Shown here one piece after another: positions 1-64,000 of a DNA stretch of 64,000 nt (its first letter is position 1; the number at the start of each line of letters is the position of its first letter). Under the pieces are notes generated by a model. It saw nothing but the letters and a program-made list of their open reading frames with translations, did no database searches and was not told the origin of the DNA. Made by a program: the position numbers and the translations under genes. Origin of the DNA: Nitrospirota bacterium (GTDB lineage Bacteria; Nitrospirota; Thermodesulfovibrionia; Thermodesulfovibrionales; Dissulfurispiraceae); assembly GCA_004321915.1 (NCBI GenBank), contig SCQE01000088.1:1-64000 (forward strand). The letters run 5' to 3'.

Positions 1-27
1 CTTTGTCAAAATATGGCTTAGGATTCG

Positions 28-66
28 ATAACATAGGCTCCCCCTTAAAGTTAGTGCCTATGTTAT
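28..66. other. Inverted repeat downstream of wrbA
   Basis: A perfect 11-bp inverted repeat (28-38 and 56-66) with a 17-nt loop lies past the 3' end of the minus-strand wrbA gene. It could form a hairpin at the end of that transcript, but there is no T-tract, so a terminator role is uncertain. Nothing else is recognisable in bases 1-131. Confidence 0.4.
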
Positions 67-131
67 TGCACTTATTATGCCTGCTTTATCCTCCCCACTT
101 CACATAGTGCGTTTGCCCTGCTTAAGTCTGT

Positions 132-743
132 TTATCCTTTCAGCTTGACCGCCACCTCAGACAGATGTCTGCCCTGAAAACGCGCACCGGCAAGGTCGTT
201 CTCCACAGGCTGTCTCTCACCCCCGGTTCCTGCTATCGTGGACGAGCCGTACGGCGAGCAGCCCGAGACCGATTCTGTCTGGAGTTGTCCCTGAAACGAA
301 TACGGAAGGCCGACATAGATCATGCCGTGGTGCAGGAGCGTCGGAATAAAACTAAGGATTGTAGATTCCTGCCCCCCGTGCTGTGTGGCCGTACTCACAA
401 ACACGCTGGAAGGTTTGCCTATCAATGAGCCCTGCATCCATAGCCGGCCCGTAGAATCAAGAAACTGTCTCATCTGGCCGCACATGTTCCCGAATCTCGT
501 CGGAGTCCCAAAAACAATCGCATCCGCAGACACCAGTTCTTCGATAGTACAGACCGGCACATGACTAAAACTTTTCTGGGCATCCTTTGCGCCCATTTTT
601 TCTAGGACCTCGTCGCTCAATGTCTCGGGCACCCGCCTGAGGACAGCTTCTGCACCCGGGACCTCTTTCACGCCTTCGGCAACGGCCTCGGCCATTTTAT
701 GCACATGGCCGTACATCGAATAATAGACGATGAGCGTCTTCAT
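132..743 (-). CDS. wrbA: WrbA-type NAD(P)H:quinone oxidoreductase
   Basis: A 203-residue flavodoxin-fold protein of the usual WrbA length. WrbA binds FMN and reduces quinones by two electrons in the cytoplasm, protecting against redox cycling. The N-terminal strand and phosphate-binding loop (YYSMYGH, residues 7-13) and the flavin-contacting loop GTPTRFGNM (79-87) are clear, as is the later TATQHGG loop. The ATG start at 743 has a strong AGGAGG upstream. It is divergent from the M16 peptidase genes and appears monocistronic. The C-terminal quarter is less typical than the rest, but no frameshift is evident. Confidence 0.88.
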   Translation of the reverse strand: MKTLIVYYSMYGHVHKMAEAVAEGVKEVPGAEAVLRRVPETLSDEVLEKMGAKDAQKSFSHVPVCTIEELVSADAIVFGTPTRFGNMCGQMRQFLDSTGRLWMQGSLIGKPSSVFVSTATQHGGQESTILSFIPTLLHHGMIYVGLPYSFQGQLQTESVSGCSPYGSSTIAGTGGERQPVENDLAGARFQGRHLSEVAVKLKG

Positions 744-865
744 AGATAACCTCCTATGTGAATCGTTTCTAAATTATATCACCTTTCCGGCATAGTTACT
801 TGTCGGTTTGCATTTTTCCAGACCTATATAGAATAAAATCCTACGACTCTGTTATATTCAAAAAT

Positions 866-2212
866 ATGTTTATCGCAAGACTTGTTTTTATCGGCGTTTG
901 CCTGTTTTTATTTTCTGACGCACAAGCTTCGCAGGTCAAGGAGTTCCGTCTGAAAAACGGCCTGAAAGTCTTGATAGTCGAGGACCATAAGGCGCCGCTC
1001 GCCACCTTCCAGATATGGTACAGGGTAGGGTCTATGGACGAGCCGACCGGCAAGACAGGCATAAGCCATCTGCTGGAACACATGATGTTCAAGGGTACCC
1101 CGAAATACGGCTCAAAGGTCTTTTCCAACATAATCCAGAAGAACGGCGGGGGCGACAACGCGCATACCAGCAAAGATTATACGATGTATTTCCAGACGCT
1201 CTCCTCCGACCGGCTGCATCTATCGATAAAGCTCGAAGCGGACAGGATGAGGAACCTCCTTCTGGACCCCAAAGAGGTCTCTTCCGAAAAAAATGTCGTT
1301 ATGGAAGAGCGGCGCATGAGATATGAGGATTCGCCGCAGAACCTGCTTTATGAAGAGGTGATTGCCGCCTCCATGAAAACGCATTCCTACCGTTGGCCCG
1401 TTATCGGCTGGATGTCGGACATCGCCTCGATAGAAAGAAAAGACCTTTTTGAACATTACCGGCGGATGTATTCGCCCGACAATGCGTTCATAGTTATTGC
1501 CGGAGATGTCGACCCCGAAAAAATAATGTCGGACATTAAAAAGCATTTCGGCAGGATCAAACCCTCGGGCCTTCGCAAAAAGACCGCAAAGAAGAACACG
1601 GTCAATGCTGAGCCCGGACAGAACGGCGAACGCAGGATATATCTTAAGAAAGAGGCCGAACTGCCTTATATCGTCATGGCCTATCATACGCCGAATTTCC
1701 CGGACAACGACAGCTATGCGCTCGATGTCATGGCCACAGTGTTGTCCGACGGCAAGAGCTCAAGACTATATAAAAGCCTTGTTTACGAAAAAAAGATGGC
1801 CCTCAATTCGGGCGCGGACTATAACGGTTTTCACCGCGACCCGTTTATCTTCACGTTCGCAGCCACAGCCGCGCCGGGTAAAGACATCGGGGAAATCGAA
1901 GAGACCATTTACGATGAGATAGAAAAAATCAAAAAAGAGCCGCCGTCCGACAAAGAAGTGCGGAAGGCAAAAAACCAGATAGAATCATCTTTTGTCTTTG
2001 CTCAGGATGCCACCTATACAAAGGCTTATTATGCAGGAATGTTCGAAATGCTCGGAGATTGGAGACTGATGGACAGATACTTGGAGGGCATCCGCAAAGT
2101 TTCTCCTCAGGATTTGCAGGCTGTTGCCGGAAAATATCTGAACGAACTGAACAGAACGACCGGAATTCTTGTCCCGCAAAAAAAGAAAGGCGGACCGGGT
2201 GAACAGCAATAA
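866..2212 (+). CDS. M16 family zinc peptidase, catalytic subunit
   Basis: An insulinase/pitrilysin-family (M16) metallopeptidase of 448 residues. The inverted zinc motif HxxEH is HLLEH at residues 68-72, and E147 in VVMEERR has the right spacing (about 75 residues) to be the third ligand. The ATG at 866 is preferred over an upstream TTG at 800 because it begins directly with a hydrophobic signal peptide ending near DAQAS, which puts the enzyme in the periplasm. The next gene overlaps the stop codon and encodes the non-catalytic partner. Such two-gene pairs form heterodimeric proteases in many Gram-negatives. Substrate unknown. Confidence 0.9.
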   Translation: MFIARLVFIGVCLFLFSDAQASQVKEFRLKNGLKVLIVEDHKAPLATFQIWYRVGSMDEPTGKTGISHLLEHMMFKGTPKYGSKVFSNIIQKNGGGDNAHTSKDYTMYFQTLSSDRLHLSIKLEADRMRNLLLDPKEVSSEKNVVMEERRMRYEDSPQNLLYEEVIAASMKTHSYRWPVIGWMSDIASIERKDLFEHYRRMYSPDNAFIVIAGDVDPEKIMSDIKKHFGRIKPSGLRKKTAKKNTVNAEPGQNGERRIYLKKEAELPYIVMAYHTPNFPDNDSYALDVMATVLSDGKSSRLYKSLVYEKKMALNSGADYNGFHRDPFIFTFAATAAPGKDIGEIEETIYDEIEKIKKEPPSDKEVRKAKNQIESSFVFAQDATYTKAYYAGMFEMLGDWRLMDRYLEGIRKVSPQDLQAVAGKYLNELNRTTGILVPQKKKGGPGEQQ

Positions 2213-3560
2213 AGGCATTCTTCATATTTTTGCATTGGTCCTGATTTTGACGCTGTTTGTATTTTCCGGAGAGACTTTTGCGCTCGATATCAAAAAGCAG
2301 GACCTCCCGAACGGCCTGAAGGTTTTTCATGCCGAGCGCAAAAACCTGCCGATTGTTGTTTTGACCCTTTTAATAAAGGCCTCGCCCCTCGACGAGTCTG
2401 ATGAGAAGGCAGGCACCGCATCCCTGACCGCAAAACTTCTGACCGAAGGAACAGCCGGCCGCAGCGCCATGCAGATCAGCGAAGAGGTGGATTTTTTAGG
2501 CGCATCTCTCGGCGCAGGCGCGGGTAAGGATTACACGACCGTGGGCCTCGGTGTGCTTAAAAAAGATTTACAGAAAGGATTTGAGCTCTTTGCGGATATT
2601 CTTCTGAGGCCGTCTTTTCCCGAGGAAGAGTTGAAGCGAAAGAAAGAGCAGCTCAAAGGCATGCTGAAAAGACAGGAGGACGAGCCGGGTTTTGTAGCTG
2701 ACCGGGCCTTTATCAGAGAAGTTTTCGGCAGCCATCCGTACGGCAGGCTCACGGAAGGAAGCGTTAAAAGTATCGATGCCATCACCCGACAGGACATTAT
2801 CGATTTTTATAGGGCCAATTACAGGCCGGACAATGCCTTTCTAACGGTTGCAGGCGATATTTCACAGGCCGAGCTCGATACGCTTCTCGGCCTGTATCTT
2901 AAAGACTGGAAGGGCCCCGGAACCGCCGGCCCGTCTAAGCATAAAGCGCCTGAGAAGGCACAACGCACTACTCCAAAAGTGATTATCATAGACAAGGACA
3001 TAACGCAGGCCAATATCATTTTGGGACATGCCGGAATAGCAAGGGAGAACCCCGACTACTATGCGGTCTCCGTTATGAACTATATCTTGGGCGGCGGCGG
3101 GTTCGCATCAAGGCTTATGAAGATTGTGCGCGACGATATGGGCCTCGCCTACTCCATCCACAGCGGTTTTTCAGGAAACAAATATCCGGGGGCGTTCGAG
3201 GTCGGGGTGCAAACAAAAAACGAATCCGCGGATGTCGTGGTAAGAGAGGTCCTTAAGCAGATGCGGCGGATAAAGACAGAGCTTGTTTCGGACAAAGAAC
3301 TGTCCGAAGCGAAGTCATATCTTACAGGCAGCTTTCCGAGAAGGCTCGAAACAACATCGAAAATTGTGGATTTCGTATCGGCCGTGCAGTTCTTTGACTT
3401 AGGGGACGACTATATTCAAAGATACCCTTCCTATATCAACAGCGTGACAAAAGAGGATGTGCGCAGGGTTGCCGAGAAGTACCTTAATCCTGAGTCTTAT
3501 GTGCTTGTGCTGGTAGGCAGGCAGAGCGGAATGAAGCTGCATCAGCTCCAAGCACCTTGA
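2199..3560 (+). CDS. M16 family peptidase, inactive partner subunit
   Basis: A 453-residue M16-like protein without the HxxEH zinc motif: the equivalent stretch reads KAGTASLTAKLL. It keeps the C-terminal 'R/Y' signature region (GGGFASRLMKIVRDDMGLAYS), which completes the active site of the catalytic partner in heterodimeric M16B proteases. The GTG at 2199 overlaps the preceding gene by 14 bp, has AAAGGCGG upstream, and leads into a signal peptide; an in-frame TTG at 2169 is less likely. Its 3' end overlaps the convergent aroD gene by 77 bp. Confidence 0.85.
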   Translation: MNSNKGILHIFALVLILTLFVFSGETFALDIKKQDLPNGLKVFHAERKNLPIVVLTLLIKASPLDESDEKAGTASLTAKLLTEGTAGRSAMQISEEVDFLGASLGAGAGKDYTTVGLGVLKKDLQKGFELFADILLRPSFPEEELKRKKEQLKGMLKRQEDEPGFVADRAFIREVFGSHPYGRLTEGSVKSIDAITRQDIIDFYRANYRPDNAFLTVAGDISQAELDTLLGLYLKDWKGPGTAGPSKHKAPEKAQRTTPKVIIIDKDITQANIILGHAGIARENPDYYAVSVMNYILGGGGFASRLMKIVRDDMGLAYSIHSGFSGNKYPGAFEVGVQTKNESADVVVREVLKQMRRIKTELVSDKELSEAKSYLTGSFPRRLETTSKIVDFVSAVQFFDLGDDYIQRYPSYINSVTKEDVRRVAEKYLNPESYVLVLVGRQSGMKLHQLQAP

Positions 3561-4260
3561 GTCTTCTGAAGATATAGACGAGTTCCGATATCGAGATCTG
3601 TCCGGGCGCAGTAGGCTGTGTCACATAGCCGTAAGTTATAAGAGACCCGCAGAGCGGACTGCATATCCTCGAAGGCAGACCGATATCTCCCATAGAAATC
3701 GAAACGATATTGTCATCCCTGTGCTTTAAAGTGAACTCCGTAAGCCTGAACAGGTCCTGTCTGCTTTTGCCGGTTACAGCTATCTTGACTATATCGACCC
3801 CCAAGTCCTTGCCCTTTTGAAAAACACCTTCAAGAAAGTTGTTGTCGGGCGTGGATTCAAAGTTATGATAAGAGCCCAACAGTATCTTTTCGTGTGTGTC
3901 GCAAAGATGTCGAAGGTCCTTCAATAGTCCGGTCGAACCGATTTCAACGTCGACCATATCCGCCAAGTTAATGATATTCGAAAATATGGCCAGTCTGTCC
4001 TCAACCTCCTGCCGGCCGCCTTCTGCAAGCGAGCGGATAGTGGCGATTATCGGCTTTTTATACTTATCGACAGCCTTGCAGAATATATTTTTCACATGCT
4101 GAACAGTGGTTTTTTCGAACATGTCGATGCGCAGCTCTATGATGTCGGCCGCTCCTATGGCCGAGCTTTCGAGTGTATTAACATCGTCATCCGTAAGACT
4201 GCCGGCGATCAGCGGGAAATCCCCGATTTTTTTTGTGCTATGTATATAAAGTTCAGGCAT
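3484..4260 (-). CDS. aroD: Type I 3-dehydroquinate dehydratase
   Basis: A 258-residue class I dehydroquinase, the third step of the shikimate pathway, using a Schiff-base lysine. The ELR segment (42-44), the catalytic histidine in GSYHNFEST (H132) and the Schiff-base lysine in DIVKIAVTGKS (K159) are all present. The start has GAGGTGG upstream. The last 25 or so residues, after the usual family end near RRLKVL, are encoded antisense to the end of the M16 gene and look like an acquired tail. No other aro genes are adjacent. Confidence 0.9.
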   Translation of the reverse strand: MPELYIHSTKKIGDFPLIAGSLTDDDVNTLESSAIGAADIIELRIDMFEKTTVQHVKNIFCKAVDKYKKPIIATIRSLAEGGRQEVEDRLAIFSNIINLADMVDVEIGSTGLLKDLRHLCDTHEKILLGSYHNFESTPDNNFLEGVFQKGKDLGVDIVKIAVTGKSRQDLFRLTEFTLKHRDDNIVSISMGDIGLPSRICSPLCGSLITYGYVTQPTAPGQISISELVYIFRRLKVLGADAASFRSACLPAQAHKTQD

Positions 4261-4334
4261 AAACCACCTCTAAGTTAAATTTACAATTATTATACTCGAC
4301 CGCTTTGTAAAAAATCCGTATGCAAATATTATCA

Positions 4335-5081
4335 TTAAAAATCTGTCCGTATCAGGACAGGGCCTGATGCATTTACGGACGAACGGGCAAGGGCCGCTAT
4401 ACAAACATCTGCAGCGCCTTTCTTCCTAAGGGTCTTGGCGCATTCGCGCACAGTAGCTCCGGTCGTGACAACATCGTCGACCAAAAGAACGCGCAAACCA
4501 TTTATGGTCCCGGACGAGCTGAAGGCCCCTTTCAGGTTTTTTTGTCTTTCGTCCCTGTCCAATTCGTATTGGGGCCGGGTAATCCTGTTTTTGACCAACG
4601 CATTATTGAGAAGCGGTGTCCCTGTTTTTTCAGAGATAACGGCCGCAAGCGCCGCAGTCTGATTAAATCCGCGCTCGATCAGGCCTGTCTTGTGCATAGG
4701 CACCGGAACTATGCAGTCTATGTTTTGCATTGTTGTGCGCTCTAACACGGCCTGCAGAAGAAAAGCGCCGAGAGGATTGCCAAGCCTTCTTGTGCCGCAG
4801 AATTTAAACCTATGGATCGCCTCTTTTAACACCCCGTCATATATGCCGTAAAAAAAGACCTTTGTAAACGGCTGTTTGTTTTTAATGCAATGACCGCAGA
4901 CCGATGCATGACCCGATACCGCCGGTTCTCCGCAAACAGGACAGGCAGGGCCTTTATAAGGTTCTATTTTGGCCCAACATGATGCGCAAAAAGGCGCGTG
5001 TAGAAATCCGTCCGAATCGTTTTTGCAGACAGGGCACGCGGACGGGAACAAAATGTTTATTACTGCGCCGAGAGTAAGCAT
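4335..5081 (-). CDS. comF: ComF-family amidophosphoribosyltransferase-like protein
   Basis: A 248-residue ComF/GntX-family protein. The N-terminus carries a double zinc ribbon (CPVCKND, CASCW, CPVCGE, CGHC), and the C-terminal half is a type I phosphoribosyltransferase domain with the PRPP-binding motif LLVDDVVTTGAT. In transformable bacteria ComF is needed for DNA uptake; elsewhere its role is unclear. The start has AAGGTG upstream. It lies downstream of aroD in the same orientation but has its own gap of about 75 bp. Confidence 0.85.
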   Translation of the reverse strand: MLTLGAVINILFPSACPVCKNDSDGFLHAPFCASCWAKIEPYKGPACPVCGEPAVSGHASVCGHCIKNKQPFTKVFFYGIYDGVLKEAIHRFKFCGTRRLGNPLGAFLLQAVLERTTMQNIDCIVPVPMHKTGLIERGFNQTAALAAVISEKTGTPLLNNALVKNRITRPQYELDRDERQKNLKGAFSSSGTINGLRVLLVDDVVTTGATVRECAKTLRKKGAADVCIAALARSSVNASGPVLIRTDF

Positions 5082-5194
5082 TGAACACCTTAGCAGCAGA
5101 CATCGGAAAACATCAACCTTCCGGAATTAAAGGTTTAGGCATAGAACCCGATAAAGAAAATGTAGAGTAGTCTTTAAGCGAGGAGGAAGGCAAA

Positions 5195-5509
5195 ATGCCG
5201 GTAAATACAGTCAATCCGTACGTAAATACCCAGAATCCCGACGACATTAGAAAGACCATGGACGATCCCCGCACAAAGGGGCAGCCGGTCAACACGACAG
5301 GCGCCAACGTCCAGACCCAAACGCAAAACGTAACATTTACACCGCAGGCCATAGGCCCCGCCGTTCGCGTCGATATTTCGAACCAAGCGCGGCAGGCAGC
5401 GGGCAGTTCGTCCGAAAAAACCTCGGAAACAAAAAAACAGGGAGAGCAAGGCCCGTCCAAATCGTCAGGCGGGTCATCCGATAAACGCAAGATAAGCGTA
5501 GTGGCATAA
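5195..5509 (+). CDS. Hypothetical low-complexity protein upstream of flaG
   Basis: A 104-residue hydrophilic protein rich in Asn, Gln, Ser and Thr, with no membrane segment. It has a strong AGGAGG-type ribosome site and lies 14 bp before flaG, so the two are probably cotranscribed. A short VRVDISNQARQAAG stretch recalls the 'S..A' segments of small flagellar proteins such as FlgM, but the match is too weak for a family call. A flagellum-linked role is inferred only from the neighbour. Confidence 0.6.
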   Translation: MPVNTVNPYVNTQNPDDIRKTMDDPRTKGQPVNTTGANVQTQTQNVTFTPQAIGPAVRVDISNQARQAAGSSSEKTSETKKQGEQGPSKSSGGSSDKRKISVVA

Positions 5510-5523
5510 ACGAGGGGACAGCG

Positions 5524-5892
5524 ATGGAAAGCGTTTCTGCAGTAAGCACAACCTCTCAAGCTCCTGTTCTTCAGGATGCCTTGAAAGAGAATGAGAATAA
5601 AAACGCTAAAGGCATGCAGGCCGGAGAACCGAAGGTCGAAAAACAGGCGCAGGGGCCTGCGGTTAAATCCAATACGTTAGTTGATTCGAACGCAGAAGCC
5701 GCTCCGGTCCCGCAAACAGACAGCCGTTTTTCGTTAAAGTTCGAAACCGACAGGGAACTGAACATAATAGTGGCCAAGATCGTGGACAAGAAAACAGGCG
5801 CTACTGTGAGTCAGATACCTCCCGAACAGATGTTCAAGACAATGAAATACCTTCGGGACAATCCCGGCAGGCTTTTAGACCGTCAGGCGTAG
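5524..5892 (+). CDS. flaG: FlaG family flagellar protein
   Basis: A 122-residue protein with a disordered, charged N-terminal half and a C-terminal FlaG domain (about 70-120). The domain shows the typical run: a phenylalanine-rich strand, IIVAKIVDKKTGATV, then SQIPPEQMFK. FlaG proteins affect flagellar filament length in several bacteria. It is the only clear flagellar gene in the window, so the main flagellar cluster lies elsewhere. A purine-rich CGAGGGGA precedes the ATG. Confidence 0.8.
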   Translation: MESVSAVSTTSQAPVLQDALKENENKNAKGMQAGEPKVEKQAQGPAVKSNTLVDSNAEAAPVPQTDSRFSLKFETDRELNIIVAKIVDKKTGATVSQIPPEQMFKTMKYLRDNPGRLLDRQA

Positions 5893-5938
5893 AAAATCCT
5901 TATACCCCTTGGCTGTAGTTCAAATCGTTTGAATTCCA

Positions 5939-5944
5939 TATAAT
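5939..5944 (+). promoter_or_regulatory. -10 box directly upstream of mfd
   Basis: A perfect TATAAT ends seven bases before the mfd ATG at 5951, so transcription should begin at or next to the start codon. No Shine-Dalgarno is present. No convincing -35 is seen. Confidence 0.5.
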
Positions 5945-5950
5945 AATCCC

Positions 5951-8900
5951 ATGCCTCCGTTACGCAGCATTCTTAAAAAACATATTGATCTTATTTCCCA
6001 ATCGCTTGTTGAAAGCGACCGCAAAAGAATATTCAATATCCCGATACCGCATTTTGCGCTTTTTCTACTTTCGTCGAAAAAAATTTTTGTCGTTGTCGAA
6101 GATTCGGCAGAAGCAGCGGCAGCCCTCTATTCCGACATGATTTTCTTCGAAGAAATCGTCAAAAAAGACGCCGCATTTTTTTATTTGCCCCCGCTCACGG
6201 ATTCGGAAAGCGCAGGACAAAGGGCAAAGATCTTAAGCCGCATATCTGCGGAAAAAGGACTGAATATAATTACCTGCTCCGAAGCATGCAGCACAGGTTT
6301 GCAAATTACAGAGGCATTAAAGCGCAAGCTGACGCTGACAAAAAAAATGGTGCTGTCAAGAGACATTCTTCGAGATTCGCTTATAAATCTCGGATACCGC
6401 AACGTAGGGGTTGTGGTAGAGAAGGGCGAGTTTTGCGAGAGAGGATGGCTTTTTGACCTTTACCCGTCGACGACCGACCTGCCGGTCAGGATCGAATTCT
6501 TCGGAGACGAAATAGACCTGATAAGAAATTTTGATATCGAAACACAAAGGTCTGTCGAAGAAATAGAAAGCATTGCTTTATTTCCCGCGGACGAACCCGG
6601 CCCCGCTTCAAACCTGATTGATGAATTCATGGAAGACCCCTGCATCGAGATATTCGCGGCTGAAGGCGCCATGGATTTTGGAGAAGCAAAAAACCGTGTG
6701 ACATTTATTTCGCACATGCCGTTCCAAGGCGAAGGCGTCGATGCCGGAGGGCTTTCGATAAAGGGGTTGGGCATATTGCCTTCGGAAAGAAAAAGCATTT
6801 CGGACATGCCGGCAGCATTGCGTAAAGCCGAAAAGACGACTGTTGCCGTTATGCAATCACGTTCACAGGCGGAGCGGTTGAAGGAAATAATAAACGATGC
6901 GGACATGACCGCTTCCATAGCAGCAGCGGAAAGCATCGGTGATTTTGAGGGAACGCTCTGCCTGACCGCCGGGACCCTTTCAGGTGGGTTTCGCCTTCCC
7001 GGCCTGCTTTTCCTTACAGACAAGGAAATATTCGGGGAAAGACCCGCTTACCGGCAGTTAAAAAAATCCAAGACCTCGGGGTTGCTCTTGTCGGTCGACG
7101 ATATCAAACCCGGGGATTTTATTGTGCACAAAGACCATGGAATAGGCCGGTTCATAAAGCTTGCGCGCCGAAAAACGGAAGATTTCGAAGAGGACCTCAT
7201 ATCACTCGAGTATAGCGGCGGAGACTTGGTATATGTCCCATTTCAGGGCATTTCGAGGCTTAAGCGGTACAGCGTTGCCGAAGGCCAGATTCCGGTCCTT
7301 GACAGGCTCGGGAGCAAACGGTGGCAAAAAACCAAACAACGCGTAAAAGAAGGCGTAAAAGAGATGGCGGACAAACTGCTCAAACTTTATGCCGAACGTA
7401 AGGTTTCGAGGGGTTTCGTATTCAGCGAAGACACCCATATGCACAAAGAATTCGATGAGTTTTTCCCCTACGAAGAAACAGCCGATCAGCTGAACGCCGT
7501 TGAGGAGATAAAAAAACATATGACCTCGGATACGCCGATGGATATGCTCTTGTGCGGCGATGTGGGCTACGGAAAAACCGAGGTTGCCATGAGGGCGGTA
7601 TTCCGTACGGTTTATGACGGCAAGCAGGCGGCGGTGCTTGTTCCGACAACCCTGCTTGCAGAGCAGCATTTTAAGACCTTCGGCACCCGGTTTTCGGGTT
7701 TCCCGCTTAATATCTGCCGCCTTGACAGGTTCAGGAGCAAAGCTGAAGTCGAACGCTGTGTTTCGGCCGCATCAAAAGGAGAGACCGATATTGTAATAGG
7801 CACGCACATGCTTTTAAACAAACGTATAAGTTTTCATAATCTCGGGCTTTTGGTGATAGACGAAGAACACAGGTTCGGGGTGGCGCAGAAGGAGAAACTG
7901 AAAGAACTTAAAAAAGGCGTTGATGTTCTTTCGCTTACCGCAACCCCCATACCGAGGACCCTCCATATGTCTCTTTCGGGCATCCGTGAGATGTGTACGA
8001 TCGAGACCCCTCCCGAAGAAAGGATCTCTATCAGAAGCATCGTGACCGCATTCAGCGACAAGGTCATAAAGGAGGCCATAGTCAGGGAACTGCACCGTAA
8101 CGGGCAGGTGTTCTTTGTTCATAACCGTATCGGCGATATCGAATCGGTTTGCGCATATCTGAAGAAAATCGTGCCTGAAGCCAGTATTGCGATAGCGCAC
8201 GGACAGATGCGCGAATCCTCGGTCGAGAAAGTAATGTTGGATTTCTTTAATAAAGAGACCGATATTCTGCTGTGCACCGCGATAATCGGCTCGGGACTGG
8301 ATATCCCGAACGCAAATACAATACTCATAAACAGGTCCGACACCTTCGGACTTTCGGACCTGTACCAACTGAAAGGACGGGTGGGAAGAGGTAATGTTCA
8401 GGCCTATGCCTATTTTCTCATGCCCGGAGAAGATATCATCACGCACGAGGCAAAGAAAAGGCTTCAGGCGATCCAAGAAATGAGTTATCTCGGCGCAGGC
8501 TTCAGGCTGGCTATGCGAGACATGGAGATAAGGGGGGCCGGCAATCTGTTGGGGGCAGAGCAATCGGGGCATATCCACAAAGTAGGTTTTGATATGTACA
8601 TAGAACTGCTCGAAAAAGCTGTGGCAGAACTTAAAGGCGAAGAACCCAAGGACGAGATCGAACCGCAGATAAGCTTAAGGATTTCGGCCTTTATTTCAGA
8701 GGAATATATACCGGACATCTCCCTTAGATTGAGCATTTACCGGAGGATCTCGTCGGCGGCCTCGATAAATGCGCTATTAGAGCTGCATGACGAAATAGCC
8801 GACAGATTCGGCAAGCTGCCTGCGGAGGCTTCGGCCTTGATCGGCATAATGAGACTGAAAATACTTGCTCAAAAACTATACGTGTCCAAGATCAGCGAAT

Positions 8901-9130
8901 CTTCGGGGAAGTGCAAAATAACATTCTCAGCAAATACAGGCGCAGGAGCGCCGGGCCCTGAAGGCTTCACAGACAATCTGATGCGAACGATGCTGAGGAT
9001 GAAAGCGGTTTCTTTCTTGCCGGACGGGTTTGAGTTCAGCACACAAAAAATGGGGCCGCCTAAACTGCTTGATGAGATCGAACAGAAACTCGCATACCTC
9101 TGCAAAATGCTTTTTCAGGCCAAAGTTTGA
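5951..9130 (+). CDS. mfd: Transcription-repair coupling factor Mfd
   Basis: A 1059-residue Mfd that removes RNA polymerase stalled at DNA lesions and recruits UvrA. Order: UvrB-homology N-terminal module; CarD-like RNA polymerase interaction domain from about residue 385 (KPGDFIVHKDHGIGRF); superfamily 2 translocase with Walker A GDVGYGKT near 536 and DEEH box near 635; RecG-like TRG segment; C-terminal TRCF domain. It is slightly shorter than the E. coli protein (1148), mostly in the N-terminal part. The ATG has no Shine-Dalgarno and follows a TATAAT directly, suggesting a leaderless mRNA. uvrB is also in this window, about 42 kb away. Confidence 0.96.
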   Translation: MPPLRSILKKHIDLISQSLVESDRKRIFNIPIPHFALFLLSSKKIFVVVEDSAEAAAALYSDMIFFEEIVKKDAAFFYLPPLTDSESAGQRAKILSRISAEKGLNIITCSEACSTGLQITEALKRKLTLTKKMVLSRDILRDSLINLGYRNVGVVVEKGEFCERGWLFDLYPSTTDLPVRIEFFGDEIDLIRNFDIETQRSVEEIESIALFPADEPGPASNLIDEFMEDPCIEIFAAEGAMDFGEAKNRVTFISHMPFQGEGVDAGGLSIKGLGILPSERKSISDMPAALRKAEKTTVAVMQSRSQAERLKEIINDADMTASIAAAESIGDFEGTLCLTAGTLSGGFRLPGLLFLTDKEIFGERPAYRQLKKSKTSGLLLSVDDIKPGDFIVHKDHGIGRFIKLARRKTEDFEEDLISLEYSGGDLVYVPFQGISRLKRYSVAEGQIPVLDRLGSKRWQKTKQRVKEGVKEMADKLLKLYAERKVSRGFVFSEDTHMHKEFDEFFPYEETADQLNAVEEIKKHMTSDTPMDMLLCGDVGYGKTEVAMRAVFRTVYDGKQAAVLVPTTLLAEQHFKTFGTRFSGFPLNICRLDRFRSKAEVERCVSAASKGETDIVIGTHMLLNKRISFHNLGLLVIDEEHRFGVAQKEKLKELKKGVDVLSLTATPIPRTLHMSLSGIREMCTIETPPEERISIRSIVTAFSDKVIKEAIVRELHRNGQVFFVHNRIGDIESVCAYLKKIVPEASIAIAHGQMRESSVEKVMLDFFNKETDILLCTAIIGSGLDIPNANTILINRSDTFGLSDLYQLKGRVGRGNVQAYAYFLMPGEDIITHEAKKRLQAIQEMSYLGAGFRLAMRDMEIRGAGNLLGAEQSGHIHKVGFDMYIELLEKAVAELKGEEPKDEIEPQISLRISAFISEEYIPDISLRLSIYRRISSAASINALLELHDEIADRFGKLPAEASALIGIMRLKILAQKLYVSKISESSGKCKITFSANTGAGAPGPEGFTDNLMRTMLRMKAVSFLPDGFEFSTQKMGPPKLLDEIEQKLAYLCKMLFQAKV

Positions 9131-9169
9131 TATGCTATGCTTTAAGCAGGTTGTTCATCTGGGAGGTTT

Positions 9170-10849
9170 ATGGACAAGGGCTTGTTTTGGCGGACATACG
9201 GGTTTCTCGAAAAAACCTTCTTTAACTCTCTTACAAAAAAAATAGCCGGCAACCTATCGCCTTTTTTAGCGCTTCAGGCCTTGATCTTGGCCTGCTTTTA
9301 TGCAGCGGCCGTAAATGTTCAGGACATGCTCGCGCAAAAGCAATCCGCAGCCGCAATCGCGTCCACCCTGAATTTTTATCTTATGCTCGGCGCCGGAATA
9401 TTTCTGTTGTCGGTGGCTGCAGCGGTCGTTTCGGTGCTGTTCCTGCGTTTCTTGATCGTAAGACCTATTAAAAAGACGGGCGAGTTTTTGAAAGAGGTGG
9501 GCGGTTCCTTTGATGCGACAAACGGCGGCAAGGGCCCGGCCACGGACCTCAGCAGGACCATAGAAGTCAACACCGAAGATGAGATAGGCGAAATGGTGCG
9601 GGCCTACAACAGTTTATCTTCGAACCTCGATAAGGTGATCGAGCAGTTCCAGAGGATTTCGAACAACATATTCGGGAATATAATCTCCCTGACCAATGAA
9701 TCGAACATAACAGCCGATAACACGCGGCAGCAGACAGGCCAGTCGGATTCCATAGCAGGCGCGGCAGACAGCATGAACAGGACCATAACCGGCATAGCAC
9801 AGAACGCTTCTAAGGCCTCGGAAAGCGCCGAGGATGCGGAGACCCTTGCAGAAAGAGGGAAGGACACGGCTATAGCATCGGTAAACACGATAAACCATGT
9901 GCATGCCGCCACAATGGAGCTTTCGGAGATGATAGACCGGCTCGGCAAGCATATCAGAGAGATAGGCGATATACTCACCGTTATAGAAGATATCGCGGAC
10001 CAGACAAATCTTTTGGCGCTCAATGCCTCGATAGAAGCTGCAAGGGCAGGAGAACACGGAAGGGGTTTCTCTATCGTTGCCGAGGAGGTGCGCAAACTCG
10101 CCGAGCGCACCATACGGGCAACTGCCGAGATTTCGGACAAAATCAAGACCGTCCAGACAGAATCGGACGGAACGACCGGATCGATGAGAAGCACAGCGGA
10201 CGAAGTCACAAAAGCCACCGGATCCATGAGACAGGTGGAAAGTTCGCTTAACCTGATAGCAGGCAAGGTCAACAATGTGAGGGGACAGATAACACAAATA
10301 GCGGCCTCGGTCGAGGAACAATCTGCCGCGTCTTCGGAAATCGCCCTTAATGCGGAGCAGTCTTCGGCGATTGCAAAAAAAACGTTCGAAATGACGCGCC
10401 TTATGGACGATCAAATAAAAGACCTGCGCGACAGCTCCATAAAACTCAACAAACTAGTGGGCGGGTTCAGAACAGCGAATTACAAAATCATATCGATCGA
10501 AAACGCCATGACCGACCACAGGGTCTTTGTTTCGAGGATCCAAGCGCATTTTTCGGGCATCAAAAAAATGGACATGTCGAAGGCTTCGGACTCGAAGCAG
10601 GGCAAATTCGGCAAGTGGTATTACGGAGAAGGCGAAAGCTTTTTTGCAGGCATGAAGACCTATCAGGAGATCGGTGAGCAGAACAAAAGGTTTCTGCATA
10701 TTGCGGTAAAGGCATTGGCGGCGCACGATTCAGGGCAGAGTTCAACAGCGGAAAGACTTTTGTCGGAATCGGAAGAGGCGAGCGGAAAATTAATCGAGCT
10801 TCTCGGCGCGTTCAAGTCCGAAGCAGAGAGGATGAACAGAGGATCTTGA
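9170..10849 (+). CDS. Methyl-accepting chemotaxis protein with degenerate C-terminal CZB domain
   Basis: A 559-residue receptor. Two membrane helices near 25-50 and 75-97 enclose only a short loop, so there is no periplasmic sensor domain. A HAMP segment follows, then the cytoplasmic signalling rod with the hairpin tip ([19 protein letters not shown], about 276-294). The C-terminus (about 445-545) looks like a CZB zinc-binding domain (DHRVF..., [14 protein letters not shown]). The usual Cys three residues before GKW is Gly, and one of the two paired histidines is Lys, so zinc binding is doubtful. The stop codon overlaps the TTG start of the histidine kinase gene, so the two are probably co-translated. 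Confidence 0.9.
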
Positions 10850-12783
10850 GAAAAACCCCGGTAAAAAAGATTTACACCACCGATGTGATAAGCGTGTCTC
10901 CGCTTATGCCTTTGGCCGACGCCGCTTTGCTGATGGGCAGACACAAAATAAGCTGTATCATAGCTGTCGAAAACAAAAAACCGGTAGGGATATTCACCGA
11001 AAGGGATTTCATACGCGCCATACACGGCAGCAAGGGCCTTGGCGGATTGACCGTCTCGGACATAATGAGGTCTCCTGTAATAAAAGCATCGGCCGACGCA
11101 AACCTTTATGAAGCCTACGACCTTATCGAGACCAACGGCATAAGACATCTGGTGATCGTCGATTCGAAGGACAGGCTGGCAGGGGTGGCCACCCAGACCG
11201 ACATAATGAGACATTTAGGGATGGAATCGTTCATAGAGGTCAAGGACATTTCCAAGATCATGACCAAGAACGTTGTTACCGTCCAAAAGAACGGGACACT
11301 CGAAGAAGTCCTCTCAAAAATGATCTCTTACTCTATAAGCTGCGTTGTGGTCGAAGAGAAGATGCGGCCTGCCGGGATACTGACCGAACGCGACATCGTA
11401 AGGTTGTACAATGAAGGGATCGATACGTCGACGATACGCGCCGGTGATGTTATGCGCTCGCCTGTCGAAACCATCCAGATAAAAATGCCTGTTCATAAAG
11501 CGGTCAGCATCATGAACCACAAAAAAATACGCAGGCTCATAGTGGCCGACCAAAGGAAAAAGATCGTGGGCATTGTCACACAAACCGATGTGATAAGAAG
11601 AGTGGAGGAGCGCTACATCGAATTTCTCAAGGAATTGATGTCAACCAAAGAAGAGCTCCTTCATGAAAATATTAAAATATTGAGCGAGAAGGTCGTACTC
11701 GACAACCTGCTGCGTTCCTCGAGCGAAACCGCAATTCTGGCGCTCGATGCGGACTTCCGCATACTGTACTACAACACCGCCACAGAGAAGATTTTTGTAT
11801 GGGACAAAGGCGACCTGACCGGTCAGAAGATAACAGAGCTTTATTCGAACGTTATAGACCCGGGCTTCTCGACCCGCAGGGTGCAGCAAGAAACCGTTGC
11901 CGAAGGAATGTTCCGGGACATTGTCGAACTGGACGGAAAACATATCGAATCTACGATAACCGGGATCCGCGATGATAAAAATGAAGTCGTAGGCTACGTA
12001 GTGCTGGCGCGCGACATAACAGAATACAAGCAGTTGGAGGAAGAGTCGGTCAAGGCCCAAAAGCTCGAGTCTGTCAGTATCTTGGCTGGAGGCCTCGCTC
12101 ATGATTTTAACAATCTTATAACCGGAATCCTTAACTGTCTTTCGTTGGCAAAATCAATGCTATACCCGGAACATAACGCGTATGAAAGCCTGCTTATGGC
12201 GGAAAAAGCCGCCCACATCGCAGGTGACCTGACCCATCAGCTTACAACGTTTTCGAGAATCGGACATCCGGATATAAAACCTGTCACCCTTTCCGAAATC
12301 CCTATGGACGCCGCCTGCTTATTGCCGCAGGGCTTTAAGGCCAAATGCGAATTTTCCGTGCCGAACGACCTATGGCCTGTAAATGCCGACGAAACCCAGA
12401 TACTCAGGGTCTTTAATAATCTCACTCTCAACGCGGCAGAGGCAATGCCTGAGGGCGGCCCGGTCACAGTTACGGCAAAGAATATCACGGTAAAACACAG
12501 GGACGGACTTCCCATACCCCACGGCAGATACGTTAGAATTTCCATACGGGACACAGGCACCGGGATAAAAAAGAAGAATCTGTCAAAAATATTCGACCCT
12601 TATTTTTCTACAAAGCACCGGGCCAAAACAAGGGGCGCGGGTCTTGGTCTTGCGATAAGCTACGCGATAATCAGAAACCACGACGGACATATTGCGGTCG
12701 AGTCCGAAGAAAACAAAGGCTCGACCTTTCACGTATATCTCCCGGCTGCCGGGAAGCAGCCGGAAAAGGGTCTTAGGAAATAA
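10846..12783 (+). CDS. Sensor histidine kinase with four CBS domains and a PAS domain
   Basis: A 645-residue soluble kinase starting at a TTG that overlaps the chemotaxis receptor stop. Residues 1-125 and 130-250 are two CBS pairs (repeated GIFTERDF / GILTERDI / GIVTQTDV motifs), which usually bind adenine nucleotides. A PAS domain spans about 290-400. The phosphoacceptor is in [11 protein letters not shown] near 417, and the HATPase domain has N-box [19 protein letters not shown] and GAGLGLAIS. No membrane helix and no adjacent response regulator are seen. It plausibly senses cellular energy charge; the partner is unknown. The 3' end overlaps the convergent SurA-like gene by 11 bp. Confidence 0.92.
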
Positions 12784-13438
12784 GCTCCATCTTCAGCTTG
12801 ATATTAAGCTTCTGCTTTGCGGCATCCACAAACGACTTGACAGCCACAGCCCTCTTATTGGTGAGCGCCGCCTGTTTCAACTCTTCGGCCTTTTTTTCGT
12901 CTCCCGACAAGGCCTTAAGCTCGGCCGGATTAAGCTCAACCACGGATTCTACAAGGCCCCTCATCTTAAACAATATTATCTGCTGACGCAGAGAATTCTC
13001 GAACCCCTCGGGAGTAAGCCGGTTAAGGCTGAGTGTTTTAAAGTAGACCTCTTTCCTGAATACGCCGTCCCTGAGGAAGCGCGGGTCCCTGACTATTGCG
13101 TCTTGAAGCTCTTTGTCGGTCACGATAATCCCCGCTTCTTTGGCCGAAATAAGCAGGACCTTTTCCTCTATCAGATTCGAGAGTATCATTTCTTTAAGCT
13201 TCAGTTTTTTCTCTATCTCTTCGGTGAACTGTCCCTTAAAGGTTTCACGATAAGCCTCCCTGATTTTTTCATACGCCCGCCAGTATTCTTCGACCGATAT
13301 CTTCTCTCTGCCTATCTCCGCAAGGTTTACGGCTGACGGGTTGTCCTGCGTTCCAACACCCCAGAAGACGAATGTCAAAATTATAATGAAGAACAGAAAA
13401 TAGAAAAAGCGCGCATGTTTTCTCATTGCTTGAAGCAT
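12773..13438 (-). CDS. SurA/PpiD N-terminal-domain periplasmic chaperone-like protein
   Basis: A 221-residue protein with one N-terminal membrane helix (residues 10-28) and a SurA/PpiD-type N-terminal chaperone region (GREKISVEEYWRAYEKIREA..., then LIEEKVLLISAKEAGI). No rotamase domain follows, so this is a chaperone-only version anchored in the inner membrane facing the periplasm. It lies 36 bp downstream of hfq on the same strand. PpiD or a truncated SurA are the alternatives; the membrane anchor favours PpiD-like. Confidence 0.78.
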   Translation of the reverse strand: MLQAMRKHARFFYFLFFIIILTFVFWGVGTQDNPSAVNLAEIGREKISVEEYWRAYEKIREAYRETFKGQFTEEIEKKLKLKEMILSNLIEEKVLLISAKEAGIIVTDKELQDAIVRDPRFLRDGVFRKEVYFKTLSLNRLTPEGFENSLRQQIILFKMRGLVESVVELNPAELKALSGDEKKAEELKQAALTNKRAVAVKSFVDAAKQKLNIKLKMELIS

Positions 13439-13474
13439 CGGTTTATTCCTCCGTTTTTATCTTTAATCGAAAAT

Positions 13475-13729
13475 TTATCTTGTCTCCCGGCCCTGTTCGG
13501 ACACTTCGGGCCTCAAATCCACACTTCGTTCGGGCACTATCGTGGATATTGCGTGCTTATAAATCAACTGCTCGCCCGAATCTTTAAGCAGAACGACAAA
13601 GCTGTCGAAGCCCTTTACCGTGCCTTTCAGCCTTACGCCGTTGGTAAGGTAGATGACTACGGGCATTTTTTCCTTTCTGATAAAGTTCAGAAAATTGTCC
13701 TGCAGATTCTGCGTCTTGTTCCCCAACAT
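13475..13729 (-). CDS. hfq: RNA chaperone Hfq
   Basis: An 84-residue Sm-like RNA chaperone. Sm1 ([20 protein letters not shown]) and Sm2 ([12 protein letters not shown], matching the YKHAISTI signature) are complete, so an sRNA-binding hexamer is expected. The ATG at 13729 is chosen because GGAGGG lies eight bases upstream and the protein then begins with the usual short lead; an in-frame ATG at 13762 would add 11 unlikely residues. It is probably cotranscribed with the SurA-like gene downstream. Confidence 0.95.
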
Positions 13730-13854
13730 TTCGACCCTCCCTATTCCCTGCCGGCTTATCACGCGCCGCCGGTCTTTTTGGGACTTTTACCTTAAAAGAT
13801 TTTGCTCAATAATGCAAGCTGTATGATATTATATCTCAACGAAAGGAGATTACA

Positions 13855-14058
13855 TTGCCGATATACGAATACCTTTGCAACAAATGCGGCAACGAGTTCG
13901 AGAAGCTTGTTTTCGGAAACCAGCAGGTTGTGTGTCCCAAATGCTCGTCTGCGGAGATCAAAAAAAAGTTTTCGGTCTTCGGCACGAGCGGCACCGAGAA
14001 AAAAGTCTCTTCCGGCTGTTCATCCTGCAGCTCCGGGTCCTGCAGCACCTGCAAGTAA
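13855..14058 (+). CDS. FmdB-type zinc ribbon protein
   Basis: A 67-residue FmdB-family regulatory zinc ribbon. MPIYEYLCNKCGNEFE is the family signature, followed by the second pair VCPKCSS. The C-terminus is a Cys/Ser/Gly-rich tail (SSGCSSCSSGSCSTCK), common in this family. The start is a TTG at 13855 with AAAGGAGA upstream. Function in this family is largely unknown. It ends two bases before the convergent lipoprotein gene. Confidence 0.85.
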   Translation: MPIYEYLCNKCGNEFEKLVFGNQQVVCPKCSSAEIKKKFSVFGTSGTEKKVSSGCSSCSSGSCSTCK

Positions 14059-14060
14059 GC

Positions 14061-14477
14061 TTACTCCGGATATTTAAAGGGGCTCGTTCTCAAAACATTG
14101 TCGACCTTAAGCGGCCTGCCCCTCATCACGAACACCGCAGCGCCGCGCTCCTCGATCTTCTTGGTCCCTCTGGTCCAGCGGCCCTTCCACGAAGAATGCA
14201 CCATAACCTTGTCGCCCTCTATTTCGACAAGTGTAGGGGAAAACGAAAGCTCGGCGCTGTCAAAAGGTTTAATCGCGCTCTTGATCGTCCTGAACCCTTC
14301 GCGCGTGCAGTTTTTCTCTATGGACGAAGATTCTTTTTTGAGGTAGGCCTCTTTTATCGCTTCGATAATCCCGAACGCCTCCGTAGCGGTCTTTGAATCT
14401 TGGGTCGGCTTTGCCGCCTTGCCGCACGCGGCTGTGAATAATGTTAAGACCACAACAAGAAAAAGAAAACTCCTCAT
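14061..14477 (-). CDS. Putative lipoprotein, SnoaL/NTF2-like C-terminal region
   Basis: A 138-residue protein with a lipoprotein signal peptide (lipobox FTAAC, lipidated Cys18). The mature part reads like a small cone-shaped NTF2-like fold: a helix pair (AFGIIEAIKEAYLKKES), then three strands with WKGRWTRGTKKIEERGAAVFVM. No catalytic motif is visible. Function unknown; an envelope location is well supported. Confidence 0.75.
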   Translation of the reverse strand: MRSFLFLVVVLTLFTAACGKAAKPTQDSKTATEAFGIIEAIKEAYLKKESSSIEKNCTREGFRTIKSAIKPFDSAELSFSPTLVEIEGDKVMVHSSWKGRWTRGTKKIEERGAAVFVMRGRPLKVDNVLRTSPFKYPE

Positions 14478-14523
14478 TTTACCCTCCGGGCATTCCCTGA
14501 TTTTTGAACTTCTATTATAATCC

Positions 14524-14532
14524 TGCTATCAT
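14524..14532 (+). promoter_or_regulatory. Extended -10 element of smpB
   Basis: TGCTATCAT (TGn plus hexamer) ends six bases before the smpB GTG at 14539, with no Shine-Dalgarno between. A second TATAAT lies at 14516-14521. The spacing suggests a leaderless or very short-leader transcript. Confidence 0.45.
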
Positions 14533-14538
14533 AAAATT

Positions 14539-14982
14539 GTGAAGACAGTCTGCCAGAACCGCAAGGCCTACCATGACTACACCATAGAAGAAACCCTCGA
14601 AGCCGGCATACAGCTCGTCGGAACGGAGGTTAAGTCTTTACGCGAAGGCAAGGCAAACCTGAAAGACAGCCATGCGATAATGAAAGGCGACGAGGTCTTT
14701 CTGCTCAGTTGCCACATAAGCCCTTACACACACGGCAACATTATGAACCACGACCCGCTGCGCACACGAAAACTGCTGCTCCACCGCAAAGAGATCGAAC
14801 GGATGCGCGGAAAGATGCAGCAAAAAGGGTACACACTTGTCCCGCTTAAAATATATTTCAAAGGCCCTTTTGCGAAGGTGGAATTGGGCCTAGCTAAAGG
14901 CAAACGAACATACGAAAAACGCGAAGCGATCAAAGAGCGCGAGGCAAAACGCGACATAGAGCGCGTCATGAAGTCCCGCTGA
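14539..14982 (+). CDS. smpB: SsrA-binding protein SmpB
   Basis: A 147-residue SmpB, the tmRNA partner in rescue of stalled ribosomes. The signature NRKAYHDYTIEETLEAGIQL and GTEVKSLREGKANL are intact, and the basic C-terminal tail (KREAIKEREAKRDIERVMKS), which enters the empty mRNA channel, is complete. The start is GTG with no Shine-Dalgarno. The gene lies 35 bp before ssrA on the same strand, a compact trans-translation pair. Confidence 0.96.
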   Translation: MKTVCQNRKAYHDYTIEETLEAGIQLVGTEVKSLREGKANLKDSHAIMKGDEVFLLSCHISPYTHGNIMNHDPLRTRKLLLHRKEIERMRGKMQQKGYTLVPLKIYFKGPFAKVELGLAKGKRTYEKREAIKEREAKRDIERVMKSR

Positions 14983-15017
14983 GTGTGTTAAAATAAATAG
15001 AGAAGTTCTTTGACATC

Positions 15018-15357
15018 GGGGGCGATAGGACTCGACGGGGGTTATGAGGCCCAAGTCGCATGCCGTGGCTCCATCACCACGTAAAAAGGTGGAAACAAAC
15101 ACAAACGCCAATAACGAACTGGCAATCGCTGCTTAGGCAGCACGCTCCTCTGAAGATGTCTGCGCTTTAGAGACCAGCGTCATATAGCAGGCTGCCGCCG
15201 GATGATTCCCTTAAATCCGGCGAAAGACTAAGGGATGGGATGTCGGCAGGCCCGCCAGCCGGCAATCCGGCATCCGAGATCAAATAGGCTGAATACGCAT
15301 GTAGAAGCTTGGGAGTAGTGCTTTCGGACGCGGGTTCGATTCCCGCCGCCTCCACCA
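15018..15357 (+). ncRNA. ssrA: tmRNA (one-piece)
   Basis: The 5' end GGGGGCG (15018-15024) pairs over seven positions with CGCCTCC before the encoded CCA at 15355-15357. The tRNA-like T arm (GGTTCGATTCC) is standard. The tag reading frame ends ...ANNELAIAA with stop TAG at 15134-15136; the resume codon is probably around 15089-15095. The 3' end is the target of the AbiE cassette: its last 28 bases plus one more recur at 17195-17223. The gene itself remains intact. A normal terminator does not follow at once; the likely original one is at 17293-17312 beyond the insertion. Confidence 0.95.
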
Positions 15358-15358
15358 A
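15330..15358 (+). repeat. Direct repeat att-like copy 1 (tmRNA 3' end)
   Basis: 29 bp covering the T arm, acceptor strand and CCA of ssrA. It is identical to 17195-17223. It is interpreted as the gene-proximal attachment site. Confidence 0.85.
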
Positions 15359-15488
15359 TATTTATTCTGGAATTCAATAGGTTATGTTTTAATGTGGTCT
15401 ATCCGTTTTCCTTTCCTCAATTCTTTTCAAAAGATTGACTCCTTATATTCAAATGTTATATTATGCAAGCCATAGGTAGGCTGTACAG

Positions 15489-16298
15489 ATGACAAACGGC
15501 ATGCAAAATATAACAAGAAGCCCTCTAGGCAAATCAGAGGCGCGGTTTCTGGCGAAGATGGGCACTCATCCTACCTTTAGCATTGAGGAAGCACGCCACG
15601 TCCTCGGCCACAGCGAAGACGATCCCACCAGACAATTTCTTGAGAGACTCCAGACTAAAGGATGGATCAGACGTATTCGACGGGGCCGTTTTGCCGTCAT
15701 ACCGCTCTCTTCCGGTGAAGATCGGTCTCCGCAACTGCATGAATTTGTCGTTGCCATGGAATTGGTGTCGCCGTCAGCGATCGCATACTGGTCGGCGCTC
15801 AATCATCACGGCATGACCGAGCAACTTCCTAGGAGCGTTTTCGTGGCCACAAATCATCCGGTTCGGCGGCGCCTAGGTGACGTGTTGGGAGTAAATTATA
15901 AGATAATCTCATTGCGCCCCGAGAAGTTCTTCGGCACTGTAAAAGACTGGATCGATGAAATGCCATTTATGATCACCGATAAGGAAAAGACCATTATTGA
16001 CGGCTGCGACCTTCCTCAGTATGCCGGGGGGGTGGGGGAAATCTCGAAAGCACTGGCTACCGGCTGGGCTCAACTGGACGAGACAAAACTTCGGAAATAC
16101 GCGGCCAAGATCGGGAACAGTGCGGTGGCGAAACGCCTAGGTTTTTTGATGGAAACCCTTGGATTAGGTGATGTCGAAAAGCTCAGAAAGGCGGTAGTCA
16201 TGGCTCCCGGCTTCTCACCTCTTGACCCTACAATGCCTCGCAGCGGGAAATACAGCCGCAGGTGGGGACTGTTGGTGAATGCGGAGATTACGACATGA
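15489..16298 (+). CDS. AbiEi-type antitoxin / transcriptional repressor
   Basis: A 269-residue AbiEi-family protein: N-terminal winged-helix region (SIEEARHVLGHSEDDPTRQFLERLQTKG, then a basic RRIRRGRFAV wing) and a C-terminal antitoxin region. AbiEi proteins repress their operon and neutralise the AbiEii nucleotidyltransferase in type IV toxin-antitoxin phage-defence systems. It is translationally coupled to the toxin gene through an ATGA overlap at 16295-16298. It lies within the ssrA cassette. Confidence 0.88.
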   Translation: MTNGMQNITRSPLGKSEARFLAKMGTHPTFSIEEARHVLGHSEDDPTRQFLERLQTKGWIRRIRRGRFAVIPLSSGEDRSPQLHEFVVAMELVSPSAIAYWSALNHHGMTEQLPRSVFVATNHPVRRRLGDVLGVNYKIISLRPEKFFGTVKDWIDEMPFMITDKEKTIIDGCDLPQYAGGVGEISKALATGWAQLDETKLRKYAAKIGNSAVAKRLGFLMETLGLGDVEKLRKAVVMAPGFSPLDPTMPRSGKYSRRWGLLVNAEITT

Positions 16299-17128
16299 TC
16301 ACATCCGCGGAACTGCATCGGGTTGCTGAAAAAGAAGGTCTCCGATTCGACCAGTCTGAAAAGGATTACATTATCCTGTGGGTTCTATGGGGACTCGTGC
16401 ATTCAGGGGTGACCAAGCATGGATGGGTCTTCAAGGGCGGGACGTGTTTGCGCCACTGCTATTATGAAGGATACAGGTTTTCCGAGGACATTGATTTCAG
16501 TTGCAGACATAGAGGCGACAATCTTGAAGCGTCCTTAAAGTTATTGCAAAAGACTGCCGCTCAGGTACAAAGCGAGTCGGGTGTTAAAATATCTGTAAAA
16601 GAACCGCTCACTATTCCCGGAGATTTCCAGATTGAAGTCCCTCTCGAATACAGCCGGGGCGGAGTGCGCAGGCAGGGTCTGCCTCAAGTCAAAGTGCATC
16701 TGACCTTCGACGAACCCATTCTTGAGAGGCCGGTCGCCCGCTCCATTAAGTCCGGGTATTCCGATCTGGCCGCTTTCAAGGTGCATGCGTATACAAAGAA
16801 GGAAATAGTTGCCGAAAAACTACGCGCACTTCTTCAGCAGAAGAAGAAATGGCCGCGGCCAAGGGATTTATACGACCTCTGGTATATGCTGTGTTATTCC
16901 GGCGAAAAGGTTGACTGGACTGAGCTGTTCCCAATGTTTCAGGAGAAGTGCCGCATTAGAGAAATCCAGCCCGATATTTCAGGACTGATATCGGCCGACC
17001 TCAAGGAGTGGAACAGAAACGCTTGGAGAGACCGATTAGGGCCGATGGTGAAAGAGCTGCCGGATTTAGATACCGTATGGAAGGCTTGGACGGAGACGTT
17101 GCGTAAGCAATGGACGGTAGAGTCATGA
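16295..17128 (+). CDS. AbiEii/AbiGii nucleotidyltransferase toxin
   Basis: A 277-residue toxin of the AbiEii family. The nucleotidyltransferase core is clear: FKGGTCLRHCYYEG, then RFSEDIDFS (the DID metal-binding aspartates), and later the conserved KEIVAEKLRALLQQ and RPRDLYDLWYML helices. AbiEii enzymes transfer nucleotides to target RNAs (MenT-type relatives modify tRNA) and cause growth arrest upon phage infection. The ATG at 16295, overlapping the antitoxin stop, is preferred over an upstream ATG at 16262. The pair looks intact. Confidence 0.9.
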   Translation: MITSAELHRVAEKEGLRFDQSEKDYIILWVLWGLVHSGVTKHGWVFKGGTCLRHCYYEGYRFSEDIDFSCRHRGDNLEASLKLLQKTAAQVQSESGVKISVKEPLTIPGDFQIEVPLEYSRGGVRRQGLPQVKVHLTFDEPILERPVARSIKSGYSDLAAFKVHAYTKKEIVAEKLRALLQQKKKWPRPRDLYDLWYMLCYSGEKVDWTELFPMFQEKCRIREIQPDISGLISADLKEWNRNAWRDRLGPMVKELPDLDTVWKAWTETLRKQWTVES

Positions 17129-17194
17129 TCTATCCGTTCTCTATCCTAAATAGATAATAACGACAATAGATTCAATGAGATAAGAGCTATTTGG

Positions 17195-17223
17195 GCGGGT
17201 TCGATTCCCGCCGCCTCCACCAA
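17195..17223 (+). repeat. Direct repeat att-like copy 2
   Basis: Second 29-bp copy of the tmRNA 3' end, outside any RNA gene; the preceding bases do not form the rest of a tmRNA. It marks the distal junction of the AbiE cassette. Confidence 0.85.
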
Positions 17224-17292
17224 AGATGTTAAGGAAATACCAAACGCAGCAAAGTAAAAGTTAACTACCCCTCCGGTTTCGACCGAGGGCGC

Positions 17293-17312
17293 AGGGCCTC
17301 GAAAGAGGCCCT
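17293..17312 (+). terminator. GAAA-tetraloop hairpin, probably the displaced ssrA terminator
   Basis: A perfect 8-bp stem (AGGGCCTC / GAGGCCCT) closed by GAAA, with a T-rich stretch starting within 25 bp. It follows the distal repeat copy by about 70 bp, where the tmRNA terminator would have been before the insertion. The T-tract is broken, so strength is uncertain. Confidence 0.5.
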
Positions 17313-17371
17313 TGCTATTTATAGTGGTTTATTTTTCCCTTACCTCCCCATAACGAGACATGGAGGATAAA

Positions 17372-17455
17372 ATGATAAAAGGAACATTCAAAAAACTTAT
17401 CGATGACTGAGTCGAACTCTCCCTCGCCATCGCTCGCTTACGTAAACAAAAATAG
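17372..17455 (+). pseudogene. Small ORF interrupted by in-frame TGA
   Basis: An ATG with TGGAGGA upstream opens a 12-codon frame (MIKGTFKKLIDD) ended by TGA at 17408-17410. The same frame continues for 14 sense codons (VELSLAIARLRKQK) to a TAG, with protein-like composition. It looks like a small gene broken by one nonsense change. The 385-bp gap between the toxin and the next gene holds otherwise only the repeat and the hairpin. Confidence 0.35.
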
Positions 17456-17513
17456 CTTATAATCTCTATGAGAACCTTGCACTGTTGAGTAAATAAAAGA
17501 GGAGGATTATTTT

Positions 17514-17902
17514 ATGAAGAACACAACGTCAGGATTATTAACAGTATTTATTATTTTCTGGTTTTCAACAACAAGTCTGGCTGCAGATATCAATGGCTTG
17601 TGGAAAGAGACGACCTACCCGGGAGATAATTGGATCGCAATCACCCAAGAAGGGCAAAAAACAGAAATGATTCTCATAGGCTTTTTCAAAGGACAAATGG
17701 AGACTTACAGGGGCACTGGCCAGATAAATGGTAATAACATATACTACGATACACATTGGACAAAGAATACGCGCAACATTGTTGATAACAAACTATATAT
17801 CACCCTTTCAGAAGATGGAAAGACAATGGAAAGACAATGAAAGGTAAATGGGTAGCAGCAACAGGGGAGAGTGGTAATTTTTCCTTTGTCCGTGTGAAAT
17901 AA
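17514..17902 (+). pseudogene. Secreted small beta-barrel-like protein, frameshifted by an 11-bp duplication
   Basis: The ATG at 17514 (good GGAGGA site) opens a signal peptide ending near TTSLAA and a mature part starting DINGLWKETTYPGDNW. The frame stops at 17840. Just before, the 11-mer GGAAAGACAAT is present twice in tandem (17817-17827, 17828-17838). Removing one copy lets the frame run to TAA at 17900-17902 and ends the protein with WVAATGESGNFSFVRVK, a normal-looking last strand. The gene as it stands therefore makes a 108-residue truncated product. Family not recognised; a lipocalin-like small barrel is a guess. Confidence 0.7.
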
Positions 17903-18005
17903 TCCGCTATGTTTTGGCAAACAAATGACAGATTTGAAGGTGATTACCGCAAAGTGGTGGAGCAAGAAATAATGAACATGTCATCAATAGAAAAAAGGGG
18001 AACTA

Positions 18006-18680
18006 ATGGGTAATTTTAAGAAACGAGTAATGAAAAGTGCCATGCTTCTGATTTCGGCGATAATTACGATGCTCTTCATGAACATGCAAGTTTATGCGTT
18101 GCCTGATGTTACCGGAACATGGACTGTTGAGTTCAATAAAGGTACCCGAACAACCATGACCCTTCGGCAATCGGGGGAAGACGTCACAGGGACATTGGAG
18201 ACTACTGACGGATCACGCAAGCAGGTCGTGGGTAAGATTGCCGGGAAAACGTTGACCCTTTCGCGGGACAGCGGGCTGGAAACGATACAGCACTACCGGG
18301 TGACGGTGGAGTGTGACCGTTTCAGCGGAAACTTCTGGAACGAAGGGAAATACCCCGACAAGGGCACGTTTACCGGTACCCGGACATCGCCGCATTATGT
18401 TAGCGGAAGTTGGGAGGTAATGTTCAAACAGGATACCCGAACAACCATGACCCTTCGGCAATCGGGGGAAGACGTCACAGGGACATTGGAGACTACTGAC
18501 GGATCACGCAAGCAGGTCGTGGGAAGGGTTGCCGGAAAAACGTTGACCCTTTCACGGGACAGCGGGCTGGAAACGATACAGCACTACCGGGTGACGGTGG
18601 AGTGTGACCGTTTCAGCGGAAACTTCTGGAACGAAGGGAAATACCCCGACAAGGGCACGTTTACCGGTACCCGTCACTGA
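18006..18680 (+). CDS. Secreted protein with two near-identical tandem domains
   Basis: A 224-residue protein: signal peptide (to about residue 35, ...VYALPD), then two domains of about 80 residues joined by a short linker (TSPHYVSGSWEVMFKQ). Each domain runs from TRTTMTLRQSGEDVTG to KGTFTGTR and looks like an all-beta small barrel opening with GTWTVEF / GSWEVMF. The domains are encoded by 240-bp repeats (18143-18382, 18434-18673) with about five differences, a recent duplication. Function unknown; it resembles the preceding broken gene in size class and the opening G.W motif. Confidence 0.75.
   Translation: MGNFKKRVMKSAMLLISAIITMLFMNMQVYALPDVTGTWTVEFNKGTRTTMTLRQSGEDVTGTLETTDGSRKQVVGKIAGKTLTLSRDSGLETIQHYRVTVECDRFSGNFWNEGKYPDKGTFTGTRTSPHYVSGSWEVMFKQDTRTTMTLRQSGEDVTGTLETTDGSRKQVVGRVAGKTLTLSRDSGLETIQHYRVTVECDRFSGNFWNEGKYPDKGTFTGTRH
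18143..18382 (+). repeat. 240-bp tandem domain repeat, copy 1
   Basis: Aligned at an offset of 291 bp with 18434-18673; about five mismatches in 240 bp, so roughly 98% identical. Confidence 0.9.
18434..18673 (+). repeat. 240-bp tandem domain repeat, copy 2
   Basis: Second copy of the repeat at 18143-18382. The 51-bp linker between the copies is unique, so the unit duplicated is 291 bp (97 codons) and the frame is kept. Confidence 0.9.
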
Positions 18681-18767
18681 CACCTGAGAGAAAAGGAAAG
18701 GGTCAGCCGTTGACTTGGGACAAAAATAATGAAAAATGAATAAAGAGGAGCATGAAGGAGTCAAAAA

Positions 18768-19094
18768 ATGCTCACACACAAAGAACTTAAGTCTCGTGCC
18801 CTTGCTCGCACGGAGGTAAAGGCCGAATATGATCGTCTCGATGAGGAATTTGCACTCTTTGACGAATTTTTGAAGGCACGCAATTCAGCAGGCATCATTG
18901 CCAAACGAATTGGGACAACACAGTCTGCAGTGGCACGGCTGGAATCAGGAAAAGGAAAGCACTCGCCATCATTGTCGACATTGCAAAAATATGCCCATGC
19001 TCTCGGTTGCAGACTGGAATTGAGATTGACCAAAGAGGCCATAAAGGCAGGCGGTCTAACAGCTGGACGCACGAGAAAGCTGCGCGCCGGTTAG
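18768..19094 (+). CDS. XRE-family helix-turn-helix protein, HigA-like antitoxin without visible toxin
   Basis: A 108-residue protein. After a helical lead (YDRLDEEFALFDEFLKARN) comes a Cro/C1 helix-turn-helix: AGIIAKRIGTTQSAVARLESGKG, then SLSTLQKYAHALGCRLELRL. This layout matches HigA/RelB-type antitoxins encoded after a HigB/RelE toxin. No such toxin lies upstream (87-bp gap) or downstream, so it may be an orphan. It belongs to the accessory block beside the ssrA cassette. Confidence 0.8.
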   Translation: MLTHKELKSRALARTEVKAEYDRLDEEFALFDEFLKARNSAGIIAKRIGTTQSAVARLESGKGKHSPSLSTLQKYAHALGCRLELRLTKEAIKAGGLTAGRTRKLRAG

Positions 19095-19194
19095 TTCTAT
19101 CATAAAGAGAAAAATAAAATTTTATTACACAAATTGAGGTCTATATACATGTTTTATGGTTGATTTTCAACCACTGCATGGATGATAATATAAC

Positions 19195-20442
19195 ATGTTT
19201 TATCGAAATATCACGCCAAAGGTAATAGATGCACTTGCCGACACCCCTGTTGTGCTGATTAATGGCGCCCGGCAAACGGGAAAGAGCACACTCGTAAAAA
19301 AGATATCATCAGAGATCCCTGCGTATAGATATTTGACCCTCGATGACACGGGGATGCTGACTGCCGCCAAACACGATCCGGCCGGATTCATCTCAGGCTT
19401 GGAGGGAAACATTATCATCGATGAGGTCCAAAGGGCGCCTGAATTGTTTGTCGCGATAAAAGCCGCAGTCGATCGAAATCGCAAACCCGGACGCTTTCTT
19501 CTCACCGGCTCGGCAAATGTATTGCTCCTGCCTAAATTATCGGAGTCGCTTGCAGGCAGGATCGAAATACTTACGCTCTGGCCGTTGTCTCAAGGCGAGA
19601 TAGAAGGTGTGCGGGAGAGTTTTATAGATAAGGTCTTCGGTGATAAGTTGCCTAAACTGATAAAAGCATCTGACAGCAAAGATCAAATATTAAAAAGAAT
19701 GGTGTTAGGCGGCTACCCTGAAGTTATTGGACGTACAAAAGCAGACCGTCGAAAGGCATGGTTCGACGCATACCTGACTACACTTATGCAGAGAGACATT
19801 CGTGATCTTGCGAATATAGAAGGATTGACCATACTACCGAGAGTTTTGGCTCTGCTTGCAGCAAGGGCTTCCTCTCTGCTCAACTTTTCAGAGCTTTCAC
19901 GAAGCCTCGGCATTCCGCAGACCACGTTGAAAAGATATTTAAGCCTCATGGAGACAACATTTCTCTTGCAGCCTATGCAAGCATGGTCTGGCAATCTTGG
20001 CAAAAGACTCGTTAAAGCCCCGAAGGTCATGCTTAACGATACCGGGTTAATCGCAAATCTTGCCGGACTATCGGACGAAAGCAAAGAGCTGTATCCCGGG
20101 TTTATCGGCTCTGTGTTTGAAAATTTTGTGGCGATGGAATTTAAAAAACAGATCGCATGGTCAAAAATACAGCCGAAGCTCTTTCATTTCAGGACACAAG
20201 CTGCCCAAGAAGTTGATATAGCCCTTGAGGATTCAGCAGGAAGAATTGTTGGCATAGAGACAAAGTTAAGCAATACTGTAGAGAGCCGCGATTTTAAAGG
20301 ACTTGCTGCACTGAATGAAGCAATAGGCAACCGCTTTCATAGAGGCATTGTTTTATATACCGGCAGCGAAGTAATTCCTTTTGCGAAAGACATGCATGCA
20401 ATACCTGTCAATGCGCTATGGACAATGATGTCGATAGCTTAA
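19195..20442 (+). CDS. AAA-family ATPase with DUF4143 domain
   Basis: A 415-residue ATPase: Walker A GARQTGKST (about 24-32), Walker B NIIIDEVQRAPEL (about 76-88), sensor-like LLTGSANVLLL, and a C-terminal DUF4143 region with a restriction-enzyme-like core (QEVDIALED...GIETKLS). This widespread family is scattered by horizontal transfer and its role is unproven. No Shine-Dalgarno is seen before the ATG. It is the last gene of the accessory block. Confidence 0.85.
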   Translation: MFYRNITPKVIDALADTPVVLINGARQTGKSTLVKKISSEIPAYRYLTLDDTGMLTAAKHDPAGFISGLEGNIIIDEVQRAPELFVAIKAAVDRNRKPGRFLLTGSANVLLLPKLSESLAGRIEILTLWPLSQGEIEGVRESFIDKVFGDKLPKLIKASDSKDQILKRMVLGGYPEVIGRTKADRRKAWFDAYLTTLMQRDIRDLANIEGLTILPRVLALLAARASSLLNFSELSRSLGIPQTTLKRYLSLMETTFLLQPMQAWSGNLGKRLVKAPKVMLNDTGLIANLAGLSDESKELYPGFIGSVFENFVAMEFKKQIAWSKIQPKLFHFRTQAAQEVDIALEDSAGRIVGIETKLSNTVESRDFKGLAALNEAIGNRFHRGIVLYTGSEVIPFAKDMHAIPVNALWTMMSIA

Positions 20443-20545
20443 ACAATAGACTCCAAAAACTACACTCTCGCCTTACCGCTGATAGAATCTTATAAGCCTA
20501 TTTTGCTATCATTAAAGATTAAACGAAAACACTAGGAGGTCATTT

Positions 20546-20728
20546 ATGGGAGCACCAACAGTTGATATGGATCTTTGCATCGGTTGCGGTTCATGCGTCG
20601 AGGTCTGCCCTGAGGTTTTTCAGCTCAGGGACGACAAGGCATGGGTTGTGGGTCACGACAAATGCGGCACCTGCGATTGCCAAGAGGCTGCAAACATCTG
20701 TCCGGTAGAAGCTATTAAATTCGAGTAA
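20546..20728 (+). CDS. Ferredoxin, [4Fe-4S]
   Basis: A 60-residue ferredoxin with AGGAGG upstream. The N-terminal CIGCGSCVEVCP motif supplies three ligands, and the C-terminal NICPVEAI supplies the fourth for a single [4Fe-4S] cluster, as in monocluster ferredoxins. Extra cysteines (DKCGTCDC) might bind a second, degenerate cluster or form a disulfide. It is a small soluble electron carrier; the redox partner is not shown by its neighbours. Confidence 0.9.
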   Translation: MGAPTVDMDLCIGCGSCVEVCPEVFQLRDDKAWVVGHDKCGTCDCQEAANICPVEAIKFE

Positions 20729-20733
20729 CGTTG

Positions 20734-20773
20734 TTTAGGGTCAAGACGCAGCTTGCTGCGTCTTGACCCTAAA
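20734..20773. terminator. Long perfect palindrome between ferredoxin and Nudix genes
   Basis: A perfect 19-bp inverted repeat with a 2-nt centre lies between two convergent genes and includes the stop codon of the Nudix gene (20769-20771). It probably stops transcription from both sides, but lacks T-tracts on either side, so it is not a classical intrinsic terminator. Confidence 0.55.
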
Positions 20774-21326
20774 GATATTTTCTGGCAAGTTCGACAAATC
20801 CGTAAATCTTTAGATCGATCAGATCGCCTCTGTCGCTGTAGCCGTTTATAGTTTCAAAGGCTTTTTCAAACGGGACCAGAATTATTTCGATATTCTCGGT
20901 TTCATCCGGCGGATGCAACGCCTTGATCTCCTCTGATGCCGGATAAACCCCTTTTGCAAGCAGCACATGAAGTGTTTCTGTAGACATTCCCGAAGACACC
21001 GGTCCGTCGGCAAGCTTTATGAACCCATCTGAGGTATAGCCGGTCTCTTCGATAAGCTCTCTCTTTGCGGCTGTAAACGGGTTTTCGTTTTTTTCGTTCA
21101 ATCCTGCAGGAAATTCGACCACATAGTTGTTAAGGACCGGCCTGAATTGGCGGATAAGCAAAAGCTCGCCTTTGTCCGTAATGGGGACGATGACCGTAAC
21201 GCCATCGCAATTTACACGCTCGACAGCTTCCCAGTTGCGGAGATTTCCGCGATGGTCTTTATAGGACAGGTCCATCATTCTTATAAACCTGCCTTCGCAT
21301 TTGATTGTTTTGCCGATAAGCTCCAT
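20769..21326 (-). CDS. Nudix hydrolase, ADP-ribose pyrophosphatase-like
   Basis: A 185-residue Nudix enzyme. The box G-x5-E-x7-REUxEExGU is complete: it begins GLNEKNE and ends RELIEETGY. The upstream IRQFRPVLNNYVVEFPAG is typical of the ADP-ribose pyrophosphatase branch, which hydrolyses ADP-ribose and related sugar nucleotides. It is last in a minus-strand run after the HIT gene (7-bp gap). Substrate is inferred from subfamily motifs only. Confidence 0.88.
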   Translation of the reverse strand: MELIGKTIKCEGRFIRMMDLSYKDHRGNLRNWEAVERVNCDGVTVIVPITDKGELLLIRQFRPVLNNYVVEFPAGLNEKNENPFTAAKRELIEETGYTSDGFIKLADGPVSSGMSTETLHVLLAKGVYPASEEIKALHPPDETENIEIILVPFEKAFETINGYSDRGDLIDLKIYGFVELARKYL

Positions 21327-21333
21327 CAGTCAG

Positions 21334-21678
21334 TTATCCGGGGGGCCAAGCCATGGGCCTTCCGCCGAGCACATGGAAATGGATGTGATACACTGTCTGG
21401 CCGCTTTCGTGGTTGCAGTTGTTTATTATCCTGAAACCCCTTTCGGAAACGCCCTTTTCTTTCGCAAGCTTATTTACAACGGCAAACAGATGGATCAGCA
21501 TATCCTTGTCCGAATCGGAAACATCGAGTATCGTGGGTATATGCTTCTTGGGTATTACCAGAAAATGGACCGGCGCCTGCGGATTTATGTCTTCAAAAGC
21601 TAGGACCATATCGTCCTCATAAATCATCTTTGCAGGAATTTTTTTGTCGATAATCTTGCAGAAAATGCAATCGCTCAT
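21334..21678 (-). CDS. HIT family (HINT-like) hydrolase
   Basis: A 114-residue histidine-triad protein. CIFCKII at the start, the middle [11 protein letters not shown] and the triad [10 protein letters not shown] are all present. HINT proteins hydrolyse adenosine phosphoramidates. The start overlaps the hisI stop (ATGA at 21675-21678), indicating translational coupling. Confidence 0.92.
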
Positions 21679-22007
21679 GCCTTATCCTCCTTTTTGATCT
21701 CCCTGAAAAAACATGTTCTGCTGCCGGTATGGCAGGCCGCAGGCCCGCGCTGCCTGACCTTCACAAGAAGGGTGTCTTCGTCACAATCGTAAAAGAGGGC
21801 CTTGACCTCCTGAACATTGCCTGAGGTCTCGCCCTTTTTCCAGAACTTCTGTCTCGAGCGCGACCAGAAATGCGTAAAGCCGGTTTCGAGCGTCATTTTC
21901 AGGGAAGCTTCGTTCATATATGCCATCATAAGTACATCGCCGTTTTCTATGTCCTGTATTATGGCCGGAATTAAACCTTTTTCATCATATTTTAGTTTAG
22001 GCAGCAT
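21675..22007 (-). CDS. hisI: Phosphoribosyl-AMP cyclohydrolase
   Basis: A 110-residue HisI without the HisE domain, catalysing the third step of histidine biosynthesis. Motifs: [30 protein letters not shown], and the zinc/magnesium ligands in [11 protein letters not shown] and [12 protein letters not shown]. It is separated from the other his genes and sits between the zinc transporter and HIT genes, an unusual location. AAGGAGGG precedes the ATG. Confidence 0.95.
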
Positions 22008-22048
22008 TGTCCCTCCTTAGATTAAGCTGATTATAATACCATTTCGGG

Positions 22049-22867
22049 CTATCCATGAAAAACGTTGAAGCGCCTTAATGAGAAGGCCGCAAAGAACAAT
22101 GCGAAATTGATCAATACTATGGACGCGCCCGCAGGAAGATCAAGACAAAAAGAAACAAAAATACCTGTAATGACCGATGTGACCCCTGAGGCCGCAGCGA
22201 TGAACAGCGTGTGTTTAAAGCCCCTGCCTATCTGAAAAGCGGTCACTGCCGGAAGTATCAACAGCGCGGACGTGAGCATTATGCCTACAAGCCGCATGGT
22301 AAGCACAACGGTCACTGAGGTAAGAACAGCCAAGATCAGGTTTATCCTGTTGACGTTTATCCCCGAGGCCTTTGCAAATTCCTCGTCAAAGGTCATAGAA
22401 AAGATTTCGTCGAAATAGAAAAAGATCGTCAGCAGCACGAGCGCGGCAAGGAACATAGAAATATAAACTTCCGCGTCCCCTATAGAAAGGATGTTCCCGA
22501 AAAGATAGCTGAGTATGTCCACATTAAGGCCGCCTGACGCACTTGCGATTACTACGCCGACAGCTATTCCGAGCGAGGAAACAATGCCTATGGCGGCATC
22601 TCCGTAAATACCCGCCCGCTCTATCATCTTCAAAATGCCTACGGAACTGATCATTACCACCGGAATGGAAACATAGAGCGGGTAGACCTTCATGGCAAGT
22701 CCCAGCGCCACACTGCCGAAGGTTACGTGAGCGAGGCCGTCGCCCATAAGCGAAAGCCTTCGCAAAACGAGCAGGACGCCGAGCACGGAGCAGAGCACCG
22801 CAATAAAAGAGCCTGCGGTCATCGCCCGGCGTATAAACCCGTAACTCAGAAATTCCAGTATATCCAT
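22049..22867 (-). CDS. znuB: Zinc/manganese ABC transporter permease
   Basis: A 272-residue, very hydrophobic ABC-3 family permease with about eight helices (MDILEFLSYGFIRRAMTAG...; GDGLAHVTFGSVALG; FDEEFAKASGIN, the coupling segment). The ATG at 22867 is adopted since the upstream extension to 22948 overlaps znuC and is not membrane-like. It is the membrane part of the ZnuACB-type importer. Confidence 0.9.
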   Translation of the reverse strand: MDILEFLSYGFIRRAMTAGSFIAVLCSVLGVLLVLRRLSLMGDGLAHVTFGSVALGLAMKVYPLYVSIPVVMISSVGILKMIERAGIYGDAAIGIVSSLGIAVGVVIASASGGLNVDILSYLFGNILSIGDAEVYISMFLAALVLLTIFFYFDEIFSMTFDEEFAKASGINVNRINLILAVLTSVTVVLTMRLVGIMLTSALLILPAVTAFQIGRGFKHTLFIAAASGVTSVITGIFVSFCLDLPAGASIVLINFALFFAAFSLRRFNVFHG

Positions 22868-22868
22868 A

Positions 22869-23621
22869 TCAGTTGTGTTTGTGGCAGATAATATGCTGCG
22901 AAGACTCGCCGAAAAAATGGGCCATGCTGTCAGAGCGGCAGAATTCATCGAAGCTGCCGTAGAAAATTATCCGCTTGTCCAGATAAAGCAGTTTCGACGC
23001 GTATTTGCCGATTGTGCCCATATCGTGGGTCACGAATATTACGGTCACATTTTTTTCTTTGTTCAGGCCGTTTACGAGGCTAAAAAAGTTTTCGCGGGTT
23101 TCAGGGTCGAGCGCTGTTGTAGGTTCGTCGAGGATAAGAAGCTTAGGCTCATTCACCAGCGCCCTCGCTATAAACACCCGCTGCTGCTGTCCCCCGGAAA
23201 GGTCGCCGATAAGCTTGTGCGAAATGTCCGAGATATTTGTCAGTTCGAGCGCCTTGTCTATCGCTTCGATATCTGCTTCGCGATTGCGGCCGGACAAGGT
23301 TTTTTTTGCCGGCAGTCCGAGCCCGACAATCTCCCTGACAGTGGAAGGAAAGCCCTGATTGAAAGAAAGGTGCTTCTGCGGTAGATATCCGATTTTAGAC
23401 CACTCCTCTTGTTCGTCGGGATGATAACCGAATACGCGTATGCAGCCTTTGGCCGCCTTTATCAACCCGAGCATGGCCTTGATCAGCGTAGTTTTACCCG
23501 AGCCGTTCGGCCCGACAAGCGCCACATAGTCGCCTTCCCCGACTTCGAAACTCAGGTCCGAAAGCACCTCTGCCGAGTTATGCCTGCATGAAAAATCCTG
23601 CGCCGAAACTACCGCCTGCAT
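22869..23621 (-). CDS. znuC: Zinc/manganese ABC transporter ATP-binding protein
   Basis: A 250-residue ABC ATPase: Walker A GPNGSGKTT, Q-loop LPQKH, signature LSGGQQQR, Walker B LLILDEPTTALD, H-loop VTHD. The C-terminus ends in a Cys/His tail (HIICHKHN), a possible metal-sensing feature. It overlaps znuA by 13 bp and ends two bases before znuB. Confidence 0.93.
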   Translation of the reverse strand: MQAVVSAQDFSCRHNSAEVLSDLSFEVGEGDYVALVGPNGSGKTTLIKAMLGLIKAAKGCIRVFGYHPDEQEEWSKIGYLPQKHLSFNQGFPSTVREIVGLGLPAKKTLSGRNREADIEAIDKALELTNISDISHKLIGDLSGGQQQRVFIARALVNEPKLLILDEPTTALDPETRENFFSLVNGLNKEKNVTVIFVTHDMGTIGKYASKLLYLDKRIIFYGSFDEFCRSDSMAHFFGESSQHIICHKHN

Positions 23622-24565
23622 TGCAGCCCTTCTTTGATATTATCGAGATTTCTTTCCATCAAAGAGATAAAAGCGGTGCCGTTATCGAGCTCCTGCTTCG
23701 ATATATTATGGCCCCCGTGCAGCAGCAGCAGGGAGGCCCCGGTCTCTTTTGCTATAACTTCGGCCATCCGTGAAGTAACGAGCTCCTCATAGAATATATG
23801 TTTCAAGCCTTCCTTCTTCAGGGTCTTGCTCATCCTGACGAGGTTCTGCGGGGAAGGCTCCGCATCAGGTGAAAAGCCTGAAGCCGAAATGTATTTTAAA
23901 CCATACCTCTTTGCAAGATAGCCGAATGCAAAATGGCCCCCGTGCACGATCGTATTATGTTTGCAGGTTTTTAAAGCAGCGGAAAACTTCTGGTCGAGCC
24001 CGGCCAAGCTGTCTTTAAGTTTTTTTGCGTTGCCCAGATAGAGTTCTTTTTTTGCAGGGTTTACGGATATAAAGCTTTCGACTATGGTATCGACCATTTT
24101 ACGGGCCTTATCGAAGTCAAGCCATATGTGCGGGTCCGGAGCGTCCTCATGTCCGTGTCTGTGTCCGTCATGTCCATCATCGGGACGGTGTTCTTCGGTC
24201 AGGGCTATACCCCTGCCTGCCTGAACGACCACTAAACCCGGAGACGACAGGCCTTTCAGCATCGAGCCGGCCCACGGCTCCATAGTGTCGTTCGTATATA
24301 CAAAAATGGCCGCCCGCCCAGCCGATACTATATTTTCCGGACGGGGGTCGAAGCTGTGCGGCTCTGTCCCCGGAGGAATAAGAAGGGACACATCAACGGC
24401 TTCTCCGCCTATCAGGCGCGCAAAGTCGTAAAGAGGGAAGATTGTGGCAACTACTTTTAACTTGTCGTTCCGGTTGACTTCTATGGTCTGTTTTTTGGTT
24501 TCGCAAGAAACCAGCAGGACAAAAACAACAAGCGCGCTGCACAAGATATGGAAGGGCTTACGCAT
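23609..24565 (-). CDS. znuA: Zinc-binding lipoprotein of ABC importer
   Basis: A 318-residue cluster A-I solute-binding protein. The signal ends at lipobox LLVSC (Cys21). GTEPHSFDPRP supplies the first metal histidine. A His/Asp-rich loop (DDGHDGHRHGHEDAPDPHIW) follows, typical of zinc- rather than manganese-binding members, with the next ligands in HGGHFAFGYL and a later acidic residue. It captures metal in the periplasm for ZnuBC. The bacteriohemerythrin gene lies just upstream. No Zur box was identified. Confidence 0.92.
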   Translation of the reverse strand: MRKPFHILCSALVVFVLLVSCETKKQTIEVNRNDKLKVVATIFPLYDFARLIGGEAVDVSLLIPPGTEPHSFDPRPENIVSAGRAAIFVYTNDTMEPWAGSMLKGLSSPGLVVVQAGRGIALTEEHRPDDGHDGHRHGHEDAPDPHIWLDFDKARKMVDTIVESFISVNPAKKELYLGNAKKLKDSLAGLDQKFSAALKTCKHNTIVHGGHFAFGYLAKRYGLKYISASGFSPDAEPSPQNLVRMSKTLKKEGLKHIFYEELVTSRMAEVIAKETGASLLLLHGGHNISKQELDNGTAFISLMERNLDNIKEGLQCRR

Positions 24566-24581
24566 TTATAAAAATCACCGG

Positions 24582-24983
24582 TCAGCCCGCGCTGCGCGAA
24601 GAAAAATGTTCCTTATAATTTTTATCTACCTCCAAGATATGGTGGGTAAGCCAGTTTTTCAAAAAATCCAAAACCTCACCGCCTATGTCGCTGCTCTCGG
24701 CGGCCCTCATGAGTTCCATAGTCTTCAAGGTAAGATCTAGATGCTCCTGCCTGTGTAAAGGGTATCCCGGATATTCGACCCGCTCCATGGCCTCTTCTTC
24801 GGCCAAAAAATGGTAGACCGTGTAGTTGTAGAGTTCTGCGAGTACCTCTCTTATGATCTTATCCTCTTTTCCCCCGGACACTGCATCGTTAAGTTTGTTT
24901 ATGATGGAGCACAGCTTACGATGGTGGGTATCGAACTCTTCGATACCGACGCTCATATTTTGGGTCCATTCAATGAACTGCAT
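24582..24983 (-). CDS. Bacteriohemerythrin
   Basis: A 133-residue four-helix di-iron oxygen-binding protein. The ligand set is visible: FDTHHRKL, YTVYHFLAEEEAM, LHRQEHLDL and THHILEVDK. Such proteins store, deliver or sense oxygen in microaerophiles and anaerobes. It lies 16 bp before znuA on the same strand, so it may head the znu-hisI-HIT-Nudix run. The start has AAGGAGC upstream. Confidence 0.93.
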   Translation of the reverse strand: MQFIEWTQNMSVGIEEFDTHHRKLCSIINKLNDAVSGGKEDKIIREVLAELYNYTVYHFLAEEEAMERVEYPGYPLHRQEHLDLTLKTMELMRAAESSDIGGEVLDFLKNWLTHHILEVDKNYKEHFSSRSAG

Positions 24984-25108
24984 AATTGCTCCTTATAAAA
25001 CATAGTGCGAGAACAGGCCAAAACAATTTTAGCAAAAATTGCGGCAACGCTTCAATTTATAAATATGCCCGAGACCGCTAACCGCACAATTTGCAGATTT
25101 TCGGCACC

Positions 25109-25137
25109 TTGACATATACCCCTTTTTTAATTAAAAA
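25109..25137 (+). promoter_or_regulatory. Sigma-70-type promoter of htpG
   Basis: TTGACA at 25109-25114, a 17-bp spacer and TAAAAA at 25132-25137. The start point would fall at the beginning of the CIRCE element, as usual for HrcA-regulated genes. Confidence 0.6.
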
Positions 25138-25143
25138 TATTCT

Positions 25144-25170
25144 TTAGCACTCTCGCGTGAAGAGTGCTAA
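25144..25170 (+). promoter_or_regulatory. CIRCE operator (HrcA binding site)
   Basis: A perfect TTAGCACTC-N9-GAGTGCTAA, extended by five further paired bases on each side (25139-25175). This is the consensus binding site of the heat-shock repressor HrcA. It lies 17-48 bp before the htpG start codon, between the promoter and the ribosome site. Confidence 0.95.
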
Positions 25171-25191
25171 AGAATAAATCAGGAGGGGAAA

Positions 25192-27096
25192 ATGACTACA
25201 GAAAAACATGAATTTAAAACAGAGGTAAAGCAACTACTTGATTTAATGATACATTCTCTTTATTCCCACAAGGAGGTCTTTCTTCGCGAGCTGATCTCGA
25301 ACGCGTCGGACGCGATAGACAAAATTCGCTATGAATCCCTGACAAATAAGGACATTACCGAAGGCGATACCTCTTGGAAGATAAAAATCAGCGCCGACAA
25401 AGACAAAGGCACAATCACCGTAAGCGACAACGGAATAGGCATGACCAAAGAGGATGCTGTGCAGGCGCTCGGAACAATAGCGCATTCAGGCACAAAAGAA
25501 TTCATGAAATTGCTCCAGAGCAAAGAGGTAAAAGACAATCCCGAACTTATAGGACAATTCGGTGTCGGTTTCTACTCGTCCTTCATGGTTGCCGACAGCA
25601 TAACGGTCATTTCGAGAAAGGCCGGGGCACAGCAGAATTCGGCGGTAAAATGGGTGTCTGCCGCAGACGGGTCATATACGGTCGAATACGTTGAAAAGCC
25701 CTCACGAGGCACCGACGTTGTTCTACACCTTAAGGAAGACGAAAAAAAATACCTTGAGACGTGGGAAATAAAGGGCATCGTAAAAAAATATTCCGATTTC
25801 ATCGAGCACCCGGTTGTAATGGAAATAGAAAAAGAGAAAGAGAGCGAAATCTCAAAAGGCAGCAAAGTAAAGGTAAAGGAAGAAGAAACGCTCAACTCCA
25901 TGAAGGCGATCTGGCTCAGGGACAGGGCCGAAGTCACTAACGAAGAGTACAATGAGTTTTACAAGCACCTGTCTCATGATTTTGCGGACCCGTTGAAGGT
26001 CCTTCACTATAAAGCCGAAGGCACTTCGGAGTTCACATCTCTGCTCTACATCCCGTCAAAGGCGCAGTTCAATCTTTTTTACAAGGATTTCAAAATCGGT
26101 CCGACCCTTTATGTTAAGAGGGTGCAGATCATGGAGCATTGCGAAGATCTGGTCCCTCAATACCTGAGGTTTGTGTGCGGTGTTATCGACTCGTCAGACC
26201 TGCCGCTGAATGTTTCGAGAGAGATCTTGCAGAACAACAGACAGGTCGAGATAATCAAAAAGAATATCACCAAAAAAATTCTCGATACGCTCGACGAGAT
26301 GAAAAAACATGCTTATGACACCTACCTTAAATTCTATGCCGAGTTCGGGAGACTGCTTAAAGAAGGCATTCATTTCGACTTTTCGAGAAGAGAAGCCATT
26401 GCGGACCTGCTTTTGTTCAAGTCAACGAAGACCGACGCGAATGAGTTTGCAACGCTTCAAAAATATGTTGACGGGATGAAGGACGGGCAGGAAGAGATCT
26501 ATTATATCGTCGCAGAAAACATCGAAGCGGCCTTGAAGTCGCCGTATCTCGAGACGTTTAAAGAAAAAGATTACGAGGTCTTGATAATGCTGGACGAGGT
26601 CGACGAAATAGTGATGAGCGGTCTTGAATACAAGGGCAAGCGGCTGAAATCGGTAATAAGAGGAGACATAAAGCTCGACAAGGAAGAGGCAAAAGAGGCT
26701 GACAAGGCCGGCAAGAAATACAAAAAGCTGATTGACCTGATAAAAGACAAGCTCAAAGACAGTGTAAAGGATGTGCGGCTGTCGGGCAGATTGAAGGACT
26801 CTGCCTGCTGTCTTGTGGCTGACGAGGGGGATATGGACCCGCAGATGGAACGTATAATGAAGGCCATGGGTCAGGATATTCCACAGACAAAGAGAATACT
26901 CGAAATAAACCCTAGCCATCCGCTTTTTGAGGCCATGAACCGGATCTTCGAAAATGATAAAGAAAACGCGCTTTTAGGCGAATACGTAGGGCTGCTTTAC
27001 GATCAGGCGATAATAATCGAGGGCGGAAAACCCAAAGACCCTGCGGCTTTTGCGAAAACGATCGCAAAGCTTATGGTTGAGCGCGCAGGGGTCTGA
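25192..27096 (+). CDS. htpG: Molecular chaperone HtpG (Hsp90)
   Basis: A 634-residue Hsp90. The N-terminal GHKL ATPase has LRELISNASDAIDK, DNGIGM and GQFGVGFYS; the middle domain has NVSREILQNNRQV; the C-terminal dimerisation domain follows. Length and domain order match the family. A perfect CIRCE sits between promoter and start, predicting HrcA repression relieved by heat shock. AGGAGGGG precedes the ATG. Confidence 0.97.
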   Translation: MTTEKHEFKTEVKQLLDLMIHSLYSHKEVFLRELISNASDAIDKIRYESLTNKDITEGDTSWKIKISADKDKGTITVSDNGIGMTKEDAVQALGTIAHSGTKEFMKLLQSKEVKDNPELIGQFGVGFYSSFMVADSITVISRKAGAQQNSAVKWVSAADGSYTVEYVEKPSRGTDVVLHLKEDEKKYLETWEIKGIVKKYSDFIEHPVVMEIEKEKESEISKGSKVKVKEEETLNSMKAIWLRDRAEVTNEEYNEFYKHLSHDFADPLKVLHYKAEGTSEFTSLLYIPSKAQFNLFYKDFKIGPTLYVKRVQIMEHCEDLVPQYLRFVCGVIDSSDLPLNVSREILQNNRQVEIIKKNITKKILDTLDEMKKHAYDTYLKFYAEFGRLLKEGIHFDFSRREAIADLLLFKSTKTDANEFATLQKYVDGMKDGQEEIYYIVAENIEAALKSPYLETFKEKDYEVLIMLDEVDEIVMSGLEYKGKRLKSVIRGDIKLDKEEAKEADKAGKKYKKLIDLIKDKLKDSVKDVRLSGRLKDSACCLVADEGDMDPQMERIMKAMGQDIPQTKRILEINPSHPLFEAMNRIFENDKENALLGEYVGLLYDQAIIIEGGKPKDPAAFAKTIAKLMVERAGV

Positions 27097-27167
27097 CTTT
27101 TTTACAATAAAGTCCGCTAAATGATATGATGTATGACGCCGTTCAAAATTCTTAGCGGGGTGCGCTT

Positions 27168-29609
27168 GTGCCTAAAAATATGAAGGTTTTTCAGGAATCC
27201 TTGCTGGACCACCTGACTTACGATCTAGCGAAAGATAAATATTCGGCAACAACCAGAGACAAGTTCAACGCCCTTTCGCTCTCGGTAAGAGAGCACCTTG
27301 TGGAGCGCTGGATAAACACACAGCAGCAGTATTACGAGGTCAAAGCGAAAAGGGTCTATTATCTGTCGCTCGAATTCTTGCTCGGCAGACTGCTCAGAAA
27401 CTATATCCTCAACTGCGGATTGACGGCTGAATACAGCAAGGCTCTGGATGTCTTTGGAATCAATTATGAAGAAGCAGCGGAGCAGGAGTGGGACGCGGGG
27501 CTCGGCAACGGAGGGCTCGGAAGGCTCGCTGCCTGTTTTCTCGATTCTTTGGCAACATTGGAGTATCCGGGCTACGGCTATGGTATCAGATACGAGTTCG
27601 GCATATTTTCGCAAAAAATAATGGACGGCTATCAGGTCGAATCTCCGGACAACTGGCTCCGCTACGGCAATCCTTGGGAGTTTCCCCGTCCGGAGTTGAT
27701 CTATCCTGTCCGTTTTTACGGCAGGACGCATACGGTTTCGAGCCCGGGCGGACGCTACAGAATGGAGTGGGTCGACGGCGATGAGGTTATGGCCATGGCC
27801 TATGACTATCCTGTGCCCGGGTTCCATAACGAGACCGTGAATACCCTTCGCCTCTGGGCCGCAAAATCGACCAGAGAGTTCAATCTCGATTATTTCAACA
27901 GCGGCGACTATGTGAGGGCCGTCGAAAGCAAGAGCCACAGCGAAAGCATTTCAAAGGTGCTCTATCCGAACGACCATTCATTGGCAGGCAAAGAGCTGCG
28001 GCTCAAACAGCAGTATTTTTTTGTAAGCGCCACTATCAGGGACATTATAAGACGGTACAAAAAATTCCATAAAAGCTACCGCGAATTCCCGAACGAAGTG
28101 GCCATACAGTTGAACGACACCCATCCCTCGATAGCCATCGCCGAACTTATGCATATACTTGTGGACGAGGAGGGTATTGCATGGGATGACGCATGGGGAA
28201 TAACAAATAACACCTTCGGGTACACGAACCATACCGTGCTTCCGGAAGCGCTCGAAACATGGTCGGAAGGCCTGTTCGCCTATCTGCTGCCGAGACACCT
28301 TCAGATCATACAGGAGATAAACCGGCGTTTCCTGATCCAAGTGGACGGCCGGTTTCCGGGTGACGGGGGCAGAAAGGAAAGTCTTGCCATCATAACCGGC
28401 AACGGCGAAAATATGATACATATGGCCAGACTGGCTGTTGTGGGGAGCCATACGGTCAACGGGGTTTCGGAACTGCACAGTAAAATACTCAAAGAGACCG
28501 TGTTCGACAGCTTCTACCTGATGACTCCGGAAAAGTTTACCAATGTCACGAACGGCATAACACCGAGGAGATGGCTGATGCACGCCAATCCAAAGCTCTC
28601 AGCCTTGATACGGGACGCTATAGGCGAAGGGTGGGAAAAAAACCTTGAGGAACTGCGCCTGCTTGAGTCCTATGCCGAGGACACGGATTTCCGCAACCGC
28701 TTCGCCAAGATAAAACGCGAAAACAAACACACGCTTGACAACTATCTCAAACAGCACTGCCAGATATCGCTCAATCCCAACTTCATGCTCGATTGCCAAG
28801 CCAAAAGATTTCATGAATATAAAAGACAGCTCTTGAACATTCTGCACGTCATAACACTTTACAATAGGCTGCGCGAGGGCCGGGAAGGCGGCTCCTTTAC
28901 CCCGAGGACCGTGCTTTTCGCCGGCAAATCAGCGCCCGGATACTATATCAGCAAACTTATAATCAAACTTATACATAACATCACCGCCGCAATCGCCGAC
29001 GACCCGATGGTCAACAAACAGCTCCAAGTGGTCTTTGTTCCCAATTACGGCGTAACGCTTGCGCAACGCATTATGCCGGCCGCAGAGCTTTCTGAACAGA
29101 TATCGACGGCCGGATACGAGGCATCGGGAACAGGCAATATGAAGTTTACTCTAAACGGCGCTCTCACTATAGGGACTCTGGACGGGGCCAACGTCGAGAT
29201 ACGCGAAGAGGTGGGAGAGGAAAACTTTTTCCTGTTCGGACTTAAGGCCGAACAGATAATGCAGATGTCCCACAGCTATAATGCCCAATGGTATTATGAG
29301 CAAAACCACGAGCTGAAACAGGCGATAGATCAGATTGCAAACGGATATTTTTCCCCCGAAAATTCAAAACTCTTTTCTCCTCTGGTAGAGAGTTTGCTCG
29401 GTTACGACAGGTTCTTTGTCCTTGCCGATTTCGCCCTATATATCGCTTGTCAGGAAAGGGTTTCCGAAATCTATAAGGATGAGGCCGCATGGAACAAAAT
29501 GGCTGTGCTGAATGTTGCCCGTTCAGGCAAGTTTTCGAGCGACAGGGCCATACGGGAATATGCCGAAAATATCTGGAAAATATCGGCCGTTCATTCTTCG
29601 TCCTCATAA
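27168..29609 (+). CDS. glgP: Glycogen/alpha-glucan phosphorylase
   Basis: An 813-residue phosphorylase releasing glucose-1-phosphate from alpha-1,4-glucans. GNGGLGRLAACFLDS, KRFHEYKRQ, VPNYGVTLAQR and the PLP-site segment EASGTGNMKFTLNG are all intact. The start is a GTG at 27168 with GCGGGG upstream. It ends six bases before the oligosaccharyltransferase gene, so the two may be cotranscribed, although no functional link is obvious. Confidence 0.96.
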   Translation: MPKNMKVFQESLLDHLTYDLAKDKYSATTRDKFNALSLSVREHLVERWINTQQQYYEVKAKRVYYLSLEFLLGRLLRNYILNCGLTAEYSKALDVFGINYEEAAEQEWDAGLGNGGLGRLAACFLDSLATLEYPGYGYGIRYEFGIFSQKIMDGYQVESPDNWLRYGNPWEFPRPELIYPVRFYGRTHTVSSPGGRYRMEWVDGDEVMAMAYDYPVPGFHNETVNTLRLWAAKSTREFNLDYFNSGDYVRAVESKSHSESISKVLYPNDHSLAGKELRLKQQYFFVSATIRDIIRRYKKFHKSYREFPNEVAIQLNDTHPSIAIAELMHILVDEEGIAWDDAWGITNNTFGYTNHTVLPEALETWSEGLFAYLLPRHLQIIQEINRRFLIQVDGRFPGDGGRKESLAIITGNGENMIHMARLAVVGSHTVNGVSELHSKILKETVFDSFYLMTPEKFTNVTNGITPRRWLMHANPKLSALIRDAIGEGWEKNLEELRLLESYAEDTDFRNRFAKIKRENKHTLDNYLKQHCQISLNPNFMLDCQAKRFHEYKRQLLNILHVITLYNRLREGREGGSFTPRTVLFAGKSAPGYYISKLIIKLIHNITAAIADDPMVNKQLQVVFVPNYGVTLAQRIMPAAELSEQISTAGYEASGTGNMKFTLNGALTIGTLDGANVEIREEVGEENFFLFGLKAEQIMQMSHSYNAQWYYEQNHELKQAIDQIANGYFSPENSKLFSPLVESLLGYDRFFVLADFALYIACQERVSEIYKDEAAWNKMAVLNVARSGKFSSDRAIREYAENIWKISAVHSSSS

Positions 29610-29615
29610 AGCGAT

Positions 29616-31676
29616 TTGTCGATGAAAAAAAACAAAGACAAAAAAAGCGCCTTACCGTCTATCGAAAAGCCGCCGTTTCGGGAAAGGGCGCTCTCTTTTT
29701 TAAAGCCGGCAGGGAAGTATAACTTCATATTCTTTCTCGTAGCAGTGATAATATGCGTTTCCGTTTCGACCGGCGTAAGGTTCAAGCAGTATTCGATCTG
29801 GACCGAAACCCCCCAAGCCCATTTTGTCGGAGATATTCCGATGATGACCACGCTGGATTCCTATTACTGGTTTAAGTTTGCAAAAGACTACACTGCCGGA
29901 ACATTGCCGGCGGACAGGCCGGTCCCTATGCTCGGGTTTATGCTTGCCAAGCTGGCAGCTTTTTTTGACGGCAACGTTTATAAAGCCGGCATATACCTTA
30001 TACCGGTGCTTGCAAGCCTTTTTATAATCCCCTTATGCCTGTATTTTTATCGCCTCGGGCTGCCTGCTGCCGGGATCATGGGAGGACTGGTAGGCTCATT
30101 CAGCTATATGTACATTGCGCGCTCCTCTATCGGCAGGGTCGACACAGATTCTCTCAACCTGTTTTTTCCTTTGCTCTCGTCATATTTCATTTTAGCGGCC
30201 GGTGAAAAAAAGGACATAAAGAATGTAGTTGTTCATTCAGGGCTTGCCGGGTTTTCCATGCTGCTGTTTCACTGGTGGTACGAACATCCGGGTTTTACGA
30301 TTATTTATATGGCGGCCCTTATCGCGTATCTTTTTTTAAACAGGATCGAATATAAAACCGTACTGTATGGCAGCGGCGCTTATGCCCTCTGCTCGAACCC
30401 TTTCTTCTTATGGAAAGGGGTTGCCGGTATCCGCGACTTCATGACAAGCTATTTTTCGATCAAAGAAGCGACCACCGTAACAAGCGATATCGTGCTGCCC
30501 AATATCTTGACCACAATTACCGAAACGCAGAAGATCTCGGCAAAAGATGTGCTTTCAGGGATCCTTCATGAGCCTGCGCTTGCAGGGGCCGGACTGGCCC
30601 TCTTCTTTATTTGCGCGCTCATAAACTGGAAAAAAACCGTCCCTATAGCCCCGGTTGTTGTTTTGGGATTGTGGGCCTTCAGGAGCTCCAACAGATTTGC
30701 GATGTTCCTCGGCCCGTTTGTGGGCGCGGGGTTCGGCTTTCTGCTCAATATCCTTATAGTGAACTTTATCGGCTGGATAACAGAAACGGGCAGGAGAGAA
30801 ACTGTTAAAGAAGTTCTGGTATACGCACTGTCTTTTGTTTTGTTTTTTGCGTTTTCGGCGCAAACCGCAATATCTTTTACGCCCTCTCCGTCCATTCCCG
30901 CAAGCATTTACAGGACCTTTATAGATTTTAAAAAGCTTTCGTCCGGCAACACGTCCGTTTTTACATGGTGGGATTTCGGACACGCGTTAAAGGATGCGGG
31001 ATATACCGTTTATCATGACGGGGCCATGCATGGAGGGCCGTCGACTTATTTCACTGGACGGGGACTGGTCTTAAATAATCCGATGGAGCTTCAAAGCATA
31101 ATAAGATGTTTTAACAGCAAAGACAAAACCTGCTATAACAAAATTGATGTCTTGGAAAACAAAACATACAAAGAACTTATCTCAACCGCGCTGAATTATA
31201 ACGGGCCTGTCGAAAATGAAAACGCATATGTTCTTTTTACTTACGATATGATAGCCAAATACGGGGCCATAAGCTTTTTCGGCTTATGGGATTTCGAGAA
31301 AAAAACCGGAGAAAATCTTTTCTTCGAAGAACTCAGATGCAGCGGCATACGTAATAACATCCTCAGCTGCGGCGATGTGACTGCTGATTTGACCGCAGGC
31401 TTGATCAACAGGACAACACCTCTAAGAAAGGCCGTATTCTCGAAAAACGGCAATGTTGTACAGGAACTGTCCTATAATCACGATAAAGGGCTATATTTGG
31501 AACTCGTGTTCGATGACCGGAACAATATTGTAGGGGTTTTTTTCCTTGATGAAAGGGTCTTCTATTCTAATTTCAATCAGATGTACCTGCTCGGCAAATA
31601 CGACAAGGACCTGTTTGAAGAGGCTTACAATGTTTTTCCCTACGCCAGATATTTCAAAGTCAAATTCCAGAAATAG
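29616..31676 (+). CDS. STT3/PglB-type oligosaccharyltransferase
   Basis: A 686-residue multi-helix protein with a globular C-terminal part from about residue 430. It carries the hallmarks of the STT3 family: a first acidic motif in TTLDSYYWF (D81), the DTD motif in IGRVDTDSLN (about 176-178), the TIxE loop motif TITE (E near 301), and the sequon-reading WWDYG signature as WWDFG (about 451-455). PglB of Campylobacter (about 713 residues) is the closest known model. It should transfer a lipid-linked glycan to Asn of secreted proteins in the periplasm. No glycan-assembly genes lie nearby; glgP is directly upstream. Confidence 0.85.
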   Translation: MSMKKNKDKKSALPSIEKPPFRERALSFLKPAGKYNFIFFLVAVIICVSVSTGVRFKQYSIWTETPQAHFVGDIPMMTTLDSYYWFKFAKDYTAGTLPADRPVPMLGFMLAKLAAFFDGNVYKAGIYLIPVLASLFIIPLCLYFYRLGLPAAGIMGGLVGSFSYMYIARSSIGRVDTDSLNLFFPLLSSYFILAAGEKKDIKNVVVHSGLAGFSMLLFHWWYEHPGFTIIYMAALIAYLFLNRIEYKTVLYGSGAYALCSNPFFLWKGVAGIRDFMTSYFSIKEATTVTSDIVLPNILTTITETQKISAKDVLSGILHEPALAGAGLALFFICALINWKKTVPIAPVVVLGLWAFRSSNRFAMFLGPFVGAGFGFLLNILIVNFIGWITETGRRETVKEVLVYALSFVLFFAFSAQTAISFTPSPSIPASIYRTFIDFKKLSSGNTSVFTWWDFGHALKDAGYTVYHDGAMHGGPSTYFTGRGLVLNNPMELQSIIRCFNSKDKTCYNKIDVLENKTYKELISTALNYNGPVENENAYVLFTYDMIAKYGAISFFGLWDFEKKTGENLFFEELRCSGIRNNILSCGDVTADLTAGLINRTTPLRKAVFSKNGNVVQELSYNHDKGLYLELVFDDRNNIVGVFFLDERVFYSNFNQMYLLGKYDKDLFEEAYNVFPYARYFKVKFQK

Positions 31677-31685
31677 CCGGGCATA

Positions 31686-32468
31686 TCAACCGCCGGATTT
31701 CCGGCCCCTTAACCGTACTATCACAAGGCCTGCAGTTATCATGGCTCCGCACAATATCTGTCCCATGGTCAGAAAACCTAAGATAAAACCGATCTGCGCA
31801 TCCGGTTCCCTGAAGAACTCGACAAAAAACCTGAACACCCCGTAAAAAACCAAAAAAAGTCCTGAAACAACCCCGCTGCCGAATTTTCTGCCTTTTAAAA
31901 ACCACATTATCCCGAACAACAGAAAACCTTCTAGGAAAAGCTCATAGAGCTGGGAAGGATGTCGCGGCAGAGGTCCCCCTGACGGGAAAACCATGGCCCA
32001 CGCCACATCCGTTACCCTGCCGTAAAGTTCGGAATTGATAAAGTTGCCGAGCCTGCCGAGCCCTATGCCGATAGGCGCTGTTGCCGCTATCAGATCGGAC
32101 AGCAGCCAAAAATCCGCAAAGGTTTTCCGGCTGAAAAGAAACCCTGCCGCAATCGTGCCTATAAGTCCTCCGTGAAAAGACATGCCGCCCTGCCAGACCG
32201 CAAATATTTCGAGGGGATGATTGAGATAGTAACCGGGATTATAAAAAATCACATACCCGAGTCTGGCCCCGAAAAGCAGGCCGAGAATAAGATACGAAAA
32301 AAGAGACTCGACAAAATCAGCCCCGAAAGCAAGCCCTTTTTCCTTGATCTGCAGCCTGATAAGCAAATAGGACGCAAGAAACCCGAGCAGGTACATCATG
32401 CCGTACCATCGGACAGCAAGAGGTCCTATCTTGAATATTTCAGGACTTATATTCGGATAAGGTATCAT
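31686..32468 (-). CDS. lgt: Prolipoprotein diacylglyceryl transferase
   Basis: A 260-residue integral membrane enzyme that adds diacylglycerol to the lipobox cysteine. The signature GRLGNFINSELYGR, the essential HGGLIG and the N-terminal VRWYGMMYLLGF are present with about seven helices. It is convergent with the oligosaccharyltransferase gene. Its substrates in this window would include ZnuA, the M48 protein and the TPR lipoprotein. Confidence 0.95.
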   Translation of the reverse strand: MIPYPNISPEIFKIGPLAVRWYGMMYLLGFLASYLLIRLQIKEKGLAFGADFVESLFSYLILGLLFGARLGYVIFYNPGYYLNHPLEIFAVWQGGMSFHGGLIGTIAAGFLFSRKTFADFWLLSDLIAATAPIGIGLGRLGNFINSELYGRVTDVAWAMVFPSGGPLPRHPSQLYELFLEGFLLFGIMWFLKGRKFGSGVVSGLFLVFYGVFRFFVEFFREPDAQIGFILGFLTMGQILCGAMITAGLVIVRLRGRKSGG

Positions 32469-32569
32469 GCGTTTTATTTCGAACAGCTTTTAATTATACA
32501 TGAAACTGCCGGTTATTTAAGCTTGATACATGCCTTTTTGCAGGCCCATTGGTTATCATAATAAATTGC

Positions 32570-33775
32570 ATGAATAACGGACAACGCTTTTCAGCTTTAT
32601 ACGTAAGGGATTTCCGGCTTTTCTGGTTCGGGCAGGTCATATCGCTTTCGGGCACATGGATGCATTCGGTCGCCCAAAGCTGGCTTGTTTATTCCCTGAC
32701 AAAGTCCCCTCTTTATCTCGGCATAGTGGCTTCGCTGTCCGCACTGCCGATTTTATTGTTCGCGCTTTTTGGCGGGATCGTTGCCGACAGGTACCCCAAG
32801 AGAAACATACTTATTATCACCCAGATACTTTCGGTAATTCCGGCATTAGTGGTCGGATTTCTCACGGACAAACAACTTGTGACCGTATGGCATGTGGGCA
32901 TAATAGCGGTCTTTCTCGGGACCGTCAATGCCTTTGACATCCCGGCAAGGCAGGCCTTTCTTGCCGAGGTGGTGAACAAGGCCGATATTACAAATGCAAT
33001 AGCGCTGAATTCGGCGGCCTTTAACGGCGCCAGGATCATAGGCCCTATAATGGCAGGGTTTATTATTGTAGAATACGGGATCCCCGCATGTTTCTATCTC
33101 AATGCCGCGAGTTTTATTCCTGTCATAGTTTTTATGTGGATGATACGCGCAAAAGGACAGCTAAAGGCCTACAGCACAGGCATGTACGAAGGGATCGTCG
33201 AAGGCTGGCGGTTTGTAAAAAAAGAGCGTCAGGTATTCTGTATTATGGCCCTGATAGCCGTGTTCAGCTTGTTCGGAGTGCCGTATCTGACCTTAATGCC
33301 GGTCCTCGCCGAGGAGATCTTTCATCGCGGCGCTACCGGCCTCAGCTATCTTGTGGCATCCGCAGGAACAGGCTCGTTTATAGCAGCGATGACAATAGCG
33401 TTCAAGGGAGAGGTCGAGAGAAAAGACATCTATATACCTCTCGCGGGCATCGTGTTCTCTCTCTCTGTGTTCGGAATAGCCTTTTCGACAAATTTTTATC
33501 TTTCCATGGCGCTCGTCTTTACAGCAGGGTGGGGAATTGTCAGCTTCTTGGCAACGAGCAACAGCTTCATCCAGAATACGGTGACTGACGAGCTGAGAGG
33601 CAGGGTAATGAGCCTTTATACTATCGTCTTTTTAGGCTTTGCGCCTCTCGGCAACTCTATGGTCGGCTTTATGGCCGATTTTGCCGGGGCGATGGAATCG
33701 CTAAGGGTCTTCGCTGTTTTATGTCTTGCAGGAAGCTTAATATTCGCACAACGCTTCAGGAGGCTTCTATGTTAA
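32570..33775 (+). CDS. MFS transporter (MFS_3/enterobactin-exporter-like)
   Basis: A 401-residue 12-helix carrier: FSALYVRDFRLFWFGQVISLSG at the start, GGIVADRYPKRNIL (motif A) after helix 2, and FDIPARQAFLAE mid-protein, all typical of the MFS_3 branch. Substrate unknown; exporters dominate this branch. The ATG at 32570 has no Shine-Dalgarno but a TATCAT box ten bases upstream, suggesting a leaderless mRNA. The 3' end overlaps tsaB by 7 bp. Confidence 0.88.
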   Translation: MNNGQRFSALYVRDFRLFWFGQVISLSGTWMHSVAQSWLVYSLTKSPLYLGIVASLSALPILLFALFGGIVADRYPKRNILIITQILSVIPALVVGFLTDKQLVTVWHVGIIAVFLGTVNAFDIPARQAFLAEVVNKADITNAIALNSAAFNGARIIGPIMAGFIIVEYGIPACFYLNAASFIPVIVFMWMIRAKGQLKAYSTGMYEGIVEGWRFVKKERQVFCIMALIAVFSLFGVPYLTLMPVLAEEIFHRGATGLSYLVASAGTGSFIAAMTIAFKGEVERKDIYIPLAGIVFSLSVFGIAFSTNFYLSMALVFTAGWGIVSFLATSNSFIQNTVTDELRGRVMSLYTIVFLGFAPLGNSMVGFMADFAGAMESLRVFAVLCLAGSLIFAQRFRRLLC

Positions 33776-34455
33776 TTCTTGCGCTCGATACATCCACAAT
33801 GCTCGGGGGGGCTGCGCTTATGCAGGATGACCTGCTGATAGCGGAATCCCGGCTCAATGTGAAAATAACACATTCGGAGCGGGTAATGACCGAAATAGAC
33901 GCGATACTGTCGCGTTCAGGCCTCTCATTGCAAGATGTCGATATATTCGGCATTGCCGCGGGCCCGGGCTCTTTTACAGGACTGCGCGTCGGGCTCAGCA
34001 CGATCAAAGGACTTGTATATGCGACAGGCAAAAAACTTGTGTCGGTCTCAACTCTGGAGGCGCTTGCTTGGAATGTCCCGTTCAGCGCTTATGACGTATG
34101 CCCGATCTTGGACGCCCGCAAAAAACAGGTCTACACCGGAATTTTTTCATGGAGCGGAGCGGGCTTTTCTACGCTGATGCCGGAGAGGGCAACCGCTTTG
34201 GAAGACCTTCTTGAAAAAATAAACGTTCCAACAGTATTTCTCGGCGACGGGGTGCCGATCTACAGGTCCCGCATCGAGCAGAAACTGGGGGACAAGGCCA
34301 TATTTGCGCCTCCTCATAAATCGGTGCCTGCGCCTGCGAACACAGCCTATCTATGCGTTCAAAAGGCGCGGAGAGAAGAGTTTGAAGACCCCATAGCGCT
34401 GACACCCGCATATCTTAGAAAATCCGAAGCCGAGCTGAAACTGAAAAAGGAATAG
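33769..34455 (+). CDS. tsaB: tRNA threonylcarbamoyladenosine biosynthesis protein TsaB
   Basis: A 228-residue ASKHA-fold protein: LALDTSTMLGG, then GIAAGPGSFTGLRVGLSTIKGL. TsaB is the structural partner of TsaD in making t6A at tRNA position 37. The ATG at 33769 is preceded by CAGGAGG inside the MFS gene; an upstream ATG at 33721 is rejected. rimI follows after one base, the classic tsaB-rimI arrangement. Confidence 0.93.
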   Translation: MLILALDTSTMLGGAALMQDDLLIAESRLNVKITHSERVMTEIDAILSRSGLSLQDVDIFGIAAGPGSFTGLRVGLSTIKGLVYATGKKLVSVSTLEALAWNVPFSAYDVCPILDARKKQVYTGIFSWSGAGFSTLMPERATALEDLLEKINVPTVFLGDGVPIYRSRIEQKLGDKAIFAPPHKSVPAPANTAYLCVQKARREEFEDPIALTPAYLRKSEAELKLKKE

Positions 34456-34456
34456 C

Positions 34457-34900
34457 ATGGATACGCCTCTATTGAGGAAGATGGCGGAACCGGACCTGCC
34501 CTCCGTGCTTGATATCGAACGCCTGTGTTTCAGTATGCCTTGGTCGGAGGCCTCTTTTTTAAGCGAGCTTTACAGTCCACGATCGATTGTTATGCTGGCC
34601 GAAATTAACGGCAAAGTGGTCGGCTATATCTGCGTAAGCCATTTTGAAGAAGAGGCGCAGCTCCTAAACCTTGCCGTACACCCTGACTTCCGGAAATCCG
34701 GCACCGGCCGGGCGCTTCTAAGCTCGGCGCTCTACAGGCTAAAAGAAAACGGGTGCAAGAATATATTTCTCGAGGTGAGGGAGTCCAATTCGACCTCTAT
34801 AAAATTCTACGAAAAATCGGGCTTCAGGCAGAGCGGCAACAGAAAAAATTACTATATCAAACCTGTCGAAAATGCAGTAATCATGCGGCTTGAACTCTGA
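34457..34900 (+). CDS. rimI: Ribosomal-protein alanine N-acetyltransferase RimI
   Basis: A 147-residue GNAT enzyme acetylating the N-terminal alanine of ribosomal protein S18. LLNLAVHPDFRKSGTGRALL is the acetyl-CoA-binding motif A; LEVRESNSTSIKFYEKSGF is the RimI-type motif B. It follows tsaB directly. The 425-bp gap after it holds a purC remnant. Confidence 0.92.
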   Translation: MDTPLLRKMAEPDLPSVLDIERLCFSMPWSEASFLSELYSPRSIVMLAEINGKVVGYICVSHFEEEAQLLNLAVHPDFRKSGTGRALLSSALYRLKENGCKNIFLEVRESNSTSIKFYEKSGFRQSGNRKNYYIKPVENAVIMRLEL

Positions 34901-35045
34901 CCATACACAATGCCATATATGACGCCAATAATTGATAGGGTTGTAGCGGAGCGAGCAGTTGGAACTTTCCAATAGCCCTGAGCGGAAGAAGTCCGGCCTT
35001 ATCTCTGTACGTCTATCGCATGTAGGGCTATACACAAAAACAGGG

Positions 35046-35224
35046 ACGCCTGATTCGGCTTCCCTGCGCCCAAACTATGTGACAGCTTCGACAAACAAGT
35101 AGTGAGAGATTATCTCCTGACGCTCGACTGGAACCAGACCTATCCGGGCCCCGTGCTTCCTGACGACATTGTGCAAAAAACAGCCGCTCGGTACAGAGAG
35201 CTATTGGGGATATTGACGGGGTAA
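35046..35224 (+). pseudogene. purC (SAICAR synthetase) 3' remnant
   Basis: The frame from 35087 to the TAA at 35222-35224 reads [16 protein letters not shown], then an ending with [22 protein letters not shown]. This is the unmistakable C-terminus of PurC. Just upstream in another frame (35046-35081) is [11 protein letters not shown], matching the preceding TPDSSRFW motif, so at least one frameshift separates them. No start, ATP-binding core or 5' part remains. Bases 34901-35045 hold nothing recognisable. Confidence 0.75.
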
Positions 35225-35325
35225 GAAAAAGGGGCGCAGCATTTAGCTCATAACGAGACCTTAAGCGATTTGCGCTGACTAATTAAAAAGCGTAAACTAA
35301 AAACAAGCGGAAGGAGGTGTCAAAT

Positions 35326-35556
35326 ATGAATGCGGTGAAAGCGATTTACCACAACGGAATGGTCGAGCTTGTAGAGAAACCGGAGACACAAGAAACAGCG
35401 GAAGTTCTTGTTGTTTTCCCCGGGAAACAAAAGAAAATAGCCAAAATTGGAGGCCTCTTTAAAGGACACACTATTGACTATGACAGCGCCGAAGCAGATC
35501 TCAAACAGCTCAACAAATCCTCAATAATTCACTTGCAGAGCGAAACGGCAAATTAG
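35326..35556 (+). CDS. VapB-type antitoxin of a PIN-toxin pair
   Basis: A 76-residue protein starting MNAVKAIYHNGMVELVEKP, a small beta lead seen in a family of antitoxins paired with PIN toxins. A strong AAGGAGGT precedes the ATG at 35326; an in-frame GTG at 35317 lies within that ribosome site. The toxin gene follows after two bases. Call rests on the N-terminal pattern plus the partner gene. Confidence 0.75.
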   Translation: MNAVKAIYHNGMVELVEKPETQETAEVLVVFPGKQKKIAKIGGLFKGHTIDYDSAEADLKQLNKSSIIHLQSETAN

Positions 35557-35558
35557 GC

Positions 35559-35951
35559 ATGGACAAATATGTAATAGACACACAGGCGATTATTAAATTT
35601 CTAAACGGAGTTAAGGTGCTCAGCGATACTGTTGACTCAATCCTGAAAAAAGCTGATGAAGGCAAAAACATCATCGTTATTCCGGCAGTTGTTATCTTTG
35701 AGATAGCCTACCTTCACGAAAGAAAAAAGATTCCTATATCTGTGATCGACATGGAAAACATAATCTCCGGTTCAATAAACTACATTCAAGAACCGCTGTC
35801 AATAGACATAATAAAAGCCGCGTTTGAAATAACCGACATCCCTGAATTGCACGATAGGCTGATTGCAGGCACTGCCAGACACCTTGATATTCCTCTAATT
35901 ACGAATGACCCGGAAATTCTCAGCAGCTCTTTTTTAAAATGTGTTAAATGA
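35559..35951 (+). CDS. PIN-domain ribonuclease toxin (VapC-like)
   Basis: A 130-residue PIN nuclease with the expected acidic residues: VIDTQAII (D6), VVIFEIAYL (Glu near 49), LHDRLIAGTA (Asp near 98) and TNDPEI near the end. VapC toxins cut tRNA or rRNA when the antitoxin is lost. It is tightly coupled to the antitoxin and looks intact. It sits in a decayed segment between a purC remnant and an IS remnant. Confidence 0.85.
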   Translation: MDKYVIDTQAIIKFLNGVKVLSDTVDSILKKADEGKNIIVIPAVVIFEIAYLHERKKIPISVIDMENIISGSINYIQEPLSIDIIKAAFEITDIPELHDRLIAGTARHLDIPLITNDPEILSSSFLKCVK

Positions 35952-36222
35952 AAAGACTACAAGAGCAAGCCCCGAAACTATTAGGGAAACTAAATAGAAC
36001 CGTCCCCATTAACGTTAATGATTCTTGTCCCCGAGATTGATGGATAATGCCTTTGTCTCCGGACGTTATTACCTTGCCTACAAGTCTTCTTATCTGGCGT
36101 ACAGAAATTCTTAAAATCGAAGCCGCCATTTTTTGAGTGATATGCTTGTTTATCGTCTGCTGTATTACCGTGAGCTTTTTTAGCTCTCTGACTTTCAGTT
36201 TCAGAATGTTCTTCTCTGACAT
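35944..36222 (-). pseudogene. Truncated transposase (helix-turn-helix N-terminus, ISNCY-like)
   Basis: The first 65 or so residues (KVRELKKLTVIQQTINKHITQKMAASILRISVRQIRRLV...) are the tandem helix-turn-helix start of an ISNCY/IS481-like transposase, ending GIIHQSRG. After that the frame runs into unrelated sequence and stops; the catalytic DDE domain is gone. AGGAG precedes the ATG. Alternative: a stand-alone DNA-binding protein, which is less likely given the terminal-repeat DNA beside it. Confidence 0.6.
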
Positions 36223-36335
36223 AACATCTCCTTTTAGAGGAAACGTTACGCTCTTTACAAAAACAAAACTACTTTATTCAGAAGAGGACATTTTCATTTT
36301 GCTAAAAAGAGGACATTTCTACTTTGCTGTGACAC
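36020..36335 (-). mobile_element. IS remnant with terminal repeats
   Basis: Upstream of the truncated transposase lie two direct 21-bp repeats (36283-36303, 36308-36328; three mismatches) beginning AGAGGACATTT and ending TTTGCT, then TGTGACA. Such repeated subterminal boxes ending in TG are typical of an IS end. The opposite end is missing. A 14-bp palindrome CATTAACGTTAATG lies at 36007-36020 where the element is cut. Confidence 0.5.
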
Positions 36336-36406
36336 AAATGAGACAGGTATATTTTAGCAACAATCCACAACATGCTAAAATAGAACACGAAAAGAAGGAG
36401 GACGGC

Positions 36407-37069
36407 ATGGACGCGATAGAGTGCATAACGACGAGGAGGAGCATCAGAAAATTCAAGCCTGAGGCTGTTCCGCAGGAGCTTCTCAAAAAGGTAATAACGG
36501 CCGCCCAAAAGTCGCCGTCGTACAAAAACAGCCAGCCGTGGGAAGCGGTGATTGTTTCGGGCAAGAAAAAAGACGACCTCACACAGATACTCGCCGGGCT
36601 CCTCGAAAGCGACGCCAAGCCTGAGCCGGATATCCCCGAACCTCCTGTCTGGCCTGCCGCGATTGCTCAGAGAATAGACGATACATTCAAAACCAAGGGC
36701 GGCAAGATGGGGATCGACCTGAATGACCCCGTGATAAAGAAAAAGGCGAAGCTCGCCAACTTCAGGTTTTACGGCGCTCCGCACGGCATCTTCGTTTTTC
36801 AGGACAGGTCTCTTGCCGAGTGGTCCATGTTCGACGCTGGCTTGTTCTGCCAAAATATTATGCTGGCGGCTTGGGCATCAGGGCTCGGCACAGTGCCGCA
36901 GGCCTTTTTGATAGACTACTCTCCCGCTATCAGAAATTTCTTGGGAATACCTGCCACTAAAAAACTGGTGCTCGGCCTTTCGATAGGCTATCCCGAACTC
37001 GACCATCCGGCAAACAGCTTTATAACCGGCAGGGAAAACACCGACGCAATACTCAGGTTTGTAGAGTAA
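36407..37069 (+). CDS. Nitroreductase-family flavoprotein
   Basis: A 220-residue FMN-dependent nitroreductase-like protein: CITTRRSIRKFKPEAVP (the RRSxRxF FMN site), AAQKSPSYKNSQPWE, and the C-terminal GLGTVPQAFL / LVLGLSIGYP. The ATG at 36407 has AAGGAGGA upstream; a frame opening at 36137 crosses the IS remnant and is rejected. The physiological substrate is unknown. Confidence 0.88.
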   Translation: MDAIECITTRRSIRKFKPEAVPQELLKKVITAAQKSPSYKNSQPWEAVIVSGKKKDDLTQILAGLLESDAKPEPDIPEPPVWPAAIAQRIDDTFKTKGGKMGIDLNDPVIKKKAKLANFRFYGAPHGIFVFQDRSLAEWSMFDAGLFCQNIMLAAWASGLGTVPQAFLIDYSPAIRNFLGIPATKKLVLGLSIGYPELDHPANSFITGRENTDAILRFVE

Positions 37070-37070
37070 T

Positions 37071-37098
37071 AAAAAAGGGGCAGCTGAACGCTGCCCCT
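37071..37098 (-). terminator. Intrinsic terminator of rpsT
   Basis: Stem GGGGCAG / CTGCCCC (37077-37083, 37091-37097). On the minus strand it is followed by six T residues. It serves rpsT and lies just beyond the convergent nitroreductase gene. Confidence 0.85.
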
Positions 37099-37119
37099 CG
37101 CAAGCTTCAAAAATATTTA

Positions 37120-37413
37120 TCAGGCTTTCTTGCTTGTTGCTTCAGACGCCTTTTTAGTCGCCCTAGAGACTTTTCTCGACGCGGTGTTTTTATGGATCAC
37201 GCCTTTTGCCGCTGCCTTCGTAAGGACCACGATGGCCTCTTTCAATGCCTTGTTGATTTTGTCCTGATCGTTTTCGGCTATGGCCGCGTCAAGCTTCTTG
37301 ACATAGGTCTTTATGGATGTAAGGACCGATTGGTTCCTCTTGCTGTTAACTTCGGCCTGACGGACCCTTTTTAATGCTGAAAGGTTTTTCTTGGGTGCTG
37401 CTTTAGCTGCCAA
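37120..37413 (-). CDS. rpsT: 30S ribosomal protein S20
   Basis: A 97-residue very basic helical protein: AAPKKNLSALKRVRQAEVNSKRNQS, then VLTKAAAKGVIHKNTASRKVSR, the standard S20 pattern. AAGGAGGA precedes the ATG and an intrinsic terminator follows 20 bp downstream, so it is monocistronic. Confidence 0.96.
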   Translation of the reverse strand: MAAKAAPKKNLSALKRVRQAEVNSKRNQSVLTSIKTYVKKLDAAIAENDQDKINKALKEAIVVLTKAAAKGVIHKNTASRKVSRATKKASEATSKKA

Positions 37414-37486
37414 TTGTATGTCCTCCTTAACTTCTGTTTAAAAGTCAATAACTTTATCACAATCTTTAGCAGAAAATCAATGTTTG

Positions 37487-37495
37487 TGCTACAAT
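37487..37495 (+). promoter_or_regulatory. Extended -10 of the DHS-like gene
   Basis: TGCTACAAT (TGn plus TACAAT) ends eight bases before the ATG at 37504, within the 15-mer TTTGTGCTACAATTT, which recurs exactly before the TlpA gene at 61720. No Shine-Dalgarno. Confidence 0.55.
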
Positions 37496-37503
37496 TTCAG
37501 ATT

Positions 37504-38442
37504 ATGAAGCGCGTGCCCCTTGACCTCTCAAAACTCAAGACCTACTCAATAGCAGGAAGGAAAAGCAAGGTCTCCATTGACAAGGCCGGGACCCCGATTG
37601 CAAAAGGGATTTCTTTCAGCGGCTTTGTAGAAAGTCTGCCTGATTTTCTCGCGGCTTCGGACATAAAGAGCGTGGCAAAACATATTGTCGCAGCCCGCAG
37701 AAACGGCCGCCCAGTTATACTCGGCATGGGGGCGCACCCGATAAAGGTCGGACTCTCGCCTCTGATTATCGACCTGCTGCAAAAGGATGTTATTACGGCT
37801 GTTGCCTGCAACGGGGCCTGCATAATCCATGACTTCGAGATAGCCTATGCAGGCTGCACCTCCGAGGATGTTGCTGCCGAACTCTGCACAGGTTCCTTCG
37901 GCATGGCAAAAGAAACAGGCGGTCTTTTGAACGGAGCGATAACCGCAGGGGTCAAAGAAGGCAAGGGCATAGGAAGTTCCATCGGCAAATTCATCGCCGC
38001 ATCCGATTTCCCTAACAAAGGCATGAGCATATTTTGCGAGGGGTTTAAAAAAGAGCTTCCGGTTACGGTCCATGTGGCTGTCGGGTCCGACATAATCCAT
38101 ATGCACCCCGAAGCCGATGGCGCAAGCATTGGAGAGGGCAGCTTAAGGGATTTCAGGTTGTTTTCGTCTGTGGTTGCAGACCTTGAAGGCGGTGTTTATA
38201 TAAATCTCGGGTCTGCCGTACTTCTGCCCGAAGTTTTTCTGAAAGCCCTTACCGTGGCCAGAAATCTAGGCAATAAAGTCGAGAATTTCACTACGGTCAA
38301 TATGGATTTTATCCAGCACTACAGGCCGCGCGAAAATGTCCTTAAACGGCCTACCATGCAAAACGGCCGCTCATACGCCCTGACAGGACATCATGAAATA
38401 ATGTTCCCGCTGCTTGCGGCAATGGTGATCGAAGGACTGTGA
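37504..38442 (+). CDS. Deoxyhypusine-synthase-like conserved protein
   Basis: A 312-residue protein without signal or membrane segments. Its core (VILGMGAHPIKVGLSPLII, then ACNGACIIHDFEIA) parallels the Rossmann-like DHS segment GFTSNMVSSGLREIIAYL / TTAGGVEEDF of archaeal deoxyhypusine synthase. A later GSDIIHMHPEADG and VYINLGSAVLLPE complete the similarity. The usual catalytic lysine/histidine cluster was not found, so it may do a different reaction with NAD or a polyamine-like substrate. The ATG at 37504 has no Shine-Dalgarno and follows an extended -10. True bacterial function unknown. Confidence 0.65.
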   Translation: MKRVPLDLSKLKTYSIAGRKSKVSIDKAGTPIAKGISFSGFVESLPDFLAASDIKSVAKHIVAARRNGRPVILGMGAHPIKVGLSPLIIDLLQKDVITAVACNGACIIHDFEIAYAGCTSEDVAAELCTGSFGMAKETGGLLNGAITAGVKEGKGIGSSIGKFIAASDFPNKGMSIFCEGFKKELPVTVHVAVGSDIIHMHPEADGASIGEGSLRDFRLFSSVVADLEGGVYINLGSAVLLPEVFLKALTVARNLGNKVENFTTVNMDFIQHYRPRENVLKRPTMQNGRSYALTGHHEIMFPLLAAMVIEGL

Positions 38443-38500
38443 TGCAGGCAGCCCTTTCCGGGGCACGATAAAGCAGCAAATTCGTTCCGCGCCTGAGTTG

Positions 38501-39214
38501 CTAATACGAATGCGAATATGAGTATGAATCTCTATTAAAAGGCGGGACTCTGCCCACAAGAGACTCCAGCATAATCAGCTCATCGTCCGTATGGTTTATC
38601 ATCGGGGCCTCAAGGATCGGCTTGCCGGAAGCAGATCCGAAAACATATCTGGGCATTTCATGGTGGGTTGTTTTAAGCGTCTCTTTGACCCCCGGATATT
38701 TGACTGCTTCAATGTCTGCGGTTCCATAACATAAGCAGACGTATGTATATTCTGGGTTTGCCTCTATATAAATCCCTGTTCCCCGCACTCCGGCAACTGC
38801 GGTCGGCGAACTGATACGAAACTCGCCCTGATCGAAAACTGAGAGCGCTTTGCCTGTATTGATCTTCAATCCTTTAATTGACGCGGTTTTCTGTGCCTTT
38901 TTGAGATCTCCTACAACTTCCACATTGGATTTTTCTCTCAACAGAAAGGCGTTTTTTTCTACAACTATGTGCGCGGAAGCGTTTGCTGCAGTTGTGATAA
39001 TGTCGCCGGGTTTAACATATAAGCCCACCGATGCGGCCTTGCCGTTTATCTGCACATCTCCTGAAACAAACCTGACCCCTTCGACAGGCGGTTTAACGCC
39101 CATAGCAAAGGCGTCCTTGAAAAGTCCCGCATACCCTGAGCCGGCTGCCGCGATCCCTGCCATCAATGCCCGCTTTAAAAACGATCTTCTTTTTTCGCAA
39201 AATAATTTGTCCAT
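38501..39214 (-). CDS. Tat-exported FecR-domain protein
   Basis: A 237-residue protein with a twin-arginine-like signal (RRSFLKRALMAGIAAAG) and a FecR beta domain: GVRFVSGDVQINGK, YVKPGDIITTAANASAHIVV, FRISSPTAVAGVRGTGIYIE. In known systems FecR transmits iron-siderophore signals to a sigma factor, but no sigma factor or TonB receptor is adjacent, and here the domain itself appears to be exported. The last residues (YSYSHSY) are a repetitive tail. A surface or periplasmic structural role is as likely as signalling. Confidence 0.75.
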   Translation of the reverse strand: MDKLFCEKRRSFLKRALMAGIAAAGSGYAGLFKDAFAMGVKPPVEGVRFVSGDVQINGKAASVGLYVKPGDIITTAANASAHIVVEKNAFLLREKSNVEVVGDLKKAQKTASIKGLKINTGKALSVFDQGEFRISSPTAVAGVRGTGIYIEANPEYTYVCLCYGTADIEAVKYPGVKETLKTTHHEMPRYVFGSASGKPILEAPMINHTDDELIMLESLVGRVPPFNRDSYSYSHSY

Positions 39215-39345
39215 TAATACGATTGTTCCATCCTCGTTGAGATTATATATAACACTTCACACCGTCGCCTTGTTTTCTAATATAACACAGTTATGCGACA
39301 GGGCTGAATTTCTTTCTTTCAGGGCCGCATTTCGAAGGTTTCCTA

Positions 39346-39375
39346 TTGTTCAAAGCCCTGTAATACGGCTATACT
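39346..39375 (+). promoter_or_regulatory. Promoter of the MgtE-N/CBS gene
   Basis: TTGTTC (39346-39351), 18-bp spacer, TATACT (39370-39375). The start codon at 39384 lies eight bases after the -10, with no Shine-Dalgarno, so a leaderless transcript is expected. Confidence 0.5.
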
Positions 39376-39383
39376 AAACAACT

Positions 39384-40646
39384 ATGCCTCTTTTCGGTGA
39401 ACTTTTTATAAGCGAAATTCTCAAGAAACCTGTCTACGACCCCAAAGGGGAGATAATCGGCAAGGTCAAGGACCTTGTTGTGATCAAAGGCGACCCGCTT
39501 CCGAAAATCGCGTCGATAATCATAGACAGGCCGCAGGGCTCCTGCAAGATAGACTGGGAACGGACCAACATATTCAACAAGCGCATTATATCTTCTTTTA
39601 TCAATGCCTCGGAGGCAGAGTCCTACGATATGGACGACGACGACCTTTTGGCGGTCCGCGATATCCTAGACAAACAGATAGTCGACGCCAACGGCGCAAA
39701 GGTTGTGAGGGTCAACGACATAAAGATAGAAGGGTATGAGGAGGAGGCCGTTTTGATCGCCGTGGACGTCGGCATGCGCGGCATTATGAGGAGGCTCGGC
39801 ATCGAGCGCGGAGGAGAAGAACTGCTCCGGCTTTTCAAGACACAACTGCCGTACAACCTGATAAGCTGGAACTATATTCAGCACCTTAAGCCAAAACTTC
39901 AGACCATATCGCTCACAGTGCCGAGACAGATGCTTTCCGACCTGCATCCGGCTGACATAGCCGACATTATAAGCCGGATTTCGAGAGAGGAGGGCGCGCA
40001 TCTGTTCAAAGACCTCGATCTTGAAACAGCGGCAGAGGCGCTTTCGGAACTGAAGCCGGACATGCAGGCCGATATTATAAACGCGATGGATGCCGAACAG
40101 GCCGCCGATATTATCGAAGAGATGCCGCCTGACGAGGCTGCCGACGTGTTGAGCGATCTGCCGACAGAGAAGGCCCAAGAAATTCTCGAACACATAGAAA
40201 AAGAGGAGGCCGAAGATATTCAGGAACTGCTCGGCCACGAGGAGGACACTGCCGGAGGACTCATGACGAATGAGTTTATCGCCTACGGCCCGGAAGTGAC
40301 CATAGCTCAAGCGATAGAGAGATTCAAAAAAGACGCCGGTGAGATGGAAACCGTTTACTATATCTTTGTCGTCGACGAAAACGAAAAGCTGGTGGGCGTT
40401 ACATCGCTCAGAGAGCTGATACTCGGCGATCCTTCCTCGACACTCGCCGAGATCATGGAGACAAAGACAAAGACCGTGACCACCAATGCGGACGATCTGG
40501 TCGTGGCCGAAATAATCTCGAAATACAACCTTGTAGCCCTGCCTGTTGTTGACAGCGAAGGCGCGCTCGTAGGCATAGTCACTGTCGATGACGTCATAGA
40601 CAGGATCCTGCCGCCCGCTGCGAAAAGACTCCGGAGAAAGGTATGA
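39384..40646 (+). CDS. Soluble PRC-barrel / MgtE-N / CBS protein (Mg-sensor-like)
   Basis: A 420-residue protein with no membrane helix. Residues 1-165 hold PRC-barrel-like beta modules (VYDPKGEIIGKVKDLVV; IVDANGAKVVRVNDIKI). About 180-285 is the superhelical MgtE N-domain (LHPADIADIISRI, MDAEQAADIIEEMPPDEAADVL). About 290-415 is a CBS pair (GHEEDTAGGLMTNEF..., VVDSEGALVGIVTVDDVID). In MgtE this N-CBS unit senses cytosolic Mg2+ and gates the pore. Here the pore is absent and the start of an NRAMP-like permease gene overlaps the stop (ATGA at 40643-40646), so it probably regulates that carrier. Confidence 0.88.
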   Translation: MPLFGELFISEILKKPVYDPKGEIIGKVKDLVVIKGDPLPKIASIIIDRPQGSCKIDWERTNIFNKRIISSFINASEAESYDMDDDDLLAVRDILDKQIVDANGAKVVRVNDIKIEGYEEEAVLIAVDVGMRGIMRRLGIERGGEELLRLFKTQLPYNLISWNYIQHLKPKLQTISLTVPRQMLSDLHPADIADIISRISREEGAHLFKDLDLETAAEALSELKPDMQADIINAMDAEQAADIIEEMPPDEAADVLSDLPTEKAQEILEHIEKEEAEDIQELLGHEEDTAGGLMTNEFIAYGPEVTIAQAIERFKKDAGEMETVYYIFVVDENEKLVGVTSLRELILGDPSSTLAEIMETKTKTVTTNADDLVVAEIISKYNLVALPVVDSEGALVGIVTVDDVIDRILPPAAKRLRRKV

Positions 40647-41881
40647 CGCTCAGCCGCTGGAAAAGATTTCTTCTCTTTTTTGCCGTGATGGGCCCCGGCA
40701 TCATAACCGCCAACATCGACAACGACGCCAGCGGCATCACAACTTATTCCGTTGCAGGCGCCCGCTTCGGCTATAACCTTCTCTGGACGCTCATTCCCAC
40801 CACCATCGCGCTCGTTGTCATACAGGAAATGGTGGCACGTATGGGCGTTATAACGGGAAAGGGGCTGTCGGACCTCATTCGGGAAAATTACGGGGTAAAG
40901 ACGGCGTTTTTTATGATGATAGGCCTGCTGGTCGCCAACTTCGGGAACACGGTTGCCAATTTTGCAGGATGGGCGGCGAGCATGGAGATTCTGGGATTGA
41001 GCAAATACGTCATGGTGCCGATAGGGGCGATATCCATCTGGATACTGGTCACCAAGGGCAGTTACCGGTCGGTCGAAAGGATACTGTTGTTTGCCTGCCT
41101 CATATATATCGGCTATGTGATTTCGGGTGTGCTAGCAAAACCGGACTGGGGCGATGTCGCAAAGAGCATGGTAGTGCCGAAATTACAGTGGAACTCCGAG
41201 TACATAATGCTCAGCATCGCCATAATCGGAACGACGATAACTCCGTGGATGCAGTTTTATCTTCAGTCCTCGATCGCAGAGAAGGGAATTAAAAAAGAGG
41301 ATTACAAGGCTTCGAGGCTCGACGTGGTTGTGGGATGTCTTATAACCGACCTGATAAGCTTCTTCATAATCACGACCTGCGGGGCCTTGCTGTTTCCGCA
41401 AGGCATAAGGATCAACGAAGCATCGGAAGCTGCGGTAGCGTTAAAACCTCTTGCGGGCGACTATGCCTCTCTGATCTTTGCTGTCAGCCTTGCAAATGCG
41501 TCCCTGCTCGGCACGATTATAGTGCCTCTTGCCACAGCCTACTATATATGCGAGGCCATGGGCTGGGAAGCGGGGATCAACAAGACGTTTAAAGAGGCGC
41601 CACAATTCATGTGGATATACACACTGACCATAGTGTTTTCTGCTCTCCTCGTGCTTACGCCCGGCGCGCCGCTCGTTTCGATGATGGTGCTTTCGGCCTT
41701 TATAAACGGCATTCTCCTTCCCTTTGTGCTGATCTACGCTATAGCATTGGTAAACAACTCCAAGCTGATGGGTGAATACACAAATCCCCGGTTTTACAAC
41801 TACATATCGTGGGGAACGGTCGTGGTTGTGATAGCCTTGACCGCGGTCTTGGTCATCAGCATAGCAGTACCCTCGGCTTAA
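40643..41881 (+). CDS. NRAMP/SLC11-like permease with altered metal-site motifs
   Basis: A 412-residue carrier with about eleven helices and the NRAMP layout. Helix 1 has MGPGIITANIDNDASGITT, in which the metal-site DPGN is DNDA (D26-A29). Helix 6 has IGTTITPWMQFYLQSS, in which the metal-coordinating Met of the MPH motif is Thr and the His is Trp. Loss of that Met is the change linked to Mg2+-transporting NRAMP relatives. It is coupled to an Mg-sensor-like MgtE-N/CBS gene. Mg2+ or another hard cation is the inferred substrate; Mn2+/Fe2+ is less likely. Confidence 0.82.
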   Translation: MTLSRWKRFLLFFAVMGPGIITANIDNDASGITTYSVAGARFGYNLLWTLIPTTIALVVIQEMVARMGVITGKGLSDLIRENYGVKTAFFMMIGLLVANFGNTVANFAGWAASMEILGLSKYVMVPIGAISIWILVTKGSYRSVERILLFACLIYIGYVISGVLAKPDWGDVAKSMVVPKLQWNSEYIMLSIAIIGTTITPWMQFYLQSSIAEKGIKKEDYKASRLDVVVGCLITDLISFFIITTCGALLFPQGIRINEASEAAVALKPLAGDYASLIFAVSLANASLLGTIIVPLATAYYICEAMGWEAGINKTFKEAPQFMWIYTLTIVFSALLVLTPGAPLVSMMVLSAFINGILLPFVLIYAIALVNNSKLMGEYTNPRFYNYISWGTVVVVIALTAVLVISIAVPSA

Positions 41882-41883
41882 TC

Positions 41884-41914
41884 CTACAAAATTGTAGCTC
41901 CTACAAAATTGTAG
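41884..41914. promoter_or_regulatory. Tandem pair of 14-bp palindromes upstream of amtB
   Basis: CTACAAAATTGTAG at 41884-41897 and again at 41901-41914, in a 17-bp tandem repeat. Both copies are perfect palindromes. Centres lie about 173 and 156 bp before the expected amtB transcription start, a normal place for a sigma-54 activator. Confidence 0.65.
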
Positions 41915-41969
41915 CCTTTTACAAACCCCATTGTTTTTCTTAGGTTGATGGCCTCATGAGCGCAATTTC

Positions 41970-41983
41970 CTACAAAATTGTAG
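41970..41983. promoter_or_regulatory. Third copy of the 14-bp palindrome upstream of amtB
   Basis: The same CTACAAAATTGTAG, centred about 87 bp before the expected amtB start. All three copies share flanking C before and C after the palindrome. Confidence 0.65.
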
Positions 41984-42037
41984 CTTTTTGCTTTTACCGG
42001 CAAATTATTTCACCTTTAAAATCAATATATTTATAGG

Positions 42038-42053
42038 TGGCATGATTTTCGCT
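42038..42053 (+). promoter_or_regulatory. Sigma-54 promoter of amtB
   Basis: TGGCATGATTTTCGCT matches the -24/-12 consensus TGGCAYR-N4-TTGCW except for one T to C change, with the required GG-N10-GC spacing. It lies 37 bp before the amtB ATG, leaving room for the ribosome site. Confidence 0.7.
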
Positions 42054-42089
42054 ATGCAGTTACGGGAAAAAATTGCAGGAGGTGTTTTC

Positions 42090-43391
42090 ATGAACAAACT
42101 GATAATGGCCGCTATACTCGGGATAATTTCTTCGCCCGCTTACGCGGAAGAAGCAGCTCGCGCAGCGAAAATAGATACAGGAGACACCGCTTTTGTGCTT
42201 TTGTCCGCAGCGCTCGTGCTGCTTATGACGCCTGCGCTTGCGATGTTTTACGGCGGCATGGTCAGGCGTAAAAACGTGCTCGGAACAATAATGCAGAGCT
42301 TTGTCGTAATTGCGCTCATCAGCGTCCAGTGGGTGCTTTTGGGCTACAGCCTTTCATTTGGCCCCGATATCAAAGGGCTTATAGGCGGTCTCGATTGGAT
42401 TGGACTGAAAGGCGTAGGCCTCGAGCCTAACGCCGATTATGCGGCGACCGTCCCCCACATGGCGTTTATGATCTATCAGGCGATGTTCGCGGTCATAACC
42501 CCGGCGCTCATATCCGGCGCGATTGCAGAGCGCATGAAATTTTCCGCATTTCTTATCTTCACCCTGCTCTGGTCAACCTTCGTGTATGACCCTGTTGCGC
42601 ATTGGGTATGGGGAACGGGCGGCTGGCTAAAGGAGCTCGGCGTTATCGACTTTGCGGGCGGCATAGTCGTCCATGTAACATCAGGCATCTCCGCCTTAGC
42701 TGCCGCATTGATAATCGGCAAGCGAAAAGGTTATATGCATGATGCCATGACACCGCACAATTTGCCCCTCACCGTTCTCGGCGCAGGCCTGCTCTGGTTC
42801 GGCTGGTTCGGCTTTAACGGCGGCAGCGCGCTTGCCTCGGGCGGGCTCAGCACAATGGCCTTTGTGGTCACGCATATCTCGGCTGTTGCCGCCACATTGA
42901 TATGGGTGCTGATCGAATGGGCCCACCGCGGAAAGCCGACCATGTTCGGAGCTGCTACAGGCTCGATAGCAGGGCTTGCGACCATAACCCCGGCCTCCGG
43001 TTTTGTCGGTCCGATGTCCGCTCTCTTAATAGGCTTTGCAGCCGGAGCAGTATGCTACGCGGCATTGAATCTTAAGAACCGCTTTAGATATGACGATTCT
43101 CTCGATGCATTCGGTGTCCACGGTGTAGGCGGAATACTGGGGACCCTTGCGGCCGGCCTCTTGGCACAGAAGGCCATCAACCCGGCAGGCGCGGACGGAC
43201 TCTTTTTCGGCAATCCGAAGCTGTTCTTGGCCCAAGCTGCAGGGGTCGCCGTAACCGCGCTCTATTCTTTTATCGCCACAGCAGCTATGCTGAAGCTTAT
43301 TGACATGACTATCGGAATAAGGGTCGATGATGAGTCCGAAGTAATGGGCCTCGACATTTCGCAGCACGGAGAGAGCGGCTATACGCTGTAA
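42090..43391 (+). CDS. amtB: Ammonium transporter AmtB
   Basis: A 433-residue Amt/Rh-family ammonium channel with a cleaved-type signal peptide (MNKLIMAAILGIISSPAYA) and 11 helices. MFYGGMVRRKNVLGTIMQS, FAGGIVVHVTSGISAL and FGVHGVGGILGTLAAG (twin-His helix) are diagnostic. The ATG at 42090 has GCAGGAGGTG upstream; a start at 41988 is rejected. GlnB, encoded 0.9 kb downstream, normally blocks this channel when nitrogen is replete. Expression is probably sigma-54-dependent. Confidence 0.95.
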   Translation: MNKLIMAAILGIISSPAYAEEAARAAKIDTGDTAFVLLSAALVLLMTPALAMFYGGMVRRKNVLGTIMQSFVVIALISVQWVLLGYSLSFGPDIKGLIGGLDWIGLKGVGLEPNADYAATVPHMAFMIYQAMFAVITPALISGAIAERMKFSAFLIFTLLWSTFVYDPVAHWVWGTGGWLKELGVIDFAGGIVVHVTSGISALAAALIIGKRKGYMHDAMTPHNLPLTVLGAGLLWFGWFGFNGGSALASGGLSTMAFVVTHISAVAATLIWVLIEWAHRGKPTMFGAATGSIAGLATITPASGFVGPMSALLIGFAAGAVCYAALNLKNRFRYDDSLDAFGVHGVGGILGTLAAGLLAQKAINPAGADGLFFGNPKLFLAQAAGVAVTALYSFIATAAMLKLIDMTIGIRVDDESEVMGLDISQHGESGYTL

Positions 43392-43439
43392 TGCCTATTA
43401 ATCAGGCTATGGCTGCCTAATTAATAGGCAGCCATAGCC
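43392..43439 (+). terminator. Overlapping hairpins after amtB
   Basis: A perfect 14-bp stem (43405-43418 / 43426-43439, 7-nt loop) follows the stop codon directly. An alternative 11-bp stem (43392-43402 / 43420-43430) uses part of the same DNA, so the two exclude each other. No T-tract follows. Probable 3'-end or attenuation structure. Confidence 0.55.
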
Positions 43440-43481
43440 GTCAAAGCAATAAAAATCATTATTTTTCAATAACACTCTTTT

Positions 43482-43497
43482 TGGTATGACTATTGCA
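43482..43497 (+). promoter_or_regulatory. Sigma-54 promoter of the amidotransferase gene
   Basis: TGGTATGACTATTGCA fits TGGCAYR-N4-TTGCW with GG-N10-GC spacing. The expected start point, about 12 bases after the GC, is near 43508, only four bases before the ATG at 43512. Confidence 0.7.
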
Positions 43498-43511
43498 AAG
43501 TTAACCGTGCC

Positions 43512-44210
43512 ATGAATGTTCTGATCTGCAAAAACATAAGCATCGAAGGGCCGGGAACTATCGAGGATTTTCTCAGGAAAAACGATATGCCCTACACAAC
43601 GGTCGACCTTAGCGCAGGCGAAGAAATACCGGACACAAAGGATTTCGAGGCGCTCGTGATGATGGGCGGCCCTATGAGCGTTAATGAAGACGATATCTAT
43701 CCGTATATAAAAAAAGAAGAAGAGTTGGTGCGTGAGTTCATAGCAAAAGACAAAAAAGTATTCGGCGTCTGTTTGGGCGCGCAGCTTATGGCCAAAGCCC
43801 TCGGCGCAAAGGTTTACGCAGGCGCCGAAAAAGAGATAGGCTGGTATGACATCGAGCTTACCGATTCTGCATTGGCAGATCCGTTTATGGGCAGACTCTC
43901 GGCAAATCCCGATACAGGCGCGCCGGATAAAAAGATCAAAGTCTTTCATTGGCACGGTGAGACTTTCAATGTCCCTGAAGGGGCCGTAAGACTCGCGGGT
44001 TCGGAGCTTTTCCGGAATCAGGCCTTCAGGTTCGGCAAGAATGCCTACGCGTTTCAATTCCATATCGAAGTGCGAAAAGAGATGGTTTACGAATGGCTGA
44101 AAAACGAGAGCGTAGATTTTGAAAAGATAAAGAGCGACACAGAGACTGAGTACGAAGTTTATGAAAAAAGAGCATACAGTTTCTACGAGATGTTTTTTAA
44201 AGACAACTAA
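43512..44210 (+). CDS. Class I glutamine amidotransferase-like protein
   Basis: A 232-residue GATase1 domain protein resembling stand-alone GMP-synthase-like amidotransferases. The nucleophile is C87 in FGVCLGAQLMAKALG, and the catalytic His is in FQFHIEV. MMGGPMSVNED is a family signature. It hydrolyses glutamine or acts on a gamma-glutamyl compound; the acceptor is unknown. It is placed within the nitrogen block and has its own sigma-54 promoter so close that the transcript should be nearly leaderless. Confidence 0.87.
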   Translation: MNVLICKNISIEGPGTIEDFLRKNDMPYTTVDLSAGEEIPDTKDFEALVMMGGPMSVNEDDIYPYIKKEEELVREFIAKDKKVFGVCLGAQLMAKALGAKVYAGAEKEIGWYDIELTDSALADPFMGRLSANPDTGAPDKKIKVFHWHGETFNVPEGAVRLAGSELFRNQAFRFGKNAYAFQFHIEVRKEMVYEWLKNESVDFEKIKSDTETEYEVYEKRAYSFYEMFFKDN

Positions 44211-44216
44211 GAACCA

Positions 44217-44277
44217 AGAAGTAGGAAGTAAGAAGATTAAAACTCCTTTTGTTTTTCACTTCTCACTTATTACTTCT
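44217..44277. repeat. Imperfect inverted repeat of AAGTAAGAA-type sequence before glnB
   Basis: Two 19-bp arms (44217-44235, 44259-44277) pair at 16 positions. They consist of the purine-rich GAAGTA(A/G)GAAG word and its complement. Similar words recur after glnB (44650-44690). Confidence 0.5.
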
Positions 44278-44302
44278 CACTTTTAACCCGGACAGGAGGT
44301 GA

Positions 44303-44644
<342 letters not shown>

Positions 44645-44646
44645 AA

Positions 44647-44692
44647 AAGTACAAGTAAGAACTAAAAAGTAAGAAGTAAGAACCAAGAACCG
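44647..44692. repeat. AAGTAAGAA/AAGAACC word repeats between glnB and glnA
   Basis: About 45 bp made of shuffled copies of AAGTAAGAA and GTAAGAACC, related to the words before glnB. A pyrimidine-rich complement (44754-44787, CTTCCTG repeats) follows before glnA, so a weak long hairpin could form. Confidence 0.45.
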
Positions 44693-44773
44693 AAAAGTAA
44701 CGGCAAAAATTACAAAAGACAGGGGGATTGAAGCGAGCGGCACGGGGGGAAATTACTTCCTGCTTCCTGCTTC

Positions 44774-44779
44774 TATAAT
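44774..44779 (+). promoter_or_regulatory. -10-like TATAAT upstream of glnA
   Basis: A perfect TATAAT 27 bp before the glnA ATG. No strong -35 and no sigma-54 match were found in this gap. Confidence 0.3.
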
Positions 44780-44806
44780 TCCTACTTAAACCAAGGAGGA
44801 GATTTA

Positions 44807-46219
44807 ATGACACCAAAAGACGTAATCAAGATGGCGCAAGAGAACAAGGCCGTGATGGCCAACTTCAAGTTCCTCGATTTCCCGGGAATCTGGCAGCATT
44901 TTGCGGTCCCTATTGCGGAACTCACTGAAGGCGTTTTTGAGGAGGGGCTTGGATTCGACGGCTCTTCAATAAGAGGGTGGCAGGCCATCAACGCATCCGA
45001 TATGTTGATAATACCCGATGCGGCGACCGCTTTTATGGACCCGTTCATGGAGTATCCGACCATCAGCCTTATCTGCAATATCGTGGACCCTATCACAAAA
45101 GAGTTTTATTCGAGGGACCCGCGTTTCATAGCGCAGAAAGCGGAAAAGTATCTCCAGTCGACAGGCGTAGGCGACACGGCTTACTTCGGCCCCGAAGCTG
45201 AATTCTTCATCTTCGACGGCATAAGGTTCGATCAGAATTCACACAGCGGATACTATTTCATCGAATCTACGGAAGGCATCTGGAATTCAGGCCGCGAGGA
45301 AAACCCTAACTTGGGCTACAAGCCAAGGCACAAAGAGGGTTATTTCCCTGTTCCGCCGACAGACAGTCAGGTCAACCTCAGAACAGAGATGGTTATGGAG
45401 ATGCTGAAGTGCGGCATCTATGTCGAAAGGGAGCATCATGAAGTAGCGACAGCCGGTCAGGCGGAAATCGACATGAGATTCGATTCTCTCGTCAGGATGG
45501 CCGACAAGAACATGCTCTTCAAATACATCATCAAAAACGTTGCGAGAAGGCACGGCAAGACCGTCACCTTCATGCCCAAGCCGCTCTTTGGCGACAACGG
45601 TTCCGGAATGCATGTTCATCAGAGCATCTGGAAAAAAGACAAGCCGCTATTTGCGGGCAACGGCTATGCAGGCTTGAGCGACATGGCCCTTTACTATATC
45701 GGCGGTGTTTTGAAGCACGCAAAAGCGCTCGCAGCTATCACCAATCCGACCACAAACTCTTACAAGAGACTGACCCCCGGCTTCGAAGCCCCGGTCAATC
45801 TTGCTTACTCCGCAAGAAACCGTTCCGCTTCGATCAGAATTCCGACCTACTCCGCAAGCCCGAAGGCGAAGAGGGTCGAGGTCAGGTTCCCCGACCCGTC
45901 CTGCAACACCTACCTTGCGTTCACCGCAATGCTTATGGCAGGACTCGACGGCATAGAAAACAAGATACATCCCGGAGAACCGCTCGACAAGGATATTTAC
46001 GAGCTTGGACCTGAAGAGCTTGCATCTGTTCCGACCATGCCCGGAAGCCTCGACGAGGCGTTGAACAACCTCGAAGAAGACCATGACTTCCTGCTTAAAG
46101 GCAATGTCTTTACAGAGGATGTTATCGACACATGGATAAGCTACAAGAGGACCAAGGAAGTCGATCAGTTAAGACTGAGACCCCATCCTTACGAGTTCTT
46201 CCTCTATTACGACATCTAA
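44807..46219 (+). CDS. glnA: Glutamine synthetase, type I
   Basis: A 470-residue GSI-beta-type enzyme making glutamine from glutamate and ammonia. [40 protein letters not shown] and [18 protein letters not shown] are all present. The adenylylation region [16 protein letters not shown] holds the Tyr, so control by GlnE is possible. AAGGAGGAG precedes the ATG. A strong terminator follows. Confidence 0.97.
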
Positions 46220-46240
46220 AAACAGTCGTTATCAAAATAA

Positions 46241-46272
46241 AAAAAGCCCCTCGTGCACGAGGGGCTTTTTTT
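46241..46272. terminator. Bidirectional terminator after glnA
   Basis: A perfect palindrome centred at 46255/46256 (AAAAAGCCCCTCGTG and its complement), followed by T residues on both strands. It separates glnA from the convergent TPR lipoprotein gene. Confidence 0.9.
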
Positions 46273-46305
46273 ATGGAAAACGCTTTCAAGCGGTCGGGCC
46301 GCAGA

Positions 46306-47016
46306 TCAATAATTCAGTATTTCGAGCAGGTCTTTGAGGTCCTGCTCTTCGTCGCCTTTTGCAGAGAGCAGCCTTCTCCTCGTCTCCTCGGCATATTTGT
46401 TGGCATTCCCCCCGTATTCCGGGTCCACTTGCAGGGCCTGCTTTAACGCATTTGCAGCGTCCCCGTACCTTGAAGCCTTGTTGTAATAGAGGGCGAGTCC
46501 GTAATATGCCTGCACAAACTGCTGGTTTCTTCTTATGGCATCTTTAAATGCATTGGCCGCAAGGTCGTATTGTCCTGACCTGTAATAGGCCGTACCCAAA
46601 TTGCCGAAGGCCTTTTCAGGGGTCTGGAACAAGGGATTCAGAAGGGCCTTTTTGTAAGAATCTATCGCCTTCTCCCACTCCTGACTTTTTGCATAAGCAA
46701 GACCTAGATTGTTGTGCGCTTCCGAAAATTCCGCATCGAGGCTTATGGCCCTTATGAACAAATCCTTGGCTTTATTGAAGTCGTCCAGATGAATATATAC
46801 CAGCCCGAGGGTATTTAAAGTCTCTTTGTTGTTAGGATTCAGCTGCATGGACTTCTGGAGCTCGACAAAAGCGCCCTGCACATTGCCCTCGTTCAGCGAC
46901 GAGCTGCCCATCTTCAGATGAAACTCGGCCTCTTTCTCCTCTTCTACGCCCACACCGGCGCAGCCTGCAAGCAGGGCAGCCAAAAACAATCCTGCAAAAC
47001 AAAATTTCAAAAGCAT
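46306..47016 (-). CDS. TPR lipoprotein (PilF/PilW-like)
   Basis: A 236-residue protein with lipobox LLAGC (Cys19) followed by five to six tetratricopeptide repeats (KETLNTLGLVYIHLDDFNKA, SEAHNNLGLAYAKSQEWEKA, EKAFGNLGTAYYRSGQYDLA...). This is the layout of PilF/PilW lipoproteins, which help assemble type IV pilus secretin, but no pilus genes are nearby, so only a scaffold role in the envelope is certain. The ATG at 47016 gives a clean signal peptide. Confidence 0.82.
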   Translation of the reverse strand: MLLKFCFAGLFLAALLAGCAGVGVEEEKEAEFHLKMGSSSLNEGNVQGAFVELQKSMQLNPNNKETLNTLGLVYIHLDDFNKAKDLFIRAISLDAEFSEAHNNLGLAYAKSQEWEKAIDSYKKALLNPLFQTPEKAFGNLGTAYYRSGQYDLAANAFKDAIRRNQQFVQAYYGLALYYNKASRYGDAANALKQALQVDPEYGGNANKYAEETRRRLLSAKGDEEQDLKDLLEILNY

Positions 47017-47076
47017 ACCGGTCCTATAACACATAGTCCAGTTTAAACGATTAGCGTGTTTCTGCACAATCACGCT

Positions 47077-48633
47077 CTACAGTCCGTCCTTTTTCGACAA
47101 TGTTATGCGTTGTTTCCATTCATTGCCCCTGTCGGTAAAATCGGACCTGTAATGTCCGCCTATACTGCCTTTACGCCATCCGGCAGCCTTTGTTATCAAA
47201 AGCGATACCGTAAGCATGTTCCTCAGTTCCAGTCCGCGCCGGGTCATAAAAGTCGAACCGAGCAAAGACTTCATTTCCGAAAGTTTGTCCCATGCCTCTG
47301 ACAGCGAAACCCCGCACCGTATGATCCCGACCCTGTCCCACATAACACGCCTGATTATGCTCCTCAACTCGTCTATATCGGTCGCTCCGTCCTTTGCATC
47401 TTCAAATAATACGTTGTCTCTAAAATTTTTTGTGTCCGCCGTTCCGCCGTTTGTTCCGGACGCGGCAGCGCGTCCGGCCCTGAACCCGTAGACAAGGCCT
47501 TCGAGAAGGCTGTTGCTCGCCAGTCTGTTAGCGCCGTGTACGCCTGTGCATGCGACTTCGCCCGCAGCATAAAGACCTTTTATGTTAGTTGCTCCGTCAA
47601 GGTCTGTTTTTACTCCGCCCATGATGTAATGCGCGGCAGGGGACACGGGTATCATGTCGCGCGTTATGTCGACATCGTAACGAAGGCAGGTGGAATAGAT
47701 CCTCGGAAACCTGCGCTTTATAAATCCGCTCTCCTTATGGGTGAGGTCGAGATAAACGTTATTGCTTTTTGTCCTGACCATCTCCGAAATTATGGCCCTC
47801 GATACAATATCGCGCGGCGCAAGTTCGGCCTTCTCGTGATAGGCGGACATAAACGGTTCTTTGGAGCTGTTTTTCAATACGGCCCCTTCGCCCCTCATCG
47901 CTTCGGTCAAGAGAAACTGCGGCGCAGAGGGCGCGTAAAGCGCAGTGGGATGAAACTGGACAAACTCCATATCTTCAAGGGCCGCGCCCGCCCTATACGC
48001 TATCGCCATTCCGTCGCCTGTGGCCACCGCCGGATTGGTCGTCCTCGAAAAAGCCTGTCCTGCTCCTCCGGTAGCTAAAATCGTGGCCTTTGCAAAAACC
48101 CTGCACATCTTAGAATTTTTCAATATGTATGCCCCGGCGCATATATTGTCTTCTACGATCAGGTCAGCAGCAATCGAAAACGGCAGCCTGCTTATGGCCG
48201 CAATAGACATGACCTTGCTAAGCAGCGCCCTTTCGAGCTCCTTGCCCGTAGAATCTCCGTTTGCATGCAGGACCCTTCTTCTGGAATGCGCCGCCTCGAG
48301 CGTGAACGCAAGCTTGGTGCCCTCCCTGTCGAACTCTGCGCCCCATTCTATCAACTCACGTATCCTGTCAGGGCCTTCTTCAACAAGCACTCTCACCGCA
48401 TCTTCCCGGCAAAGACCGTCGCCCGCCCTTATCGTATCTTCAAAATGTATCCCTACCTCGTCCTCGTCGCTCAATGCTACCGCCACCCCGCCCTGAGCAT
48501 ACTCAGTGCTGCTTTCGGTCGGAATGTCCTTCGTTACCACAAGCACGCTACCTTTGGAGGCAAGCTCTATCGCTGCCCGCAGCCCTGCCACGCCGCTCCC
48601 GATAACGAGGAAATCGGTCGTTATATCTTGCAT
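47077..48633 (-). CDS. nadB: L-aspartate oxidase
   Basis: A 518-residue FAD enzyme oxidising aspartate to iminoaspartate for NAD synthesis. VIGSGVAGLRAAIELA (dinucleotide fold), STEYAQGGVAVALS, and HPTALYAP, ASNSLLEGLVYG match NadB rather than fumarate reductase. In anaerobes fumarate can replace oxygen as acceptor. The start overlaps the preceding acetolactate-synthase-like gene by 13 bp. nadA and nadC are not in view. Confidence 0.93.
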   Translation of the reverse strand: MQDITTDFLVIGSGVAGLRAAIELASKGSVLVVTKDIPTESSTEYAQGGVAVALSDEDEVGIHFEDTIRAGDGLCREDAVRVLVEEGPDRIRELIEWGAEFDREGTKLAFTLEAAHSRRRVLHANGDSTGKELERALLSKVMSIAAISRLPFSIAADLIVEDNICAGAYILKNSKMCRVFAKATILATGGAGQAFSRTTNPAVATGDGMAIAYRAGAALEDMEFVQFHPTALYAPSAPQFLLTEAMRGEGAVLKNSSKEPFMSAYHEKAELAPRDIVSRAIISEMVRTKSNNVYLDLTHKESGFIKRRFPRIYSTCLRYDVDITRDMIPVSPAAHYIMGGVKTDLDGATNIKGLYAAGEVACTGVHGANRLASNSLLEGLVYGFRAGRAAASGTNGGTADTKNFRDNVLFEDAKDGATDIDELRSIIRRVMWDRVGIIRCGVSLSEAWDKLSEMKSLLGSTFMTRRGLELRNMLTVSLLITKAAGWRKGSIGGHYRSDFTDRGNEWKQRITLSKKDGL

Positions 48634-50252
48634 ACTATCTGTCCGAGCTTTTCGGTAAGCTTCATATTTGTAGAATAATCAACCCGGCAGTCAATGACCG
48701 AGGGCACGGCCTGCTGAAGCGCATCGTCGATGGCAGGAAAAAGTTCGGCAGGATGTTCCGCCCTGTAAGCCTTGCATCCAAAGGATTCCGCAAGCCTCAC
48801 AAAATCGGGGTTTCCGAGGTCAACGAAAAAATTTTTATCGCATCTGGCCTGTTGTTTCCATTTGATAAGCCCGTACCCGTTGTCATTGAAAATAACGGCA
48901 ACAAACGGCAGCTTGTATCTTACGGCCGTTTCAAGTTCCGCCACAGACATCATAAAACCGCCGTCGCCGACAGCGGCTATGATTTTCTTTCCGGGATTTT
49001 GGAGTCTGGCCGCGATTGCGGCAGGCAGCGCAAACCCCATAGATGCAAACCCGTTGGATATGATGACCGTATTCGGCGCATACGCCGGATAGAACCTGCC
49101 GATCCATATCTTGTGCGCCCCGACATCGCTTATAAGAATATCGTCCCTGCCGAGCGCCTTTCTTATATCCTTAATGATCTGCAGGGGGCTTATGCCGCGG
49201 CCTTGAGATAAAAACGCGCTGTCGGCCATGTCGAGCGCTATTTCTTTTTTCAGTTTTAAAAAGTACCCGGAATCTTTTTGAGCGGTCACAACATCCGCAA
49301 GTATTTTTAAAACAGGGCCCAAGTCGCCGAGCAGTTCAAAGGCGGTGTAGTTCTGGTCCGTTTCCGCAGGCGTAGCGTTTATATGAATTACCTTTTTGTT
49401 GCCGTCCCACCATTGCGGGCTGAACTCCACAGGATCGTAACCCACCGCTATTATGAGATCTGCCCTATCGAGTCCGCATTGGATATAATCCCTTGCCTGA
49501 AGCCCTATCGTGGATACAAAAAGTTCGTCGTCCGCAGGAACAGCGCCCATCCCCATAAAAGTGTTGATGACCGCTATGCCTGTCTTTCTTGCAAAGCTGA
49601 CAAGCTCGCCGGACGCATTGCCTCTTATCACGCCGTGCCCTGCGAGTATGACAGGCAGATGCGCGTCGCTTATCATCGCAGACGCTTTATTAAAAGCCGC
49701 TTCATTCGGAACCGAATGCTCATGCTTGGAAACCGCAATCGGGCCGCTATCCACAGGCATCTCGGCAATCTCCTCGGAAAGCTCTATATGAACAGGCCCC
49801 TGTTTTTCCTGTGCCGCAAGCCTGAAGGCCTTTCTCACGATCTCGTTAGTCGTAGCAGGCGCTTCTACGCGGCAGTTCCATTTTGTTATAGGCCTGAACA
49901 TCGAAAGCAGGTCCACATACTGATGGGACTCTTTGTGCCTCCTTGCGGACGATGCCTGCGCCGTAATCGCCACAGCCGGGGCAAAATCGAGAAGCGCATC
50001 CGCAATGCCCGTGACAAGATTTGTAGCGCCGGGACCCAATGTCGAAAAACAGACGCCCGGCCTGCCTGTAAGCCTGCCGAAAGCGTTGGCCATAAAAGCG
50101 GCGTTGCGCTCGTCCCTCGCAATTATTGTTTTTATTTTTTCGGATTGCGAAAGCGCCCCGAGCAGTTCGAGGTTCTCTTCTCCGGGAAGTCCGAACGCAA
50201 ACGAAACATCTTCATTTTCAAGGCATTTTACAAGCAGCTCGGCGCATTTCAT
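48621..50252 (-). CDS. Acetolactate-synthase-like thiamine diphosphate enzyme
   Basis: A ThDP-dependent enzyme of 543 residues, resembling the catabolic AlsS type or IlvB. It has the catalytic Glu in FGLPGEENLELL, GPGATNLVTG, and the ThDP/Mg motif GDGGFMMSVAEL...NDNGYGLIKWKQ. No small regulatory subunit gene is near, which favours the catabolic (acetoin) type or a relative. The first ATG could also be 50270; neither has a good Shine-Dalgarno. Exact substrate cannot be fixed from the sequence. Confidence 0.85.
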   Translation of the reverse strand: MKCAELLVKCLENEDVSFAFGLPGEENLELLGALSQSEKIKTIIARDERNAAFMANAFGRLTGRPGVCFSTLGPGATNLVTGIADALLDFAPAVAITAQASSARRHKESHQYVDLLSMFRPITKWNCRVEAPATTNEIVRKAFRLAAQEKQGPVHIELSEEIAEMPVDSGPIAVSKHEHSVPNEAAFNKASAMISDAHLPVILAGHGVIRGNASGELVSFARKTGIAVINTFMGMGAVPADDELFVSTIGLQARDYIQCGLDRADLIIAVGYDPVEFSPQWWDGNKKVIHINATPAETDQNYTAFELLGDLGPVLKILADVVTAQKDSGYFLKLKKEIALDMADSAFLSQGRGISPLQIIKDIRKALGRDDILISDVGAHKIWIGRFYPAYAPNTVIISNGFASMGFALPAAIAARLQNPGKKIIAAVGDGGFMMSVAELETAVRYKLPFVAVIFNDNGYGLIKWKQQARCDKNFFVDLGNPDFVRLAESFGCKAYRAEHPAELFPAIDDALQQAVPSVIDCRVDYSTNMKLTEKLGQIVCKI

Positions 50253-50336
50253 AAGAGCTAATTTTAGCATAGCTTATAGACAAAAACTCAGAGAAAAAAA
50301 CCGAACGGATTTATTGACTATGAGCAATCCTGAAAA

Positions 50337-50684
50337 TTACGCAAATTCTTTTATCTCTTTTTTCTCGTCCGCTTCGTTTGCTGCAAAGACCCCGCTTCCG
50401 GTCCTGTCTAAGCACCATCCTGCCGATGCGCCAAAGATTGCGCCTGCGCCGACGCATGCTGCAAAAGAGGACAATATGCCTGCGGTCATTCCGGAAGCAA
50501 CGACCAGCCGGGTGAATATGGTGGGTTCGAGCGGGCCGCCGAACAGTTTTTTCAAGATCATTATTGCGGCATATCCGCCGAGCGAAAAGCCCGGCAGGAT
50601 TCCGAAGGCCAGAAAGAGCAGGCCGCCGGTCATCGCCCCTGCCCTCATGCCCCATTTTATGGGGCCGGCTCCGTACTTTTTCAT
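50337..50684 (-). CDS. Small membrane protein, paralogue B of a tandem pair
   Basis: A 115-residue protein with three helices and a glycine-rich pattern (GGLLFLAFGILPGFSLGGYAAIMILKKLFGGPL). It shares its order of motifs (GxLPGxxxGG, then a helix with KLFG/KIFG, then a long hydrophobic pair) with the gene directly upstream, and the two overlap by ATGA. A charged cytosolic tail (ANEADEKKEIKE) ends it. Function not recognised. Confidence 0.7.
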   Translation of the reverse strand: MKKYGAGPIKWGMRAGAMTGGLLFLAFGILPGFSLGGYAAIMILKKLFGGPLEPTIFTRLVVASGMTAGILSSFAACVGAGAIFGASAGWCLDRTGSGVFAANEADEKKEIKEFA

Positions 50685-51004
50685 TTTGCCTTTACCGCAA
50701 CCCTTGCAGCCTGCCTGCTGTGGGCGATAAGATCGACCAGATGGCCGGAAAGAAGTCCGAGCAGTGCCGAACCGAGCATAAAAACTATGGCCGATATCAT
50801 CACTCCGAAGACCATGAAAAACGCTACGATCATTCTCGGCATAAGTTCGGCGTTCAGCGGCAACCCGAAGATCTTTGCCGCAATGTTAAGGCCTATTATG
50901 CCTCCGACAAAAGAGCCGGGCAATAAACCGATTATGGCAAAAAGCGCCAGTCCCACTCCACCACCGATGTAGAATCCTTTTCTTGTAGCCGCTTCCATTT
51001 TCAT
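50681..51004 (-). CDS. Small membrane protein, paralogue A of a tandem pair
   Basis: A 107-residue protein: short basic lead, then GLALFAIIGLLPGSFVGGIIGLNIAAKIFGLPL and two further hydrophobic helices (FFMVFGVMISAIVFMLGSALLGLL). The ATG at 51004 has AAAGGAGGA upstream; the longer frame from 51097 is rejected. It is coupled to paralogue B. Family not recognised. The 235-bp gap upstream holds no recognisable feature. Confidence 0.7.
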   Translation of the reverse strand: MKMEAATRKGFYIGGGVGLALFAIIGLLPGSFVGGIIGLNIAAKIFGLPLNAELMPRMIVAFFMVFGVMISAIVFMLGSALLGLLSGHLVDLIAHSRQAARVAVKAK

Positions 51005-51239
51005 ATCGTCCTCCTTTTGTTTCACAAATAAGGATTTTGCATGATTCGTGCCAAACCAGATCAGATTGAATTTTAATAGAATTCGCCTAACGGACATTTT
51101 GCAAAAATGCTAATCGAGGGTTTCGTGCTTGCATAAATGCAAAGCGCATGCGCTTTTTGGCTATCGGCAGAAACGGTTAAATGGAAAGCGGCCTTAGTCT
51201 AAAACAGACTGTACCTCAGGCTCGGCGGGTCGAAACAAA

Positions 51240-53252
51240 CTAATGGGCTTTTACGCCGATTTTCAGGATTTCGTCTCTGAGTTTTTTGATTTTGTCCCTT
51301 ATCGATGCGGCCTTCTCGAAATCGAGGACCTTTGCGGCTTCTTTCATTTCCGCTTCGAGTTTCGTGATCGTTTCTTCATCGGCATTATATCCGGCGGTCT
51401 CTTCGGCTGCGAGCGGCACCGTAAAGTAGTCTGATTCATATATCGAGCCGAGAATATCTTTGATCCGGCTTTTAATGGATTCGGGCGTTATGTTCATTTT
51501 CTTGTTGTATTCGTCCTGTATCCTGCGCCGTCTTTTGGTTTCACCGAGCGCCCTTTCCATCGAGCCTGTTATCTTGTCCGCATACAAAATAACCTCGCCG
51601 TTCAAGTTCCTTGCCGCCCTGCCCGCAGTCTGTATCAGAGAGCGCTCCGAGCGCAGAAAGCCTTCTTTGTCAGCGTCAAAAATGGCCACCAGAGAGACCT
51701 CCGGAAGATCGAGCCCTTCCCTCAGCAGATTAACGCCTATCAGCACATCAAAAACGCCGAGCCTTAAATCCCTCAAAATCTCGATGCGTTCGAGCGTGTC
51801 TATGTCCGAATGCAGGTATCTCGCCTTTACGCCGAGCTCCGTGTAATAGTCCGTAAGGTCTTCGGCCATTTTTTTCGTGAGCGTCGTAACAAGCACCCTC
51901 TCTTTAATTGCCGCTCTCTTTCGTATCTCGCCCAGCAGATCGTCCACCTGCCCGCTGACAGGCCTGACAATCATGGGTGGGTCCATCAGACCGGTCGGCC
52001 TTATTACCTGCTCTACCACTCTTCGGCCCGATTTTTCTATCTCATAATTGGCAGGGGTCGCCGAAACATAAATCACCTGATTTACCCGTTTTTCGAATTC
52101 TTCAAATCTCAGCGGCCTGTTGTCGAGCGCAGAAGGAAGCCTGAAGCCGTAATTCACGAGGGTCTGCTTTCTTGACCGGTCGCCTTCATACATCCCGCCG
52201 ATCTGCGGAACGGTTGCATGCGATTCATCTATCACGACCAGAAAATCTCCCTTCGAGGGGCCGCTTATCAGGTAGTCCATAAGCGTATAAGGCGGCTCAC
52301 CCGGCAGCCTTCCACTCAGATGGCGCGAATAGTTTTCTATGCCGTGGCAGTAACCGAACTCTTTCAGCATTTCTACGTCGAAGCGCGTCCGTTGTTCGAT
52401 GCGTTTGGCAAGCAGCACCTCTCCCTGATTCCGCAGTTCGCGCATCCTCTCATCGAGCTCTTTCAGGATCGATTTGAAGGCCTTGTCTATTTTGTCTTTC
52501 GGGGTTATCCAATGGCTGTTAGGATAGAGCGTAACCTTGTCCAGTCTCCGGATACGCTCTCCGGTAAGCGGATCGAATTCATGCAAGGCATCTATATCGT
52601 CCCCGAAAAACTCGACCCTGATCGCCTTATCGCTCGAAAACGCAGGATAAATCTCGACGTTGTCCCCGCGCACCCTGAAATGCCCCCGCTTGAAATCTCT
52701 GTCTGTGCGCTCATAGAGCAGCTCCACCAGTTTGCGCAAAAAATCGTCCCGCTTGGTCCGCATGCCCTCTTCGATAAAAATGTGCATGCCCAGATAGTCT
52801 TCCGGAGAACCTATGCCGTATATGCAGGAAACCGAGGCGACCACTATAACGTCCTTTCTTTCGAGTATGGACATTGTTGCAGAATGGCGCAGCCTGTCTA
52901 TATCGTCATTGACCATGGCGTCTTTTTCGATATAGGTGTCGGTGGTCGGGATATATGCTTCCGGCTGGTAGTAGTCGTAATAGCTTACAAAGAATTCTAC
53001 CGCGTTATCAGGGAAAAGTTCCTTGAACTCGCCGTAGAGTTGCGCTGCGAGCGCTTTGTTGTGCGCGATGACCAAGGCGGGCTTATTTATGTCCCGGATC
53101 ACATTGGCGATGGTGAAGGTCTTTCCCGAACCGGTGACCCCGAGCAGGGTCTGGTGCTTTAGTCCTTTACGCACCCCTTCGCTCAAGCCCTCTATGGCGT
53201 TAGGCTGGTCCCCCTTGGGGACAAACGGCGACTTGAGAAAAAAATCGGTCAT
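51240..53252 (-). CDS. uvrB: Excinuclease ABC subunit B
   Basis: A 670-residue UvrB: Walker [10 protein letters not shown] (about 39-47), the beta-hairpin [17 protein letters not shown], helicase motifs with DESHAT and TAGRAARN, and the C-terminal UVR motif ([21 protein letters not shown]). It is the damage-verifying core of nucleotide excision repair. Likely cotranscribed with ChaN just upstream (9-bp gap). Confidence 0.97.
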
Positions 53253-53261
53253 ACGTGTCTT

Positions 53262-54101
53262 CTATTCAAAAATCAGGTAGTCCGCAATTTCGGGCGTTAT
53301 GTTTTTTCTGTCACCCAGTTCCGGAAGGATTATCCTGTACACAAAATCCGAGTTCTTTCGCAGGTGGAGGGGTATTCCCCTTTTCCACGCATGCCCCACC
53401 CCCGACAAAATAACAATACGCCTGTCTGCGCCCTGTTTCAGCGTGTCCATTGCGCGCCATGCCATTGCCTTGTCCCACAAAGCCATTGCCTCGCAAAAAT
53501 ATACAAAGCTTCTCTCTTCCTGCCCGTGAGACATGAGCGAACTTCTCAGAAAATCCATATAGCCGGAACCGTCAACCTCGCAAAAAATATCGGGCGGCAG
53601 AGACGCGGTCTCTTCCTGCGACAGAGCTTCAAGGCCTTGGTACCCGACCTTGCGCGACACTGCCTTCGGGATGTTAAGTCCGACCACCGGCAATTTTTCG
53701 TTCTTTGCAAAAAAGAAGATATCTTTGTATAAAGACCATTTATGCTTCCAATAGTCCTCGAACACTTTCTGAAAGGCCTCTGGTTTTGTCTTCCCCGAAA
53801 GAAAGGCGTCGATTTGGGGCTGCGCCGAGGCAGGCAGCATTTCGATCCCGATCGCAAACTTGATCCCCGCCTTGTTCAACGCCTTGATTATCGCAAGCTG
53901 CGCCTCGTGGTGTTTTGCGTTGTCGTGAAATTCTCCGACCAGTATTGCGTCCACACCCTTCAATTCCGAGACCAATTGGTCCAATGATATAACGGTAGTG
54001 TCGCCGACGCGAAATGCCTTCTCGACCGCTTCGGCCTGCGCCGCAATAAAGACGGAAACGAACAGCGCGGTCTGCAGGAAGGATTTTATTGGACTGTACA
54101 T
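53262..54101 (-). CDS. ChaN-like (DUF399) secreted protein
   Basis: A 279-residue protein with a signal peptide (ALFVSVFIAAQAEA) and the ChaN signature: LVGEFHDNAKHHEAQLAIIKAL, then IGIEMLPASAQPQID, and GVGHAWKRGIP. ChaN of Campylobacter is a haem-binding lipoprotein in iron uptake; here the lipobox Cys is absent, so it is likely a soluble periplasmic relative. Sits upstream of uvrB. Confidence 0.83.
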   Translation of the reverse strand: MYSPIKSFLQTALFVSVFIAAQAEAVEKAFRVGDTTVISLDQLVSELKGVDAILVGEFHDNAKHHEAQLAIIKALNKAGIKFAIGIEMLPASAQPQIDAFLSGKTKPEAFQKVFEDYWKHKWSLYKDIFFFAKNEKLPVVGLNIPKAVSRKVGYQGLEALSQEETASLPPDIFCEVDGSGYMDFLRSSLMSHGQEERSFVYFCEAMALWDKAMAWRAMDTLKQGADRRIVILSGVGHAWKRGIPLHLRKNSDFVYRIILPELGDRKNITPEIADYLIFE

Positions 54102-54112
54102 AAAATGTTTTA

Positions 54113-54191
<79 letters not shown>

Positions 54192-54237
54192 GCTTTTATA
54201 TTAACACATTACAACGAGTCGAATCAGGTCAAGCTTT

Positions 54238-54335
54238 TGGCGGGAGCGTGTGGGAATCGAACCCACCCTGCCGGTTTGTGGCCGGCAACACCGGATTTGA
54301 AGTCCGGGAGGGACACCAGAACCCTATGCGCTCCC
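54238..54335 (-). tRNA. selC: tRNA-Sec (UCA)
   Basis: A 98-nt selenocysteine tRNA. Anticodon stem CCGGA / TCCGG with loop CTTCAAA gives UCA. The long variable arm has stem GCCGG / CCGGC, the D arm is enlarged, and CCA is encoded (54238-54240). The acceptor is 8 positions long, but the eighth pair is C-A, leaving seven canonical pairs. It implies a Sec decoding system (selA, selB, selD) elsewhere. Confidence 0.93.
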
Positions 54336-54507
54336 ATCTGAAATAATACTGAACATCGGCCCTTTATGGCAACTCCGTCTCAGCGTCCTAGCCTTCATAG
54401 GATGACAGCGACCCCGGATTTGCAGACGTTTTATACGTAAATATGGGTTGTCGCATGCGGGCCAAACCTGATAGCATATACCAAATGCTTAGGAGCGCGA
54501 TAAAACA

Positions 54508-55947
54508 ATGAATGATCTTATTTCGGTCTTTTTCGAGATGGACCGCTGGGTTTACGGATTAAAGGGCGCCCTGCTCGGAGCGTTCGGGGCGTTGATAATA
54601 ATGTTGCTGGTATATCTCGCGGCCGAATTCGGTCGCCACAAAATCCGCTGGCAAAAAATACTGAGCAGGCTGGACACCGCCGAAATGCTGCAGCAGGGGG
54701 GCATGGCGGATGACGCGCTCCAGATATACGCCGAACTTCTGAGGATGGACGTTGTTCGGGAAAAACCCGAAATATACTGCCGGGTCAAGACCGGCGAGGG
54801 CAACTGTTATCTCGGCATGTCCCGCGACAGAAACAAGGCCGAAAATATCATCAAGGCCATAGAGGCATACTCTGCGGCCTCCAAGCATGCGTCTATGGAC
54901 AAGCACCCCGACAGCTTCGGGATGCTCTACTACAATCTCGCAAAGGCCTATATCTCCATGTCCGAATTCCACGAAAAAGGCGAATGCATTTCCAAGGCGA
55001 TACGGGCACTGAGAGAGACCCTGCGCGTATATAAAATAGCCACGCACCCCGCCAATTACGGCATCTCGCAGATCAAGCTGGGAGAAGCGCACGCGGTCCT
55101 TGCCGAACTTTACAGTTCCGAAGACCATCTTATAAAAGCGGTCGACGCGCTGGACGAGGCGTCAAAGGTTTATGACATCGAAAACTATCCGGCCGAGAAC
55201 GCCGAAATACATTTCAAAACAGCGCGCCTGCAAATGATGCTTGCGGATTTTTCAAAAAAACACGAAAACCTCACAAAGGCCCTGAACAATTACAGAATGG
55301 CCCTTACGCTATATACGCCTGAAAAATATCCGGCCATGTTCGGAAAGGCCATGCTGGATTCAGGAACAGCATACTTTCTGCTTTCGGAAATGACCGGGAA
55401 AGACGAAAACATAAGGCTTGCCTTGGCCGCGTTGAACGAATGTCTTACCGTATATCCAATCGAAACTTTCCCTGCCGAATTCGCTGCGACGCATAAAAAA
55501 CTTGCCGAAATTTATCTCGCGGGGTTCGGTGACGACAAAGACTATTTGCAAAAAGCGATATCCTCGTTTAACGAGGCGCTTAGGGCAAGCACCGTCGAGG
55601 CGTCGCCCGAAGAATACGCTTCTTTAAAACAAGGCGCGGGAAGGGCCTACAGACGCCTTTCGGAACTCGACCACAACGAAGAGTTTATTCATGAGGCGAT
55701 CGCAGCCTACATAGAGGCCTTGCGTTTCAAGACCCCGGAAGAGCACCCCTTCGATTACGCGGTGATCCAGCACGAGCTCGGAAACCTTTACGTGAGGGTC
55801 GCAAAGACCAAGGATTGGGACAAAAACATGAAGCTGGCCGAGTCGGCCTACAACGAGGCCTTGAAAATATACCACAGCGAAAACTTTCCCGAAGAGCATT
55901 CGGAGATTACGGAAGCGGTCGAAAAGATAAACAGGATCTATTCGTAA
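54508..55947 (+). CDS. Membrane-anchored long-TPR protein
   Basis: A 479-residue protein with one N-terminal membrane helix (about 20-41), followed by a lead of one TPR (AEMLQQGGMADDALQIYAELL) and then eight or so 50-residue repeats. Each has a shared pattern: AL..Y..E.YP.E.A..H..L...Y..LSE...DEN...A. These longer repeats match a TPR subclass with a YP-containing turn. It acts as a protein-binding scaffold on the inner membrane; partner unknown. Confidence 0.8.
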   Translation: MNDLISVFFEMDRWVYGLKGALLGAFGALIIMLLVYLAAEFGRHKIRWQKILSRLDTAEMLQQGGMADDALQIYAELLRMDVVREKPEIYCRVKTGEGNCYLGMSRDRNKAENIIKAIEAYSAASKHASMDKHPDSFGMLYYNLAKAYISMSEFHEKGECISKAIRALRETLRVYKIATHPANYGISQIKLGEAHAVLAELYSSEDHLIKAVDALDEASKVYDIENYPAENAEIHFKTARLQMMLADFSKKHENLTKALNNYRMALTLYTPEKYPAMFGKAMLDSGTAYFLLSEMTGKDENIRLALAALNECLTVYPIETFPAEFAATHKKLAEIYLAGFGDDKDYLQKAISSFNEALRASTVEASPEEYASLKQGAGRAYRRLSELDHNEEFIHEAIAAYIEALRFKTPEEHPFDYAVIQHELGNLYVRVAKTKDWDKNMKLAESAYNEALKIYHSENFPEEHSEITEAVEKINRIYS

Positions 55948-55954
55948 AGACCCT

Positions 55955-57412
55955 CTACCTGATTATACGCGGCGCTTCCATCAAAAACCTGAGCGCAGAG
56001 ATTCTGGCCGCGGCATGCCTGCCCAGTTCGTTGTCCGGGGCCACTTTGAGCTGCATCGCATATTCGTTGTAAGCGGCGTTTATATTGTTTGTGCCTTCAT
56101 AACAGATGCCGAGCACTCCGTGTATCTCGGGATGTTTCGGCTGGGCTTGGGCCGAAGCGCGCAGATGGGGCACGGCCTGTCTGTACATGCGCATCTTGTA
56201 GTAGCTCATGCCGAGGAAATGGTGCGCCGATATGTCCTGAGGGAAAAGCGCTATGCTGCTTTTTAAATACCGTACGCTCTCTTCATAGCCGCCGCGAAAG
56301 TATTCCACCGTGCCCTTCCCCCGTAACGCAGGCTCGTATTTATCGTCGATCTTCAAGGCCGCATTGAAATGTTTTTCGGCCTCGGCATGTTCCTTCTTTT
56401 TAAGGAATATAAAACCCTTCAGGGCATGAAAGGGCGCCTGATTGGATTCCATGGCTATGGCTTTAGAGAGTTGGGAATCGGCTTCATCGAGTTTGTTCTT
56501 CTGAAGCGAGCGCACGGCCGGGTCGTAATGGTCGAGATATATCTTGTTTGTCCGTCTGATATCGGACACGGCGCTCTGATACGCTTCTCTGCTCGTCCGG
56601 TCCCGTCCCATGCCGTATCTGTCCGCGTCGCCCGTCATGCTCCGTATTTCGTCTATCCTTACGGACATCCTCGGATGGGTCGCAAGCAGTTCGTCAAACA
56701 CGCCCTTCTCGTGGGACCCTTTGCCGAGAGAACGCGAGAACTCGTCCGCAACCTTTTCGAGGCTTTGGTGCGCGCTTATCGCATGCTTCGGGTCATAGCC
56801 GAGCCGGGACATATACTCTATGCCGAGCCTGTCGGCCTCAAGCTCATGCTCCCTGCTGTATTTGAGCATCAAAAGCTGTCCGCCGATTGCCCCAACATTC
56901 AGGGCGAGGTCCGAATACGCCCTTCCGCCCAAAGCAACGCCGAGCCCGGAAAGTCCCACCTGCATCAGCATTCCCGAAGTCATCTGCCGGGCCGAATGCT
57001 TGGCCGAAACATGGCCCATTTCATGACCGAGCACAAAGGCAAACTGGGCGTCGTCCTCGAAGGCGGAAAGAAGGCCGCGCGTTATCACCACATGGCCGGG
57101 TATCGCCCACGCATTAGGCACCGAACTGTTCTGCACCGCAAAATCCAGAGGCAGGTTGGGCCTGTGGGAGGCCTCATGGATTTTCAGGACTATATCCTTA
57201 AGATATTTTTTGAGCTGTTCGTCTCTGTATTCCCCGCCTCCGCCCATGTCCCCCCACATGGCGTTCGGATACAGATCGGAGCCCATCTTGAGTTCATCCT
57301 GCTCGGACACGAGCATAAGCTCTTTTTTGCCCGTCACGGGGTTCACCGCGCAAGCGATGAGGGACAGGCAAACGATAAAAACCACCGATATATTCAGGAC
57401 CTTTTCGGACAT
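55955..57412 (-). CDS. M48 zinc metalloprotease lipoprotein with TPRs (BepA-like)
   Basis: A 485-residue protein. Signal with lipobox SLIAC (Cys21); M48 domain with zinc motif HEMGH and the downstream EADRLGIEYM that supplies the Glu ligand; then C-terminal TPRs. The layout is that of BepA/YfgC, which degrades stalled outer-membrane proteins such as LptD. The ATG at 57412 is favoured because the signal peptide follows. It is convergent with the TPR gene. Confidence 0.88.
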   Translation of the reverse strand: MSEKVLNISVVFIVCLSLIACAVNPVTGKKELMLVSEQDELKMGSDLYPNAMWGDMGGGGEYRDEQLKKYLKDIVLKIHEASHRPNLPLDFAVQNSSVPNAWAIPGHVVITRGLLSAFEDDAQFAFVLGHEMGHVSAKHSARQMTSGMLMQVGLSGLGVALGGRAYSDLALNVGAIGGQLLMLKYSREHELEADRLGIEYMSRLGYDPKHAISAHQSLEKVADEFSRSLGKGSHEKGVFDELLATHPRMSVRIDEIRSMTGDADRYGMGRDRTSREAYQSAVSDIRRTNKIYLDHYDPAVRSLQKNKLDEADSQLSKAIAMESNQAPFHALKGFIFLKKKEHAEAEKHFNAALKIDDKYEPALRGKGTVEYFRGGYEESVRYLKSSIALFPQDISAHHFLGMSYYKMRMYRQAVPHLRASAQAQPKHPEIHGVLGICYEGTNNINAAYNEYAMQLKVAPDNELGRHAAARISALRFLMEAPRIIR

Positions 57413-57491
57413 AATACAAATACCTCTCAAATCAAGCATTCATGCGCTTTTATATTATACAATACCCCGCTGCCGGCGGCAATTATTTTTA

Positions 57492-57521
57492 TTGACAAAA
57501 AAAGAAAAATTGCTGTAAAAT
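57492..57521 (+). promoter_or_regulatory. Promoter of the SAM decarboxylase gene
   Basis: TTGACA (57492-57497), 18-bp spacer, TAAAAT (57516-57521). The start lies about 45 bp before the TTG start codon. Confidence 0.6.
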
Positions 57522-57575
57522 TTCTGCTTAAGAAGCGGGGCTTCTTCGATTCTGGTACTGAAGGAGGGTAGAGAA

Positions 57576-57983
57576 TTGTATGCTTTAGGTACGCATCTTT
57601 TAGTTGAGTTAAAAGACTGTAATCCGGACATTCTCAAAGATTTAAGCAGGGTAAAGGAAGTGATGGTTTCCGCGGCAAAGGAAGCCAAGGCAACGATAGT
57701 AGATGTATCCTTCCACGAATTTAATCCATTTGGAATCAGCGGAATGGTAGTAATAGCCGAATCCCACTTATCGATCCATACATGGCCTGAATACGCATAC
57801 GCTGCCATCGACATATTCACCTGCGGGGACGTCATAAAGCCGGAGACTGCGGCCCACTATCTCATCGAGCAGTTCGAAAGCAGAAACCCGTCCATAGTAG
57901 AGATGAAGCGGGGCATCATATCTTGCGCTAACGAAAAGCTGCCGCATAAGATATGCGAACCAGAATTACAGATGGTTTCATAA
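57576..57983 (+). CDS. speH: S-adenosylmethionine decarboxylase proenzyme (class 1B)
   Basis: A 135-residue pyruvoyl enzyme that supplies aminopropyl groups for spermidine. The self-cleavage site is the Glu-Ser pair at E62-S63 in AESHLSIHTWPE, with H68 and C83 in the same positions as the characterised Thermotoga enzyme. The start is TTG at 57576 with AAGGAGGG upstream. A terminator follows; no spermidine synthase gene is adjacent. Confidence 0.94.
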   Translation: MYALGTHLLVELKDCNPDILKDLSRVKEVMVSAAKEAKATIVDVSFHEFNPFGISGMVVIAESHLSIHTWPEYAYAAIDIFTCGDVIKPETAAHYLIEQFESRNPSIVEMKRGIISCANEKLPHKICEPELQMVS

Positions 57984-58000
57984 GATAAATTCACGGCAAC

Positions 58001-58036
58001 AAAAAAGGGACGGCTGAAAACAGCCGTCCCTTTTTT
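58001..58036. terminator. Bidirectional terminator between speH and pgk
   Basis: Perfect 10-bp stem (58007-58016 / 58021-58030) with an AAAA loop, flanked by six A and six T residues, serving both convergent genes. Confidence 0.92.
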
Positions 58037-58054
58037 ATGTATGTTCAGGTATTT

Positions 58055-59287
58055 TTAAGCCTTCTTGTCCGTCAACGCCGAAATGCCCGGCAGGTCCTTG
58101 CCTTCCAGCAGCTGCAACGAAGCCCCGCCGCCGGTCGAGATAAAACTTATAGCGTCGCTTACGCCTGCGCGGTGTATCGCGTAATCCGTATCTCCGCCGC
58201 CCACTATAGTCATCGCATAAGCGTCTCCGACCGAATTCGCTATCGCGTATGTGCCCCGCGAATATGCGTCAACCTCAAAGACACCCATAGGCCCGTTCCA
58301 TATTATGGTCTTGGCGTCCTGAAGGGCCTCGTTGAAGAGCTTTACGGAGGCAGGGCCTATATCAAAGGCCTTCCACCCCTTGGGTATCTCCTGATTTGTG
58401 ACTATCTTCGTGTCGGAACTCGACTCAAGGCTCTGCCCGATTACGCTGTCCACAGGCAGATAAAATTTGACGTTGTTGCTCTTGAGCTTTTCCATTATCT
58501 TGGTTGCGAGGTCCAGCATGTCCGCCTCTACGAGGGAGTCGCCGATCTCATAACCCATGGCCTTGATAAAGGTATAGGCCATGCCGCCGCCGACTATGAC
58601 CTTGTCCACCTTGTTGGCCAGGTTTTCGAGAACGCCTATCTTGCCCGAAACCTTTGCCCCTCCTAAAATAGCGACAAAAGGCCTTACCGGATTGTCCACC
58701 ACGCCTTTAAGATATTCTATTTCCTTTTTAAGCAGGAAACCCGCGGCCGAAGGTATGAATTTGGTTATTCCGGCTGTGGAGGCATGGGCCCTGTGCGCGG
58801 CCCCGAACGCGTCATTCACAAAAAAGTCCGCAAGCTTCGAAAGCGACCTCGAAAAGCCCTCTTCGTTCTTTTCCTCTTCAGGGTGAAACCGCAGGTTTTC
58901 GAGAAGAAGAACATCGCCTTCCCTCATCTTGGCAGCCATATTTTCGACCTGAGAGCCGATGCAGTCCGGCGCGAACAGGACTTCCTTGTTCAAAAGCCTC
59001 TGCAGTCTTTTCGCTACGGGCGCAAGGCTGAATCTCGGGTCGACTTTGCCTTTCGGCCTTCCCAGATGAGATGCAAGTATTACTTTCGCGCCTTCGTCGA
59101 TGGCATAGTTGATTGTAGGAAGGCTAGAACGTATCCTCCTGTCGTCTGTTATGACGAGGTTGTCGTCAAGCGGGACATTAAAGTCAGCGCGGATAAAAAC
59201 AGCCTTGCCTTTTATCTGTAGGTCTTCTATCGTGAGCTTGCCTAAAATGTCCTTTATCTCAACGGAAACGCCATTCTTTTTTGCCAT
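58055..59287 (-). CDS. pgk: Phosphoglycerate kinase
   Basis: A 410-residue glycolytic kinase: KAVFIRADFNVPLDDN, ILASHLGRPKG, LLENLRFHPEEEKNE, and GGGDT near the C-terminus (nucleotide site) are all standard. It is third in an apparent DUF1015-gapA-pgk operon; the gap to gapA is 13 bp. Confidence 0.97.
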   Translation of the reverse strand: MAKKNGVSVEIKDILGKLTIEDLQIKGKAVFIRADFNVPLDDNLVITDDRRIRSSLPTINYAIDEGAKVILASHLGRPKGKVDPRFSLAPVAKRLQRLLNKEVLFAPDCIGSQVENMAAKMREGDVLLLENLRFHPEEEKNEEGFSRSLSKLADFFVNDAFGAAHRAHASTAGITKFIPSAAGFLLKKEIEYLKGVVDNPVRPFVAILGGAKVSGKIGVLENLANKVDKVIVGGGMAYTFIKAMGYEIGDSLVEADMLDLATKIMEKLKSNNVKFYLPVDSVIGQSLESSSDTKIVTNQEIPKGWKAFDIGPASVKLFNEALQDAKTIIWNGPMGVFEVDAYSRGTYAIANSVGDAYAMTIVGGGDTDYAIHRAGVSDAISFISTGGGASLQLLEGKDLPGISALTDKKA

Positions 59288-59300
59288 ACCCGCCCCCTTC

Positions 59301-60323
<1,023 letters not shown>

Positions 60324-61577
60324 TTAGTTTTTGAAGCTGTTTATGACCATGCCTGTCAAAAGCTTGGGGTAGAAATATGTCGACTTTGGGGGCATACGCA
60401 GATTCGAGAGCGCCACTTTCTCAACATCGCCGGCATCCGTAGGATTAAGGAAGAATACCGCATCGAATCCGCCGTTCCGCGCCTTGGCAACCGAGACATG
60501 AGCATCCATCTCATAAACCACCCCGGTAATTCCAAGGTCTTTCTTCAAGATAAGTTCGTGAAGCAATACCACATCGAGTTCTCTGAGAGGAGGCTCGACA
60601 TTGTCGAGTCCGGCCCCCCTGTATTTAAGCAAATACCACTTATCGGAAGCGGTAAGATAAAGTCCGAAAGCATTGCGCCCGCTCTTTGCCAGAAGCTTGG
60701 CTATCTTTGAAGCCATGTCCCCGTCATCAAGCGCAACCACTTCAAAGTGGGGCCCGATTTTAGAAAGCACCGACTCCGCCGCAGGAAGACCCTTAACAAT
60801 TCTATGGGTCGGCAGAATGGTTATGCCCTCGTCCGACATATTTGCCAGAAACATAAGCACATAGTTCCACGGGTTATCGTCTTTAGCGCCGTGTTTGGCG
60901 TCCATTTCACGCTTGTATTCCAGCGCCACCTCATATCTGTGGTGCCCGTCCGCTATGAAAACAGCCTTGTCCGAAAGCTCCTGCTTTATCCTGCCTATCA
61001 ACGTTTCATCGCTCAACCTGAATAGTTTGTGGCCGGCCCCGTCACTGTCGGTTGCCGAAAATGTTGCTTCGCCCTCAGCTTCTGCAAGAATCTTCGACGC
61101 AATGCGCTCCGGGCTGTGATAGAGAGAGTATATCGGGCTTATGTTCCCAAAGCAGGCCCTCATAAGGTTCAGCCTGTCGCTCTTAGGCTTGGAATGCGTA
61201 GCTTCGTGAGGATAAACCCCCTTGCCGAGCTCCTCGATCTTTACCATGGCCAGCAGGCCCCTGAGCGTTTTCGCCTCATCGGCAATACGATAATCCACTA
61301 CGTATGAATAGAAGCAGTGGCCGCCATCCCTGACCAGAATCTCTTCCTTAAGCCAGCCGGAGAGTTCTTTTTCGGCCCGCACATATCTGTTTTCCGTGTC
61401 CGTATCGCCGGGGAGCTCTTTTCCGAAATCTATCCGCACCACATTATAGGGACTTTTTTGATAAAGTTCATCGCGCTGTTCGGATGAAATAATATCGTAC
61501 GGCGGAGCGATAACGTCATCGCCCAAGACCTTTTGCTGATTAAAGATAATTCCCCTGAAGGGAATGACTTCTGCCAT
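60324..61577 (-). CDS. DUF1015 family protein
   Basis: A 417-residue DUF1015 protein: start VIPFRGIIFNQQKV, VIAPPYDIISSEQRDEL, ADGHHRYEVALEYKREM and PTHRIVKGL. The HHR-containing motif suggests an enzyme or metal site, but the reaction is not firmly known; DUF1015 proteins cluster with serine/glyceraldehyde metabolism in several genomes. The ATG at 61577 is selected because the longer frame from 61901 lacks domain similarity. It heads the gap-pgk operon. Confidence 0.85.
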   Translation of the reverse strand: MAEVIPFRGIIFNQQKVLGDDVIAPPYDIISSEQRDELYQKSPYNVVRIDFGKELPGDTDTENRYVRAEKELSGWLKEEILVRDGGHCFYSYVVDYRIADEAKTLRGLLAMVKIEELGKGVYPHEATHSKPKSDRLNLMRACFGNISPIYSLYHSPERIASKILAEAEGEATFSATDSDGAGHKLFRLSDETLIGRIKQELSDKAVFIADGHHRYEVALEYKREMDAKHGAKDDNPWNYVLMFLANMSDEGITILPTHRIVKGLPAAESVLSKIGPHFEVVALDDGDMASKIAKLLAKSGRNAFGLYLTASDKWYLLKYRGAGLDNVEPPLRELDVVLLHELILKKDLGITGVVYEMDAHVSVAKARNGGFDAVFFLNPTDAGDVEKVALSNLRMPPKSTYFYPKLLTGMVINSFKN

Positions 61578-61705
61578 TTTTGCGTCCTGTCTGTTATTCG
61601 GCTCTCTAATTAAATGATAAGCAAATCTGATAAACCGGAGTTTTATATTAGCATTAAACATCCCGAATTTCAATCGGCTTTCACGCTTTGCCCCCCGCTG
61701 TTTTG

Positions 61706-61714
61706 TGCTACAAT
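61706..61714 (+). promoter_or_regulatory. Extended -10 of the TlpA gene
   Basis: TGCTACAAT six bases before the ATG at 61720, within the same 15-mer TTTGTGCTACAATTT found before the DHS-like gene. No Shine-Dalgarno. Confidence 0.55.
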
Positions 61715-61719
61715 TTAGA

Positions 61720-62238
61720 ATGGTGCGCCTATTGACAATACTCGCCCTTGCCGCATTTCTTTTGACCTCCGAAACTTCTTGCTTTCGGGCATGCGCGTCC
61801 GCTGCTGCCGCGCCGGACTTTACGCTGACAAGCCTCGACAATAAAACCGTAAGCCTTAAAGATTTTCGCGGCAAGGTGGTTATTCTGAACTTTTGGGCCA
61901 CTTACTGCGGAATATGCCGTGAAGAGATTCCTTCGTTCAATAAATTACACCTTGAGTTTAAAGACCGGGGGCTCGTTGTGCTCGGCGTTTCTATAGACAC
62001 TGCAGAGAAGGCCTTACGGTTTTTCGCCGCCAAAAACGCCATCTCCTTTCCGGTGCTTATGGACAAAGAGCGCATAGTTTACTCGGACAAATACAAATTA
62101 TTCGGGATTCCTGCCACGCTGATCATAGATAAAAAGGGTATAATAACCGAAAAGATCATAGGCGAAATAGATTGGGACGCCCCTGAGATGAAACGGAAAA
62201 TTCTCAGGCTGCTCGATGCAAAACAGACCAAAAAATAA
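61720..62238 (+). CDS. TlpA/ResA-type thiol-disulfide oxidoreductase
   Basis: A 172-residue thioredoxin-fold protein with an N-terminal signal or anchor (LLTILALAAFLLTSE) and active site WATYCGIC. FTLTSLDNKTVSLKDFRGKV is the typical TlpA lead. It reduces periplasmic disulfides, often for cytochrome c maturation. The ATG at 61720 follows an extended -10 by five bases. It lies 12 bp before the aldo-keto reductase gene. Confidence 0.9.
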   Translation: MVRLLTILALAAFLLTSETSCFRACASAAAAPDFTLTSLDNKTVSLKDFRGKVVILNFWATYCGICREEIPSFNKLHLEFKDRGLVVLGVSIDTAEKALRFFAAKNAISFPVLMDKERIVYSDKYKLFGIPATLIIDKKGIITEKIIGEIDWDAPEMKRKILRLLDAKQTKK

Positions 62239-62250
62239 TCGGAGGAAACC

Positions 62251-63462
62251 ATGAACCGTCGTGATTTTTTGAAGACCTCGGCTTTGGCCGCAGCCGCAGT
62301 AGCGGCAGCCCCCTTAACGACTGAAAGCGCGCCGGAGCCGTCCGCAGGCAAGCCCTCAGTAAAAAGCTACCGCGAAATAGGCAAGACCGGTTTGAAGATG
62401 AGCGACATATCCTTCGGGGCAGGCAGACTTGCGTCCCCTTCGATGATACTGCGCGCTGTGGACAGCGGGATAAATTACTTCGACACGGCCCCTGATTACG
62501 GGGCATCCGAGAAACTTATAGGCGAGGCCATGTCAAAGATAAAAAGAGACAAAATAATCATCACTACAAAGTTCTGCAACCACACGCCGTATCCGGGACA
62601 TCTGCCCTTAGGCTCTAAAAAAAGGGAGTATGTGGCGTCTGTGGACGACAGCCTTGCGCGGCTTAAAACCGATTATGTCGATTTCATATTCGTTCATGCC
62701 GTAGGCGGAGAGAGGGGCAGGAATAAAGAGCTTGAAGACGAGAAAAAAAGGCTCCTCGACGATGAAATGCTCTCGGCCGTCGATACATTGAAAAAAGCGG
62801 GAAAGGTCAAATTTTTAGGCGTTTCGTCCCACGGACCCGCAAACCTTGAATCGCTTTTGATGACTGCGGTCAAGTCCGGCCATTTTGATTTGATCATGCC
62901 TTCTTTCAACTTCATGAATTTTCCGAAACTGCCCGAAGTAATGAAAGAGGCCCACAAACGCAAGGTGGGCGTTGTTGCTATGAAGACGCTTGCGGGGGCC
63001 AAAGACACGAATATAGAAGCAAAGAACGAAGAGTTTGCGCATGCCGCGTTCAAGTGGGTGTTAAAGCATCCTGAAGTCAGCGGATTGGTAGTAACCATGA
63101 AAACCGTGTCCGATATAGAAACATACTTGGCCGCATCCGGCAAAAAGTTTACTCAGAGCGACAGGAAAGCGCTTAATGAATACGCGATGATGTTCGGCAG
63201 GGAATACTGCCGCACAGGCTGCAATGAGTGCGAGAGCTTATGCAATCGCGGGGTAGAGATAGCGAACATAATGCGTTATCAGATGTATTTTAAAGACTAC
63301 GGCATGGAAAAAAGGGCGATCGAATCTTATACCTCTGTCAGGAGCAACTCCGCGGCTTGCGGAGATTGCGACAACCCTGTGTGTGTTTCAGGATGCCCTT
63401 ACGGACTGTCCGTAAAAAATATGCTTGCCGACGCGCACGAGATGCTGACCTTATCGGTTTAA
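62251..63462 (+). CDS. Tat-exported aldo/keto reductase with C-terminal Fe-S motifs
   Basis: A 403-residue protein. Tat signal NRRDFLKTSALAAAA; an aldo-keto reductase barrel with the tetrad Asp and Tyr in FDTAPDYG, Lys in ITTKF and His in FVHAVGG; then a C-terminal region with eight cysteines in two ferredoxin-like groups (CRTGCNECESLC and CGDCDNPVCVSGCP). Exported folded; probably accepts electrons through the clusters rather than NADPH. Substrate unknown. Confidence 0.88.
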   Translation: MNRRDFLKTSALAAAAVAAAPLTTESAPEPSAGKPSVKSYREIGKTGLKMSDISFGAGRLASPSMILRAVDSGINYFDTAPDYGASEKLIGEAMSKIKRDKIIITTKFCNHTPYPGHLPLGSKKREYVASVDDSLARLKTDYVDFIFVHAVGGERGRNKELEDEKKRLLDDEMLSAVDTLKKAGKVKFLGVSSHGPANLESLLMTAVKSGHFDLIMPSFNFMNFPKLPEVMKEAHKRKVGVVAMKTLAGAKDTNIEAKNEEFAHAAFKWVLKHPEVSGLVVTMKTVSDIETYLAASGKKFTQSDRKALNEYAMMFGREYCRTGCNECESLCNRGVEIANIMRYQMYFKDYGMEKRAIESYTSVRSNSAACGDCDNPVCVSGCPYGLSVKNMLADAHEMLTLSV

Positions 63463-64000
63463 TGGGAGTCTCTTTTTTTCTCAGGGCAATACTTATCCTT
63501 GTATTGCCCTGCATTGCGGCCGTGATTTACATTAAGGGGCAGAAATACGACCCTGCGCTTATAGACTTCAAATCCGCCGCGAATACATCATCCGGCAGCG
63601 GGCAGGCGATACCCGCGAAACAGCAGGGTCCAACTTCCTCGCTGCCTTCCGATATCGAAGGCTTCAAACAGTTCGGTAAAATACGGGAGTTCAATAAAGA
63701 CAACCTTTTCGAGCATGTGAACGGTCATGCCGAATACTTCATTTCCGCAGGATTTCAGAAGCTGTCCGTGATCGAATACGTCTCTTCAACCTCAAGATCA
63801 GAGAAGCCCGAGCTGCAGGCAGAGGTTTATGAGATGGGCAGCGGGCTTCAAGCCTTTGGCGTTCTTGTTGACGAGTCAGGAGCAAAGGCGGAAGCAGTGA
63901 ATATCGGCGCTATGGGATTCAAGACATCCGGAGGAATATCTTTTTTCAAAGGGAAATATTATGTAAAAATAGCGCCCTACAGCGGTAAGCCCCCTTTGAT
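63462..64000 (+). CDS. DUF6599-like membrane-anchored protein (5' part)
   Basis: The frame from ATG 63462 (overlapping the aldo-keto reductase stop by one base) stays open to the window end: 179 codons. One membrane helix (about 6-24), then a Ser/Gly-rich linker and a globular part (FKQFGKIREFNKDNLFEHVN, GHAEYFISAGFQKLSV, LQAFGVLVDESG). The pattern matches DUF6599 proteins as remembered. Translational coupling suggests a shared pathway with the preceding gene. The 3' end is cut off. Confidence 0.75.
   Translation, partial: MGVSFFLRAILILVLPCIAAVIYIKGQKYDPALIDFKSAANTSSGSGQAIPAKQQGPTSSLPSDIEGFKQFGKIREFNKDNLFEHVNGHAEYFISAGFQKLSVIEYVSSTSRSEKPELQAEVYEMGSGLQAFGVLVDESGAKAEAVNIGAMGFKTSGGISFFKGKYYVKIAPYSGKPPL

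Follow-up and report, generated by a model that had tools for sequence, protein, structure and literature searches.

Ammonium uptake genes are usually placed under the control of NtrC, which recognizes sites of the form TGCACC-N5-GGTGCA and elsewhere also controls nifA, and NifA from rhizobia is expected to bind TGT-N10-ACA. In Aquifex aeolicus, GAF-type homologues resembling NifA have been reported (Nlh1 and Nlh2), and Aquifex is generally regarded as a non-diazotroph. The activator AnfA binds the consensus TAC-N6-GTA, as was established experimentally for anfH of Rhodobacter capsulatus (PMC7294313), and DVU3220 from D. vulgaris binds an amtB-PII operon in EMSA (PMC3333781). Nitrogen regulators of bacteria such as the one studied here can be without a known motif, as is the case for DVU3220 (PMC4641369).

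The window, the whole stretch of DNA analysed, comprises 64,000 nt from a Nitrospirota bacterium with a genome of 3.63 Mb (G000, other G numbers denoting related genomes); the sites, their conservation and geometry, the promoter, the gene context and the co-occurrences described below were obtained by computation. Around amtB the following features are found, distances being counted between the first base of a site and that of the sigma-54 element.

40643–41881, plus strand: NRAMP-family transporter gene, ending 2 bp before operator copy 1
41884–41897, plus strand: operator copy 1 (distal), CTACA-N4-TGTAG, 154 bp before the −24/−12 element (start to start), kept in relatives
41901–41914, plus strand: operator copy 2, 17 bp after copy 1 and 137 bp before the −24/−12 element
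41970–41983, plus strand: operator copy 3 (proximal), about 67–68 bp before the −24/−12 element, 66–69 bp in relatives
42038–42053, plus strand: sigma-54 promoter element TGGCATGATTTTCGCT, with an equivalent element in relatives and rpoN in the genome
42090–43391, plus strand: amtB, ammonium transporter gene, the target gene

A sequence scan located CTACAAAATTGTAG exactly at the coordinates of the three copies. An earlier note on this DNA had described them as three exact 14-bp palindromes, and their positions were correct, but the reverse complement, CTACAATTTTGTAG, differs and therefore each 14-mer is not a strict palindrome but an inverted repeat with 6-bp arms around an AA centre. All three copies share the 17 nt TCCTACAAAATTGTAGC in one orientation, and TAC-AAAATT-GTA is present in each of them. 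The proposed −24/−12 element contains GG-N10-GC and is close to TGGCACG-N4-TTGCW, as is characteristic of sigma-54 promoters, and rpoN, on whose presence the earlier proposal depended, occurs as a single gene. When transcription is assumed to start 12 nt past the C of GC, the operator centres fall at about −173, −156 and −87 relative to this start, the same values as had been calculated before. Among named genomes, the closest AmtB is that of a Nitrospiraceae MAG (75%). The NRAMP-family gene is regarded as a neighbour and is not thought to be part of the operator system; in other genera the gene upstream of the operator is glnK or another one, not NRAMP. The first pair of copies could fold as RNA (z = −2.0), as would be expected if the repeats acted as a terminator or attenuator of the NRAMP transcript, but in other genera the repeat accompanies amtB/glnK and not an NRAMP gene, and against a dispersed repeat stands the finding of just one exact copy elsewhere in the genome; synteny and genomic copy number thus make both explanations extremely improbable.

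The pattern CTACAA-NN-TTGTAG has four matches in the genome, the three in the window and one at C120:8995, and the reversed pattern, used as a control, has none. The fourth exact 14-mer (C120:8995–9008, locus L005) has the same 17-nt context and lies between an MCP gene and dnaE, 71 nt before the latter, and no sigma-54 element was found near it; in the genome scan that had been suggested, three of four exact copies are at amtB. With three mismatches allowed, the additional matches in this genome were mostly at chance level, the control count being equally high, and a site with two mismatches, TCTACAAAAATGTAGC, precedes its second amtB operon. Among 40 related genomes searched, 16 contain the exact pattern, and most of these loci adjoin amtB, glnK or, in G015, nifH, the exceptions being L090, L095, L096 and the C120 site. 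In the amtB-type loci that were fetched, exact CTACA-N4-TGTAG occurs 29 times in the 500 bp preceding amtB/glnK (52.5 kb in total) versus 15 times in the other 653 kb, corresponding to an operator density about 23-fold higher than in the surrounding DNA, a ratio somewhat favoured by selection because part of the loci had been fetched for the presence of the exact pattern; those fetched through AmtB show the same enrichment. Ten control palindromes with permuted arms were found 0 times before amtB/glnK and six times elsewhere. Weaker candidate versions are present upstream of amtB in Desulfobulbaceae, Thermodesulfatator, Omnitrophota and an acidobacterium, and literature searches for a description of a CTACA-N4-TGTAG operator found none. 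The operator is real and looks functional.

The aligned sites follow the form [T]CCTACA-(A-rich N4)-TGTAG[G/C], and therefore the conserved element is CTACA-N4-TGTAG with the core ACA-N4-TGT, which can also be written TAC-N6-GTA; the AA at the centre of all three window copies is one variant of the operator. This form bears on the strongest named rival, NtrX, the response regulator of NtrYX (own gene C64:9514–10884), which would bind the sites and activate amtB. For NtrX a site CAA-N2-5-TTG has been reported (PMC9223101), which the window 14-mer contains as CAA-AA-TTG, and the NtrX of this bacterium shares the GSFTGA loop listed for DVU3220, which binds an amtB-PII operon of D. vulgaris. However, ACA-N4-TGT is the part conserved across genomes, whereas CAA...TTG is not kept and CTACAAAAATGTAG and CTACATTTTTGTAG are common. 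NtrX is present in 39 of 40 genomes, including those lacking the operator, so that it is uninformative as a co-varying partner, and no operator site was found before the ntrY gene of the source genome. We therefore consider activation by NtrX unlikely.

The amtB promoters of G000, G001, G035, G027, G039, G008 and G010 have three sites at 152–157, 135–140 and 66–69 bp, and those of G019 and G007 have two of the three, giving nine genomes in all with this geometry, among which the distal site lies at 152–159 bp; the 17-bp pairing of copies 1 and 2 is kept in relatives. In a second class of promoters, that of the second amtB operon, sites occur at 77 and 59 bp in several genomes, and in the source genome this operon (porin-amtB-glnK) is preceded by two operator sites at 88 and 58 bp and a sigma-54 element. 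Such fixed placing would suit the requirements of a looped enhancer. In the case of nifH promoters, ACA-N4-TGT occurs twice, exactly 20 bp apart, and conservation at the 12 core positions ranges from 16 to 20 of 20 genomes, whereas no shuffled nifH upstream region matched more than 10 of 12. The nifH double of the source genome (C63:10865–10894) is the only such double in that genome. TGT-N10-ACA is found at the same promoter, and at nifH of this order it coincides with the inner half of the two dyads. Conservation of the outer ACA/TGT does not extend to those proteobacterial nifH promoters that were inspected, and nifH of D. vulgaris pDVUL01 has no double dyad. The NifA-like gene of pDVUL01 (L315) is preceded, at a distance of about 258 nt, by one ACA-N4-TGT palindrome, TGACATTTATGTCA. 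A canonical NifA site at amtB was considered and rejected, as the TGT-N10-ACA spacing is absent from amtB sites, between whose copies TGT-N7/8-ACA is formed (TGT-N7-ACA in the window).

Downstream of amtB, a second set of regulatory sites and genes was found.

43392–43408, plus strand: NtrC-type site 1, TGCCTATTAATCAGGCT
43414–43430, plus strand: NtrC-type site 2, TGCCTAATTAATAGGCA, 22 bp after site 1 and kept before the same gene in relatives
43482–43497, plus strand: second sigma-54 promoter element, TGGTATGACTATTGCA, preceding the amidotransferase-glnK-glnA unit
43512–44210, plus strand: class-I glutamine amidotransferase-domain gene, first gene of the second transcription unit
44306–44644, plus strand: glnK (PII protein)
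44807–46219, plus strand: glnA (glutamine synthetase)

The sites at 43392 and 43414 are TGCCT-N7-AGGCA repeats with a TGC-N11-GCA frame. At a spacing of 22, the double scores 15 of 20 or more in 14 of 20 related promoters; a single shuffle in 600 attained 15, and 22 is the clear optimum of spacing. Around site 2 there is also an inverted repeat with a 15-bp stem, GGCTATGGCTGCCTA-ATTAA-TAGGCAGCCATAGCC (43405–43439), which has no T run. With NtrC-type sites at the 43482 promoter, two enhancer codes therefore adjoin in one cluster. TGC-N11-GCA was not found at the amtB promoter of the source genome, in agreement with the earlier observation that the copies do not resemble NtrC sites; the accompanying suggestion of a lineage-specific NtrC finds no support, since it is the following sigma-54 promoter in this cluster that has conserved NtrC-type sites. 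Its other suggestion, an enhancer for a different sigma-54 activator, is supported, the same distances being found at amtB of relatives and the operator also at nifH and before a NifA-family gene. NtrC-type doubles at amtB promoters were found only in G014 (L197) and G024 (L194), two of the three genomes without CTACA operator and NifA-family protein, which is best read as an exchange of the CTACA operator for an NtrC-type enhancer.

The NifA-family gene of the source genome is the following.

G000:C53:10228–11772: NifA-family activator gene with GAF, Sigma54_activat and HTH_8 domains

Its product scores 569.5 bits against the NifA equivalog TIGR01817 (NCBIfam), the cut-off being 528.9 (528.85). 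Cys residues occur only at 121 and 255, and the GAF cysteine motif of AnfA/VnfA proteins is absent. Its HTH is very similar to the one in rhizobial NifA, so that sequence alone does not account for the change of site from TGT-N10-ACA. The operator TTACATTTTTGTAG is located 34 nt before the ATG of this gene, and an equivalent site precedes many orthologues. There TTTACA can serve as −35 box, about 17–18 bp before TTAAACT, so that the operator copy overlaps the probable −35 of a predicted promoter. The gene is followed by a ParA-like gene (the two together at G000:C53, L211:8229–10552), whose longest open frame lacks the N-terminus, possibly owing to a frameshift or a late start call. An inverted repeat over a probable −35 would also suit the operator of a nitrogen-responsive repressor, but the amtB and nifH sites lie about 60–160 bp upstream of the sigma-54 element with fixed spacings, in the enhancer zone, and a sigma-54 promoter needs an activator, for which no other conserved site was seen there; repression through these sites is thus quite improbable.

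Orthologues of the C53 protein are not restricted to diazotrophs, since genomes such as G008, G027, G033 and G037, which are without nifH, keep both operator and activator orthologue. Genes for GAF-type relatives are present in or beside amtB loci of G007, G012, G029, G031, G032 and an acidobacterium, and where checked they are unlinked to nif. In a Pyrinomonadaceae MAG (L072:4640–6960), a GAF-type activator gene is divergent from amtB, and CTACA-type sites and sigma-54 elements are located between the two genes and also after amtB. Neither activator nor operator is present in G014, G024 and G038, and in G014 the neighbouring ParA gene remains with another gene in the place of the activator. 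G015 has the activator and an operator at nifH but none at amtB. An activator orthologue was not found in G013 (99% complete), G005 and G017 (81% and 84% complete) despite an operator at amtB; an assembly gap was considered for G013, and inspection of the dxs-tlyA block left the absence unaccounted for. Co-occurrence of activator and operator is statistically weak, with Fisher p = 0.14 for sites of at least 9/10 and 0.014 for sites of at least 8/10, relatedness being ignored.

About 30 other sigma-54 activators are present in the genome, and one of them might bind the sites, the NifA-family gene being merely one of its targets. The three genomes that keep the operator without the NifA-family gene agree with such an arrangement, and the site upstream of the nifA-like gene may mark that gene as a target just as well as it may mediate autoregulation. 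However, a site over −35 suits repression rather than activation of nifA under nitrogen shortage, and among activator classes only the GAF type recurs next to amtB, which makes a different activator a doubtful alternative. The C53 protein of the NifA/AnfA family is most likely the reader of the operator at amtB, because AnfA, a member of its protein family, binds TAC-N6-GTA, because the dyads stand at nifH and at its own gene, because nif-less genomes with the operator keep orthologues, because GAF-type relatives recur at amtB loci, and because G014, G024 and G038 are without both protein and operator. Against this reading stand the three operator-bearing genomes in which no orthologue was found, G015 with its operator-free amtB, the weak co-occurrence, the similarity of the HTH to rhizobial NifA, the missing AnfA-type cysteines and the large number of other activators.

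Activation of ammonium uptake by a NifA/AnfA-type protein is therefore the explanation that, judged from sequences, we prefer, with a probability of roughly 0.6. Identity of the binder, signal and direction of control are what we infer in the following scheme. Together the three copies would be a sigma-54 enhancer with three sites, from which amtB is switched on: under a shortage of fixed nitrogen, a dimer of the NifA/AnfA family, most likely the C53 protein with its GAF sensor, AAA+ ATPase and Fis-type HTH, would bind each TAC-N6-GTA dyad, and the bound activators would form an ATPase ring that contacts the sigma-54 polymerase across a DNA loop and opens the promoter. At nifH and at the second porin-amtB-glnK operon this protein would work from the doubled sites, from the site over the −35 box it would damp its own gene, and the amidotransferase-glnK-glnA unit would be driven by another regulator from the NtrC-type sites. 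More tentatively, and with somewhat less than even confidence, we propose that in this order the NifA-family protein serves as a general regulator of nitrogen and is retained also where nitrogen is not fixed, that it reads ACA-N4-TGT dyads (at amtB two that are 17–18 bp apart and a third about 70 bp further on, at nifH two that are 20 bp apart), that TGT-N10-ACA at nifH is only the inner half of two dyads, and that amtB switches to NtrC-type enhancers when the protein is lost.

Two adjoining sigma-54 promoters in one nitrogen cluster thus have different conserved enhancer codes, and the code at amtB matches that of the alternative-nitrogenase activator family. New are the true form of the operator, the nitrogen regulon and the fixed geometry, together with a likely binder from the NifA/AnfA family and the adjacent NtrC-type code. 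A little-studied group of bacteria thereby gains a specific motif, a candidate binder that can be named and a probable natural exchange of enhancers (G014, G024).

Compared with known systems, the TGC-N11-GCA frame of NtrC sites is common to the sites at 43392–43430 but absent at the own amtB promoter. DVU3220 binds an amtB-PII operon but is a response regulator without known motif (PMC4641369). Nlh1 and Nlh2 from Aquifex are, like the C53 protein, GAF-type NifA relatives, reported from an organism generally regarded as non-diazotrophic. At nifH in this order, the NifA site TGT-N10-ACA makes up the inner half of the two dyads, the outer ACA/TGT being conserved here but not at proteobacterial nifH, and the amtB sites differ from it in the TGT-N7/8-ACA between copies. 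With regard to AnfA, its GAF cysteines are not seen in the C53 protein and its target is the Fe-only nitrogenase instead of ammonium transporters, nifH and the activator gene. However, AnfA is a GAF-AAA-HTH activator like the proposed C53 binder, and its sites at R. capsulatus anfH have the same dyad as the window copies (TAC-AAAATT-GTA), paired upstream of a sigma-54 promoter as at amtB here.
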